Positions 1 through 46,631 of a DNA stretch of 46,631 nt are shown here, one piece after another. Source of the DNA: Rhodocyclaceae bacterium (GTDB taxonomy: Bacteria; Pseudomonadota; Gammaproteobacteria; Burkholderiales; Rhodocyclaceae); assembly GCA_030682175.1 (NCBI GenBank), contig JAUXOM010000010.1:1-46631 (forward strand), read 5' to 3'. The notes beneath the pieces were generated by a model that did not search any database, had not been told where the DNA came from, and saw nothing but the letters and a program-made list of their open reading frames with translations. The translations under genes were made by a program, and so were the position numbers. Position 1 is the stretch's first letter; every line of letters starts with the position of its first letter.

Positions 1-1
1 T

Positions 2-1009
2 GCCCAGATTCCCGCGGGCTCGCGCACGCAGACCGGCACCGTGCTGGGTTCACCAAAATACATGGCGCCGGAGCAGGTGGCAGGCCAGGCCACGGATGGC
101 AGGACCGATATTTTTGCGCTGGGCGTGGTGCTGTACGAAATGCTGACCGGGTCGACGCCGTTCAATGGCGACAACCTCAGCGCCATCATGTACAAGGTCT
201 TGAACGAGGAGCCCGCGCCGCCCAGCACGGTCAACCCCCGCGTACCGCCGTTTTTCGACCGGATCGTCAGTCGTGCGCTGGCCAAGCGACCGCAGGATCG
301 CTATCAGACCGCCGGCGAGTTCGCCCGCGATTTGAGAGCCCGGGATGGCGCCCCGCCCGCAGCCGAACGCCGGCCCGCCGTCGGCGGCGCACCGGCCAGT
401 CCGGGGCAGGCAGGCAGGACGCGGGCGGGTCCGCACGACACAACGGTTTCCCTGCCGCCCGACAAGGCCCGGGGCGTGATTGCAGCCGCGGCGGCGGCAA
501 GCGGGCCGGGGACCACGGACCAGCCTGCGCTGCGGGATGGGCTGCCGCGCCGCAAGCCGGTGCTGCTGGCGTTTTCGCTGCTGGCCGTGGCCGCGTTTGC
601 GGTGTATGTGCTGGGCTCCGATCCCGCGCCCGACAGGATGCCCGTCCCGGCCGTTCCGGTGTTTGAGGACGTCGCTCCGCCGCAGGCGGCGATCGAGCCA
701 GCCCTGTCGGCAGCGCCCGCTGCGGCACCGTCAAAACCTGCAACAGCCCCCGCTGTGGCACCGTCAAAGCCTGCAACATCCCCCGCTGCCGTCGCGCAGG
801 CGAAAGTCACCGTGTCGTTTGCGATTTCGCCATGGGGCGAGATCTTCGTCGATGGCAAGAGCGTCGGCGTGTCTCCGCCGCTCACCTCGCTGCAGCTGGA
901 GGCCGGGGAGCACCAGGTGGAAGTACGCAATCAGGCGTTTGCGCCCTATCGTGATACCGTGAGCCTGAATCCGGGGCAGTCGCTCAAGATCAGGCACAAA
1001 TTCAAATAA
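2..1009 (+). CDS. Ser/Thr protein kinase, C-terminal part with PEGA domain (5' truncated by window edge)
   Basis: The open frame runs in from the window edge (codon phase starts at base 2) and opens inside the activation segment: TGTVLGSPKYMAPEQ is the classical P+1 loop and APE motif of Hanks-type kinases. It continues with DIFALGVVLYEMLTG (helix F region) and the C-lobe. A Pro/Ala-rich linker with two near-identical APSKPAT units, a single transmembrane segment (about nt 556-615) and a C-terminal PEGA-type domain (about nt 800-1006, with GEIFVDGKSVG) follow. The architecture implies a membrane-anchored kinase with its sensor domain outside the membrane. The ATP-binding lobe and the catalytic HRD/DFG motifs lie outside the window, so activity cannot be judged. 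The next gene is a lipoprotein 8 bp downstream; kinases of this type often accompany type VI secretion genes. Confidence 0.9.
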   Translation, partial: AQIPAGSRTQTGTVLGSPKYMAPEQVAGQATDGRTDIFALGVVLYEMLTGSTPFNGDNLSAIMYKVLNEEPAPPSTVNPRVPPFFDRIVSRALAKRPQDRYQTAGEFARDLRARDGAPPAAERRPAVGGAPASPGQAGRTRAGPHDTTVSLPPDKARGVIAAAAAASGPGTTDQPALRDGLPRRKPVLLAFSLLAVAAFAVYVLGSDPAPDRMPVPAVPVFEDVAPPQAAIEPALSAAPAAAPSKPATAPAVAPSKPATSPAAVAQAKVTVSFAISPWGEIFVDGKSVGVSPPLTSLQLEAGEHQVEVRNQAFAPYRDTVSLNPGQSLKIRHKFK

Positions 1010-1017
1010 GCAAGGAC

Positions 1018-1404
1018 ATGACCATGAAGCAGATAAGCGCGCTGCTCTGCGCTGCGCTACTCGTGACAGGCTGCGCTTCGCCCATCGTGCGGGACGCGGG
1101 CCTGGACCGGCTCGCGCTGCGCAAGGCCGAAAAAGACTTGTCGCTGGGGATTCGCGCTTACGAGGATGGCGACTACAGAAACTCGACGCGGCTGCTGCAG
1201 AGCGCGCTCGCCGCGGATCTGTTCCTGGATTCCGACAAGGTGGCGGCGCACAAATACCTTGCTTTCATGCAATGTTCCCAGTCCCGGGAAAAGGCCTGTC
1301 GCGATTCGTTTCGCAAGGCCCTGGCGCTTGATCCGAAATTCGAATTGACCCCCGCGGAATCGGGTCACCCTGCGTGGGGACCTGTTTTCAGATCGCTCAA
1401 GTAA
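1018..1404 (+). CDS. TssQ-like, T6SS-associated lipoprotein with TPR-like fold
   Basis: The 128-residue product has a short lipoprotein signal peptide ending in LVTGC (lipobox, Cys19), then about 100 helical residues resembling tetratricopeptide repeats (AYEDGDYRNSTRLLQSAL, and CRDSFRKALALDP). The ending ELTPAESGHPAWGPVFRSLK is the pattern I associate with the TssQ family of type VI secretion lipoproteins. It probably sits on the inner leaflet of the outer membrane. It begins 8 bp after the PEGA kinase gene and is likely co-transcribed with it. The start could be the ATG at 1018 or the one two codons later; both keep the signal peptide. The T6SS assignment is inference from family resemblance and the kinase partner, because no core T6SS gene is inside the window. 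Confidence 0.6.
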   Translation: MTMKQISALLCAALLVTGCASPIVRDAGLDRLALRKAEKDLSLGIRAYEDGDYRNSTRLLQSALAADLFLDSDKVAAHKYLAFMQCSQSREKACRDSFRKALALDPKFELTPAESGHPAWGPVFRSLK

Positions 1405-1460
1405 AGAGCTTCAACAGGCGGTTGGCGCTGCCTTCGTGAGTACGGCAGAGCTGAACTTCA

Positions 1461-1545
1461 GGTTAAGCCGCGTAGCGGCGGCCGGAGGCAAAAACAACCG
1501 TCACCTCCCCCGCGCGGGGGAGGCCGGGAGGGGCGGGCTTTACTA
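1461..1545. repeat. GC-rich intergenic repeat (palindrome family C plus GTTAAGCC-type unit)
   Basis: Positions 1504-1523 form a perfect 20-base palindrome made of CCTCCCCC, GCGC and GGGGGAGG, followed by GGGAGGGGCGGGC. The same block recurs at 6110-6141 and three times in tandem at 9990-10112. Just upstream (1464-1487) is GTTAAGCCGCGTAGCGG followed by GGCCGGAG, which resembles the insert inside pncC at 14617-14660. The block lies between convergent genes (lipoprotein and apaH), so it could also act as a transcription terminator, but there is no T-tract. Confidence 0.7.
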
Positions 1546-2379
1546 CTGCCAGCCCGTCGGTCTGGCCAGTTGTCCGCAGGGCATCTGGAAGACCCTACGG
1601 TCGTCGAGACGTACGGCGGTCAGGCTGCCACCCCACAGGCAGCCGGAATCCAGCGCCAGCAGGGTGGCCGTCTGCCTGAAACCGAGGGCGGACCAGTGGC
1701 CGCAGACGATGGTGTGATCGGCGCTCTTGCGGTCGGGCGCGTCGAACCACGGCACGCAGTCCGCCGGGCCGCGTTCCGGCGGACCCTTGGCGCCCGGCGC
1801 GCGAAATTCCATGCGGCCGGCGGCGGTGACGAAGCGCATGCGCGTCATGGCATTCACCACCACGCGCAGCCGGTCCCAGCCGGCGAGGTCGTCGCACCAG
1901 CCGTCCGGTTCGGAGCCCCACATGTTGGCCAGAAATTCGCAATAGTCGGGTGAGGAGAGTACCGCCGAGGCCTCGTCGGACAATGCCTGGGCCTGTGCGA
2001 CATTCCATGCCGGCAGCAGGCCGGCATGCACCATGGCCATGTCTCCCTCGACATGAAACAAGGGGAGTGCGCGCAACCAGTCCATCAGTTCAGCGCAGTC
2101 GGGCGCGGTCAGAATGGGGTCGAGCGTGTCTTCCTTGCTGGCCTTGCCATATCCCGCGGATTGCATGAGCAGGTGCAGGTCGTGGTTGCCGAGCACACTG
2201 ACCGCCGCGTTGCCCAGTCCCTTGACGAAGCGCAGTACTTGCAGCGATTGCGGACCGCGGTTGACCAGATCGCCGACAAACCACAGCCGATCCGTCGCGG
2301 GCGAGAAATCCAGATAGTCGAGCAGGCGGGCGAGCGGATCGTAACAGCCCTGCAAGTCGCCGATTGCGTAGGTGGCCAT
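1543..2379 (-). CDS. apaH: Symmetrical bis(5'-nucleosyl)-tetraphosphatase
   Basis: The 278-residue product hydrolyses diadenosine tetraphosphate (Ap4A) to two ADP and belongs to the calcineurin-like metallophosphatases. The metal-binding motifs are in order at the N-terminus: GDLQGC, then GDLVNRGP, then GNHDLHLL; a later VCGHW supplies further metal ligands. Length and full-length similarity match the family. It is the last gene of the minus-strand run yggS-proC-yggT-yggU-apaH, five bases after the yggU stop. The 3' end abuts the repeat block at 1461-1545. Confidence 0.95.
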   Translation of the reverse strand: MATYAIGDLQGCYDPLARLLDYLDFSPATDRLWFVGDLVNRGPQSLQVLRFVKGLGNAAVSVLGNHDLHLLMQSAGYGKASKEDTLDPILTAPDCAELMDWLRALPLFHVEGDMAMVHAGLLPAWNVAQAQALSDEASAVLSSPDYCEFLANMWGSEPDGWCDDLAGWDRLRVVVNAMTRMRFVTAAGRMEFRAPGAKGPPERGPADCVPWFDAPDRKSADHTIVCGHWSALGFRQTATLLALDSGCLWGGSLTAVRLDDRRVFQMPCGQLARPTGWQ

Positions 2380-2384
2380 CGTGC

Positions 2385-2687
2385 TCAGTCGCCCCCGTGG
2401 GCGGTCAGGGCCGCTGCGACAGCGTCTGCAGCGATGCCGGCGATGCGTACCCGCTTGGTGCGCGCGGCCGGCCCGCTGACCAGCTCGACCGCCGTACGGC
2501 CAGCGCCGACTTTTGCGGCGATGAACGCGAGCAGTTCAGCATTGGCCTTGCCATCGACCGGCGGTGCCGCGAGGCGGATCTTCAGCGCATCGCCATGCGG
2601 GCCAACCACGCCGGGGTTTTTGGCTCCCGGCTGGATGTGCAGATTGAGGATCACCGCCGCGCCGTCCGTCTGTAACCAGGCGGGCAT
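2385..2687 (-). CDS. DUF167 / YggU family protein
   Basis: The 100-residue product carries the DUF167 signature: HIQPGAKNPGVVG near the N-terminus and KIRLAAPPVDGKANAELL in the middle, then a GPAARTKRV basic segment. The biochemical function of the family is not established. The ATG at 2687 overlaps the yggT stop by one base (TGATG), indicating translational coupling; longer in-frame extensions upstream would run through yggT. Bases 2491-2514 match the short repeat family A in reverse orientation and encode VGAGRTAV. The protein length is normal here, so this copy replaces or coincides with native sequence rather than adding to it. Confidence 0.9.
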   Translation of the reverse strand: MPAWLQTDGAAVILNLHIQPGAKNPGVVGPHGDALKIRLAAPPVDGKANAELLAFIAAKVGAGRTAVELVSGPAARTKRVRIAGIAADAVAAALTAHGGD

Positions 2688-3259
2688 CAAAACATGAACC
2701 TCGCCGGCTGCAAGCCGGCCAGCACGACGAGCGCCACCTGGAGCAGCACCAGCACCACCAGCGGCGAGAGGTCGATACCGCCCAGCGTCGGCAACAGGCG
2801 GCGCACCGGATTCAGCATGGGCCGGGAGAGTGCGTCGAAGAGAGGGGCGAAGGGCGAGTGGGGGTTGATCCACGACAGCAGCGCGGCAATGATGATCACA
2901 CCCATCAGCAGGTAAACGGCAATGCGCAAGACAGCGAGAAACGCCAGCCAGACGATGATCAGCATGGCGTCCGGCGCCACCGACAGCACACCCGTCAGTC
3001 CGGCCATCACGCCGAGATAGGCGATTTGCGTCAGCCAGGCGGCAAACACGCTGGCGAGGTCGATGCCGAACAGCCCGGGAATCACCCGCCGCAATGGCAG
3101 GACTGCCCAGTTGGTCAGCGCCGTGATGAACTGGCCGACCGGGTTGCGAAACGGCGCTCGCGCCAATTGCATCAGGGTGCGCGCCAGGAAGGCGATCGCC
3201 AGCAGGCTGGCGGCAGTGCCCAGCAGCAGGGAAACAATTTGCGCCAGCATGGTGCTCAT
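2687..3259 (-). CDS. YggT family integral membrane protein
   Basis: The 190-residue product has two copies of the YggT unit, each with hydrophobic helices followed by a characteristic segment: NPVGQFITALTNWAVLPLRR in the first half and LSRPMLNPVRRLLPTLGGID in the second. About four membrane helices are predicted. The family is conserved next to proC and yggS in many Proteobacteria; its molecular role is unsettled. I chose the ATG at 3259 because the frame upstream is repeat DNA. The gene overlaps yggU by one base. Confidence 0.92.
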   Translation of the reverse strand: MSTMLAQIVSLLLGTAASLLAIAFLARTLMQLARAPFRNPVGQFITALTNWAVLPLRRVIPGLFGIDLASVFAAWLTQIAYLGVMAGLTGVLSVAPDAMLIIVWLAFLAVLRIAVYLLMGVIIIAALLSWINPHSPFAPLFDALSRPMLNPVRRLLPTLGGIDLSPLVVLVLLQVALVVLAGLQPARFMF

Positions 3260-3350
3260 GCCTCCGTAGGGCCGCCCCAAGGAGGCATGCGCCCCCCTGT
3301 GGGGGGCAGCGAGTTGATTTTGCGAGTGTGGGGGGCCATCATTTTCTCCT
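3260..3350. repeat. Family B repeat between yggT and proC
   Basis: The whole spacer is a family B element: a left core GGGCCGCCCCAAGG (about 3273-3286), a G/C-only dyad with CCCCCC and GGGGGG arms plus GCAGCGAG (about 3293-3313), and a right end GTGTGGGGGGCCAT (about 3327-3340). The same left core and right end bracket the copy inside rlmL (8881-8967). In the transcript the dyad could fold into a strong hairpin between the two cistrons. Confidence 0.8.
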
Positions 3351-4163
3351 TCAGCTTTTGCCGAGTTGGTCGCACATTTCGCGGCCGCGTGCGGCGGCGG
3401 CTGCCACCCCCTTGGCAATCGCCGCGGCGATGTCGGCCGCGGCAAACGCATCCAGCGCGGCGGCGGTGGTGCCACCCTTGGAGGTGACACGCTCGCGCAG
3501 GACATTGACCGGGTCGTTGCTGGCTTCGGCCAGCCGCGCGGCGCCGAGGAAGGTTTCGACCGCCAGCAGGCGGGCGGTTTCAGGCGGCAGTCCCAACCCG
3601 GTGCCGGCATTCTGCAGGGACTCGATGAAGTAGAAGACATAGGCGGGGCCGCTGCCCGACACGGCGGTGACGACATCCATCAGTGCCTCGTCCTCGATCC
3701 ACAGCGTACGGCCGACGGCGGCGAGGATTTTTTCCGCAACAATGTTTCCTTCGCGGTCGACCGTCGGATCGGCGTAGAGGCCGCTGATGCCGACGCCGAT
3801 CAGCGCCGGGGTATTGGGCATGGCGCGGATCAGACGCGTGTAACCACCCAGCCAGCGACCGATGTCGGCCAGCCGCAGGCCGGCGGCAATGCTGATGACC
3901 AGTTGGTTGCTGAGCTTGCCGGCCGCCGGCGTCAGCGCCTCTTTCATCTGCTGCGGCTTGACGGCCAGCACCAGCACCTCGCAACTGAGCGCCGCGGCAT
4001 CCATGGTCGGCGTGCAGCGCACCCCGAACGATTCCGTGAGTTGCTCGCGTGCTTCCGCGACGGGCTCGACGACCTGGATGCCGGCGGCCGAAAAGCCCTG
4101 CTTTTTCAGTCCGCCGATCAAGGCAGTGGCCATGTTGCCGCCGCCAATGAAGGTGATTTTCAT
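3351..4163 (-). CDS. proC: Pyrroline-5-carboxylate reductase
   Basis: The 270-residue product catalyses the last step of proline synthesis, the NAD(P)H reduction of 1-pyrroline-5-carboxylate. It starts MKITFIGGGNMATALIGGL, the Rossmann dinucleotide-binding loop, and has VLAVKPQQM, IRAMPNTPALIGVGISGLY and the signature VSGSGPAYVFYFIESL, followed by the C-terminal dimerisation domain ending in VTSKGGTTAAAL. An ATG eight codons upstream (4187) is in frame but lies inside a repeat; the ATG at 4163 matches the family start. It is flanked on both sides by family B repeats. Confidence 0.96.
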   Translation of the reverse strand: MKITFIGGGNMATALIGGLKKQGFSAAGIQVVEPVAEAREQLTESFGVRCTPTMDAAALSCEVLVLAVKPQQMKEALTPAAGKLSNQLVISIAAGLRLADIGRWLGGYTRLIRAMPNTPALIGVGISGLYADPTVDREGNIVAEKILAAVGRTLWIEDEALMDVVTAVSGSGPAYVFYFIESLQNAGTGLGLPPETARLLAVETFLGAARLAEASNDPVNVLRERVTSKGGTTAAALDAFAAADIAAAIAKGVAAAAARGREMCDQLGKS

Positions 4164-4275
4164 GCTGCCTCCGCCGGGCCGCCCCAAGGGGGCAGCGAAT
4201 CAATGAACCGGAGCGGGCAAAGCCCGCGAACTTCCGTCACCCCCTTCCACGGGAAGGGGGCTGGGGGGATGGGGG
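4164..4275. repeat. Family B repeat with two perfect hairpins between yggS and proC
   Basis: The left core GGGCCGCCCCAAGG (about 4177-4190) is followed by two perfect dyads: GCGGGC at 4213-4218 pairing with GCCCGC at 4222-4227, and CCCCCTTCC at 4240-4248 pairing with GGAAGGGGG at 4252-4260. There is no coding potential. It is another member of the spacer repeats seen at 3260-3350 and 17597-17688. Confidence 0.75.
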
Positions 4276-4977
4276 TCATGAGTGCTTCCTTTCGCCAAAG
4301 ATTGCCGTGCCGATGCGCACGATCGTCGCGCCCTCGATGATCGCATCTTCGAGGTCGTGCGACATGCCCATTGAAAGCGTGTCGAGCGCCAGTCCTGCCG
4401 CATTCATGTCTGCCAGCAGCGCGCGCAGGCTGGCGAAGCGCCGTCTCGCCAGCACCGACTTTTCCATGTCATCCGCACCCGGCTCGGGAATCGCCATCAG
4501 GCCGCGCAGACGCAGCCGGGGCAGTGCCGCGATGGCCCGGCACAGGGCGGGCGCCGCCGCCGGGGCGCAACCGCTTTTGCTCGATTCGCCGCTGACATTC
4601 ACCTGTACGCAGACATTGAGTGGCGGCAAATGCGCTGGCCGCTGCTCGGACAGACGTTCGGCGATTTTCAGGCGTTCCACCGAATGCACCCAGGCAAAGT
4701 GTTCCGCCACCGGCCGGGTCTTGTTGCTTTGCAGGGGGCCGATGAAATGCCACTCCAGCGCGAGCTCGGCCAACTCGGCCTGCTTGGCCAGCGCTTCCTG
4801 CACATAGCTTTCGCCAAAGGCGCGCTGGCCTGCCGCAGCGGCGGCGCGCACCGCGCTGGCCGGCCAGGTTTTGCTCACTGCCAGCAGGGTGACCGTGGTC
4901 GGGGCGCGCCGCGCCGCGGCACAGGCGGACGCGATGCGCATATTCACGGCCTGCAGGTTGGCGGGAATTGTTATCAT
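4276..4977 (-). CDS. YggS / PLPBP family pyridoxal-phosphate homeostasis protein
   Basis: The 233-residue TIM-barrel protein binds pyridoxal 5'-phosphate and is thought to buffer the cofactor pool rather than catalyse a reaction. The PLP lysine is in LLAVSKTWP (Lys36). Other family markers are AFGESYVQEALAK, WHFIGPLQSNKTRPV, CVQVNVSGESSKSGC, LRGLMAIPEPG and the phosphate-binding end MGMSHDLEDAIIEGATIVRIG. It is the first gene of the minus-strand proC run and is divergent from pilT over a 53-bp spacer. Confidence 0.95.
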   Translation of the reverse strand: MITIPANLQAVNMRIASACAAARRAPTTVTLLAVSKTWPASAVRAAAAAGQRAFGESYVQEALAKQAELAELALEWHFIGPLQSNKTRPVAEHFAWVHSVERLKIAERLSEQRPAHLPPLNVCVQVNVSGESSKSGCAPAAAPALCRAIAALPRLRLRGLMAIPEPGADDMEKSVLARRRFASLRALLADMNAAGLALDTLSMGMSHDLEDAIIEGATIVRIGTAIFGERKHS

Positions 4978-5030
4978 AGGGTGGCTTCAACTCGTCGTTC
5001 AGTATACTCAAGCCACTCCCGGAGACGCCC
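4978..5030. promoter_or_regulatory. Divergent promoter region yggS / pilT
   Basis: This 53-bp spacer must hold the start signals for both directions. It contains TATACT at 5003-5008 within the palindrome AGTATACT (5001-5008), so a -10-like hexamer is present on both strands. No convincing -35 hexamer is visible. A GGAG Shine-Dalgarno sequence (5020-5023) precedes the pilT ATG. Confidence 0.4.
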
Positions 5031-6074
5031 ATGGACATTACCGAATTGCTCGCTTTCGTCGTCAAGAACAAGGCGTCCGACCTGCACCTGTCTGCCGGCT
5101 TGCCACCGATGATCCGCGTGCATGGCGATATCCGGCGCATCAACCTGCCACCGATGGAACACAAGGATGTGCATAGCATGGTCTATGACATCATGAACGA
5201 CGGCCAGCGCAAGTTCTACGAGGAAAACCTGGAATGCGACTTCTCGTTCGCCGTGCCCAACCTGGCGCGCTTCCGGGTCAATGCCTATGTGCAGAACCGT
5301 GGCGCGGCGGCGGTGATGCGGACAATTCCATCGAAAGTGCTGACCCTCGAACAGCTCAATGCGCCGAAGATCTTCAAGGAAATCGCCAACCAGCCGCGTG
5401 GCATCGTGCTGGTGACCGGGCCGACCGGCTCGGGCAAGTCGACCACGCTGGCAGCAATGGTCGACGACATCAACGAAACCGAATACGGCCATATCCTGAC
5501 CGTCGAAGACCCGATCGAATTCGTCCATGAGTCGAAGAAATGCCTGATCAACCAGCGTGAAGTCGGTCCGCATACGCTGTCGTTTTCCAACGCGTTGCGC
5601 TCGGCCCTGCGCGAAGATCCGGACGTGATCCTGGTCGGTGAAATGCGCGACCTCGAAACCATCCGCCTCGCCCTGACCGGCGCCGAAACCGGCCATCTGG
5701 TGTTCGGCACCCTGCACACCTCGTCGGCCGCCAAGACCATCGACCGGATCGTCGACGTCTTTCCGGCGGCGGAAAAGGAAATGGTCCGCGCGATGCTGTC
5801 CGAATCGCTGCGCGCCGTCATTTCGCAAACCCTGCTGAAGACCAAGGATGGCAACGGCCGCGTTGCCGCGCACGAAATCATGCTCGGCACCCCGGCCATC
5901 CGCAACCTGATCCGCGAAAACAAGATTGCCCAGATGTATTCGGCGATCCAGACCGGCCAGCAGTTCGGCATGCAGACGCTCGACCAGAACCTGCAGGAAC
6001 TGGTCAAGCGCAATATCGTGGCTGCGTCGGAAGCGCGCAACAAGGCAGCAAACAAGGATAACTTCCCGGGCTAG
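5031..6074 (+). CDS. pilT: Type IV pilus retraction ATPase PilT
   Basis: The 347-residue product is a hexameric secretion-superfamily ATPase that depolymerises the type IV pilus and powers twitching motility. Visible motifs are the N-terminal KASDLHLSAGLPPMIRVHG, Walker A GPTGSGKST (residues 130-138), the Asp box around VEDPIEFVH (158-166), Walker B with GEMRD (203-207) and the His box TGHLVFGTLHT (220-230). The C-terminus has the AIRNLIRENK region needed for retraction in PilT proteins. The last six codons and the stop form the left arm of a perfect 18-bp hairpin. pilU follows on the same strand. Confidence 0.97.
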   Translation: MDITELLAFVVKNKASDLHLSAGLPPMIRVHGDIRRINLPPMEHKDVHSMVYDIMNDGQRKFYEENLECDFSFAVPNLARFRVNAYVQNRGAAAVMRTIPSKVLTLEQLNAPKIFKEIANQPRGIVLVTGPTGSGKSTTLAAMVDDINETEYGHILTVEDPIEFVHESKKCLINQREVGPHTLSFSNALRSALREDPDVILVGEMRDLETIRLALTGAETGHLVFGTLHTSSAAKTIDRIVDVFPAAEKEMVRAMLSESLRAVISQTLLKTKDGNGRVAAHEIMLGTPAIRNLIRENKIAQMYSAIQTGQQFGMQTLDQNLQELVKRNIVAASEARNKAANKDNFPG

Positions 6075-6093
6075 GGCCCGGGAAGTTATCCTT
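6054..6093 (+). terminator. Perfect 18-bp hairpin over the pilT stop codon
   Basis: Bases 6054-6071 and 6076-6093 are exact reverse complements (18 bp), separated by the four bases TAGG that include the pilT stop TAG (6072-6074). The stem contains the run TTCCCGGGC. No U-tract follows, so it is not a textbook intrinsic terminator. It could be a processing or attenuation element setting the pilT to pilU ratio, or a 3'-end stabiliser. Confidence 0.65.
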
Positions 6094-6106
6094 GCGCTAA
6101 ATTAAA

Positions 6107-6145
6107 CACCCGCCCCTCCCAACCTCCCCTCGCGGGGAGGCGACT
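6107..6145. repeat. Palindrome family C copy between pilT and pilU
   Basis: The sequence CACCCGCCCCTCCCAACC is followed by TCCCCTCGCGGGGA (palindromic, centre near 6133). It is the inverse orientation of the block at 1504-1540 and of the tandem copies at 9990-10112. Confidence 0.65.
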
Positions 6146-6196
6146 GATGTGGGCCGCATCCGCGGCCAAGCGCAAGTAAGTGTCGGAGACTGAATC

Positions 6197-7333
6197 ATGG
6201 AACGCGACGAAGCACTGAAGTTCATGCACCAGCTCCTGGCGATGATGGTGCAGAAAAAAGGGTCCGACCTGTTCATTACCGCCGGCTTCCCGCCCGCGAT
6301 CAAGGTCGACGGCAAGATGACCCCCGTGACGGCGCAGATGCTGATGCCGCAGCACACCATCGAACTGGCCCGTGCGGTGATGAACGACCGGCAGGCGGCC
6401 GAATTCGAGGCGACCAAGGAGTGCAACTTCGCCATCAGTCCGACCGGCATCGGCCGCTTTCGCGTCAGCGCCTTCATCCAGCAGGGCCGCACCGGACTGG
6501 TCATGCGTACCATCAATACCTCGATCCCGAAGTTCGAGGAACTCGGCCTGCCGAAGGTTCTGAAGGATGTGGCGATGACCAAGCGCGGTCTGGTGCTGTT
6601 CGTCGGCGCCACCGGCTCGGGCAAGTCAACCTCGCTGGCCGCCATGATCGGCTATCGCAACGAAAACACCCACGGCCACATCGTCACCATCGAGGACCCG
6701 GTCGAGTTCGTGCATGAGCACAAGAACTGCATCATTACCCAGCGCGAGGTAGGCGTCGATACCGATTCCTGGGAGGTGGCGCTGAAGAACACCCTGCGGC
6801 AGGCGCCGGACGTCATCCTGATCGGCGAGATTCGCGACCGCGAGGTCATGGAGCATGCCATCGCCTTCGCCGAAACCGGCCATCTGGCACTCGGCACGCT
6901 GCATGCCAACAACGCCAACCAGGCGATGGATCGTGTCATCAACTTCTTCCCCGAAGAGCGGCGCCCGCAGTTGCTGATGGATCTGTCACTCAACCTCAAA
7001 GCCGTCATTTCGCAGCGCCTGATCCCCCTGAAAACGGGCAAGGGGCGTGTCGCCGCCATTGAAATCCTGCTCAATTCGCCGTTAATCTCCGATCTGATTG
7101 GCAAGGGCGATGTGCATGAAATCAAGGAGATCATGAAGAAGTCGCGCGAACTCGGCATGCAGTCCTTCGACCAGGCGTTGTTCGATCTTCACGAAGCCGA
7201 CCAGATCAGCTACGAGGATGCCCTGCGCTTTGCCGATTCGATGAACGAAGTGCGCCTGCAGATCAAACTGCACGGCAAGGAAATGAGCGACAAGGATCTG
7301 CAGGGCGGCATCCGCCACCTCGACATCGTTTAA
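6197..7333 (+). CDS. pilU: PilT-like ATPase PilU
   Basis: The 378-residue product is the paralogue of PilT that assists pilus retraction, needing PilT for activity in species studied. It begins with KKGSDLFITAGFPPAIKVDG and contains Walker A GATGSGKST, VTIEDPVEFVHEH, Walker B LIGEIRD and the His box TGHLALGTLHANN. The C-terminal extension (IMKKSRELGMQSFDQALFDL onward) distinguishes PilU from PilT. It lies 122 bp after pilT; the spacer holds the 18-bp hairpin and a family C repeat, so the two cistrons may be separately controlled. Confidence 0.96.
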   Translation: MERDEALKFMHQLLAMMVQKKGSDLFITAGFPPAIKVDGKMTPVTAQMLMPQHTIELARAVMNDRQAAEFEATKECNFAISPTGIGRFRVSAFIQQGRTGLVMRTINTSIPKFEELGLPKVLKDVAMTKRGLVLFVGATGSGKSTSLAAMIGYRNENTHGHIVTIEDPVEFVHEHKNCIITQREVGVDTDSWEVALKNTLRQAPDVILIGEIRDREVMEHAIAFAETGHLALGTLHANNANQAMDRVINFFPEERRPQLLMDLSLNLKAVISQRLIPLKTGKGRVAAIEILLNSPLISDLIGKGDVHEIKEIMKKSRELGMQSFDQALFDLHEADQISYEDALRFADSMNEVRLQIKLHGKEMSDKDLQGGIRHLDIV

Positions 7334-7354
7334 CTTTCCTCAACCCGCACGATC

Positions 7355-7876
7355 ATGAATGCTCCGCAACCCAATCCAGAAGCCTGCGCTCTCGAATCGA
7401 TCGCTCACCTGAAAGAGAAAGTCTGCCTGATGTGGGGCAGCCAGGAACTCGATGTCTTCATCGGCCGGCTGTTGATGGACTCGCGCGACGGTGCGCGCAA
7501 GGGCCTGCCCATGACGGTCGGTGCCGATCTGCTGTTCCTCGCCAAAACCAACAAGATCATTCGCGCCATCGACCTGATGCGCGCCCAGCAAGTCCACTTC
7601 AAGGATGCCTTTCGCACCGTGGATCTGGGCGATCAGCAGCGCCTGGAGACCGACGAGTTAGACAATCCGCTGGTGTCGCGCGACACCGTGATCAAGGTGC
7701 GCAAAGAGGAGGCGCGCACAACGCGGGTGCAGCGACCGCCCCCCCAGCCTGCCGGCTTTGCCGCCGGATTCGGCCACCTGATCTTCAGATTGCTGACCAG
7801 CAAGATGTTTCTCTTGCTGATTGCCGTTATCCTGACCGTGAAGCTGCTCTGGCCGTACTTCAATCCCGGCGGTTGA
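7355..7876 (+). CDS. Hypothetical protein with C-terminal membrane anchor, downstream of pilU
   Basis: I do not recognise a family for this 173-residue product. Residues 1-120 look soluble and helical, with charged stretches (GSQELDVFIGRLLMDSRDG and LAKTNKIIRAIDLMRAQQVH); residues 121-140 are a Pro/Arg-rich linker; residues 151-168 form one transmembrane helix (MFLLLIAVILTVKLLW), leaving a short tail. It begins 21 bp after pilU and is probably in the pil transcript, so a role near the pilus base is possible but unproven. Shine-Dalgarno complementarity is weak. It converges on rlmL with a 12-bp gap. Confidence 0.75.
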   Translation: MNAPQPNPEACALESIAHLKEKVCLMWGSQELDVFIGRLLMDSRDGARKGLPMTVGADLLFLAKTNKIIRAIDLMRAQQVHFKDAFRTVDLGDQQRLETDELDNPLVSRDTVIKVRKEEARTTRVQRPPPQPAGFAAGFGHLIFRLLTSKMFLLLIAVILTVKLLWPYFNPGG

Positions 7877-7888
7877 GCGTGGAAGTTT

Positions 7889-9250
7889 TCAGCCTTGCCG
7901 CCGGGCTGGCTCCCGAGCGCTGCCGGCGACCATCGGAAAGCCGTATAAACGACATTCGAGCGCGCCGTTGTAAAGCGGGATGCGGCGGGCGGGTTTGAGT
8001 CCGATCAATTTGGGCAGATGCGGGTCGGCCGACAGGAACCAGCAGTGCCAGCCGGCAAAGCGCTTTTTCAGGGCATCGCCGAGTTGCGGATAGAAGGCAT
8101 CAAGCGACGTGGCTTCGCCGAGCCGCTCGCCGTAGGGCGGATTGGCGATCAGGATGCCGCCGCTGTTGCCAACAATTGTTGGTGGATCGATTTCCAGCAG
8201 GTCGGCGCGGCGCAGCTCGATCATGTCTTCAAGGCCGGCGTGGGCCAGATTTTGCCGGGTGCGCGCCACCGCATCGTCATCGATGTCGCTGCCCCAGATC
8301 TGCAGGCGGGGCGGGGCGGGCACGCGCCGTTCGGCGGCCTCCATGCACAGCTTGCGCCACAGTGACGGCTGGTAGTTGGAGAGCCGGGTAAATCCGAAAT
8401 CCTGCATGTCGCGCGCCAGCCCCGGCGCATCGTTCAGCGCCATGCCGGCCGCTTCGAGCAATAGCGTGCCGGAACCGCACATCGGGTCGAGCAAGGGCTG
8501 GTCGGGCGTCCAGCCCGCCAGGCGCAGCACCCCGGCGGCGAGATTTTCCTTGAGCGGCGCGGCCACCTTGGCAATTTTCTGACCGCGCAGCCAGAGCGGT
8601 TCGCCCGAAGTGTCGAGATAAAGCGTGGCAGTTTTGTCCGTGACAAACAGATGGATGCGCACCGCCGGCGCGGCGGTATTGACATCCGGCCGCAGGCCGC
8701 AATCGGCGCGGAAGCGGTCGCAAACGGCATCTTTGACCTTCAGCGTGACGAACTCGATGCTCTTGAACGGCGCCCGCACGGCGGTGACATAGACGCGGAT
8801 GCTGTGCTCGACCTTGAACAGCTTTGGCCAGGCCACGCCGTTGGCCAGCTGGTAAATGTCAGCCTCGTTGAGATAGTCGGCGCCGGGCCGCCCCAAGCCG
8901 ACGTCTGTCCCCCCGTGGGGGGCAGCGAGCCGCGCAGTTGTTGAATGCGGCGAGCGTGGGGGGCCATTAAAATCGGCGCTGGCGACGCGCCACAGCACGC
9001 GCGTGGCGATGCGCGATTCCAGATTGACCCGATAGCAGGCTTCCCAGTTTCCGGTAAAGCTCGCGCCGCCCGGCGTGGCCGCCACCTGCTGGCCGCCGGC
9101 CGCGACGATATCCTCGGCCAGCAATTCCTCAAGCCCGCGCGGGCAGGTCGCAAAGAAGGCTTCGCCGTGCTGGCCGACGGGTTTACCGATTGCCGGCGCT
9201 TCACGTGGCTGGCGGGAAAATCGGCGCTGGCGGGATGGCGCCTCGCTCAA
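7889..9250 (-). CDS. rlmL: THUMP-domain 23S rRNA guanine-N2 methyltransferase (RlmL-type), TTG start
   Basis: The 453-residue product is a class I SAM-dependent RNA methyltransferase. It begins near FFATCPRGLEELLAEDI (ferredoxin-like/THUMP region), followed by the UPF0020 catalytic domain with DPMCGSGTLLLEAA and the NPPYGERLG motif (catalytic NPPY), and ends RLYGFPMVAGSAR. No ATG fits: the frame upstream overlaps hemJ. I propose the TTG at 9248-9250, which overlaps the hemJ stop (TTGA) and suggests coupling. Two foreign stretches are in frame: a short family A repeat near the N-terminus (9217-9240) and a family B element at 8881-8967 plus repeat A to 8988, adding about 32 residues between VASADFN and DYLNEADIY that the family lacks. 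Confidence 0.9.
   Translation of the reverse strand: MSEAPSRQRRFSRQPREAPAIGKPVGQHGEAFFATCPRGLEELLAEDIVAAGGQQVAATPGGASFTGNWEACYRVNLESRIATRVLWRVASADFNGPPRSPHSTTARLAAPHGGTDVGLGRPGADYLNEADIYQLANGVAWPKLFKVEHSIRVYVTAVRAPFKSIEFVTLKVKDAVCDRFRADCGLRPDVNTAAPAVRIHLFVTDKTATLYLDTSGEPLWLRGQKIAKVAAPLKENLAAGVLRLAGWTPDQPLLDPMCGSGTLLLEAAGMALNDAPGLARDMQDFGFTRLSNYQPSLWRKLCMEAAERRVPAPPRLQIWGSDIDDDAVARTRQNLAHAGLEDMIELRRADLLEIDPPTIVGNSGGILIANPPYGERLGEATSLDAFYPQLGDALKKRFAGWHCWFLSADPHLPKLIGLKPARRIPLYNGALECRLYGFPMVAGSAREPARRQG
8881..8988. repeat. Family B element plus family A unit inserted in frame in rlmL
   Basis: The element opens with CGGGCCGCCCCAAG (about 8884-8897), contains CCCCCC-GTG-GGGGGCAGCGAG (about 8911-8930) and ends GCGTGGGGGGCCAT (8954-8967). 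It is followed at once by the short repeat AAAATCGGCGCTGGCGACGCG (8969-8988). It is open in the rlmL frame and is translated as a Gly/Pro/Arg-rich segment within the THUMP region. Confidence 0.8.
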
Positions 9251-9669
9251 AACGGCTTCACCACGACGAGGATGCAGATGGCCAGCAGCACCAGCACCGG
9301 CACCTCGTTGAAAAAACGGTACCAGACATGCGAGCGCGTATTTTCCCCGGCGACGAACGCCTTGAGCAGCCAGCCGCAATACAGATGATAGGCCACCAGC
9401 CCGGCCACCAGCGCGTTCTTGATAGTCAGCCAGGTGCCGGAGGAACCGTAACCGAGCCACAGCCACAGGCCACCAGCAACGGCCAGGATGCCGAGCGGCG
9501 TGATGAAACCGTAGAGCTTGCGCGACATGATCAGCAGCCGCTCACGTTCCGAGACGTTGTCGGGCGGCACCATCGCCAGGTTGACGAATATGCGCGGCAG
9601 GTAGAACAGGCCGGCAAACCAGGCAACAACGAAAAAGATGTGGAAGGCTTTCACCCAGAGCATGAGCAT
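9247..9669 (-). CDS. hemJ: Protoporphyrinogen oxidase HemJ family membrane protein
   Basis: The 140-residue product has four predicted membrane helices. It converts protoporphyrinogen IX to protoporphyrin IX in bacteria lacking HemG and HemY. It begins MLMLWVKAFHIFFVVAWFAG, which carries the conserved histidine and the FHI...AWFAG...YLPR pattern, and has IKNALVAGLVAYHLYCG further on. The chosen ATG at 9669 is preceded by GGGAG seven bases upstream; a second ATG at 9663 is possible. The stop overlaps the proposed TTG start of rlmL. Confidence 0.9.
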   Translation of the reverse strand: MLMLWVKAFHIFFVVAWFAGLFYLPRIFVNLAMVPPDNVSERERLLIMSRKLYGFITPLGILAVAGGLWLWLGYGSSGTWLTIKNALVAGLVAYHLYCGWLLKAFVAGENTRSHVWYRFFNEVPVLVLLAICILVVVKPF

Positions 9670-9991
9670 GCTGTTCTCCCAAAAGTGATGCCGCAAAACG
9701 GGAAGATTTTAACCCACCCTTCTCACGCAAGCGGGTGAAGGGCATGCTGATGGCACCCCCTCTCCCCCGTCCCCTCTCCCGCAAGGGGCGAGGGGAGAAA
9801 AGCGCCACCCGCAGCAGTCGCGCCGCCGGGCCGCCCCAAGGCGAGACGGCACGCGGCGCCAGCCGCAAGCCGCTCCAAAGCATGAACGGGGGCGCCCCGT
9901 AACAGACGAGCACAAGGCCGAAGGCCGCAGGACAGCCGAAGGCTGGTCCCGCAAAGCGGGATGCGGCCTTGCCGCACACAGCGAGCCACAG
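9670..9991. repeat. Gene-free repeat-dense spacer upstream of hemJ
   Basis: I see no gene in this 322-bp stretch. It holds a C-rich block related to family C (about 9753-9802, CCCCTCTCCCCCGTCCCC and CGCAAGGGGCGAGGGGAG), a family B left core GGGCCGCCCCAAGG (about 9828-9841) followed by GCACGCGGCGCCAGCCGCAA (9851-9870), and a GCAAAGCGGGATGCGGCC dyad near 9953-9967. The 9828-9870 part has a close inverted counterpart at 13308-13350. The hemJ promoter must lie at its left edge. Confidence 0.7.
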
Positions 9992-10112
9992 TCACCTCCC
10001 CCGCGAGGGGGAGGATGGGAGGGGGCGGGCGTTTAATCCCCGCGAGGGGGAGGTCGGGAGGGGGCGGGCGTTTAATCCCCGCGAGGGGGAGGCCGGGAGG
10101 GGGCGGGCGTCC
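9990..10112. repeat. Three tandem 39-bp family C repeats at the 3' end of the SDR gene
   Basis: The block contains three copies of a 39-bp unit, each with CCCCGCGAGGGGGAGG then GGGAGGGGGCGGGCGT. The unit length is a multiple of three, so all copies stay open and encode LNARPLPxSPSRG repeats. Single copies lie at 1504-1540 and 6107-6145. Confidence 0.85.
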
Positions 10113-11017
10113 ACCGCTCCAGCGATGCCGCTATCCACGGTCGGATAACGCAGGCGCAACCCCAGCTCTTTTTTCATGCGCGCATTTTGCAGTTGCCGCG
10201 ATTCGCCCATGAAGGAAAGCAGCATGGGCGAGAGTCGTGTCTGCACTTCAGCCCGCGTGGCGCGTGGCGCGCGAGGTAGGGCAAAGGCATCGGCCAGCCG
10301 GTCGAACCAGTCGCCCATCAGTACGGCCGAATCGTCGCAGATGTTGTAGGCGCGGTTGGCACCGCCCCGTTCCAGTGCCACGACGCAGGCGTTGGCCAGG
10401 TCCTCGGCATGAATATGATTGGTGTAGACGTCATCGCCTGGCACCAGCAGCGGGTCGCCGCGACGGATGCGCTCGAGTGGCAGGCGGTCGGCGGCATAAA
10501 TGCCGGGGGCGCGCAGGAAACTGACCCGCGTCCGACCGCGTCCGCCAAAGTCGCGCAACAGCCCTTCGGCGGCCACGCGGCGCCGCGCGCGGGGGGTGGC
10601 GGCGGCCAGTGGGCGCGTTTCGGGCACGTGGGCGCCGCCACAATTCCCATACACCCCGGTGGTGCTGATGTAGACAATGCGGCGTGGTAAGCTTCGCGCG
10701 TTTGCCAGCGTCGCCAGCAGACGTTGTGTACGCGGGTCGCCGCTGCCGGTTCCGGGCGGCGGGGCGCTGTGTAGCACGGCGTGCGCCAGTCCTGCCAGGC
10801 GACGCAGGGTAGCGGGTTGATCGAGGTCGCCACGGATTTGTTTCACGCCCAGGATATGCAGGGCCGGGTCGAGTTCTCGCACCAGCGCGAAGACCCGCCA
10901 GCGGCGGGTCAAGGCCGGCAGCGCGCGGCGTACGACGTCGCCGCAACCGACGATCAGCAAGCGTCTCGGCAAGCTTCTTTTTTTAACGAAACATTCCGTT
11001 TTGCTCGTTTTTTTCAC
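9992..11017 (-). CDS. NAD-dependent epimerase/dehydratase (extended SDR, YeeZ-like) with repeat-derived tail
   Basis: The 341-residue product has a Rossmann start LLIVGCGDVVRRAL, a mid segment RIVYISTTGVYGNCGG (Ser/Thr-Tyr of the SDR active site) and DVYTNHIHAEDLANACVVAL, typical of sugar-nucleotide epimerase relatives; the substrate is unknown. The annotated start is GTG at 11017; a TTG at 10972 is an alternative giving LPRRLLIVG. The normal domain ends near KKELGLRLRYPTVDSGIA; the last 39 residues come from three copies of a 39-bp family C repeat and have the pattern ARPLPxSPSRG. The gene is divergent from the ferredoxin-reductase gene with only 14 bp between them, so their promoters overlap coding DNA. 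Confidence 0.82.
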   Translation of the reverse strand: MKKTSKTECFVKKRSLPRRLLIVGCGDVVRRALPALTRRWRVFALVRELDPALHILGVKQIRGDLDQPATLRRLAGLAHAVLHSAPPPGTGSGDPRTQRLLATLANARSLPRRIVYISTTGVYGNCGGAHVPETRPLAAATPRARRRVAAEGLLRDFGGRGRTRVSFLRAPGIYAADRLPLERIRRGDPLLVPGDDVYTNHIHAEDLANACVVALERGGANRAYNICDDSAVLMGDWFDRLADAFALPRAPRATRAEVQTRLSPMLLSFMGESRQLQNARMKKELGLRLRYPTVDSGIAGAVDARPLPASPSRGLNARPLPTSPSRGLNARPLPSSPSRGR

Positions 11018-11031
11018 CGGATGATTATCGC

Positions 11032-12045
11032 ATGCCCTATCAAGTTACCCTGCAGCCCAGCGGCCACACTTTCAGCGTCGCTGCCGACACCGCAATTCTC
11101 GATGCCGCGCTCGATGCGGGTTTCAACCTGCCTTACGGCTGCAAGGATGGTGCCTGCGGAACCTGCAAGGGCAAGGTGCTGAGCGGCCAGGTCGATCTTG
11201 GCGCGGCGCAGGATGAACCACTGTCCGCCGCGGAACGCGCCGCCGGCATGGCGTTGTTCTGTTGCGCCAGGCCAAAATCGGATCTCATTATCGAAGTGCG
11301 CGAAATTTCTGCCGTGCGCGACATTCCGGTCAGGACAATGCCTTGCCGCGTGCACAAGCTGCAGAAGCTTGCCGACGACGTGATGGCCATCAGCCTCAAG
11401 CTGCCGGCCAACGAGCGACTGCAATTTCTGGCCGGCCAATACATCGAATTTCTGCTCAAGGACGGCAAGCGGCGCGCCTTCTCGCTGGCCAGTCCGCCGC
11501 ATGCCGACGAATTTCTTGAAATCCACGTGCGCCACGTCCCTGGCGGCAACTTTACCGATCACGTCTTCACCAGGATGAAAGAGCGCGACATCATGCGCAT
11601 CGAAGGACCGCTTGGCAGTTTCTTCCTGCGCGAGGACTCGGACAAGCCGATCATCCTGCTGGCCGGCGGCACCGGTATCGCACCGATCAAGGGTCTGGTC
11701 GAGCACGCGCTGCATATCGGCATCAAACGCCCGATACAGCTCTACTATGGCGCGAAGGACCTTGCCGGCCTCTATCTCAACGAACGTGCAAAACAGTGGG
11801 CCGCTACCCACCCGCACATCACCTACGTTCCGGTATTGTCGGAACCGGCTGTCGCTGACGCCTGGGCCGGCCGCAGCGGCCTGGTGCATGAGGCGGTGCT
11901 GGCCGATCATGCCGAACTGTCGGCCTGGCAGGTGTATGCCTGCGGCGCGCCGGCCATGTGCGAAGCGGCCAAGCGCGATTTCACCGCGCGCGGCCTGCCG
12001 TCGGACGAATTCTTCGCCGACGTATTCTCCTTCGCTCCGCGCTGA
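11032..12045 (+). CDS. 2Fe-2S ferredoxin / FAD / NAD(P)H oxidoreductase (AscD-like, CDP-6-deoxy-delta-3,4-glucoseen reductase family)
   Basis: The 337-residue flavoprotein passes electrons from NAD(P)H through FAD to a plant-type 2Fe-2S cluster. Cluster cysteines are in YGCKDGACGTC (Cys37, Cys42, Cys45) and FCCARP (Cys77/78). The FAD motif is RAFSLASPP and the nucleotide motif LLAGGTGIAPIKG; near the end is VYACGAPAMCEAAKRDF. Proteins of this type are often annotated as CDP-6-deoxyglucoseen reductase in betaproteobacteria with no sugar cluster around, as here, so the true acceptor is unknown. The start ATG at 11032 matches the family N-terminus. The HDOD gene follows 19 bp later. Confidence 0.88.
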   Translation: MPYQVTLQPSGHTFSVAADTAILDAALDAGFNLPYGCKDGACGTCKGKVLSGQVDLGAAQDEPLSAAERAAGMALFCCARPKSDLIIEVREISAVRDIPVRTMPCRVHKLQKLADDVMAISLKLPANERLQFLAGQYIEFLLKDGKRRAFSLASPPHADEFLEIHVRHVPGGNFTDHVFTRMKERDIMRIEGPLGSFFLREDSDKPIILLAGGTGIAPIKGLVEHALHIGIKRPIQLYYGAKDLAGLYLNERAKQWAATHPHITYVPVLSEPAVADAWAGRSGLVHEAVLADHAELSAWQVYACGAPAMCEAAKRDFTARGLPSDEFFADVFSFAPR

Positions 12046-12064
12046 ACACCTGGGCAGCTTTTTC

Positions 12065-13201
12065 ATGGCAGGCGAAGTCTTCATCAGCCGGGAGCCGGTC
12101 ATCAACCGGCACCGGGCGATCATCGCCACCCGGCTGATCGTCCATGCCGACAATGCGGCCGGCGCCGCCGCTGCGCTCAATCAACTCGGCGCGGTCTGGC
12201 CACCGGTGCGCAGCGTGATGGTGGCCTTGGACGGTTGCTTGCCGACCCCCGAACTGCTGGCCTGGACGCCGCCGGCCAATGTGATGATCGAAATCCCGGT
12301 CACCGCGCTGGAACAACCGGCGACCCGCGATCTGGCCGCGCGCCTCCATGCCGACGGGGTTGCGCTCAGTTTGTCGGGATACGACGGCCGCGCCACTTTG
12401 CCGGACGAACCATTTCGTTTCCTGCTGGCCGACTTCGCCAAATATCCGCGCTGCGACGATCCGCCGGCCTTGCCCCTGGCCCAGCATCTTGTCGATCTGC
12501 CGGCCTTCGACAGCGCCATTGCCGGCGGCTATGCCGGGGCCACCGGCTGGTTTTTCCTGCGCGGCCAACCCGCATGGGGGCCGCTGAGGACGAGTCACGC
12601 ACAGGTGATGCGCGTACTCAACCTGGTGCGCCGCAATGCCGAGGTCGGCGAGATCGAGGCCGCCCTGAAGCAGGATGTCACCTTGTCCTTCAAGCTGCTC
12701 AAGTACATCAATTCGCCGGCGTTCGGCTTCGGCAGGGAAATCCAGTCATTCCGCCACGCCGTCGCCTTGCTGGGCTACGACAAGCTCAACAAATGGCTGT
12801 CCCTGCTGCTGGTGACCGCCAGCAAGAACCCGACCGCGCCGGCCCTGATGCAAACCGCAATCGCCCGCGGCCGCTTCATGGAAACGATCGGGGCAGATCG
12901 CTTCGATGCGGGCCAGCGCGACAGCCTGTTCATTACCGGCGCCTTTTCGCTGCTCGACATGCTGCTGGCGGCACGCATGGACGATATCCTCGCCGCAATG
13001 CAACTGCCCGCCATCATCTCGGCAGCCCTGAGTGGCCGCTCAGGGGATTTCGCGCCCTATCTGGCCTTGGCGCTGGCCTGCGAGAACGACAATCCCGCCT
13101 TGCTGATCGAGCTGGCTGGCCAGCTCGATCTGTCGGCAACAATGGTGAATCGCGCCCAACTGGAAGCGCTGGCCTTCGCCGACGGTTTGCAACTCGATTG
13201 A
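12065..13201 (+). CDS. Degenerate EAL domain / HDOD signalling protein (YuxH/CdgJ type)
   Basis: The 378-residue product starts MAGEVFISREPVINRHRAII, a divergent version of the QPIFD start of EAL-HDOD proteins. The first ~180 residues keep the barrel layout (VMIEIPVT, LSGYDG, LADFAKY) but lack the E-x-L signature and the DDFGTG metal loop, so c-di-GMP hydrolysis is not expected. Residues ~190-370 are an HDOD domain (QVMRVLNLVRRNAEVGEIE, DVTLSFKLLKYINSPAFGF, FRHAVALLGYDKLNKWLSL). Such proteins act in signalling, for example on motility, possibly by binding partners rather than by catalysis. The ATG at 12065 is chosen because longer in-frame extensions overlap the reductase gene. Confidence 0.88.
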   Translation: MAGEVFISREPVINRHRAIIATRLIVHADNAAGAAAALNQLGAVWPPVRSVMVALDGCLPTPELLAWTPPANVMIEIPVTALEQPATRDLAARLHADGVALSLSGYDGRATLPDEPFRFLLADFAKYPRCDDPPALPLAQHLVDLPAFDSAIAGGYAGATGWFFLRGQPAWGPLRTSHAQVMRVLNLVRRNAEVGEIEAALKQDVTLSFKLLKYINSPAFGFGREIQSFRHAVALLGYDKLNKWLSLLLVTASKNPTAPALMQTAIARGRFMETIGADRFDAGQRDSLFITGAFSLLDMLLAARMDDILAAMQLPAIISAALSGRSGDFAPYLALALACENDNPALLIELAGQLDLSATMVNRAQLEALAFADGLQLD

Positions 13202-13227
13202 ACCTGGGAAAACACCCGCCCCCCTTG

Positions 13228-13350
13228 CCCCCCTCGCGGGGGGTTCGATACAGATCGCTTTCGCTCGAATATCACGGGGCGCCCTGGTCAAATGTGGGTG
13301 CGGATTGCGGCTGGCGCCGCGTGCCGCGTTTGCTTGGGGCGGCCCGGCGC
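13228..13350. repeat. Candidate bidirectional terminator and inverted family B fragment between the HDOD gene and recA
   Basis: CCCCCC (13228-13233), TCGC, GGGGGG (13238-13243) form a 6-bp all-GC hairpin just past the HDOD stop, without a clear T-tract. Bases 13333-13350 (CTTGGGGCGGCCCGGCGC) are the family B left core in inverse orientation. Bases 13308-13330 match the inverse of 9851-9874. The genes on both sides converge, so a terminator is expected here. Confidence 0.5.
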
Positions 13351-13379
13351 AAACGCTGTGGCGTTTTTCACGTTACGCT

Positions 13380-14438
<1,059 letters not shown>

Positions 14439-14469
14439 GGTGTTTCCTCTTGTCAGTTGTTCTGTTCGA

Positions 14470-15072
14470 TTATGGTAATTCCCCGATCCGTTCCTGCAGG
14501 CCGGTCAGTGCATGAATCACTGCCTGACGCCGGATCGATTCCCGGTCGCCGCTGAAAAGTCGGCGCTCGGTAATTACTTCGTAGCTCGGCGGGCCGATAC
14601 GGCTTTCAGTGCAGGCTAACCGGCGTGAGCCGGTTAAGCACGCATCGCGTGCGGCCGGAGCTAAAAGTCGGCGCTGGCTGGACGGCGCCTGACCTTTGAT
14701 GCACCAGCCAAAACAGACGGTGCCCACCGGCTTCTCGGGTGATCCGCCCGTGGGGCCGGCAATGCCGGTAATCGCCAGGGCAATCGACGCGCGCGAGTGT
14801 TCCAGCGCGCCTTGCGCCATTGCGCCGGCGGTTTCCGGGCTTACCGCACCGAATTGGATTATGGTGTTCATACGGACACCAAGCATATCCGTTTTTGAAT
14901 CGTTTGTGTAAGTAATAAAGCCGCGCTCGAACCAGGCCGAACTGCCCGCCGTGTGCGTGATCACCTGCGCCGCCCAGCCGCCGGTGCAGGATTCGGCGGT
15001 CGCCACTACCAGGCCGCGGGCGCGGCAGGCTGAGCCGATGGCTTCCGACAGGGCGACGAGTTCTGCTTCCAT
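14470..15072 (-). CDS. pncC: Nicotinamide-nucleotide amidase / CinA C-terminal domain protein, with a ~40-residue repeat insertion
   Basis: The 200-residue product deamidates NMN in pyridine nucleotide salvage. Family motifs are [54 protein letters not shown], and [19 protein letters not shown]. The usual protein then runs from the VCFGW strand directly to [18 protein letters not shown]. Here about 40 extra residues rich in Arg, Ala and Ser intervene, coded by repeat DNA (14555-14687). The reading frame survives through to a normal C-terminus. The ATG at 15072 overlaps the pgpA stop by one base (TGATG); a TTG at 15075 is the only longer option. Whether the enzyme tolerates the insertion is unknown. 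Confidence 0.9.
14555..14687. repeat. Composite repeat insertion inside pncC
   Basis: Two family A units bracket the segment: a partial one at 14555-14570 (AAAAGTCGGCGCTCGG) and a full one at 14663-14687 (AAAAGTCGGCGCTGGC then TGGACGGCG). Between them are two perfect hairpins: TAACCGGC (14617-14624) with GCCGGTTA (14629-14636), and GCACGC (14638-14643) with GCGTGC (14647-14652). The segment coincides with residues absent from ordinary PncC proteins. Confidence 0.8.
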
Positions 15073-15581
15073 CAAATCAGGCGATCGACGATGAGCTTGA
15101 ACACCGCCAGCGTCAGCACCGTGTAGGCGGCGGCGATGGCGTCATCCATCATCACGCCGAGACCGTTCTTGACCTTGTTGTCGAAATAATCCGCCGGCGC
15201 CGGCTTGATGATGTCGTAGAAGCGGAACCACAGAAATGCCGTCAGTTGCCAGTACCACTCGGTCGGCGTCAGCATCAGCACCGCCCAGAACGGCACGATC
15301 TCGTCCCAGACGATGCTGCCGTGGTCGACCACGCCGAGCGCGCGGCCGGTGATCTGGCAGGCGGTGACGCCGAGCACGAAGGCCAGCAGCAAGAAGACGG
15401 CAAAGGCAAAATCATCCGGCAGCAAGCCGCGCAAAAATGGATAGGTGAGCCAGGCAAACAGGGTTCCCGCGGTGCCGGAGGCCCACGGCGACAGGCCGCT
15501 GCCGAAACCGCAGGCCACGAGATGGGCCGGGTGGCGCAGCAGGAATGAAAGCGGCGGAGCGGGGGATTTTGCTTTGATCAT
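15072..15581 (-). CDS. pgpA: Phosphatidylglycerophosphatase A
   Basis: The 169-residue membrane enzyme dephosphorylates phosphatidylglycerol phosphate in phospholipid synthesis. Markers are GFGSGLSPWASGTAGTLFAW near the N-terminus, VVDHGSIVWDEIVPFW (acidic catalytic/metal segment), FLWFRFYDIIKPAPADYFD and a final VMMDDAIAAAYTVL. Its ATG overlaps the thiL stop (ATGA) and its stop overlaps the pncC start, placing it firmly in the operon. Confidence 0.95.
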   Translation of the reverse strand: MIKAKSPAPPLSFLLRHPAHLVACGFGSGLSPWASGTAGTLFAWLTYPFLRGLLPDDFAFAVFLLLAFVLGVTACQITGRALGVVDHGSIVWDEIVPFWAVLMLTPTEWYWQLTAFLWFRFYDIIKPAPADYFDNKVKNGLGVMMDDAIAAAYTVLTLAVFKLIVDRLI

Positions 15582-16597
15582 GAGAAATGGTCGTAGCCGC
15601 GTCGTGCGATGTCAAGCGCTTGGCCGGCCGGGTCAAAAACGCTGAGTCCGGAGCCGCTTTCTATCGTGCCGATGCGGGCCAGCGGCAGCGCCAGGCTTGT
15701 GCTCAGTGCCGCGACTTCGGCATGGCGTGCCGCCGGCACCGTAAACACCAGTTCGTAGTCATCGCCACCGGCGAGATAAGAATCTCTTTCAATAGTCGGC
15801 GCTGGCAGGACGGCGGGTTGCAGGCGCGCAGCAACGTTCGAGGCTTTCAGAATATGACCGAGGTCGGCCAGCAGGCCGTCGGACACATCGATGGCCGCCG
15901 TTGCCAGCCCCCGCAAGGCCAGCCCCAGCGCCACGCGCGGCTGCGGGCGGTGCAGGGCGGCCAGGCAGTCGGTGAGCGCTGGCTCACTCAGCACCGTGCG
16001 ACCTTGCAGATGGGCCAGGCCCAGCGCGGCGCGGCCAGGGTGGCCGGAAACCCAGATTTCGTCGCCGACCGCTGCCCCGGAGCGCAGCAACGCGGTGCCC
16101 GTCGGCACCTCGCCGAAGATTGTTACGCAGAAAACCCGTGGGCCCGGGAAACACGCCGGGCCGCCCCAAGTGTTTCCCTGCCCCCTGGGGGGAGGACGCT
16201 GCAGAGCAGCGTCTACGGGGGGGGACTTGGTGGTATCGCCGCCGATGACGTCGATGCCGAAAGAGTCCGCGCAGGCGAAGAAGCCCTGCGCGAACTTCTC
16301 GATCCACGCCTCATTGGCTTCGGGCAGCGCGGCCGCCAGCAACGCCCAGCGCGGTAGCGCACCCATTGCGGCCAGGTCGGAGACATTGACGGCCAATGTC
16401 TTCCAGCCGAGGTCTGCCGGATCGGTATCGGGCAAAAAGTGCGTGCCGGCCATCAGCATATCGGTGGAGATCACCAGTTCGCAGCCAGGCGAAGGACGCA
16501 CGATGGCGCCGTCATCGCCGACGCCGAGCACGGTGTGCGCCGGGTCACGCGGAGCGCGCCGGAAATAGCGGTCGATCAGGGCAAACTCGGAGGGCAT
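15578..16597 (-). CDS. thiL: Thiamine-monophosphate kinase with in-frame repeat insertion
   Basis: The 339-residue product phosphorylates thiamine monophosphate to the diphosphate cofactor. It starts MPSEFALIDRYF and shows GVGDDGAIV, STDMLMAGTHFL, LAVNVSDLAAMGA, IDVIGGDTTKS, AIDVSDGLLADLGHIL and AGGDDYELVFTVP. After GGDTTKS the usual continuation CVTIFGEVPTG is delayed by about 30 residues (PPVDAALQRPPP onward) encoded by a family B repeat; a family A unit at 15792-15815 lies in the C-terminal half. The ATG at 16597 matches the family start; longer frames reach back into nusB. It is 13 bp after nusB. Confidence 0.94.
   Translation of the reverse strand: MPSEFALIDRYFRRAPRDPAHTVLGVGDDGAIVRPSPGCELVISTDMLMAGTHFLPDTDPADLGWKTLAVNVSDLAAMGALPRWALLAAALPEANEAWIEKFAQGFFACADSFGIDVIGGDTTKSPPVDAALQRPPPRGQGNTWGGPACFPGPRVFCVTIFGEVPTGTALLRSGAAVGDEIWVSGHPGRAALGLAHLQGRTVLSEPALTDCLAALHRPQPRVALGLALRGLATAAIDVSDGLLADLGHILKASNVAARLQPAVLPAPTIERDSYLAGGDDYELVFTVPAARHAEVAALSTSLALPLARIGTIESGSGLSVFDPAGQALDIARRGYDHFS
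15792..15815 (+). repeat. Family A short repeat in thiL
   Basis: ATAGTCGGCGCTGGC followed by AGGACGGCG matches the 24-25 bp family A consensus at all but one or two positions. It is translated on the minus strand as AVLPAPTI within ThiL. Confidence 0.7.
16153..16232. repeat. Family B element inserted in frame in thiL
   Basis: The left core CGGGCCGCCCCAAG (about 16157-16170) is followed by a dyad containing CCCCCTGGGGGG (about 16181-16192) and by GACGCTGC-AGA-GCAGCGTC (16195-16213), an 8-bp perfect hairpin. It interrupts the conserved GGDTT...TIFGE region of ThiL without breaking the frame. Confidence 0.78.
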
Positions 16598-16610
16598 GCC
16601 GCGCCTGCCG

Positions 16611-17093
16611 TTACTTTGCGGTGATTTCGTGCGGCCGCAATTCCGGCACCAGCTTGTCGATGACGCCATTGACGAACTTGTGGCCATCGGTGCCGCCGTA
16701 GGATTTCGTCAGTTCGATGGCTTCGTTGATGACGACCCGGTAGGGCGTTTCGGGATGATGCTTCAGTTCGCAGGCGGCGATCAGCAGGATGCTGCGCTCG
16801 ACCGGCGATACCTCCGCCCAGGGCCGCTCGATATGCGGTTCAAGCAGTGCCTGCAAGGCGGCGGCGTCGCTCAGCACGCCATCGAGCAGGCTGTCGTACA
16901 GCTCGCGATTGACCCGGTCGAAACCGGCGACGGATTCGGACTGGGCAATGATGGCCGCCGCATCCTGGCCGCCGACGAGATGCTGATAGAGCCCCTGGAC
17001 GACGAATTCGCGCGCGCGATGACGCGGCGAAGTGGGCGGCTTGCCGCTGCCACCCCTGCCGCGATTTGCTCCGGTCGTGACGTCCGCGCTCAC
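16611..17093 (-). CDS. nusB: Transcription antitermination factor NusB, GTG start
   Basis: The 160-residue helical RNA-binding protein acts with NusE in rRNA antitermination. Core motifs are [71 protein letters not shown] (given here as landmarks: [31 protein letters not shown]). The N-terminus has a basic, Gly-rich extension. I chose the GTG at 17091-17093, whose GTGA overlaps the ribH stop, rather than the longer frame running into ribH. Confidence 0.93.
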
Positions 17094-17596
17094 TTGACCG
17101 CTTTCAGCAGATTCGCCATTTCGACCGCGCACTGGGCGGCTTCCATGCCCTTCTGGTGCATGCGCACCAGCGCCTGGTCGTCGTTCTCGACGGTCAGCAC
17201 GGCGTTGGCAATCGGAACGCCGGTGGTCAGCTGCACATCGGTGACGCCGCGCGCCGACTCGTTCGAGACGATTTCAAAATGGTAGGTCTCGCCGCGGATC
17301 ACGCAGCCCAGCGCCACCAGCGCATTGAACTTGCCGCTTTGCGCCATCGTCTGCAGCGTCAGCGGAATTTCCAGCGCACCCGGCACATTGACCAGCGTGA
17401 TGGCGGACGAGGCCACGCCGAGGCGGCGCAATTCCTGGCAACAACCCGCCAGCAGTCCCTCGCCAACTTCGCGGTTGAAGCGCGCCATGACGACGCCGAT
17501 CGTCAGCCCGGCACCGCTCAGGTCGGACTCGATCTCGCGCAGGTCGGCACAGCGTTCGCTGGGCGCGGGGGCGCTGGTATTCGGGATATAGGTCAT
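17090..17596 (-). CDS. ribH: 6,7-dimethyl-8-ribityllumazine synthase
   Basis: The 168-residue product condenses 3,4-dihydroxy-2-butanone 4-phosphate with the ribitylaminopyrimidine in riboflavin synthesis. Motifs: [48 protein letters not shown] (catalytic His), [19 protein letters not shown] and [20 protein letters not shown]. The ATG at 17596 fits; the frame upstream is repeat. It is the second gene after ribBX and overlaps nusB by four bases. Confidence 0.96.
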
Positions 17597-17688
17597 GATT
17601 CTGCCTCCTGAAGTGCCGTCCCGCAGGAGCTCATTTGCCAAATGAGCTCCCCCGTGGGGGCGGTGAATGTAGTGAGCGTGGAGGCCAT
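17597..17688. repeat. Family B-like spacer with a near-perfect hairpin between ribBX and ribH
   Basis: GGAGCTCATTTG (17626-17637) and CAAATGAGCTCC (17639-17650) are exact inverted repeats one base apart, giving a long stem with a small loop; CCCCG-TGGGGG follows. The right end GAGCGTGGAGGCCAT (about 17677-17691) is the family B right end with one substitution. In the ribBX-ribH mRNA it would be a strong intercistronic hairpin. Confidence 0.72.
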
Positions 17689-18783
17689 TCAGGCTTCCTC
17701 GGGAGAAAGATAGCCGCACACTTCGAGGCCGAAGCCGGCCATGCTCGGCATCTTGCGCGGGCTGGCCAGCAGCTTCATCTTGCCGACGCCGAGTTCGCGC
17801 AGAATCTGCGCGCCGATGCCATACAGACGCGGGTCCCATTTCTGTGCCGGATGGGCTTCGTCGGTATGCAGGGCATCGAGCAGGCCGGCGCCGGTCTCGT
17901 TGCGATGCAGCAGCACGACCACGCCGCAGTCGGCACGGGCGATGGCCTGCATGGCCTGATCGACGGTGAAGGTATGGCGGCGGCTCTTGCAGTCGAGGAA
18001 GTCGAGCACCGACACCGGTTCATGCACGCGAACTAAGGTTTCAAGCTCTGGACGAATCGCGCCGCGCGTCAGGGTCAGATGCACGTCGCCGCTGGTCTGG
18101 TCGCGGAAGGCGCGCAGCCGGAAACTGCCGTGCGTACAGACGACTTCCTTGTCGGCCACGCATTCGACGAGCTTCTCGTTTTCCGAACGGTAGTGGATCA
18201 GGTCGAGGATGGTGCCGATCTTCAGTCCATGTTCTTTCGCGAACTCCAGCAGGTCGGGCAGGCGCGCCATCGTGCCGTCGTCCTTGAGGATTTCGCAGAT
18301 CACGGCGGCCGGCTCGCAGCCCGCCATTTGCGCGAGGTCGCAGCCGGCCTCGGTGTGGCCGGCGCGCACCAGCACGCCGCCCTTTTGCGCCATCAGCGGG
18401 AAAATGTGGCCGGGCTGGACGATGTCCGCGGGCGTTGCATTCTTCGCCACGGCGGCCTGCACGGTGCGCGAGCGGTCTTGCGCCGAAATGCCGGTGGTGA
18501 CACCCTCGGTCGCCTCGATCGACATCGTGAAGGCGGTGCCGTGCTGCGCCTTGTTGTCCTTCACCATCAATGGCAGGTCGAGTTGCAGGCAGCGACTCTC
18601 GGTGAGCGTCAGGCAGATCAGGCCACGGCCAAATTTGGCCATGAAGTTGATTGCCTCGGGGGTCACATGTTCGGCCGCCAGGACGAGGTCGCCCTCGTTT
18701 TCGCGATCCTCCTCATCGACGAGGATCACCATGCGGCCGGCGCGCATGTCGGCAACGATTTCTAGGACGGGGCTGATGGTCAT
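17689..18783 (-). CDS. ribB: 3,4-dihydroxy-2-butanone 4-phosphate synthase with degenerate GTP cyclohydrolase II domain (RibBX type)
   Basis: The 364-residue product makes the four-carbon riboflavin precursor from ribulose 5-phosphate. The N-terminal ~200 residues hold the RibB motifs [69 protein letters not shown] and [11 protein letters not shown]. The C-terminal half has the GTP cyclohydrolase II fold remnants ([35 protein letters not shown]), but the SECLTGD and CDCG zinc ligands and the usual RQEGRGIGL loop are missing. This matches the RibBX arrangement of many Proteobacteria, in which the second domain is catalytically dead. No FMN riboswitch is possible in the 45-bp upstream gap. Confidence 0.93.
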
Positions 18784-18828
18784 GAAGGCAGGTCTCTTTA
18801 ACGGTTCTATTCCGCGGGGCCGCGCATT

Positions 18829-21800
18829 TTACGCCGGGTCGCCCGAGTTTTCGCTGGCCACGCCGGGCGGCCCTTCCAGCCAGGCTTCCGGCGCGCGCCG
18901 CAGGTCCAGCGTCTGCGGGTAATCCGGATTGCGGCCCTCGTGGCGCACGTGCATGGGGCCGGGTGTGTGACCGTGATTCCAGAAGCGTGCCACGCGGCGC
19001 GCCTCGGCCTCGTTGGCGTTGACCGGGAAGCTGTCGTAGTTGCGGCCGCCGGGATGGGCGACGTGATAAGTGCAGCCGCCGATCGAGCGGCCGCTCCAGC
19101 TGTCCACCAGATCGAACACCAGCGGTGCCTGCACGCCGATGGTCGGATGCAGGCCGGAGGGCGGGCACCAGGCGCGATAGCGCAAGCCGGCGACATACTC
19201 GCCGCGGATGCCGGTGGCGGTCAGCGGCAGCGGGCGGCCATTGCAGGTAACGCTGTGGCGGGTGTCGTTCATGTTGCGCACCTTGACCTGCAGGCGCTCG
19301 ACCGAGGAATCGACATAGCGCGCCGTCCCGCCAGCGCCGACTTCTTCGCCGAGCACATGCCAGGGTTCGATGGCCTGGCGCAACTCGATTTCGATGCCGT
19401 GATAGACGACGGTGCCGTAACGCGGAAAACGGAATTCGAGGAAGGGTGCAAACCAGTCGAAGGCAAAAGCGTAACCGGCGCGCTGCAAATCGAGCACCAC
19501 GTCGTGCAGGTCCTGTGCCACGTAATGCGGCAACATGAAACGATCATGCAGTTCGGTGCCCCAGCGCATCAGGCTGCCCTGATGGGGCTTTTGCCAGAAA
19601 CGCGCCACCAGCGCCCGCAGCAGCAGCATCTGCAGCAGGGACATCTGTGCATGGGGCGGCATCTCGAAGCCGCGGAACTCGACGAGCCCGAGCCGCCCGG
19701 TGGCGCTGTCGGGCGAATACAGCTTGTCGATGCAGAACTCGGCGCGATGCGTGTTGCCGGAAAGATCGACCAGCAGGTTGCGCAACAGTCGATCGACCAG
19801 CCAGGGCTGCAGCGACTCCTCACCCGCCTTGAGCTTTTCCGCCATCTGCTGGAAGGCGATCTCCAGCTCGTAAAGGCTTTCGTGGCGTGCCTCGTCAACC
19901 CGTGGCGCCTGGCTGGTCGGGCCGATGAACAGGCCGGAGAACAGGTAGGAAAGCGCCGGATGGTTCTGCCAGTAGCCGATCAGGCTCATCAGCAAATCGG
20001 GCCGCCGCAGGCAGGGTGAATCGGCGGGAGAGGCCGCGCCGAGCGTGACATGATTGCCGCCGCCGGTGCCGGTGTGGCGACCGTCGAGCATGAACTTTTC
20101 GGCGCCGAGGCGGGTCAGGCGCGCTTCTTCATAGAGCGTGAAGGTGTTCTCCACCAGCTGCGGCCAGCTGCTGGCGGGATGGATGTTGACCTCGATCACG
20201 CCGGGGTCGGGCGTGATGCGGAATTCCTTGAGGCGCGGGTCGCTGGGCGGCGTGTAGCCCTCCAGCCGCAGGGGCAGCTTGAGCGCGGCGGCGGTGGTTT
20301 CGATCGCCGTCAGCAGGGTGACGAAATCTTCCAGCAGGGGCACGGGCGGCAGAAAGACGCACAGCACGCCGTCGCGCACTTCCGCGCACAGGGCGGTGTG
20401 GATGATTTCCCTGGGATCGTAGGCGGCCCGGGGTTTCGCTTTGGGCGGCTTCTCCGCCGCGACATCAGGCAGGGGCCCGGGCGTATCGAAGGGATCGCGG
20501 CCGAGGTCTTCTTCCTGGTCCGCGGGCGCCACCCAGGGCAGTGAGGCCAAGGGCAGCCGCAGGCCGAGCGGCGAATCGCCGGGAATCAGATACAGATGTT
20601 CGCGCCGCAGCGGCCAGGGGCTGGAGCGGAAGCGGGCCGAAAAGTCGGCGTGACCGGAGGGAATCCCCGTGGGGCTGGCCGGACGGCGTTTTTTCGCCGC
20701 TGGCAGGGCTTTTAGCGGCAGCACGTAACCCGCTGGCGCGCCGAGGTCGCGCTCGATCAGTTTCGCCACGCGACGGCGTTCGTCGGCCTGCTTCAGGTCG
20801 AACTTGAGCGGGTCGAAATTTTCCGGCCAGCGCTGTTCCGCGTCGATGATGCGGGTGACGTCCTCGTAGGCGAGGATGATGAAGCTGTCATCCAGCGCGA
20901 TTTCCTGCGCGAGCCGCTGCATGAAGCGCAAGCCATCCGCGCTGGTCTGCGCGCCGCCGGCATCGGTGGTGACGAGGAGCCGGCGGTTTTGCCACAAGGG
21001 CTTGCCGTCGGTGCGCCAGTAACAGCCCAGCGCCCAGCGCGGCAGGGGCTCGCCGGGATACCACTTGCCCTGGCCATAATGCAGCATGGCGCCGGGCGCG
21101 AAGTGGCCCTGCAAGCGGTTGAGCAAGGCGTCGGCGAGCTCGAGCTTTTTCTCCGAAAGCGCGGTGAAATTCCACTCGGCCCCCTCCATGTCGTCGATCG
21201 AGACAAAGGTCGGTTCGCCGCCCATCGTCAGGCGCACGTCATGCCTGGCCAGTTCGGCATCCACCTGATGGCCGAGATCGAGCACCGCCTGCCATTGCGC
21301 TTCGGTGTAGGGTTGGGTGACGCGCGGGTCTTCGTGAATGCGCGTGACCTGCATGGAAAAATCGAAATGGGTCGTGCATACCTCCGTGCCGCCGATCACC
21401 GGTGCCGCCGAGGCGGGCTGTGCCGTGCAGGCCAGCGGAATGTGGCCTTCGCCGGCCAGCAGGCCCGAGGTCGGATCGAGGCCGATCCAGCCGGCGCCGG
21501 GGATGAACACTTCCGTCCAGGCATGCAGGTCGGTGAAATCGTGATCGGTGCCGGAGGGGCCGTCGAGTGCCTTGACGTCGGCTTTCAACTGGATCAGGTA
21601 GCCCGAGGCGAAGCGTGCCGCGAGGCCGAGGTGGCGCAAAACCTGCACCAGCAGCCAGGCCGAATCGCGACAGGAGCCGCGCTTCAGTTCCAGGGTTTCT
21701 TCCGGCGTTTGCACCCCCGCTTCGAGACGCACGATGTAACCGACATCCTGCAGCACGCGCTGGTTGATGCCGACCAGCATGTCGATGGTGCGCATCTCCT

Positions 21801-22221
21801 GGCCGAGCAGTTCCTGGCGGGTGCGGGAAATCCAGTCGGCCAGCAGGGGGGTGGCGGCGTCGACTTCAAGATAGGGGCCCAGCTCGCGCTTCAGGCCGTC
21901 CGGGTAGGTGAATGGGAAATTTTCGGCAGTTGCATCGATGAAAAAGTCGAAGGGGTTGATCACCGTCATGTCGGCGACCAGATCGACCGTGATTTCCAGC
22001 GCTGCGGCCTTTTCCGGAAAGACCAGGCGCGCAACCCAGTTGCCGAAGGGATCCTGTTGCCAATTGAGAAAATGTCCGGCCGGTGCGACGTGCAGCGAAT
22101 AGCCGTGTATGGGCGTGCGGCTGTGGGCCGCCGGCCGCAGTCTTACCTCGTGCGGAAAGAGCGAGACAGACCGGTCAAAGGCGTAACGGGTGATATGCCG
22201 AAGGGCGACGCGGATGGACAT
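18829..22221 (-). CDS. Transglutaminase-like / DUF2126 giant protein
   Basis: The 1130-residue product begins with a bacterial transglutaminase N-terminal domain (residues ~1-90), then a papain-like transglutaminase core with the triad Cys184 (RGSCRDSAW), His233 (DLHAWTEVFIPG) and Asp249 (GWIGLDPTSGL). Residues ~290-1110 form a DUF2126 region, with landmarks TMGGEPTFVSIDDMEGAEWN, HYGQGKWYPGEPLPRWALG, RHTGTGGGNHVTLG and RFMLPHYVAQDLHDVV. It belongs to a family found next to Anbu, alpha-E and ATP-grasp genes and predicted to handle peptide or isopeptide bonds; the substrate is unknown. It contains a long family A repeat (20640-20688) translated as SPTGIPSGHADFSARF, and a short one at 19321-19343. 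The stop lies 45 bp from ribBX. Confidence 0.93.
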   Translation of the reverse strand: MSIRVALRHITRYAFDRSVSLFPHEVRLRPAAHSRTPIHGYSLHVAPAGHFLNWQQDPFGNWVARLVFPEKAAALEITVDLVADMTVINPFDFFIDATAENFPFTYPDGLKRELGPYLEVDAATPLLADWISRTRQELLGQEMRTIDMLVGINQRVLQDVGYIVRLEAGVQTPEETLELKRGSCRDSAWLLVQVLRHLGLAARFASGYLIQLKADVKALDGPSGTDHDFTDLHAWTEVFIPGAGWIGLDPTSGLLAGEGHIPLACTAQPASAAPVIGGTEVCTTHFDFSMQVTRIHEDPRVTQPYTEAQWQAVLDLGHQVDAELARHDVRLTMGGEPTFVSIDDMEGAEWNFTALSEKKLELADALLNRLQGHFAPGAMLHYGQGKWYPGEPLPRWALGCYWRTDGKPLWQNRRLLVTTDAGGAQTSADGLRFMQRLAQEIALDDSFIILAYEDVTRIIDAEQRWPENFDPLKFDLKQADERRRVAKLIERDLGAPAGYVLPLKALPAAKKRRPASPTGIPSGHADFSARFRSSPWPLRREHLYLIPGDSPLGLRLPLASLPWVAPADQEEDLGRDPFDTPGPLPDVAAEKPPKAKPRAAYDPREIIHTALCAEVRDGVLCVFLPPVPLLEDFVTLLTAIETTAAALKLPLRLEGYTPPSDPRLKEFRITPDPGVIEVNIHPASSWPQLVENTFTLYEEARLTRLGAEKFMLDGRHTGTGGGNHVTLGAASPADSPCLRRPDLLMSLIGYWQNHPALSYLFSGLFIGPTSQAPRVDEARHESLYELEIAFQQMAEKLKAGEESLQPWLVDRLLRNLLVDLSGNTHRAEFCIDKLYSPDSATGRLGLVEFRGFEMPPHAQMSLLQMLLLRALVARFWQKPHQGSLMRWGTELHDRFMLPHYVAQDLHDVVLDLQRAGYAFAFDWFAPFLEFRFPRYGTVVYHGIEIELRQAIEPWHVLGEEVGAGGTARYVDSSVERLQVKVRNMNDTRHSVTCNGRPLPLTATGIRGEYVAGLRYRAWCPPSGLHPTIGVQAPLVFDLVDSWSGRSIGGCTYHVAHPGGRNYDSFPVNANEAEARRVARFWNHGHTPGPMHVRHEGRNPDYPQTLDLRRAPEAWLEGPPGVASENSGDPA
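20640..20688 (+). repeat. Family A long-form repeat inside the DUF2126 gene
   Basis: The unit is AAAAGTCGGCG, then TGACCGGAGGGAATCCCC, GTGGGG, and CTGGCCGGACGGCG. It equals the short family A unit with about 24 bp inserted after GTCGGCG. The same long form occurs at 39885-39935 and, inverted, at 41693-41744. It is in frame and translated within a Pro/Ser-rich linker. Confidence 0.8.
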
Positions 22222-22305
22222 GGGCGGTAACCGAAAAAGAAAGTAACGGCAACCCCATGCAATGAACGTGCCGCAAGGCCGTCAGTCAGGGAAATGTCGT
22301 GGCGT

Positions 22306-23088
22306 TCAGGAACCCGAAGGGAAGCTGATGACGCGCTTCTCCTCGCCAGCATCAAAATTGTCGACTTCCCATTCGAAGCGCGGCAGGCCCTGCAAGGCCT
22401 GCATCAGGCCTTCGTTCCAGCGCTCCGACAATTGGCGGGCGAAGGGATCGTCTTCGCTGAAATAAATGCGCCGGCCGGCATTGAGGCTGTCGCGCTGATA
22501 GAGCAGCAATTCGACCGGAGGGCCGACGGTGACGTTGCTGCGGATGGTCGAGTTCATCGACACCAGCGCGCAACGCGCCGCCCGCTCGAGAGAGACTTCG
22601 CGCTTGATGACGCGGTCGAGGATGGGCTTGCCGTACTTGATCTCGCCGATCTGCAGAAAGGGGTGCTCGGCCGACTCGTGGATGTAGTTGCCCTGCGGGT
22701 AGACCATGAACATTTCAGGCGCCTGGCCGGCAATCTGCCCGGCGAAGACGAAGGTGGCCTCGAAATTGGTGGTGCCGGTGTCGCGCGTGGAGTGCAGTTT
22801 CTGCACCTGCGTGCTGATCATGCCGAGATAGTCGGCCGCCTCCTGCATGGAGTTGACCGATAGCAGGTTGGGCAGCAGCGCGGCGGCCACATCGCCGTTG
22901 AGTTTCTTGATGACGGCCTGGGTCGTGGCCAGGTTGCCGGCGGAAAGCAGCACGAAGAATCGCTCACCCGGCCAGACGAAGCTGTGCATCTTCGAATAGA
23001 CGCTGACGTTGTCGGTGCCCGCGTTGGTGCGCGAATCGGAGCAGAGGACAAGGCCCTCATTGATATTGATGGCAAGGCAGTAGGTCAT
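22306..23088 (-). CDS. Proteasome-like peptidase Anbu (ancestral beta subunit)
   Basis: The 260-residue product is a 20S-proteasome/HslV-fold N-terminal nucleophile hydrolase. It begins MTYCLAININEGLVLCSDSRTNAG; removal of Met1 would expose Thr2 as nucleophile, and the Asp-Ser-Arg-Thr strand is the conserved NTN pocket. Further family features are RFFVLLSAGNLATTQAV, FVFAGQIAGQAPEMFMVYPQGN and YGKPILDRVIKREVSLERAARCALVSMNSTIRSNVTVG. Anbu proteins assemble into open rings or spirals in species studied, with no known substrate. It is 84 bp upstream of the transglutaminase gene on the same strand and divergent from the ATP-grasp gene over 175 bp. Confidence 0.93.
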   Translation of the reverse strand: MTYCLAININEGLVLCSDSRTNAGTDNVSVYSKMHSFVWPGERFFVLLSAGNLATTQAVIKKLNGDVAAALLPNLLSVNSMQEAADYLGMISTQVQKLHSTRDTGTTNFEATFVFAGQIAGQAPEMFMVYPQGNYIHESAEHPFLQIGEIKYGKPILDRVIKREVSLERAARCALVSMNSTIRSNVTVGPPVELLLYQRDSLNAGRRIYFSEDDPFARQLSERWNEGLMQALQGLPRFEWEVDNFDAGEEKRVISFPSGS

Positions 23089-23263
23089 TGGCGCAAATCA
23101 TGAATATGTCGTGCCCCATTGTAAACGCTCGCAGCCGGGATGCCGCGAGAAATGCCGCAAGGCCGTAAATTGCCCGGAATGGCGGGGCTGGTGCGTTTGT
23201 TGCATTGCCGGTAGGGGTAAGTGTATGCAACGTCCCCGCACCGCCAACGACACAGGAAACAAT
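23089..23263. promoter_or_regulatory. Divergent control region of the Anbu and ATP-grasp genes
   Basis: The 175-bp spacer separates the two arms of the island and must carry both promoters. I cannot pick a convincing -10/-35 pair. It contains TGCCGCAAGGCCGT at 23153-23166, the same 14-mer as at 22269-22282 on the other side of the Anbu gene, and a clear Shine-Dalgarno AGGAAAC (23254-23260) before the ATG at 23264. Confidence 0.5.
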
Positions 23264-24715
23264 ATGCCCATCAAGCTGCACGGTTATCCACAGCCTGATA
23301 TCTGCGACGAACTGCTCGACGCGGCACTGCAGCCGCGTCCGGCCGCGCGCGTGCTCTTCGACTACGTCAACCGCCTGGGCACCGCCGAACTCATGGCCCG
23401 CCGCGCAAGCGTGGACGCCGCCATCATGGCGATGGGCATTACCTTTACGGTCTATAGCGATGCGGGCAACATCGACCGCGTGTGGCCTTTCGACATCATT
23501 CCGCGCACCATGTCCTTGAAGGAATGGGCGCATATCGATGCCGGCCTCAAGCAGCGCCTGACCGCGCTCAACCTGTTCATCGACGACCTTTACAACGCCC
23601 AGCGCATCGTCAAGGATGGCGTGTTCCCGCTTGAGGTGCTGGCGGGTTCGCAGAATTTTCGCGCCCAGTGTCGCGGCTTGACGCCCCACTTTGGGGTCTG
23701 GGCGCATGTCTGCGGCACCGATCTGGTGCGCGACAAGGATGGCACGGTATACGTTCTCGAAGACAATCTGCGCGTTCCCTCCGGCGTCTCCTACATGCTG
23801 GAAAACCGCCAGCTCATGAAGCGCTTGTTCCCCGAGCTGTTCAAGTCGAGCGACATCCTGCCGGTGGATGACTATCCGACCCGGCTTTACGACACGCTGG
23901 CGGCGCTCTCGCCGCGCCCGGGCGAGCGCCCGGTCATTGTCGTGTTGACGCCCGGCATCTACAACTCGGCCTATTTCGAGCACAGCTATCTGGCGCAGAA
24001 GATGGGCGCGGTCCTGGTCGAGGGCTCCGACCTCGTCGTGCAGAGCGACGACTGCGTCTACATGAAGACGATCGCGGGGGTCAGTCGCGTCGATGTGATC
24101 TACCGGCGCGTCGATGACGATTTCCTTGATCCCGAAGCCTTCCGCCCCGACTCTTCGCTCGGCGTTCCCGGCCTGATGCGCGCCTGGCGCGCCGGCAAGG
24201 TCGGCATCGCGAACGCACCGGGCGCCGGCGTGGCCGATGACAAGGTGGTCTATACCTTTGTGCCGCAAATCATCAAGTATTACCTCGACCAGGACCCGCT
24301 CCTGCCCAATGTCCCGAGCTGGATGTGCATGTACGATGATCAGCGCGACCATGTGCTGGCCAATCTGGACAAGCTGGTGGTCAAACCGGCCAACGAGTCC
24401 GGCGGCTATGGGATGTTGATCGGACCGCGCGCCAGCGTCGAAGAGCGCCGGCAATTCGCCGACCTGATCCGCGCCAATCCGCGCAACTACATGGCGCAGC
24501 CGACCCTGTCGATTTCGACCGCGCCGACGCTGTTCGGCGACCGGTTCGAGCCGCGCCATATCGACCTGCGGCCTTTCGTGCTGCAATCGAAAGATCTCCA
24601 TGTCACCGCCGGCGGACTCACGCGCGTGGCGCTGCGCGCGGGTTCGCTGGTGGTCAACTCATCCCAGGGTGGCGGCAGCAAGGACACCTGGATCGTCAAT
24701 ACCCGGGAGGCATGA
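23264..24715 (+). CDS. Circularly permuted ATP-grasp type 2 protein (DUF404/DUF407 family)
   Basis: The 483-residue product is an ATP-grasp fold ligase of the circularly permuted class, expected to join a carboxylate to an amine through an acyl phosphate. Recognisable stretches are RTMSLKEWAHIDAGLKQR, LFIDDLYNAQRIVKDGVFP, VLEDNLRVPSGVSYMLENR, DVIYRRVDDDFLDPEAFRP, ANAPGAGVADDKVVYTFVPQ, LDKLVVKPANESGGYGMLIG (nucleotide-binding) and NSSQGGGSKDTWI at the end. The ATG at 23264 has a good AGGAAAC ribosome-binding site; longer in-frame starts lack one. The stop overlaps the alpha-E start (ATGATG), so the two are coupled. The natural substrate is not known. Confidence 0.93.
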   Translation: MPIKLHGYPQPDICDELLDAALQPRPAARVLFDYVNRLGTAELMARRASVDAAIMAMGITFTVYSDAGNIDRVWPFDIIPRTMSLKEWAHIDAGLKQRLTALNLFIDDLYNAQRIVKDGVFPLEVLAGSQNFRAQCRGLTPHFGVWAHVCGTDLVRDKDGTVYVLEDNLRVPSGVSYMLENRQLMKRLFPELFKSSDILPVDDYPTRLYDTLAALSPRPGERPVIVVLTPGIYNSAYFEHSYLAQKMGAVLVEGSDLVVQSDDCVYMKTIAGVSRVDVIYRRVDDDFLDPEAFRPDSSLGVPGLMRAWRAGKVGIANAPGAGVADDKVVYTFVPQIIKYYLDQDPLLPNVPSWMCMYDDQRDHVLANLDKLVVKPANESGGYGMLIGPRASVEERRQFADLIRANPRNYMAQPTLSISTAPTLFGDRFEPRHIDLRPFVLQSKDLHVTAGGLTRVALRAGSLVVNSSQGGGSKDTWIVNTREA

Positions 24716-25674
24716 TGCTGTCGCGCGTCGCCGAAAACCTCTACTGGATGGGCCGCTATCTCGAGCGTGCGGAAAACACCGCGCGCTTCATCAACAGCAC
24801 GACCCAGGTGCTGCTCGACCTGCCACGGGATGCCTCATTCGGCTGGAACGTGCTGCTCAAGGTGGCCGGTCTCGATCACGAATTCGCCAGTCGCCACGAG
24901 CACGCCGACGAGGACAGCCTGATGTCCTTCCTGGTCGAGGACGAAGCGAATCCCAGCTCGATCCTGTCGAGCATCCAGAATGCCCGCGAGAATGCGCGGA
25001 CCGTGCGCGAAGTGCTGCCGATGGAAATCTGGGAGCGCATCAACAGCCTCTACCTGTACATCCGCGACAACGCGCCGCGCGTCAAGCAGGGGCGCGGCCC
25101 GCGCAACGATGTGCTGCTCGGCGTCATCGGCCGGCGCGAGTCGATCATCGGGCTGCTGACGGGATCGATGAGTCGCGATGTGGCCTACCAGCTGATCAAG
25201 ATGGGCCGCAATCTCGAACGCGCCGACATGACCACGCGCATCATCGATGTCAATGCCGCCGTGCAATTGCCCGCCGATCCCGCCCAGGCTTCACTGACCA
25301 CGCTGGGCATGTGGATGAGCACCTTGAATGCCCTGTCGGCCTATCAGATGTTTCGCACCCATGTCGGCGTGCATGTGCGGGGTGACGCCGTGGTGAACTA
25401 CCTGCTGAGAGATCCGCACTTTCCGCGCACGGTGCTGTTCTGCCTGGAGCAGATCGAAGGCAGCCTGTCAGTGCTGCCCGACCATGCGCCGGCCATGCGG
25501 CGGGTGCGCCATGCCTGGCGACGCCTCGCCGGCATGCAGCTTGACGGCCTCAAGCCAGCCGTTCTGCACGAATACCTGGATCAGGTACAAAGCGACCTGG
25601 CCGCCATTCATGGCGCCGTGGCCAAACAATACTTCCATCGGCATCAGAGCGACAGCACCGGCCAGGCCCAATAG
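24712..25674 (+). CDS. Alpha-E domain protein (DUF403)
   Basis: The 320-residue, mostly helical protein starts MMLSRVAENLYWMGRYLERAENTARF, the hallmark of alpha-E proteins, and has NARENARTVREVLPMEIWERIN, LTGSMSRDVAYQLIKMGRNLERADM and a C-terminal helical bundle. It is nearly always encoded directly after a circularly permuted ATP-grasp gene, as here, where the two overlap by four bases. It is thought to be a partner or scaffold for that enzyme; no reaction is known. The second ATG (24715) is an equally possible start. Confidence 0.93.
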   Translation: MMLSRVAENLYWMGRYLERAENTARFINSTTQVLLDLPRDASFGWNVLLKVAGLDHEFASRHEHADEDSLMSFLVEDEANPSSILSSIQNARENARTVREVLPMEIWERINSLYLYIRDNAPRVKQGRGPRNDVLLGVIGRRESIIGLLTGSMSRDVAYQLIKMGRNLERADMTTRIIDVNAAVQLPADPAQASLTTLGMWMSTLNALSAYQMFRTHVGVHVRGDAVVNYLLRDPHFPRTVLFCLEQIEGSLSVLPDHAPAMRRVRHAWRRLAGMQLDGLKPAVLHEYLDQVQSDLAAIHGAVAKQYFHRHQSDSTGQAQ

Positions 25675-25777
25675 GCGCCATGGCTACGCCCCAGGGTTTG
25701 AGCATGCGGGCCACGTAGCGTGCAATTTGTCATAACGTAATGCGCTCGCTGCACTTCCGGGCGCCGCTCCTTGCTGT

Positions 25778-27601
25778 TCACGGCGCATCTTTAGAGGCGC
25801 GGCTGATCTCATTGAAATTTTGCGCCACGTCGAGCGCCGCCAAGAGCTCATTCATCTTGATCGGCTTGGTGAGATAGCGCAAGAATCCCGCCCCCAAACC
25901 CTTCTCGACATCGTGCGGCATGGCATTGGCACTCAGTGCAATCACCGGGATGTGTGCGGTTTCCGGGTCGTCGGCGAGGATTTTCAAAGCGTCGAGACCG
26001 CTGATGCCCGGCAGATTGATGTCCATCAGGATCACATCCGGCTTGGCGCTATGGGCAATCTCGATGCCGCTAATACCGTCCGTGGCACTCAAAAAGCGGA
26101 TATTGGGCTGGCGCGCAACGATCTCCTCGACCAGCATCAGGTTGGCCGGGTTGTCCTCGACATAGAGCAAGGTACGCAGCGGCGCAGCGATTTGACTCTG
26201 CGCGCGAGTCACTTCCTCCGATAAAACCGTAACGGACTGAGCAGCGGCCGTCAGCTTCAGTTCAATCCAGAACACACTGCCTTCCCCGACCGTGCTTTCA
26301 GCGCCAATGCTTCCCCCCATGGCTTCGATCAGCCGCTTGCTTACCGTCAGGCCGATGCCGGTACCTTCGATGACGCCGGCCTGTTGTCCAAGGCGATTGA
26401 ACGGCTGGAAAAGCTGCGCCAGCTGTTCCGGAGCCAATCCATGGCCGCTATCGCGGATGCCGATACGAATCGAATCCGCAAGGCTCGGCGCACACTCCAC
26501 AACGACCGTTTTGCCCGCCGCGTTGTATTTGATCGCATTGGAAAGCAGGTTGATGAGCACCTGCTTTACGCGTAGCCGGTCGGCGTGGACAAAAGGCGGG
26601 GTTTCAAAGCAGGGAAAAATCACTTCGATGCCAAGCTTTTGTGCCTGCGGAGCGATCATGCTCGCGCATTCGCCCAGGACTTCGGCCAGTGATACCGGCT
26701 CCATCGACAACACAACTTTTCCGGACTCGATCACGGCAAGATCGAGAATTTCGTTGATCAACTCCAACAGGTACCACCCGGCTTTGAGCACCTGATCGAT
26801 GCTACGTTGCTGAGACGGTGTCGGCTGAGGCGTGCCGGAGGCCAGGAGTTGGCCAAAACCGAGGATTGCACTCAGCGGTGTGCGAAGTTCATGACTCATG
26901 CTGGACAGGAAAACCGATTTTGCAAGATTGGCCTTTTCAGCCACGCACATGGCACGTCCAAGTTCAAGGTTCTTTTCGAGCAACGCCCGATCAAGCGCTT
27001 CGCGCTCGGCTTCAACCCGCTTGCGCTCGGAAATGTCGTTGATCACCAGGCGCATCACCCGCATGCCGTCTTCGTCTTGTACCGCCGTGGCGGCCAGTTG
27101 CGTCCAGAAAGCTGTGGCGTCGGGTTTGATCATCTGCAAATCGCAGCATTGCGGTTGCCCGGTCTCAATCAGCTGTTTGCGGAACCGGTAGTAGATGTCC
27201 TGATCTTCTCTGAAGATGAAGCGGGAGAAGGGCTGCCTGACCAGCGCGCTCCGGGCGACGCCCAGTAAAACGGCGGCGTTGAGATTGGCTTGCAGGATCA
27301 ACCCGCGTTCGCCGAGCGTGCAGTAACCCACCGGCGCCAAATCATAGAGGTCGAAATAGCGGGCCCGCGAAGCTTCCAGTTCAACCTGCGCCCGACGCAA
27401 TTCCTCGTTTTGCATCTCCAGCTCGATCTGATGCACACGCAACTCGTGGAGCATCTGCCGCGTGGCTTCAGGGGAAACCGCCGCAAGGCTCTCCGCTGAC
27501 TCCGCCGCATTGGCGCGGGCGACTGCTTCGGCCTGCTGACGCAGCAACTGCGCCGCGCTGGCCGCAGGAGCACTGTTTTCGAGTGGATTATCTTTGGTCA
27601 T
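25778..27601 (-). CDS. PAS-domain hybrid histidine kinase with C-terminal receiver
   Basis: The 607-residue product has an N-terminal coiled-coil helix (~45-80), a PAS domain (~80-192, LYDLAPVGYCTLGERGLILQ), a HisKA dimerisation domain with phospho-acceptor His237 (SHELRTPLSAILGFG), a HATPase_c domain with the N box around Asn355 (NLLSNAIKYN), G1 DSGHG and G2 EGTGIGLTVSKRL, and a receiver domain with Asp527 (VILMDINLPG) and Lys579 (YLTKP). No transmembrane segment is seen, so it is cytoplasmic. Its ATG overlaps the CheB/CheR fusion stop (ATGA), indicating a coupled pair. No separate output response regulator is encoded nearby. Confidence 0.95.
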   Translation of the reverse strand: MTKDNPLENSAPAASAAQLLRQQAEAVARANAAESAESLAAVSPEATRQMLHELRVHQIELEMQNEELRRAQVELEASRARYFDLYDLAPVGYCTLGERGLILQANLNAAVLLGVARSALVRQPFSRFIFREDQDIYYRFRKQLIETGQPQCCDLQMIKPDATAFWTQLAATAVQDEDGMRVMRLVINDISERKRVEAEREALDRALLEKNLELGRAMCVAEKANLAKSVFLSSMSHELRTPLSAILGFGQLLASGTPQPTPSQQRSIDQVLKAGWYLLELINEILDLAVIESGKVVLSMEPVSLAEVLGECASMIAPQAQKLGIEVIFPCFETPPFVHADRLRVKQVLINLLSNAIKYNAAGKTVVVECAPSLADSIRIGIRDSGHGLAPEQLAQLFQPFNRLGQQAGVIEGTGIGLTVSKRLIEAMGGSIGAESTVGEGSVFWIELKLTAAAQSVTVLSEEVTRAQSQIAAPLRTLLYVEDNPANLMLVEEIVARQPNIRFLSATDGISGIEIAHSAKPDVILMDINLPGISGLDALKILADDPETAHIPVIALSANAMPHDVEKGLGAGFLRYLTKPIKMNELLAALDVAQNFNEISRASKDAP

Positions 27602-30600
27602 CGCACACCGCCAACGATGGCCCGCTCCGTGGTGGCAATCGCATACAACTGCCCGGCTTCATTGAGCAGCGCGGTGGAGACGATCGAGACCTCGACAATC
27701 TTGCCATCTTTGGTCAGCCGTTGCGACCGATATGGCTCCAGAACTTCCGCCTGACCCAGTTGAACCAGCGTCGCCAGGGCTCCCGCGCGCAAGTTTTCCG
27801 GAATCCGCTCATGCACATTCATCAGCAGGGCTTCCGCCTCACTCCAGCCATACATGCGCTCGGCGCCGGGGTTCCAGGCCAGCATGCGTCCTTCCAGATC
27901 CTGCACCGTGACGGCATCGTGCGCATCGCGCACGACCACGGCCAGCCGCAGTAAATCATTGGCCTTATGCAGCGCGTCCCGGATGTGAAACATCTCCGTA
28001 ATATCCACAAAAGAAATCACCGCGCCCTCGATGACATTGTCCAGTGTGCGATAGGGCTGGATGCGCATCGAGTAGCGTTTTCCATCCGTGGTCTGCAGCT
28101 CCACCTCTTTCGGGATCAGCGTGTTCAATACCCCCTGAATGTCGGCCACCAGGCTGGCATAGCCGACCAGGTTGGAAACGATGTGTGCCACCGGTCGCCC
28201 CAGGTCGCTGGTGATCAGGTTGATGATCGTGGTGGTGGCCGGGGTAAAGCGCAGGATGCGCAGTTGATGGTCCACAAACACGGTACCGACGCCGGTGCCG
28301 GCCAGCAGGTTGTTCATGTCGTTATTGGCCCGCGACAGATCAGTGACCTTGGTTTGCAACTCGGTATTGACGGTGGCCAGCTCCTCATTGACTGACTGCA
28401 ACTCTTCCTTGGACGTTTCCAGTTCTTCGTTGGTCGATTGCAATTCTTCATTGACCGACTGCATTTCTTCATTCGAGGATTTGAGCTCTTCGTTGGAGCT
28501 TTCCAGTTCCTCATGGGTGGTTTGCAGGTATTCGTCCTTGGCCCGCAGTTCCTGTTTGAGTGCTGCGATGCGTGCCTCGGCATCGGTCTCGGGGGCGTTC
28601 GACGCGCCGTCGGGTGCCGCGGCAAGAGGTGTCGGCGACACCTGTTCTGGCGGTGCATCTTCCAGGACAACCAGGTACAAATCCGTCTCCGGCGATTCAG
28701 CCGCATCAGCTGCCAGCGGGCAGACCGTCAGGTTGACCCGGGTGAAGTGTCCGTTGGTTTTGACGTTCAGGCCGGGGCAACGGACGACCGCCTTGTTGCC
28801 GGCGACCCGGTGAAGGGCCAGGGTCAGATCGCGGCGCAATCCTTCTCGCGCCATTTTGAGAATGTTGCTGACGCCCATTTCACCGGGCATCAGCTCCAGA
28901 TACATGCCCGAACGGCCGTGCATGTAAAGAATGTCACCCTTGGCGTTAACCAACGCGCTGGTCGGCGCGAGCTGCTGCAACAACGCCTGCTCGGTAAGCT
29001 CCCGCAGGGAGCGCTTGGGGATGGCATGTTTTACGTCATCCCGCGGGCTTGTCTTGCCACTCGCCTCCACACCCCCTGATGCAGTCAGCGGTGGTAAAAA
29101 ACGGCCCAAGGCAGCACGCTGCGTGTCGTGAAAGTTTTCTGTACGCTGATAGACCTTGGATTTACGGTCAATCACTGAAAACAGCTCGGAAAACTCGCCG
29201 ATGCCTTCGGAGGTGCCGAGAAACAGGATGCCTCCCGGTTTCAGTGCGTAATGGAACAGGGGGATGAGTTTCTTCTGTAGCGCCGCACTGAGATAGATCA
29301 TCAGGTTGCGGCAACTGATCAGGTCGAGCCTGGAGAACGGCGGGTCCTTGATGACATCCTGCTCGGAGAACACCAGCATGTCGCGGATGCTCTTGTGAAT
29401 ACGGTAGGAGCTGCCATCCGGCTCGGCACTAAAAAAGCGTGCCAGACGTTCCGGCGTAATGTCGGTCGCGATGCTGGCCGGGTAAATCCCGGCGCGTGCC
29501 GCGGCAATTGCCCGACTGTCGATGTCGGTGGCAAAAACCTGCAGGGCATAGCTTTGCTTGAGTGCCTCCATGCGCTCTTGCAGCAGGATGGCGATTGAAT
29601 AAGCCTCCTCGCCCGTGGAACATCCCGTCGACCAGATACGCAGCACGGCACCGCTGGGTTTGCCTTCAAAGAGCCGGGGAATGATCTGCTCCTCCAGCAC
29701 CTTGAACGCCTCGGGGTCGCGGAAGAAATTGGTCACGCCGATGAGCAGGTCGCGGAAGAGGGCTTCGACCTCGGCCGGCGTCTGCTGCAGATACTTGACG
29801 TAGCCGTCGATCATTTCGATCTGGTGCACCGCCATGCGGCGCTCAATCCGCCGGTTGATGGTACTCGGCTTGTACTGCGAGAAGTCGTGGCCGATCTGGG
29901 CGCGCAGCAGGATGAAGATCTTTTTCAGTGCGCTCTCGTCCTTGGGTGAATGCGGCGTCGCGGAACGGGGCAACTTCCCGAAGGCGTGAGCGGCATAAGC
30001 AATCAACTGCGCGGCCATTTCGGCCGGCGGCAGTTCGTAGTCCACCAGGCCAGTGCCGATTGCGCTGCGCGGCATGCCGTCAAACTCGGTCGATTCGGGG
30101 TTCTGCGCCATGACCATGCCGCCCGCGCCCTTGATCGCGCGTACGCCCAGGGTGCCGTCGCTGCCGGTGCCGGAAAGCACGATGCCGATGGCGCTTTCAT
30201 GCTGATCTTGCGCCAGCGAGCGAAAAAAGAAATCAATCGGCAGGCGCTGGCCGCGAGGCGCGGTAGGCTCAAGCAATTGCAGCGTACCGTTGAGAAATGC
30301 CATGTCGGTGTTCGGCGGGATGATGTAGGCACAGTTGGCTTGCACGACCATGCCGTCCTCGACCTCGAACACCTGCATGCGGGTGTAGCGGCGGATTAGT
30401 TCGGTGAGGAGGCTTTTGTGATCCGGGGCCAGGTGTTGCACCAGGACAAAGGCCATGCCGGGATCGGCGTCGGCCGGCATGCCGGAGAAGAAGGCTTCAA
30501 ACGCTGCCAGGCCGCCGGCTGAAGCGCCAATGCCGACGATCGGGAACACCGGGGCTGGAATGTTTTGAGGCAGGTCGGTTGAATTGGGCGCAATCTCTAT

Positions 30601-30642
30601 GGTTTGCGGTTCGGAATTTTTAACTGGTCTTTTTTTTGTCAC
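27598..30642 (-). CDS. CheB-CheR-PAS fusion protein (chemotaxis methylesterase/methyltransferase type)
   Basis: The 1014-residue product opens with a CheB methylesterase domain with no receiver: catalytic Ser41 (GIGASAGG), His70 (VLVQHLAPDHKS) and Asp162 (SGTGSDGT). A CheR methyltransferase follows (~240-500; INRRIERRM, VTNFFRDPEAF, IWSTGCSTGEEAYSIA, CRNLMIYL). Next is a long heptad coiled coil (~690-770) of repeated SSNEELKSxNEE units, then PAS domains ending in AIATTERAIVGG. I chose the GTG at 30642, which follows AAGGGGAAGTT; a GTG at 30666 would add eight residues. Such fusions feed PAS-kinase pathways rather than canonical flagellar chemotaxis; no chemoreceptor lies in the window. Confidence 0.94.
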   Translation of the reverse strand: MTKKRPVKNSEPQTIEIAPNSTDLPQNIPAPVFPIVGIGASAGGLAAFEAFFSGMPADADPGMAFVLVQHLAPDHKSLLTELIRRYTRMQVFEVEDGMVVQANCAYIIPPNTDMAFLNGTLQLLEPTAPRGQRLPIDFFFRSLAQDQHESAIGIVLSGTGSDGTLGVRAIKGAGGMVMAQNPESTEFDGMPRSAIGTGLVDYELPPAEMAAQLIAYAAHAFGKLPRSATPHSPKDESALKKIFILLRAQIGHDFSQYKPSTINRRIERRMAVHQIEMIDGYVKYLQQTPAEVEALFRDLLIGVTNFFRDPEAFKVLEEQIIPRLFEGKPSGAVLRIWSTGCSTGEEAYSIAILLQERMEALKQSYALQVFATDIDSRAIAAARAGIYPASIATDITPERLARFFSAEPDGSSYRIHKSIRDMLVFSEQDVIKDPPFSRLDLISCRNLMIYLSAALQKKLIPLFHYALKPGGILFLGTSEGIGEFSELFSVIDRKSKVYQRTENFHDTQRAALGRFLPPLTASGGVEASGKTSPRDDVKHAIPKRSLRELTEQALLQQLAPTSALVNAKGDILYMHGRSGMYLELMPGEMGVSNILKMAREGLRRDLTLALHRVAGNKAVVRCPGLNVKTNGHFTRVNLTVCPLAADAAESPETDLYLVVLEDAPPEQVSPTPLAAAPDGASNAPETDAEARIAALKQELRAKDEYLQTTHEELESSNEELKSSNEEMQSVNEELQSTNEELETSKEELQSVNEELATVNTELQTKVTDLSRANNDMNNLLAGTGVGTVFVDHQLRILRFTPATTTIINLITSDLGRPVAHIVSNLVGYASLVADIQGVLNTLIPKEVELQTTDGKRYSMRIQPYRTLDNVIEGAVISFVDITEMFHIRDALHKANDLLRLAVVVRDAHDAVTVQDLEGRMLAWNPGAERMYGWSEAEALLMNVHERIPENLRAGALATLVQLGQAEVLEPYRSQRLTKDGKIVEVSIVSTALLNEAGQLYAIATTERAIVGGVR

Positions 30643-30734
30643 AACTTCCCCTTTGCGCCCAGGCACATTCGTTCAGCTTAGCCGCTAACCAAGGAAGTGG
30701 GGGATTTTCTGCACCACGCTTGATGCTGGAAAAG

Positions 30735-30875
30735 CAGTTCACCACGGAGGTCACGGAGGTCACGGAGAAAAAACCAGGCGTTACGCAATAAGGGCCGGTC
30801 GCCCGTGGGGTGCGCCTGGATTTTGTCTGCTTGCGCCGTTGCTCCGTGTCCGCTGTGCTCTCCGTGGTGCGAACC
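30735..30875. repeat. Interspersed inverted repeat of the CACGGAGGT type
   Basis: The left arm (about 30739-30766) is CACCACGGAGG, TCACGGAGG, TCACGGAG in tandem; the right arm (about 30841-30868) is CTCCGTGTCCGCTGTG and CTCCGTGGTG, its approximate reverse complement. The inner ~75 bp has no obvious gene. This resembles the widespread ACGGAG-type intergenic repeats of environmental bacteria. A 70-codon open frame on the minus strand runs through it but is low complexity. Confidence 0.7.
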
Positions 30876-30889
30876 GGGGGTTTTAGTCA

Positions 30890-31489
30890 TCAGGCAGCAG
30901 CGGATGGCGTCATCATGCGCTCCACATAGCGGGCGATCAGGTCGACCTCCAGATTGACCCTTGTGCCGGCAGTCAGCCGTTTCAGGGTCGTCACCGCGAC
31001 GGTGTGGGGGATCAGGTTGATCGAGAACTTGCGGCCCTTCACCCAGTTGGTCGTCAGCGAGACGCCATCGACGGTGATCGAGCCCTTGCGCGCGATGTAT
31101 TTCGCCAGATTTTTCGGCGCCTTGACGACGAGTTCGTGCGATTCGCCGACCGGGGCGAATTTCACCACCTTGCCGACGCCATCGACGTGGCCTGATACCA
31201 GGTGGCCACCGATGAAATCCGACAGGCGCATGGCCTTTTCGAGATTGACCTCACCATGCAGGATGTCGAGGCCGACGGTGCAGTCGAGCGTCTCCTTCGA
31301 CACATCGACCTGGTAGCTATCTTTTTTCTTGGCGATCACGGTCAGGCAGACGCCGTTGTGGGCGATGGAATCGCCCGGCGCCACATCGCTCAGCTTGAGG
31401 CCGGGCGCCGCGACGGTGAGGCGCAGGCCCTGCTCCAGGGGTTGCAGGTCGGTGATCCTGCCGGTGGTGGCGACGATGCCGGTAAACAT
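30890..31489 (-). CDS. ribE: Riboflavin synthase alpha subunit
   Basis: The 199-residue product dismutates two 6,7-dimethyl-8-ribityllumazine molecules to riboflavin. It begins MFTGIVATTGRITDL and has two lumazine-binding barrels: first with DSIAHNGVCLTV and SKETLDCTVG, second with GHLVSGHVDGVGKVV and GSITVDGVSLTTNWV. The ATG at 31489 is the family start. It follows dsbD by 16 bp and closes the cutA-dsbD-ribE run, apart from ribBX-ribH 12 kb away. Confidence 0.97.
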   Translation of the reverse strand: MFTGIVATTGRITDLQPLEQGLRLTVAAPGLKLSDVAPGDSIAHNGVCLTVIAKKKDSYQVDVSKETLDCTVGLDILHGEVNLEKAMRLSDFIGGHLVSGHVDGVGKVVKFAPVGESHELVVKAPKNLAKYIARKGSITVDGVSLTTNWVKGRKFSINLIPHTVAVTTLKRLTAGTRVNLEVDLIARYVERMMTPSAAA

Positions 31490-31505
31490 GAAGGCTCCCT
31501 TTGGT

Positions 31506-33290
31506 TTATTGCAAGGCTTTGTCGAGTGTTGCCAGAAAAGTGTCGGCAGGCATGTAGCCCACCACGCGCAGGCCGGCAATTTCCTTGCCGGTCTTGTCGA
31601 AAAAGATGATGCCCGGCGGGCCGAACAGGCCGAAGCGTTTCAGCAGCGCCTTGTCGTCGTCGTTGTTGGCGGTGACATCGGCCTTGAGCAGGGTGAATTC
31701 GCGCATTTTCGCGGCGACGACGGGGTCGGCAAAGGTGAACTTTTCCATCTCCTTGCACGACACGCACCAGTCGGCATAGAAGTCGAGCATGACGGGCTTG
31801 GCCGCAGCGGCGAGACGCGCATCAAGTTCGGTGACCGATTTGAGCTTTTCAAAAGTCGGCGCTGGCGAGACGGCGGCGCTGCCGCCGCGCAGGAATGTCA
31901 GGGGTTGCAAGGGGTCGCGGCTGCCGCCCAGCAGGCCGACGAGCAGTGCCGCGCCGGCCAGCAGCAGGGCGACGCCGATGCCCTTCCAGAAGCGCTGCCA
32001 GCCGCCGGCCTGGGGCGGCAGCGGGTCGAGCGCGTGCAGATAGATGGCCGGCACGATCAGCAGCGCCGCCCAGCCGAGCATCGTCAACCAGGTCGGCAAC
32101 ACCGGCGACACCAGCCACAGCGCGGTGGCCAGCAGCAGCACGCCGAAAAATTGGTTCACCGCCCGCATCCACGGCCCGGCCTTGGGCAGCAGCGAACGCG
32201 AGAACACGCCGATCAGCAACAGCGGCGCGCCCATGCCGAGGCCCAGGGCAAACAGCGCCGCGCCGCCGAGGATCGCGTCCTTGGTCTGGGCGATGTAGAG
32301 CAGCGCGCCGGCCAGCGGCGCGGCCACGCAGGGGCCGACGATCAGGGCGGAGAGCGCGCCCATCAGCGCGATGGCTGGGAGCGAGCCGCCCTGTTTGTTG
32401 GCGGTGTCCGACAGCCGGCTTTGCAGGGCGCCCGGCAGTTGCAGCTCGTAAAAGCCGAACATCGAGAAAGCCAGGGCGACGAAGACCAGCGCAAACGCGC
32501 CCAGCACCCAGACGTTCTGCAAGGCGGCGGACAGCAGCGTGCCGGAAAACCCCGCGGCGACGCCCACCGCGGCATAGGTGGCGGCCATGCCCAGCACATA
32601 GGCGAGCGAGAGCGTGAAGGCGCGCGCGTGGGTGACGGCATGGCCGTGATTGACGATGATGCCGGAGAGGATCGGGATCATCGGGAACACGCAGGGCGTA
32701 AATGAAAGCAGCAGCCCGAAGCCGAAAAAGCTGAGCACCGCGATCCAGAAGCCGCTGCCTTGCAGCAGGCTGGCGATCCGGGATGACTCGTCGCCGGCCG
32801 GGGCGCTGGTGGTGGCTGACGCGGTGGCCGGGGTAGAAGTCGGCGCTGGCGGGACGGCGTCGGTGCTGGCCGCCAGCGTGATGGTCGCTTCCTGCGTGAG
32901 TGGCGGATAGCAGACGCCGCCGTCCCAGCAGCCCTGCGAGTGGGCCTTGAGCACGAAGCTGCCAGCGCCGGCAGTGACGGGTATGCGCACGACCACCGCG
33001 CCGCGCAGAGCCTCGATGCGGCCGAAGAATTCGTCGTCCTTTTCCTCGCCGCGGGGTATCGCCGGCTCGCCCAGCTTGACGGTTGCCGGCTCGGCGGTGA
33101 AGCTGATCTTGTGGCGATACAGATAATATTTCGGCTGGACGTCCCAGCGCGCCTCGATGGTCTGCGCGTCGAGCGCCCGGGCGGAGAAGCGGTAGGCCTG
33201 TTCCGGGTCGATGGGGCCGCTGCTGAACAGCGCGTTGGCGGTGAAACTGGCCAGGGCAAGCCAGAGCATTACGAAGAGGCGCAGGGTCAT
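31506..33290 (-). CDS. dsbD: Thiol:disulfide interchange protein DsbD
   Basis: The 594-residue product moves reducing power from cytoplasmic thioredoxin to the periplasm. It has a signal peptide (MTLRLFVMLWLALASFTANA), a periplasmic alpha domain with the CWDGGVCYPP disulfide, eight predicted membrane helices with cysteines in FTPCVFPMIPI and GPCVAAPLAGAL, and a C-terminal thioredoxin-like domain with WCVSC. Two family A repeats are in frame in linkers: 32836-32859 in the alpha-to-membrane linker (VPPAPTSTP) and 31851-31875 before the thioredoxin domain (VSPAPTFEK). The ATG at 33290 gives the signal peptide. It follows cutA by 8 bp. Confidence 0.95.
   Translation of the reverse strand: MTLRLFVMLWLALASFTANALFSSGPIDPEQAYRFSARALDAQTIEARWDVQPKYYLYRHKISFTAEPATVKLGEPAIPRGEEKDDEFFGRIEALRGAVVVRIPVTAGAGSFVLKAHSQGCWDGGVCYPPLTQEATITLAASTDAVPPAPTSTPATASATTSAPAGDESSRIASLLQGSGFWIAVLSFFGFGLLLSFTPCVFPMIPILSGIIVNHGHAVTHARAFTLSLAYVLGMAATYAAVGVAAGFSGTLLSAALQNVWVLGAFALVFVALAFSMFGFYELQLPGALQSRLSDTANKQGGSLPAIALMGALSALIVGPCVAAPLAGALLYIAQTKDAILGGAALFALGLGMGAPLLLIGVFSRSLLPKAGPWMRAVNQFFGVLLLATALWLVSPVLPTWLTMLGWAALLIVPAIYLHALDPLPPQAGGWQRFWKGIGVALLLAGAALLVGLLGGSRDPLQPLTFLRGGSAAVSPAPTFEKLKSVTELDARLAAAAKPVMLDFYADWCVSCKEMEKFTFADPVVAAKMREFTLLKADVTANNDDDKALLKRFGLFGPPGIIFFDKTGKEIAGLRVVGYMPADTFLATLDKALQ
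31851..31875 (+). repeat. Family A short repeat in dsbD (membrane-thioredoxin linker)
   Basis: AAAAGTCGGCGCTGGC followed by GAGACGGCG; one mismatch to the family consensus. It is read in the opposite sense by dsbD. Confidence 0.75.
32836..32859 (+). repeat. Family A short repeat in dsbD (alpha-domain linker)
   Basis: AGAAGTCGGCGCTGGC followed by GGGACGGCG; this copy shows the full right half of the consensus. It lies in the Ala/Pro/Thr-rich linker of DsbD. Confidence 0.75.
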
Positions 33291-33298
33291 GGCGGTAA

Positions 33299-33652
33299 TT
33301 ATTGTTGTGCTGTGGGGGTTATCTCTGCGCGGGTTTCCAAACCGATCCACTCCAGATAGTCCGGTAGGCCGCGCTCAATTGGGACAGCAATGATCTCAGG
33401 AAGTTCGTAGGGGTGTTGTTGGCGGATCGCCGCTTCCAGTGCCGGGTAGCGTTCCGCCGTGGTCTTGATCAGCAGCGGCACCTCCATGGCGTCCTCGATC
33501 TGCCCCTGCCAGCGGTAGACCGAGCGGCAGGGTGCGAGAATATTCACGCAGGCCGCCAGGCGCGCCTCGACCAAGGCGCTAGCCAGCGTGTGGGCGTGCG
33601 CGGCATCGGGCAGGGTGGTGAACACCAGCAGGCGCATTTGATTTTCTTGCAT
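33299..33652 (-). CDS. cutA: Divalent-cation tolerance protein CutA
   Basis: The 117-residue trimeric ferredoxin-like protein is linked to copper and divalent metal tolerance. Markers: FTTLPDAAHAHTLASALVE, LAACVNILAPCRSVYRWQG, EVPLLIKTTAERYPALEAAI and HPYELPEIIAVPIERGLPDYLEW. cutA directly upstream of dsbD is a common proteobacterial arrangement. The ATG at 33652 is used; the ATG at 33637 (MRLLVF) is equally plausible. Confidence 0.95.
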   Translation of the reverse strand: MQENQMRLLVFTTLPDAAHAHTLASALVEARLAACVNILAPCRSVYRWQGQIEDAMEVPLLIKTTAERYPALEAAIRQQHPYELPEIIAVPIERGLPDYLEWIGLETRAEITPTAQQ

Positions 33653-33707
33653 GCTGCTATTCTAGCGTCTGCCCCGCCCAGTCCCTTGATCCCATGAACC
33701 AGATCCC

Positions 33708-34727
<1,020 letters not shown>

Positions 34728-34733
<6 letters not shown>

Positions 34734-34754
34734 GCGGCGCTATCCGCGTCAGGC
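34728..34754. terminator. Hairpin at the stop of the ClpX-like gene
   Basis: GCCTGAGCGG (34728-34737) pairs with CCGCGTCAGGC (34744-34754) with one bulged base; the stem contains the stop TGA. The next gene converges, so a terminator role is plausible, but no T-tract follows. Confidence 0.4.
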
Positions 34755-34782
34755 TGATCGTACAGACTGCCCACTTCCTGCT

Positions 34783-34968
34783 TCAGTCCCCAGCCTTTTC
34801 CCCGGACTTTCCCTGGTGCGCTTGCCACGCCGCGTAGCACTCCAGACCGCAAAAGTTCACAAAGTAGTCGCTGGCTTCAGGGGTAAATACTTCGGACAGC
34901 GGAATCTCTTTGAGGCACGTCTCGCAAGTAACGTGTTCAGCCGTGACCGGCTTGTCAATGGGCGCCAT
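34783..34968 (-). CDS. Small zinc-finger protein (DUF3330-like)
   Basis: The 61-residue product has Cys15-x2-Cys18 (VTCETCLKEIP) and Cys40-x3-Cys44 (VNFCGLECYAAW), a four-cysteine zinc site, between a short acidic middle and a charged tail. It matches the DUF3330 pattern; the function is unknown. A strong Shine-Dalgarno AAAGGAGTG lies just upstream of the ATG at 34968, which supports translation. It stands alone between a convergent and a divergent neighbour. Confidence 0.82.
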   Translation of the reverse strand: MAPIDKPVTAEHVTCETCLKEIPLSEVFTPEASDYFVNFCGLECYAAWQAHQGKSGEKAGD

Positions 34969-35005
34969 GATTCACTCCTTTCTTGTTCCATTCTGCTTTC
35001 AATAT

Positions 35006-35025
35006 AGATCATCAGCTGATGGTGC
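35006..35025. promoter_or_regulatory. Palindrome upstream of the DUF3330 gene
   Basis: CATCAGCTGATG (35010-35021) is a perfect 12-base palindrome. On the minus strand it is followed by TATATT (about 35001-35006), a -10-like element for the small zinc-finger gene. It could be an operator; this is a weak, sequence-only suggestion. Confidence 0.3.
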
Positions 35026-35111
35026 TCGCCATTTGTCAGTCTGGCTCTGGCCAGCGCGAAGCACTACACTAACGCCCCTTGGTTATTGCCAATTTCGAGA
35101 GTTTTCACCGC

Positions 35112-36164
35112 ATGCCGCTTCACGACAATTCCGACGGATTCAAACTGCAGTTTTCCAGCGACAACACGGCCGGCATCTGTCCGGAAGCCCTGGCCGCGTT
35201 CAATGCCGCCAACCGGGGATTCGTCCCTTCCTATGGCAATGACGACCACACACTCGCTGTGTGCGACCGCCTGCGCGCGGTGTTCGAGACCGACTGCGAA
35301 GTGTTTTTCGTCTTCAACGGCACGGCAGCCAATTCGCTGGCCCTGGCGGCGCTGTGCCAGTCCTATCAGGGCGTCATCTGCACCGACACGGCGCATGTCG
35401 CCACCGACGAGTGCGGTGCGCCGGAATTCTTCTCCAACGGCTCGAAGTTGCTGCTCGCGCCGCATCGGCACGGCAAGCTGACCGCGCAGGGCGTGCGCGA
35501 AGTCATCACCCGACGCAGCGACATCCACTATCCGCGGCCGCGGGCCCTCACGCTGACGCAAAGCACCGAGCTCGGCACGCTCTACCAGATCGGCGAAGTG
35601 GCGGGGCTGACCCGGCTGGCGCGCGAGTATGGGCTGAAATGCCACATGGATGGCGCCCGTTTCGCCAATGCCATCGCCTCGCTGGGCTGCACGCCGGCCG
35701 ACATCACCTGGCGCGCCGGCATCGACGTGCTGTGTTTCGGCGGCACCAAGCTTGGCCTGCCCCTCGGCGAAGCCATTGTTTTTTTCGATCGGGCGCTGGG
35801 CGAGGAGTTCGCCTACCGCTGCAAGCAGGCCGGCCAGCTGGCCTCGAAAATGCGCTTCCTCTCCGCGCCATGGCTGGCGCTGCTGGAGGACGACACCTGG
35901 CTGCGCCATGCCCGCCACGCCAATGCCATGGCGCGCAAACTGGCCGACCGCCTCGCCGCGATTCCGGGCGCCGAGATGCTGCTGCCCACCGAAGCCAACG
36001 GCGTCTTCGTCAACCTGCCCGATGCGGCAATCACCAAACTGCGTGGCGCCGGCTGGGTGTTTTATACCTTCATCGGCGGCGGCGCCCGCTTCATGTGTTC
36101 CTGGGCCACGCAGGAAGATGCCGTCGAAGCACTGGCGCATGACATGGCGCAGGCGCTGACATGA
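35112..36164 (+). CDS. Low-specificity L-threonine aldolase family
   Basis: The 350-residue product is a PLP-dependent beta-eliminating lyase that splits threonine or allo-threonine into glycine and acetaldehyde. It has FSSDNTAGICPEALAAF at the start, YGNDDHTLAVCDRL, VFNGTAANSLALAAL, DTAHVATDECGAPE, CHMDGARFANA (Asp for the pyridine ring) and the PLP lysine in LCFGGTKLGLPLGEA. An in-frame TTG at 35079 exists, but the ATG at 35112 fits the family start. Its stop overlaps an ATG (ATGA, 36161) that once may have started the next gene. Confidence 0.93.
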   Translation: MPLHDNSDGFKLQFSSDNTAGICPEALAAFNAANRGFVPSYGNDDHTLAVCDRLRAVFETDCEVFFVFNGTAANSLALAALCQSYQGVICTDTAHVATDECGAPEFFSNGSKLLLAPHRHGKLTAQGVREVITRRSDIHYPRPRALTLTQSTELGTLYQIGEVAGLTRLAREYGLKCHMDGARFANAIASLGCTPADITWRAGIDVLCFGGTKLGLPLGEAIVFFDRALGEEFAYRCKQAGQLASKMRFLSAPWLALLEDDTWLRHARHANAMARKLADRLAAIPGAEMLLPTEANGVFVNLPDAAITKLRGAGWVFYTFIGGGARFMCSWATQEDAVEALAHDMAQALT

Positions 36165-36173
36165 CAGTATTGG

Positions 36174-36272
36174 CTCCCCACGCTCGCCCCACAGGGATTT
36201 CCTGCGGTCACAAAACCGGCTCGCTGCCCCCCATGGGGAGGCGCACGCCGCCTTGGGGCGGCCCGGCGGCGG
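36174..36272. repeat. Inverted family B element between the aldolase and the Sel1 lipoprotein
   Basis: The inverse family B order is present: a CCCCACGCTCG end (about 36177-36187), CTCGCTGCCCCCCATGGGG (about 36221-36239) and the core CCTTGGGGCGGCCCGG (about 36251-36266). A GGGATTTCCTGCGGTCAC piece (36193-36210) comes from the long family A unit, so the element is a hybrid. It is open in the lipoprotein frame and would be an N-terminal extension if the ATG at 36161 were used. Confidence 0.75.
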
Positions 36273-36277
36273 CGTGG

Positions 36278-37525
36278 ATGCGTGTCCTGGCCGCCGCGTT
36301 TATCTTTCTTTCAGCCATGGGGCTGGGTGGTTGCAGCAGTCAGCCGGAAAAGGGGCAGACGTCGCCCGCATCCGACACTTTTCTGGGCAAGTCCGGTGAG
36401 TTTCTCACCGCTCAGGGCCGGCGTCTGGCCGAGTTCGCCAGCAGCCTGGGCCGCCAGGACCAGCAACGCTTCCAGGCAGAGGTGGACGCCCTGTTCGGCC
36501 AGCCATTGATCGATCCGCTGACCCGCTACCTGGAGGAACATTCGGGCGATGAAGCACGGGTCGACTTTCTGGCCAAGCTTGCCGGCGAGCGCGACAGTCG
36601 CTGCCAGGCGATTGCCAGGCGCTATGCCGGCGAGGCGGCCAATCCGCAGAATCTGCAGAGGTTGCAGCGCGGTTATCTGTACTCCTGCCCGAGCGAGGTC
36701 AAAGCCTTTGCCAGTCGAGTTAACAGCACCAAGCCTGCCGGCAAGCCCAGCCAGGCAACACCCAATGCGGAAGCCCCTGGTCCGACCGCCATGGCGGAAT
36801 CCCTCAGCCGCAAGGAAGCCAATAATTGCTACATGCTGTTCACCATCAAGAATTACCGGCAGGCGCTGGAAGCCTGCCGCGAACCAGCGCAACTCGGTGA
36901 TTCCCGGGCGCAGCACCACATGGCCAGTCTGGCCTTGATCAACCGTGACCAGGAAACCGCCGCGGCATGGGCGACGCGTTCCGCCGCCCAGCAGTTTCCC
37001 CCCGGCCAACTGTTGCTTGGCAATCTGTACAAGGAGGGTCAGGGCGTCAAGAAGGACACTGTCCAGGCCCTGAAGTTGCTGCAACAGGCCGCAGACAGCG
37101 GACTGCCGGAAGCCCTGTATGAGCTGGGAATCGCCCATCAGCAGGGCATGGGCGGCGAGGCCGGTGCGGCCCGGGCCGTGCAATATCTGACCCAGGCCGC
37201 CAATCAGGGACATCTTCCCGCACACCTCGCCCTGGCTGCCCTGTTTGAAACGGAGAATCAACCGGACAAGGCGCTGGCGTGGCTGGTGCAGGCTGCCCGC
37301 AAGGGCTCCGCCAAGGCGCAATTCCGGCTGGGGGACCATTATGCAAAGGGCCGCAATGGCGCGGCAGACAACAGCGAAGCCTATTTCTGGTACAGCCTGG
37401 CGCTGCTCAATGGTGAAAGCCGGGCCAAGCCCCAAGTCGACCGGCAGACGGCCTTGCTCACCAGTGCGCAACTGGATGCGGCGCATGCGCGCATCCAGTC
37501 CGGAATGAACGGCCAATGGCGCTGA
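36278..37525 (+). CDS. Sel1/TPR-repeat lipoprotein
   Basis: The 415-residue product begins with a lipoprotein signal MRVLAAAFIFLSAMGLGGC (lipobox Cys19). After a helical region come several Sel1-like repeats (LLLGNLYKEGQGVKKDTVQA, ALYELGIAHQQGMGGEAGAA, AQFRLGDHYAKGRNGAADNS), which build solenoids that scaffold protein complexes at the envelope. The ATG at 36278 gives a proper signal peptide; the upstream in-frame ATG at 36161 would put repeat-coded residues before it. Its 3' end overlaps the EAL gene by 10 bp, so the two are probably a functional pair. Confidence 0.88.
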   Translation: MRVLAAAFIFLSAMGLGGCSSQPEKGQTSPASDTFLGKSGEFLTAQGRRLAEFASSLGRQDQQRFQAEVDALFGQPLIDPLTRYLEEHSGDEARVDFLAKLAGERDSRCQAIARRYAGEAANPQNLQRLQRGYLYSCPSEVKAFASRVNSTKPAGKPSQATPNAEAPGPTAMAESLSRKEANNCYMLFTIKNYRQALEACREPAQLGDSRAQHHMASLALINRDQETAAAWATRSAAQQFPPGQLLLGNLYKEGQGVKKDTVQALKLLQQAADSGLPEALYELGIAHQQGMGGEAGAARAVQYLTQAANQGHLPAHLALAALFETENQPDKALAWLVQAARKGSAKAQFRLGDHYAKGRNGAADNSEAYFWYSLALLNGESRAKPQVDRQTALLTSAQLDAAHARIQSGMNGQWR

Positions 37526-39873
37526 TATTTTTTGGCATGACCCGGGTCAAGCATTCCATCATGCTGATCCTCGGTTTGCTGGTCGGCCTGTTCGTCCTCG
37601 GCATGGTGTTGATGTCCTCGCTGAACCTGGATGTCTCGCAGCAAGCCTTGAAAGAACTGCGCCAACGCCAGATTACCGACACCTTCTATGCCAACCTGGA
37701 TCGCATCAACGCCCATCACCTGTTGATGGAGCAAAATGCCGCTGGCCTGGCCCGCCTCGGCGAACAGTTCCTGCGGATGAAAAAAGCCACGGGCAACGAC
37801 AATCGCCACGAACTCGAGCAGGCGCTGCAACGCACCCTCGCCGACTTTCCGGACGCTTATGGCGGCGGCATCTGGTATGCGCCGCACACCTACGCGCCGG
37901 AAAACTATTCGGCATACGGCTATCGGCACGGGGCGCAGACGATCATCCAGCGTGACGAGAGTAAATATCACACCCAGGACTGGTACACGCGCGTTCTGCC
38001 GCAGGGCATCGACAGCAATCAATCCGCTGCGCTGCCACGTTTTTACTGGACGCCGGCCTATTACAAGGATCGCATCAACGAAGTCGTCATCAGTCTGGCA
38101 ACGCCGCTGCGCGACGCCAATCAGCGCATCGTCGGTCTGGCCTCCACCGACTGGCGCGTCGACGAAATCATCCAGCTGGTGAGCCGCGTCAAGGTGACGC
38201 CCGGGACCTTCTCGTTTCTGCTGGACAGCGACAACCGCAATCTCTCCAGCCTCGCCGCCGCCGCTGACGTGCTGCTGGCCCAGGAATTGATGGAAGCCAT
38301 TGCGCACAGCCAGCTCCAGCAAAAGATCATCCGGCCGCAGCCGCAATCGGCAATCATCGCCGGCCGGCAACTGGTGTCGCCCATGCAAACCATGAGCTTG
38401 AGCGTCAGGGACCAGGACTACGCGCTGTTCTTCAGTCGTACCCAGGCCGGCATGGTATTTGGCGTGGGCGTGCCCCGCGCCGAGATCGACGCGATCCTGG
38501 TGCCCATGCGCGAAAGCAATCTGCGCATCACGCTGCTGGTCGGCAGCCTGGTGCTCCTGCTGTCCGGCCTGTTGCTGTATCTGGTGGCCGGCATCCTCAA
38601 GCAGTTGCATACCCTGTTTACCGACGCGCTGACCCAATTGCCCAACCGGGAAAAACTGCTGGCAGACCTGAAGCCGTCCCAGCCGGCAACGCTGATCTTG
38701 TTGAACATCGACGCCTTCAAGGAAATCAACGATTTTTACGGGCACCAATGCGGCGACCATGTCATCACCGCCATGGCCAGATCCCTGAGCCAGCTTCTCG
38801 CCCAGCAGCCCGCCTGGACGGGCAGCCGCCTGTACCGCATGCCGGCCGATGAAATGGCGATCTGGCTGCCCGGCGACCGCCCCCCGGAAACCCTGCAGCA
38901 CTACATCGATGAGCTGCTGGCCCATGTCGGCAAGCTGGGCGTCCAGTGGCAGGGTCAGGCCATTCCGCTGCATGTCACCCTGGGGCTGGCCGCGACCCAT
39001 GCGCAGGACAGTGCGTCACCGGGCCACGGACAACTGCTGATCTCCGCCAGTATCGCCATGAAGCTCGCCAGGCAGAACAAATCGAGCCATCTGATATTCG
39101 ACCCGGCGCAACGGGTGCGCGAATCCTACGAACAGAACCTGCTGTGGGCCAATCGCCTGAAGCGGGCTCTGGAGGAAGGGCGGATCGTGCCATTCTTCCA
39201 GCCGATCATGGATACCCGCAGCGGCCGGATCCGCAAGTTCGAATGCCTGGTTCGCATGATCGACGAAACGGGGCAACCCGTCAGCCCCGGGCGGTTCCTC
39301 AATGTAGCGAAAAAGATCCGCCTGTATCGCCAGATCACCCGGACCATGGTGCAGCAGTGCTTCAGTCGCTTTGCCGAGAACGATTACGAGTTTTCCCTCA
39401 ATCTCTCCCTGGAGGATCTGCTTGATCCCGAGCTGACAACCTTCATCGTCAACAGCCTGAGCCAGGGCAGCCTGGCAAAGCGGGCGATCTTTGAAATCCT
39501 CGAATCCGAAGGCATCGAAAACTATGCGGCGGTAAAAATCTTCATCGATCGGGTCAAGGCGCTGGGTTGCCACATCGCCATCGACGACTTCGGCACCGGC
39601 TACTCCAACTTCGAACACCTGCTCCGGCTCGATGTTGACATGATCAAGATCGATGGCAGCCTGATCCGGCTGCTGGATGCCGATCAGAACGCCTTGACCG
39701 TCACCCGCGGCATTGTCGATTTTGCCCGGGGCCTGAACATGCAGACCGTTGCCGAGTTTGTGCACAGCCCGGCGTTGCTGAAAGAGGTGAAAGCCCTCGG
39801 CATCGATTACGCGCAGGGCGCCTACATCGGTCTGCCTGCGGCGACATTGGTTACCGAGGTGGAGCTGGCCTGA
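37516..39873 (+). CDS. Membrane Cache-GGDEF-EAL protein, probable c-di-GMP phosphodiesterase
   Basis: The 785-residue product has a membrane helix (~14-34), a periplasmic double-Cache sensor (~40-330; landmarks GGGIWYAPHTYAPENY, RDESKYHTQDWYTRV, VISLATPLRD), a second helix (~338-360), a GGDEF domain and an EAL domain. The GGDEF active site reads PADEM (443-447), so cyclase activity is not expected. The EAL site is E-C-L (576-578) with Asn629, Glu663, Asp690-Asp691 (DDFGTGYSNFEHL), Lys711 and Glu747 kept, so phosphodiesterase activity is likely. The start overlaps the Sel1 lipoprotein; MTRVKHSIM at 37537 is an alternative start. Signals sensed outside the cell would lower c-di-GMP. Confidence 0.92.
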   Translation: MALIFFGMTRVKHSIMLILGLLVGLFVLGMVLMSSLNLDVSQQALKELRQRQITDTFYANLDRINAHHLLMEQNAAGLARLGEQFLRMKKATGNDNRHELEQALQRTLADFPDAYGGGIWYAPHTYAPENYSAYGYRHGAQTIIQRDESKYHTQDWYTRVLPQGIDSNQSAALPRFYWTPAYYKDRINEVVISLATPLRDANQRIVGLASTDWRVDEIIQLVSRVKVTPGTFSFLLDSDNRNLSSLAAAADVLLAQELMEAIAHSQLQQKIIRPQPQSAIIAGRQLVSPMQTMSLSVRDQDYALFFSRTQAGMVFGVGVPRAEIDAILVPMRESNLRITLLVGSLVLLLSGLLLYLVAGILKQLHTLFTDALTQLPNREKLLADLKPSQPATLILLNIDAFKEINDFYGHQCGDHVITAMARSLSQLLAQQPAWTGSRLYRMPADEMAIWLPGDRPPETLQHYIDELLAHVGKLGVQWQGQAIPLHVTLGLAATHAQDSASPGHGQLLISASIAMKLARQNKSSHLIFDPAQRVRESYEQNLLWANRLKRALEEGRIVPFFQPIMDTRSGRIRKFECLVRMIDETGQPVSPGRFLNVAKKIRLYRQITRTMVQQCFSRFAENDYEFSLNLSLEDLLDPELTTFIVNSLSQGSLAKRAIFEILESEGIENYAAVKIFIDRVKALGCHIAIDDFGTGYSNFEHLLRLDVDMIKIDGSLIRLLDADQNALTVTRGIVDFARGLNMQTVAEFVHSPALLKEVKALGIDYAQGAYIGLPAATLVTEVELA

Positions 39874-39884
39874 GCAAAGCGCTG

Positions 39885-39977
39885 AAAAGTCGGCGTGACC
39901 AGAGGAAATCCCTTTTTCGGGACTGGCGGGACGAAGTGCCCCGTAGCGGGTATGAAATGCCCCGCAGCGGGACGGCG
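39885..39977 (+). repeat. Family A long-form repeat with nested CCCCGYAGCGGG units
   Basis: AAAAGTCGGCG (39885-39895), TGACCAGAGGAAATCCC, TTTTTCGGGACTGGCGGGACG (to 39932) form the long unit. Inserted before the last GGACGGCG (39970-39977) are TGCCCCGTAGCGGG and TGCCCCGCAGCGGG in tandem, each with a small hairpin. It lies downstream of the EAL gene. The rest of the gap to selO (39978-40160) shows no gene, only an imperfect hairpin near 40090-40115. Confidence 0.75.
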
Positions 39978-40160
39978 TTCCTGGCCGCCTAGCCGCCCGG
40001 CGCCAGTCCAGGCAACAGCATGAGCAACGTGGCAGGCTCCAGAATGGCCGACTTGCTTTGGGCGCATTGGGCGCCATCTGGTCTGAAGCTTGCTGCCTTC
40101 CGCCATCCGGGAGGCAATTAATCGTGCGACCAACCCGGACCGGCGGATGCCGGACAGCCC

Positions 40161-41681
40161 ATGCCAAACAGTGCCATTCCCTTTGACAACACCTACGCCC
40201 GCGACCTGCCGGGCTTCTACGCCGCCTGCCAGCCGGAGCGTGCGCCCACTCCCGCACTGCTGTTCTTCAACCACGACCTGGCCGAGGAATTGCGGCTCGG
40301 CCTGGCCGGCCATGACGCGCCTGCCCTGGCGGCGATGTTTTCCGGCAACGAGCTGCCCGCCGGGTCCATGCCGATCGCGCAGGCTTACGCGGGGCATCAG
40401 TTCGGCAGCTTCTCGCCCCACCTGGGCGACGGCCGCGCGCTGCTGCTCGGCGAGGTCGTCGACCACTACGGCCAACGGCGCGACATCGCCCTGAAGGGCT
40501 CGGGGCGCACCCCGTTCTCGCGGCGCGGCGATGGCAAGGCGGCGGTGGGACCGATGCTGCGCGAGGTGCTGGTCGGTGAGGCGATGCATGCGCTGGGCAT
40601 TCCGACCACGCGCGCGCTGGCGGTGGTGGCGAGCGGCGCGCCGGTGCGGCGCGAGACCCTGCTGCCCGGCGCCATCCTCACGCGCATCGCCGCGAGCCAC
40701 CTGCGCGTCGGCACCTTCCAGTACTTCGCGACCCATGGCACGACCGAGATGGTGCGCCAACTTGCCGATTACGCCATCGCCCGCCACGATCCCGACCTGG
40801 TCGATAGCCCGCAACGCCATGCGGACTTCCTGCGCGCCGTTGGCGAGCGCCAGGCCGCGCTGCTGGCGCAATGGATGCACGTGGGCTTCATCCACGGCGT
40901 CATGAACACCGACAACATGGGCATTCCCGGCGAGACCATCGACTACGGGCCGTGCGCCTTCATGGAGGCTTACGATCCGCGCACGGTGTTCAGCTCCATC
41001 GACGCCGGGGGGCGCTATGCCTACGCGGCGCAGCCCGGCATCGCCCGCTGGAACCTGGCGCGCCTGGCCGAAGCGCTGCTGCCGCTGATCGACACGAGCG
41101 AGGGCCGCGCGATCGAAATCGCCAGCGCGGTGATCGATGCCTTCCCGGAGCGCTACCAGCAGCACTGGCTGGCGGGACTGCGCGCCAAGCTCGGCCTCGG
41201 CGGCGAATTGAAGGAGGTGGCGGACGGCGCGCGCAGCGACGCCGCGCTGGGCGAAAGCTGGCTGGATCTGCTGCACGCGCAGGGGGTGGACTACACCCTG
41301 GCCTGGCGGCGGCTGGCGGATGCGGCGGCCGGCAACGAGGCGCCGCTGCGCGCCCTGTTCGCCGCGCAACAAGGGCTGGAGCACTGGCTGGAACGCTGGC
41401 GCGCACGTTGCGCCGCCGAGGATGCCGCCATGATGCACGACGGGCCGCCTGCCGAGTTGCGCGCACAAGGCATGCGCCGGGTCAATCCCTGGCTGATCGC
41501 GCGCAACCAGCGTGTCGAGGAAGCGCTGGAGGCCGCCTCGGAGCACGGCGAATTGGCCCCATTCGAGCAGTTGCTGGCCGCGCTGCGGCGACCTTACGAC
41601 GAGGACCCGGCGCTGGCGCGCTACGCCGAGCCGGCGGCGGACGCCTTCATGGCGGACTTTCGCACCTTCTGCGGCACCTGA
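40161..41681 (+). CDS. selO: SelO/YdiU family protein AMPylase
   Basis: The 506-residue pseudokinase-fold enzyme transfers AMP to Ser/Thr/Tyr of target proteins in redox stress, as shown for SelO of other species. Hallmarks: AYAGHQFGSFSPHLGDGRAL, KGSGRTPFSRRGDGKAAVGP, LREVLVGEAMHALGIPTTRA, HGVMNTDNMGIPGETIDYGP (catalytic Asp/Asn segment) and MRRVNPWLIARNQRVEEAL. It ends FRTFCGT, close to the usual redox Cys motif but without a further cysteine. The ATG at 40161 matches the family start. Flanked on both sides by family A long repeats. Confidence 0.95.
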   Translation: MPNSAIPFDNTYARDLPGFYAACQPERAPTPALLFFNHDLAEELRLGLAGHDAPALAAMFSGNELPAGSMPIAQAYAGHQFGSFSPHLGDGRALLLGEVVDHYGQRRDIALKGSGRTPFSRRGDGKAAVGPMLREVLVGEAMHALGIPTTRALAVVASGAPVRRETLLPGAILTRIAASHLRVGTFQYFATHGTTEMVRQLADYAIARHDPDLVDSPQRHADFLRAVGERQAALLAQWMHVGFIHGVMNTDNMGIPGETIDYGPCAFMEAYDPRTVFSSIDAGGRYAYAAQPGIARWNLARLAEALLPLIDTSEGRAIEIASAVIDAFPERYQQHWLAGLRAKLGLGGELKEVADGARSDAALGESWLDLLHAQGVDYTLAWRRLADAAAGNEAPLRALFAAQQGLEHWLERWRARCAAEDAAMMHDGPPAELRAQGMRRVNPWLIARNQRVEEALEAASEHGELAPFEQLLAALRRPYDEDPALARYAEPAADAFMADFRTFCGT

Positions 41682-41692
41682 ATACTGCCAAC

Positions 41693-41768
41693 CGCCGTCC
41701 TGCCAGCGCCGAAAAAGGGATTTCCTCCGGTCACGCCGACTTTTCCGTGGCACTGGCAGGACGGCGGC
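41693..41768 (-). repeat. Inverted family A long-form repeat after selO
   Basis: Read on the minus strand: AAAAGTCGGCG (41744-41734), TGACCGGAGGAAATCCC, TTTTTCGGCG, CTGGCAGGACGGCG (to 41693). A second CTGGCAGGACGGCGG follows on the plus strand at 41752-41766, so half units lie in opposing orientation. The rest of the 298-bp gap before folE holds no gene that I can support. Confidence 0.75.
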
Positions 41769-41979
41769 TTTTGCTCGTTTATTCCTCCAGCGCCAGGCGT
41801 CCGGTTGCCAATATGTGCGCGTTGTCGTACAGACAGGATGATTGGCAGGGAACAGTCTACAAATTGAAGGGGCGTCCATGTGCGGGGTGGTTCGCCGCCT
41901 GTTAACGACGACATGGGCTTCAAGGGGGCGCGGCGCGCTGCCGCGCGCACCTTTTTTTGAGCACGAAAGGATTGTCCGC

Positions 41980-42621
41980 ATGGCTTCCGAACCGCATGAC
42001 ACACCCACCCAATCAGCCAAACCGCCGCCCCGCCCCGACCGCGGCGACGTTGAAAACGCGGTACGCACCCTGATCCGCTGGGCAGGCGACGACCCGGCCC
42101 GCGAGGGTCTGCTCGACACCCCGGCGCGCGTCGTGCGGTCCTACGAGGAGTATTTCGCCGGCTATCTCGAGGATCCAGTGCAGACCCTGTCGCGCACGTT
42201 TTCCGAGGTGGATGGCTATGACGAGATGATCGTCATGACCGACATCCGCTTCGAAAGCCATTGCGAGCACCACATGGTGCCCATCATCGGCAAGGCGCAC
42301 GTCGCCTACCTGCCCGATCGCCGGGTGGTGGGCATTTCCAAGCTGGCCCGCCTGGTCGACATCTACGCCAAACGGCTGCAGATCCAGGAAAGAATGACGG
42401 TGCAGATTGCCGATACGCTGAACGACGTGCTGCAGCCGAAAGGGGTCGCGGTGGTGATCGAGGGATCCCACCAGTGCATGACCACGCGTGGCGTGCACAA
42501 GCCGGGCGTGGCCATGGTCACCAGCCGCATGCTCGGAGCCTTCCGCTCGGATGGTTCAACCCGGCGCGAGTTTCTGGCGATGATCGGCCGTACCGGTGCG
42601 GGACCACTGAGCAATACGTGA
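41980..42621 (+). CDS. folE: GTP cyclohydrolase I
   Basis: The 213-residue product converts GTP to 7,8-dihydroneopterin triphosphate at the head of folate synthesis. It has [19 protein letters not shown], zinc and catalytic residues in [41 protein letters not shown], and [13 protein letters not shown] with the third zinc cysteine. The ATG at 41980 has AAAGGA about ten bases upstream; the longer frame from 41842 includes non-family sequence. This is the zinc-type FolE1. Confidence 0.96.
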
Positions 42622-42626
42622 CGGAG

Positions 42627-42655
42627 CCTTGCAGACCCACAGCGGGTCTGCAAGG
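42627..42655. terminator. Perfect 12-bp hairpin between convergent folE and DUF1566 genes
   Basis: CCTTGCAGACCC (42627-42638), loop ACAGC, GGGTCTGCAAGG (42644-42655). It lies six bases after the folE stop and about 26 bases after the convergent DUF1566 stop. No T-tract on either side. A bidirectional terminator is the simplest reading. Confidence 0.6.
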
Positions 42656-42681
42656 CGGTTGAAAAGTGGGTTGCCATTGGT

Positions 42682-43704
42682 CTAGTGTGTTGCGACGGCC
42701 CATACCGAAAATTCTGCGAACCGCTTTTGTCCGACACCCGTCGCGCCTTTGGTCAGGTACAGGGCCCAAGCCCAGTCGGGTTCGAACAGGCTGGTGGTGG
42801 ACGACCAGTAAATGTCCTGAACGTCGGTGAAAGGATGCCCGGACGACAAGGCCGGGCTGTGGACGGCGCAATCCACCAGCGACTCCAGTTCGTTGAGGGT
42901 GGGCAGACGCCAGGCACTGCCCTCGCGCTCATGGTTGAGTTTGGCCACTGCTGCCAAGGCCTCACCCCAGCGCACCGGTTGCGGGGTGAGGTTCGCGCTG
43001 CGGCGCCAGAGCAGGCGGGTGAGGCGATCCAGTACGCCGGCCTGAAGCATTTCAAAGCGGGGTTCGGGCCACGGGGCACCACAACGCGATTCGCCGTCCT
43101 CGCCGGATCCGGCGCATGCGATGACTTTACCGGCGGCGTCGTAGCACAGCGATTGGCCCGTGCGCGGGACCACGCCCAGACCTTCGCCGCGTACCGGCCA
43201 GAGCATGAAGGATTGGTCCTTGCCGCCGTAAAACATGCGCGCGCCATCGAGCGCGACGTACCAGGCGTGCGCCGGGCTGATGGCCGCCGTCGTCGAAGTC
43301 CAGTACCAGCCGTTGAACACATCGATGAAGGGGTGTCGCTCGGGCAGGGCCGGCAATCTGGTTTGCAGACTGAGCAAACTGCGCAATTCTCGGCGATTGG
43401 GCATGCGCCAATCGCGCTGGCCGAAACGCTGCTCGCGGTTCATGACCGCGACGAAATCCAGCGCTTCCTGCCAGGTGAGCGGGAATTCCGCGAGACCGGC
43501 ACTGCGACACCAGATCAGACCGGTCAGCCGGTCCATGACCTCAGCGTCGCGCACGTCGAATCGCGGCTCCGGCCAGGGTGTGCCAGTGGCAAACGACGCG
43601 TCCTGTCCGGACCCTTCACACGGAAGCTCGCGTCCATCTTCGGCATGGCAAGTGCGTTGGCCGGTATGCAGATAATGGCAAGAGGTCGGGCTCTGGCTAA
43701 TCAT
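42682..43704 (-). CDS. Tandemly duplicated DUF1566 (Lcl C-terminal domain) protein
   Basis: The 340-residue product consists of two homologous halves, each beginning PWPEPRF, continuing DRLTxLxWxRSA, W-x-EAL, WRxPxxxELxSL, HPFxDV, then YW(S/T)STT and ending F-x-W-x-V. The DUF1566 fold is related to C-type-lectin-like domains and probably binds ligands. No signal peptide is seen with the ATG at 43704 (preceded by GGGA); an in-frame TTG at 43734 adds ten residues. The N-terminal ~40 residues contain three cysteines. It follows two tiny genes on the same strand. Confidence 0.82.
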   Translation of the reverse strand: MISQSPTSCHYLHTGQRTCHAEDGRELPCEGSGQDASFATGTPWPEPRFDVRDAEVMDRLTGLIWCRSAGLAEFPLTWQEALDFVAVMNREQRFGQRDWRMPNRRELRSLLSLQTRLPALPERHPFIDVFNGWYWTSTTAAISPAHAWYVALDGARMFYGGKDQSFMLWPVRGEGLGVVPRTGQSLCYDAAGKVIACAGSGEDGESRCGAPWPEPRFEMLQAGVLDRLTRLLWRRSANLTPQPVRWGEALAAVAKLNHEREGSAWRLPTLNELESLVDCAVHSPALSSGHPFTDVQDIYWSSTTSLFEPDWAWALYLTKGATGVGQKRFAEFSVWAVATH

Positions 43705-43777
43705 TGGTAAATCCCGGGTTTGCGCCCACGCCAATCAATCGCGGTACGCTGGGCGTATCTGTTGCAACTGAGACGCT

Positions 43778-43882
43778 TCAGGTGCACCCACGCAGGACAA
43801 ACAGCACCAACAAGATCGGGATCGGGATTCCCAATAGCCAAAGCAATATCCATCCTACCTTTCCTTGTTCCTTGTTACGCAT
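43778..43882 (-). CDS. 34-residue single-pass membrane micro-protein
   Basis: The product is MRNKEQGKVGWILLWLLG then IPIPILLVLFVLRGCT: a charged start, one transmembrane helix with a Gly-Ile-Pro-Ile-Pro break and an RGC-type end. I recall near-identical WILLWLLGIPIP proteins in other bacteria, with no function known to me. The ATG at 43882 has the excellent Shine-Dalgarno AAAGGAAGG five bases upstream, and the downstream gene is 73 bp away on the same strand. Confidence 0.7.
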   Translation of the reverse strand: MRNKEQGKVGWILLWLLGIPIPILLVLFVLRGCT

Positions 43883-43937
43883 GGCGACCTTCCTTTCTTT
43901 CAGACGTTGAACATTTCCTGATTTTTTTGCCTGGCTT

Positions 43938-44141
43938 TCATACCAATGTCCGAACGGACTTTTCCCGATCCCATTGGCGCGTCTTGGCCGCAGCAATAAA
44001 TGCGCCTTTGCCGGAGAGGATGATGGCGACGGCGTCGACCTGATGCAACTCGCCGCCGGTAGCCATGTAAGTGCCGCTGGCCGGGGTCGAACCTTTTTTC
44101 TGTTTGCGTTTTCCAGCATCTGTTGTCTTTGCTTTGCTCAT
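43938..44141 (-). CDS. Small basic hypothetical protein (67 aa)
   Basis: The product begins MSKAKTTDAGKRKQKKGSTP (strongly basic) and continues SGTYMATGGELHQVDAVAII to a C-terminal LSGKGAFIAAAKTRQWDREK. No family is recognised. The start at 44141 has AGGAG eight bases upstream, and a good promoter lies 68-95 bp upstream (44209-44236). It is probably co-transcribed with the 34-residue membrane protein. Confidence 0.65.
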   Translation of the reverse strand: MSKAKTTDAGKRKQKKGSTPASGTYMATGGELHQVDAVAIILSGKGAFIAAAKTRQWDREKSVRTLV

Positions 44142-44208
44142 GATCGATCTCCTGAATGAGTAACGCCGGCCTGCCGACTTATCGGTGTGTAATGATGTAA
44201 CTGAGTCG

Positions 44209-44236
44209 GTTATAGCCACCAGACGATTTTTGACAA
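44209..44236 (-). promoter_or_regulatory. Sigma-70-type promoter for the small basic protein
   Basis: On the minus strand, TTGTCA (44236-44231) is followed after 16 bp by TATAAC (44214-44209). Both hexamers match the consensus at four or more positions. Transcription would start about 60 bp upstream of the ATG at 44141. Confidence 0.55.
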
Positions 44237-44492
44237 GCTGCGCCAGATCAAACAGCAGGTGTTTTGCCGCCGTTGGGCGGCCATCCATGAATGAACTTGT
44301 CACCGTTGCACCTTAGGCGGGCAGACCAAGTGCGTCTGTACGGCGGCGTACGCAAGAAAGTTTTGAATTCGATTACGCTGGACAAGTCGGACACTGATCA
44401 AGCACAAATAACGAATATTCCGCCCGCCCGTCGTGGCCGACACGCGGCATGGTCGGCTGATTCGGGGTACACGGCATCGGTTCGCTGTACTA
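44237..44492. other. Gene-free stretch
   Basis: I see no supported gene in these 256 bp. It contains GTACGGCGGCGTAC (44338-44351, a perfect 5-bp dyad) and, on the minus strand, GTGTCCGACTTGTCCAGCG (44393-44375), reminiscent of terminal sequences of mobile elements, but no transposase fragment is visible. Confidence 0.4.
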
Positions 44493-44853
44493 CCTGCCCA
44501 GCACCCCGCTTGCCTCGCGCTTCAGGTAGTCATAGAGCGGATGGGCCTCGTTGCCCTTCACTTTGATTTTGGCGAACAGGGGGAGCTGACGCGGTAGTTG
44601 GTTTTGCAGAACGTGCCGATGGTTTCCACACCGCCGGGTTCCTGGCCACCGAACTGGTTGCAGGGAAACCCGAGGAGGACGAAACCCGTGTCCTTGAATT
44701 TTTGATACAGCGATTCGAGGCCGGCGTACTGAGGCTAAAGCCGCAGGCGCTGACGGTGTTTACGATCAGCAACACCTCGCCCCGCTAGCTGTCCAGCGCA
44801 GTCTCGGTGCCGTCGAGGCGTGCCAGTTTGAAGTCGTAGCTGGAGGGTTCCAT
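44493..44853 (-). pseudogene. Broken glutathione peroxidase gene
   Basis: On the minus strand the sequence opens MEPSSYDFKLARLDGTETAL then hits a TAG stop at 44790-44788, followed by [16 protein letters not shown] (the peroxidatic Cys region). A frame change leads to [20 protein letters not shown] and [20 protein letters not shown], and a second change to [20 protein letters not shown]. These are the glutathione peroxidase blocks in the correct order, so the gene was once intact. One nonsense and at least two frameshift mutations are visible. The C-terminal part is missing. Confidence 0.85.
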
Positions 44854-44865
44854 GCGTCCTCCGGT

Positions 44866-44990
44866 TTACTTGGCGAACTTGTAGTAATGCTGCGCCAGAT
44901 AGGCGGCGACGTCTTTCTCGTCCGCGGGAAACAGGCCGGCATCGACCATCGCATTGCAAGCGTACGCCCATGACTGAAGGTTAGAAACCC
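44866..44990 (-). pseudogene. C-terminal remnant of an unidentified protein
   Basis: One minus-strand frame ends SWAYACNAMVDAGLFPADEK, DVAAYLAQHYYKFAK and a TAA stop at 44866-44868. It has the composition of a real protein end but no start: the frame runs upstream into the fumC 3' end. It may be the tail of a gene upstream of the peroxidase, truncated when the locus decayed. The identity is unknown to me. Confidence 0.4.
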
Positions 44991-46406
44991 CTAGCAGCCT
45001 GTCGGACCATTAGGTGTGATATCGCACTGAACTATACCGATCATCCGTGCCGGCACCACCCACAGGTCGAACTGTTCGGCGGTGACGTAGCCGAGCGCCA
45101 GCGCCGCCTGCTTCAGCGTCCAGCCTTCGCGCTGCGCCAGTTTGGCGATTTCCGCCGCCTTGTCGTAACCGATGTGGGGCGCCAGCGCGGTAACCAGCAT
45201 CAGTGAGCGTTCCATGAGTTCGGTGAGCCGTTCGCGGTTGGCGGTGATGCCGCGCGCGCAATGGGCTTCAAAACTGTTCATGCCGTCGGCGAGCAGGCGC
45301 ACGCTTTGCAGGAAATTGTGGACGATCAGCGGCTTGTAGACATTCAGCTCGAAGTGGCCGGAGGCACCGCCGATGCCGATGGCGACATCGTTCGCCAGCA
45401 CCTGGCAGCAGAGCATGGTGAGCGCCTCGCACTGGGTCGGGTTGACCTTGCCCGGCATCATCGAGCTGCCCGGCTCGTTTTCCGGGATCGCGATCTCGCC
45501 GAGCCCGCAGCGCGGCCCGGAGGCGAGCCAGCGGATGTCGTTGGCCAGCTTCGTCAGCGCCACGGCCAGCACCTTGAGCGCGCCGTGGGCGGCCACCATG
45601 CCGTCGTGGGCGGCGAGGGCGGCAAATTTGTTGGCGGCGCTTGTGAACGGCAGGCCGCTGTCGATCGCCAGCCACGCGGCCACGCGCGCGCCGAATTCGG
45701 CGTGGGTGTTGAGTCCCGTGCCGACCGCTGTACCGCCGACCGCCAGCGGATAGAGCGATGGCAGGCTCGCCTTGATCGCGCCACGCGCATGGTCGAGCTG
45801 GGCGACGTAGCCGGAAAATTCCTGCCCCAGCGTCAGCGGTGTGGCGTCCTGCAGATGGGTGCGGCCAATCTTCAGCAGCGTGGCGAATTCGTCCGCCTTC
45901 GTTTGCAACGTCGCGCGCAGACGGTCCAGTGCCGGCAGCACTGCGCGTGCGATGCCAAGCGCCGCCGCCAGATGCATGGCGGTGGGAAAGATGTCGTTCG
46001 ACGACTGGCCGAGATTGACCTCGTCGTTGGGATGCACCGACTGCCCGTCGTCGAGCAATTGCGTGGCGCGGCGGGCGAGCACCTCGTTCATGTTCATGTG
46101 CGTCTGGGTGCCCGAGCCGGTCTGCCAGACGGACAGTGGAAACTCGTCGGCATGGCGGCCGCCAATCACTTCATCGGCGGCAGCGGCAATGGCGTACGCC
46201 TTGTCCAGTGCCAGCAGGCCGAGGTCGCGGTTCACCAGCGCGGCGGCGCGCTTGACGGTGGCCAGCGCGAGAATGAATTCGGCTGGCAGGCGTTCGCTAG
46301 AGATGGCGAAATGTTCGAGCGCACGCTGCGTCTGCGCCCCCCACAGGCGCGCGGCGGGCACGGCGATCACGCCGAACGAATCCCGCTCGCTGCGCGTCGT
46401 GTCCAT
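44991..46406 (-). CDS. fumC: Fumarate hydratase class II
   Basis: The 471-residue homotetrameric enzyme interconverts fumarate and malate in the TCA cycle. Markers are [73 protein letters not shown] and the superfamily signature [16 protein letters not shown], then [20 protein letters not shown]. The family usually ends near VVPARMIG; here 14 extra residues ([14 protein letters not shown]) follow, coded by DNA adjoining the decayed locus. The gene starts 2 bp after the DUF2789 stop. Confidence 0.96.
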
Positions 46407-46408
46407 GG

Positions 46409-46627
46409 CTAGCTTCCGGCGTGCAGTTCCTCGTTCAGCGTGTCGATCACATCCGACCAGTCGGCATCGACGAGCAGGCTCTCGCGCAGGAAGGCGGCCT
46501 GCGTCGGCGACCAGAAAAGCGCGTCGGCCAGCCGCACCGTGGCGGGCAAGGGGCGGTGGGCCGCGATGAAACGCTCGATCTCCCCCGGCCCGGCCGGTAG
46601 GCCGAGCTGGGAGAACAGATCGTTCAT
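46409..46627 (-). CDS. DUF2789 family protein
   Basis: The 72-residue product [20 protein letters not shown] continues with [20 protein letters not shown] and [19 protein letters not shown], the DUF2789 pattern (small helical protein, function unknown). It begins 4 bp inside the window edge, so its ribosome-binding site lies outside. It is probably co-transcribed with fumC. Confidence 0.85.
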
Positions 46628-46631
46628 GCTG

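Follow-up and report, generated by a model that had tools for sequence, protein, structure and literature searches.

A four-gene island of Anbu, ATP-grasp, alpha-E and a transglutaminase-type protein with sigma54-like sites in a Rhodocyclaceae bacterium

A stretch of 46,631 nucleotides from a Rhodocyclaceae bacterium (hereafter the window) carries a four-gene island of an ordinary type, belonging to a system that was put forward in 2009. The reading that we favour, and hold to be probable with clear reserve, is a make-and-break cycle, induced by nitrogen scarcity, for an amide-linked and peptide-like product. The amidoligase peptide-tagging system of Iyer et al. (2009) is said to comprise a circularly permuted ATP-grasp, a glutamine-synthetase-like (GS-like) ligase, an Ntn hydrolase and alpha-E. 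All four components are present, adjacent and co-occurring here, DUF2126 models as GS-like as was proposed, and no difference was found in the window, the comparison resting on what later citations say of that work. The ligase/hydrolase idea of an earlier note on this DNA is not new, since Iyer et al. had already proposed it. The additions made here concern the family more than the window, and what may go beyond the proposal as it is cited, namely sigma54 sites, the duplication of alpha-E, a pseudo-ligase paralog and a Peptidase_Mx partner, comes mostly from relatives. The 2009 proposal is cited in the accessible text of PMC6376114, PMC5666114 and PMC3597751.

On the minus strand, the TG-DUF2126 gene (18829..22221, 1130 aa, a bifunctional transglutaminase-fold and GS-like protein) follows the Anbu gene (22306..23088, 260 aa, MTYC start, a proteasome-fold Ntn hydrolase) after a gap of 84 bp, both genes reading leftward, while on the plus strand the ATP-grasp gene (23264..24715, 483 aa, a circularly permuted ligase) overlaps at its stop by 4 bases with the alpha-E gene (24712..25674, 320 aa). 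Start codons were picked by rule and alignments were automatic. All four genes are intact at these coordinates and each is assigned by Pfam, so the Anbu/ATP-grasp/alpha-E/transglutaminase island described in the earlier note stands, as do its exposed Thr2 in Anbu, with which the MTYC start agrees, and its intact C184-H233-D249 triad in the transglutaminase domain, where the residues are present. The note had further described two divergent transcripts sharing one control region (23089..23263, assigned to no strand, 175 bp given an ATP-grasp start at 23264); the divergent layout holds, but the description may be incomplete, as TG-DUF2126 has a sigma54-like site of its own in the 84-bp gap. The published Anbu operon of Yersinia bercovieri likewise includes Anbu, ATP-grasp, alpha-E and a transglutaminase-like protein, whereas the divergent layout is, compared with the operon as described in the accessible text, a feature of the window (PMC6376114).

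Across 274 genomes of the window's class, the window's own genome included, alpha-E is present in 79, precisely those that have ATP-grasp, and partners are sometimes missing from these (29 are without DUF2126 and 13 without Anbu), so that the ATP-grasp/alpha-E pair emerges as the invariant core. DUF2126 is present in 50 genomes, all among the 79; Anbu in 69, of which 66 are inside the 79 and two of the three outside are partial matches; and Bact_transglu_N in 62, with 61 inside and a weak, broken match as the sole outsider. Weak secondary matches inside already counted genomes are left out of these counts, and the Fisher tests reported here ignore phylogeny, save for a one-genome-per-family run for Peptidase_Mx. 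This distribution is far from random, in line with the earlier note's remark that the families are known to co-occur, and it rules out a random phylogenetic distribution of the four families. Additionally, none of the 79 genomes lacks all three of Anbu, TG/DUF2126 and full-length Peptidase_Mx, which alone is weak evidence because, with independent partners, chance would leave just about 2 of them without any hydrolase type.

The ATP-grasp of the window matches CP_ATPgrasp_2 with 544 bits (Pfam) and a solved relative, 3n6x, which is named a putative glutathionylspermidine synthase, at 1e-152. Its core residues E166, N168, K374, G380, G381, G383 and N465, whose metal and ATP roles we take as given, are all kept, as are all seven in 163 of 163 split members overall. 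A homologous ATP-grasp is described as releasing phosphate from ATP (PMC6376114). In relatives, a second ATP-grasp, fused to alpha-E, is found beside DUF2126 (21 of the 79 genomes, 19 of these with DUF2126) and is spread over loci from several phyla. Only one of 50 such fused proteins (L088) retains all seven core residues; the remaining 49 keep at most three and form one clade with a support of 1.0 on a long branch, a grouping that is false with all 50 and holds for the 49 without L088. Judged from these residues, the fused paralog has probably lost its catalytic activity. It is absent from the window, whose genome has one ATP-grasp of the CP_ATPgrasp_2 family.

Alpha-E (284 bits to Pfam Alpha-E) is a duplicated helical protein. 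Its model is confident and all-helical (pLDDT 95.3, pTM 0.92), the helices forming two similar sets of seven, and the two repeats lie on the plus strand at 24727..25155 (residues 6-148, with MGRYLERAENTAR) and 25180..25617 (residues 157-302, with MGRNLERADMTTR). Aligned half against half with hhalign, from an alignment of 104 sequences, they match with a probability of 99.1% and an E of 8.7e-19 over 140 columns, compared with a best probability of 4.0% among 30 column-shuffled controls. Both halves of the window protein contain an MGRxLERA[ED] stretch, with the ER motif at E18-R19 and E169-R170. Searches found no solved relative of alpha-E.

The TG-DUF2126 protein scores 1310 bits for DUF2126, 85 for Bact_transglu_N and 58 for Transglut_core in Pfam. 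Its transglutaminase/cysteine-protease domain (21316..22221, minus strand, residues 1-302) holds the triad C184-H233-D249, and this Cys-His-Asp triad is kept in 73 of 73 DUF2126 proteins. According to the structure model (pLDDT 72.9, pTM 0.72), the region at 19375..21312 on the minus strand (residues about 304-949) has a glutamine synthetase fold, with GmaS (gamma-glutamyl-methylamide synthetase) among the fold matches, and is itself predicted to be a ligase-like domain. The inventory of ligases and hydrolases in the earlier note had named DUF2126 and, at odds with this GS-like fold, had not counted it as a second ligase.

Anbu was first described in 2008 and has been discussed as a possible proteasome ancestor. 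The window protein matches Pfam Proteasome with 23.6 bits against a cut-off of 22.4, and its identity is secured by its matches to solved Anbu structures (5loy at 3e-75, the best, 5nyw at 3e-60 and 5lox at 2e-59). A misread HslV or proteasome is ruled out, the five PDB matches being Anbu or Anbu-kind 'peptidase' entries. Thr2, Asp18 and Lys33 are present in the window; of 67 relatives, 65, 66 and 63 keep them, respectively. For Anbu relatives, an open split-ring assembly has been published (PMC5666114, PMC6376114). As far as the accessible text of the latter goes, the Anbu proteins tested cleaved none of three standard peptidase substrates, pull-downs from E. coli co-expressing the Yersinia proteins gave no specific partners or complexes, and the Anbu operon is without an AAA+ ATPase (PMC6376114).

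When the remaining ORFs of 173 loci (93 class, 80 named) were clustered, a single neighbour recurred, in 30 loci and mostly adjoining alpha-E, Anbu or DUF2126; it consists of a zinc ribbon plus Peptidase_Mx and has HExxH in 30 of 30. Matches of any kind to Peptidase_Mx occur in 47 class genomes and full-length ones in 38, all within the 79 (Fisher 9e-25, phylogeny ignored); our counts use these 38 and leave out the 9 of the 47 with short partial matches only, 7 of which do not belong to the alpha-E genomes. Peptidase_Mx and another component are at most 3 kb apart in 25 of the 38. Peptidase_Mx is rarer where a transglutaminase is clearly matched (odds ratio 0.14, p 5e-4) and where DUF2126 occurs (odds ratio 0.20, p 0.001), the odds ratios being 0.11 and 0.16, respectively, when each of 61 families is represented by one genome; the transglutaminase counts here drop 7 of the 62 Bact_transglu_N genomes, which have weak matches only, and keeping weak matches shrinks the anticorrelation to an odds ratio of 0.27 (p 0.03). 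No association between Peptidase_Mx and Anbu was seen across the class genomes, and the window's genome has no Peptidase_Mx. All 5 genomes without Anbu and without a clear transglutaminase carry Peptidase_Mx, which is suggestive only, because they come from no more than 3 families and two have a weak transglutaminase match elsewhere (counting these, the 5 become 3, all with Peptidase_Mx). A limited literature search found no relevant paper linking Peptidase_Mx to the ATP-grasp/alpha-E system, which is not proof that the link is unpublished.

Both ligase genes of the window are preceded by sigma54-like -24/-12 sites: TGGTGCGTTTGTTGCA (23189..23204, plus strand), 60-75 bp before the ATP-grasp start, and CGGCACGTTCATTGCA (22258..22273, minus strand), upstream of TG-DUF2126 in the 84-bp gap, each with a score of 15 of 16 against a weighted sigma54 consensus. 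The first pattern used, TGGYRYNNNNNTTGCW, has 2 exact matches in the window, one being the site before ATP-grasp; with one mismatch allowed, by which the site before TG-DUF2126 differs from it, there are 33 window matches versus 12.9 in shuffles. A post hoc pattern fitting both sites, composed after both were known, matches the 3.49-Mb genome at 13 places, the two window sites among them, against 6 for a backward control. Thresholds of 13, 13.5, 14 and 14.5 were computed and 13.5 is quoted: upstream of ATP-grasp, a score of at least 13.5 is reached in 28 of 83 class loci, compared with a shuffle mean of 1.65, 3 on the reverse strand and 21 of 877 control ORFs. The same holds for 25 of 79 named loci, which may have species in common with the class set, versus 24 of 944 control ORFs; these control 'genes' are ORFs of at least 200 aa near the loci, some perhaps no real genes. 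Scores before ATP-grasp are below 13.5 in 55 of the 83 class and 54 of the 79 named loci, part of which is perhaps explained by ATP-grasp not leading its operon. For the other genes of the class loci, a site is present upstream of TG-DUF2126 in 11 of 48 (11 of 38, then none of a further ten, which have no ATP-grasp within 8 kb on the contig and include two contig-edge pieces), upstream of Anbu in 2 of 56 (2 of 50, then 0 of 6) and upstream of the small TG in 1 of 33.

Both rpoN and a true NtrC (693.9 bits versus a cut-off of 558.6) are encoded in the window's genome. NtrC-binding sites were fewer than expected by chance in a scan of the window, and an NtrC palindrome with at most one mismatch is found in 9 of 28 sigma54-positive versus 11 of 55 sigma54-negative loci, no clear enrichment. 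For comparison with relatives, we take PP_2687 and PP_2688 of Pseudomonas putida to be alpha-E and ATP-grasp, and COG3484 to be Anbu. In a Burkholderia cenocepacia ntrC mutant, DUF404/407 (ATP-grasp), DUF403 (alpha-E) and two TG genes were down 6- to 9.4-fold, and sigma54 also controlled 95% of the top NtrC genes (PMC5491218). This cluster, I35_5080-83, and P. putida PP_2685-2688 resemble the island in having ATP-grasp, alpha-E and TG genes that are NtrC-dependent or induced by low nitrogen, with the difference that Anbu is not named in the former in the accessible text (PMC5491218). In P. putida, PP_2686 (TG), PP_2687 and PP_2688, the last two labelled hypothetical in that paper, rose 11- to 15-fold under nitrogen limitation and their induction persisted in an rpoN mutant (14- to 20-fold), while Anbu was flat in the wild type (1.12-fold) and up 4.81-fold in a relA/spoT mutant (PMC7801951). 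Further, PP2685 (Anbu) was up 11.1-fold in nitrogen- versus carbon-limited P. putida (PMC3325844), and a 2025 survey of the sigma54 regulon includes the proteasome-type protease COG3484 (PMC12316311). Since induction in relatives is published, nitrogen control itself is already known; the gene-by-gene pattern is a tentative addition of this analysis. As far as sequence can tell, the sigma54 sites of the window together with rpoN and NtrC fit the NtrC- and sigma54-dependent expression of the B. cenocepacia cluster and the induction in P. putida. Evidence to the contrary is the persisting induction in the P. putida rpoN mutant (PMC7801951), the 11.1-fold rise of Anbu (PMC3325844) and the proteasome-type protease in the sigma54 survey (PMC12316311). 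The earlier note left nitrogen aside; the nitrogen link speaks for a role in metabolism no less than for a tag.

In the make-and-break cycle that we propose, ATP-grasp would use ATP to activate a carboxylate, alpha-E, as its obligate partner, would hold or present the substrate, and the GS-like ligase region of TG-DUF2126 would extend or cap the product, which the transglutaminase-fold Cys-His-Asp domain on the same chain would transfer or hydrolyse and the N-terminal threonine of Anbu would trim. We infer that all four proteins act on one product, that alpha-E has this role, that the steps follow this order and that NtrC is the activator here. The ligase-hydrolase logic is supported by the non-random co-occurrence, the kept catalytic residues and the joining of a third, unrelated peptidase to the same ligase pair. 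The GS fold of the DUF2126 model, the sigma54 sites with rpoN and NtrC, and the nitrogen responses of the B. cenocepacia and P. putida genes also speak for the cycle. Against it count the inactivity of the tested Anbu proteins and the negative pull-downs (PMC6376114), the induction that persists in the P. putida rpoN mutant (PMC7801951), the NtrC-binding sites without clear enrichment, the majority of loci that score below the sigma54 threshold before ATP-grasp, and the ten further TG-DUF2126 loci without a site. Tentatively, and as a possible but doubtful extension, an invariant ATP-grasp/alpha-E synthetase may be served by interchangeable hydrolases, Anbu, transglutaminase and Peptidase_Mx, the last two tending to replace each other, with the dead ATP-grasp-alpha-E paralog working in many relatives as a scaffold next to that ligase of GS-like type.

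A special case of the cycle, which we regard as rather unlikely, is protein tagging, in which a peptide or amino-acid tag would be made by the ligases and joined to proteins by the TG/GS protein, and Anbu would remove it or degrade the tagged proteins. The co-presence of two ligases, a TG fold and a proteasome-fold hydrolase speaks for it, as do its earlier proposal in print (cited in PMC6376114 and PMC5666114) and the precedent of RimK/RimB, an established pairing of ATP-grasp and peptidase whose target is a protein (PMC12239564). RimK/RimB and RloC/RloA share with the island the pairing of an ATP-grasp ligase with a peptidase, but the peptidases there are aspartic, and alpha-E and Anbu are unmentioned in the accessible text (PMC12239564). 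Against tagging stand the lack of any reported conjugate in the portions of the literature on the system drawn on here, the negative pull-downs and the operon without an AAA+ ATPase (PMC6376114), and the occurrence of systems without Anbu or without TG. The earlier note had suggested synthesis, attachment and removal of a tag; its ligase-plus-hydrolase logic gains from the co-occurrence, the residues and Peptidase_Mx, whereas attachment to a protein is unsupported, the Yersinia pull-downs being negative (PMC6376114).

A small-molecule route, by which nitrogen would be stored or salvaged through amidation of an amine, polyamine or amino acid, much as happens in gamma-glutamyl-amide or glutathionylspermidine metabolism, and set free again by the hydrolases, is a serious possibility, although we lean mildly against it; it would suit the nitrogen control, the presence of GmaS among the fold matches of the DUF2126 model and the name given to 3n6x. 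Bifunctional glutathionylspermidine synthetase/amidase (GspS) combines a ligase, there an ATP-grasp, and a cysteine amidase on one chain, and the resemblance of TG-DUF2126 to it is counted for the same route, with the difference that the window's chain joins a GS-like domain, not an ATP-grasp, to the transglutaminase fold. That Anbu is instead a general protease of nitrogen-starved cells, tied to its neighbours through shared regulation only, is improbable: the 11.1-fold rise of PP2685 (PMC3325844) and the listing of COG3484 in the sigma54 survey (PMC12316311) agree with this, but just 3 of the 69 Anbu genomes are without ATP-grasp/alpha-E, two of them with partial matches, the standard substrates were left uncleaved (PMC6376114), and Anbu stood at 1.12-fold in wild-type P. 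putida while its neighbours rose 11- to 15-fold (PMC7801951).

The make-and-break cycle is thus the reading that we carry forward. Connecting Anbu with nitrogen control, an obligate ligase pair and the zinc peptidase that joins this pair points to low nitrogen, amide products and alpha-E-less strains as the places to look, and the split, pseudo-ligase and Peptidase_Mx variants are natural tests of the role of each part. If the hydrolases are indeed interchangeable, Anbu would be a dedicated hydrolase of an amide product and not a proteasome.

Within the class, full-length matches to Peptidase_Mx, a zinc-ribbon protein, are confined to genomes carrying the ATP-grasp/alpha-E system, and its gene was seen close to that system at 30 loci, including L022, L060 and L065. 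A second recurring neighbour is a conserved protein, roughly 420 aa long and encoded on the minus strand at L034:3230-4498, which frequently adjoins an alpha-E, Anbu or transglutaminase gene and for which a Pfam and NCBIfam scan of one member returned zero matches. The same protein also occurs at L012, L016, L017, L019, L029, L058, L059, L064, L099, L109 and L110.

In the window, the island is immediately followed by two genes with overlapping ends (25778-30666), one for a PAS histidine kinase/response regulator and the other for a CheB-CheR-PAS protein; riboflavin genes encoding DHBP synthase/GTP cyclohydrolase II and lumazine synthase (17090-18783) occupy the opposite flank. Similar kinases were seen repeatedly near the relatives' loci, although such genes are common anyway. 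Additionally, the scan of the window's own genome, using a pattern written after both island sites had been seen, gave two more strong sigma54-like sites (L188 and L189), one located 16 bp upstream of a gene also matched in the NtrC-family search and the other 131 bp upstream of a 226-aa ORF.

L029 (genome G081, contig C39) holds an additional ATP-grasp and alpha-E copy at about 7.5-8.8 kb, which is broken and contains stops, and an intact DUF2126 module adjoins it. In two genomes of one genus, both lacking ATP-grasp/alpha-E, Anbu-like fragments (G022:C47 and G170:C5) match over only the first 124-126 residues, and these fragments possibly represent decaying Anbu.
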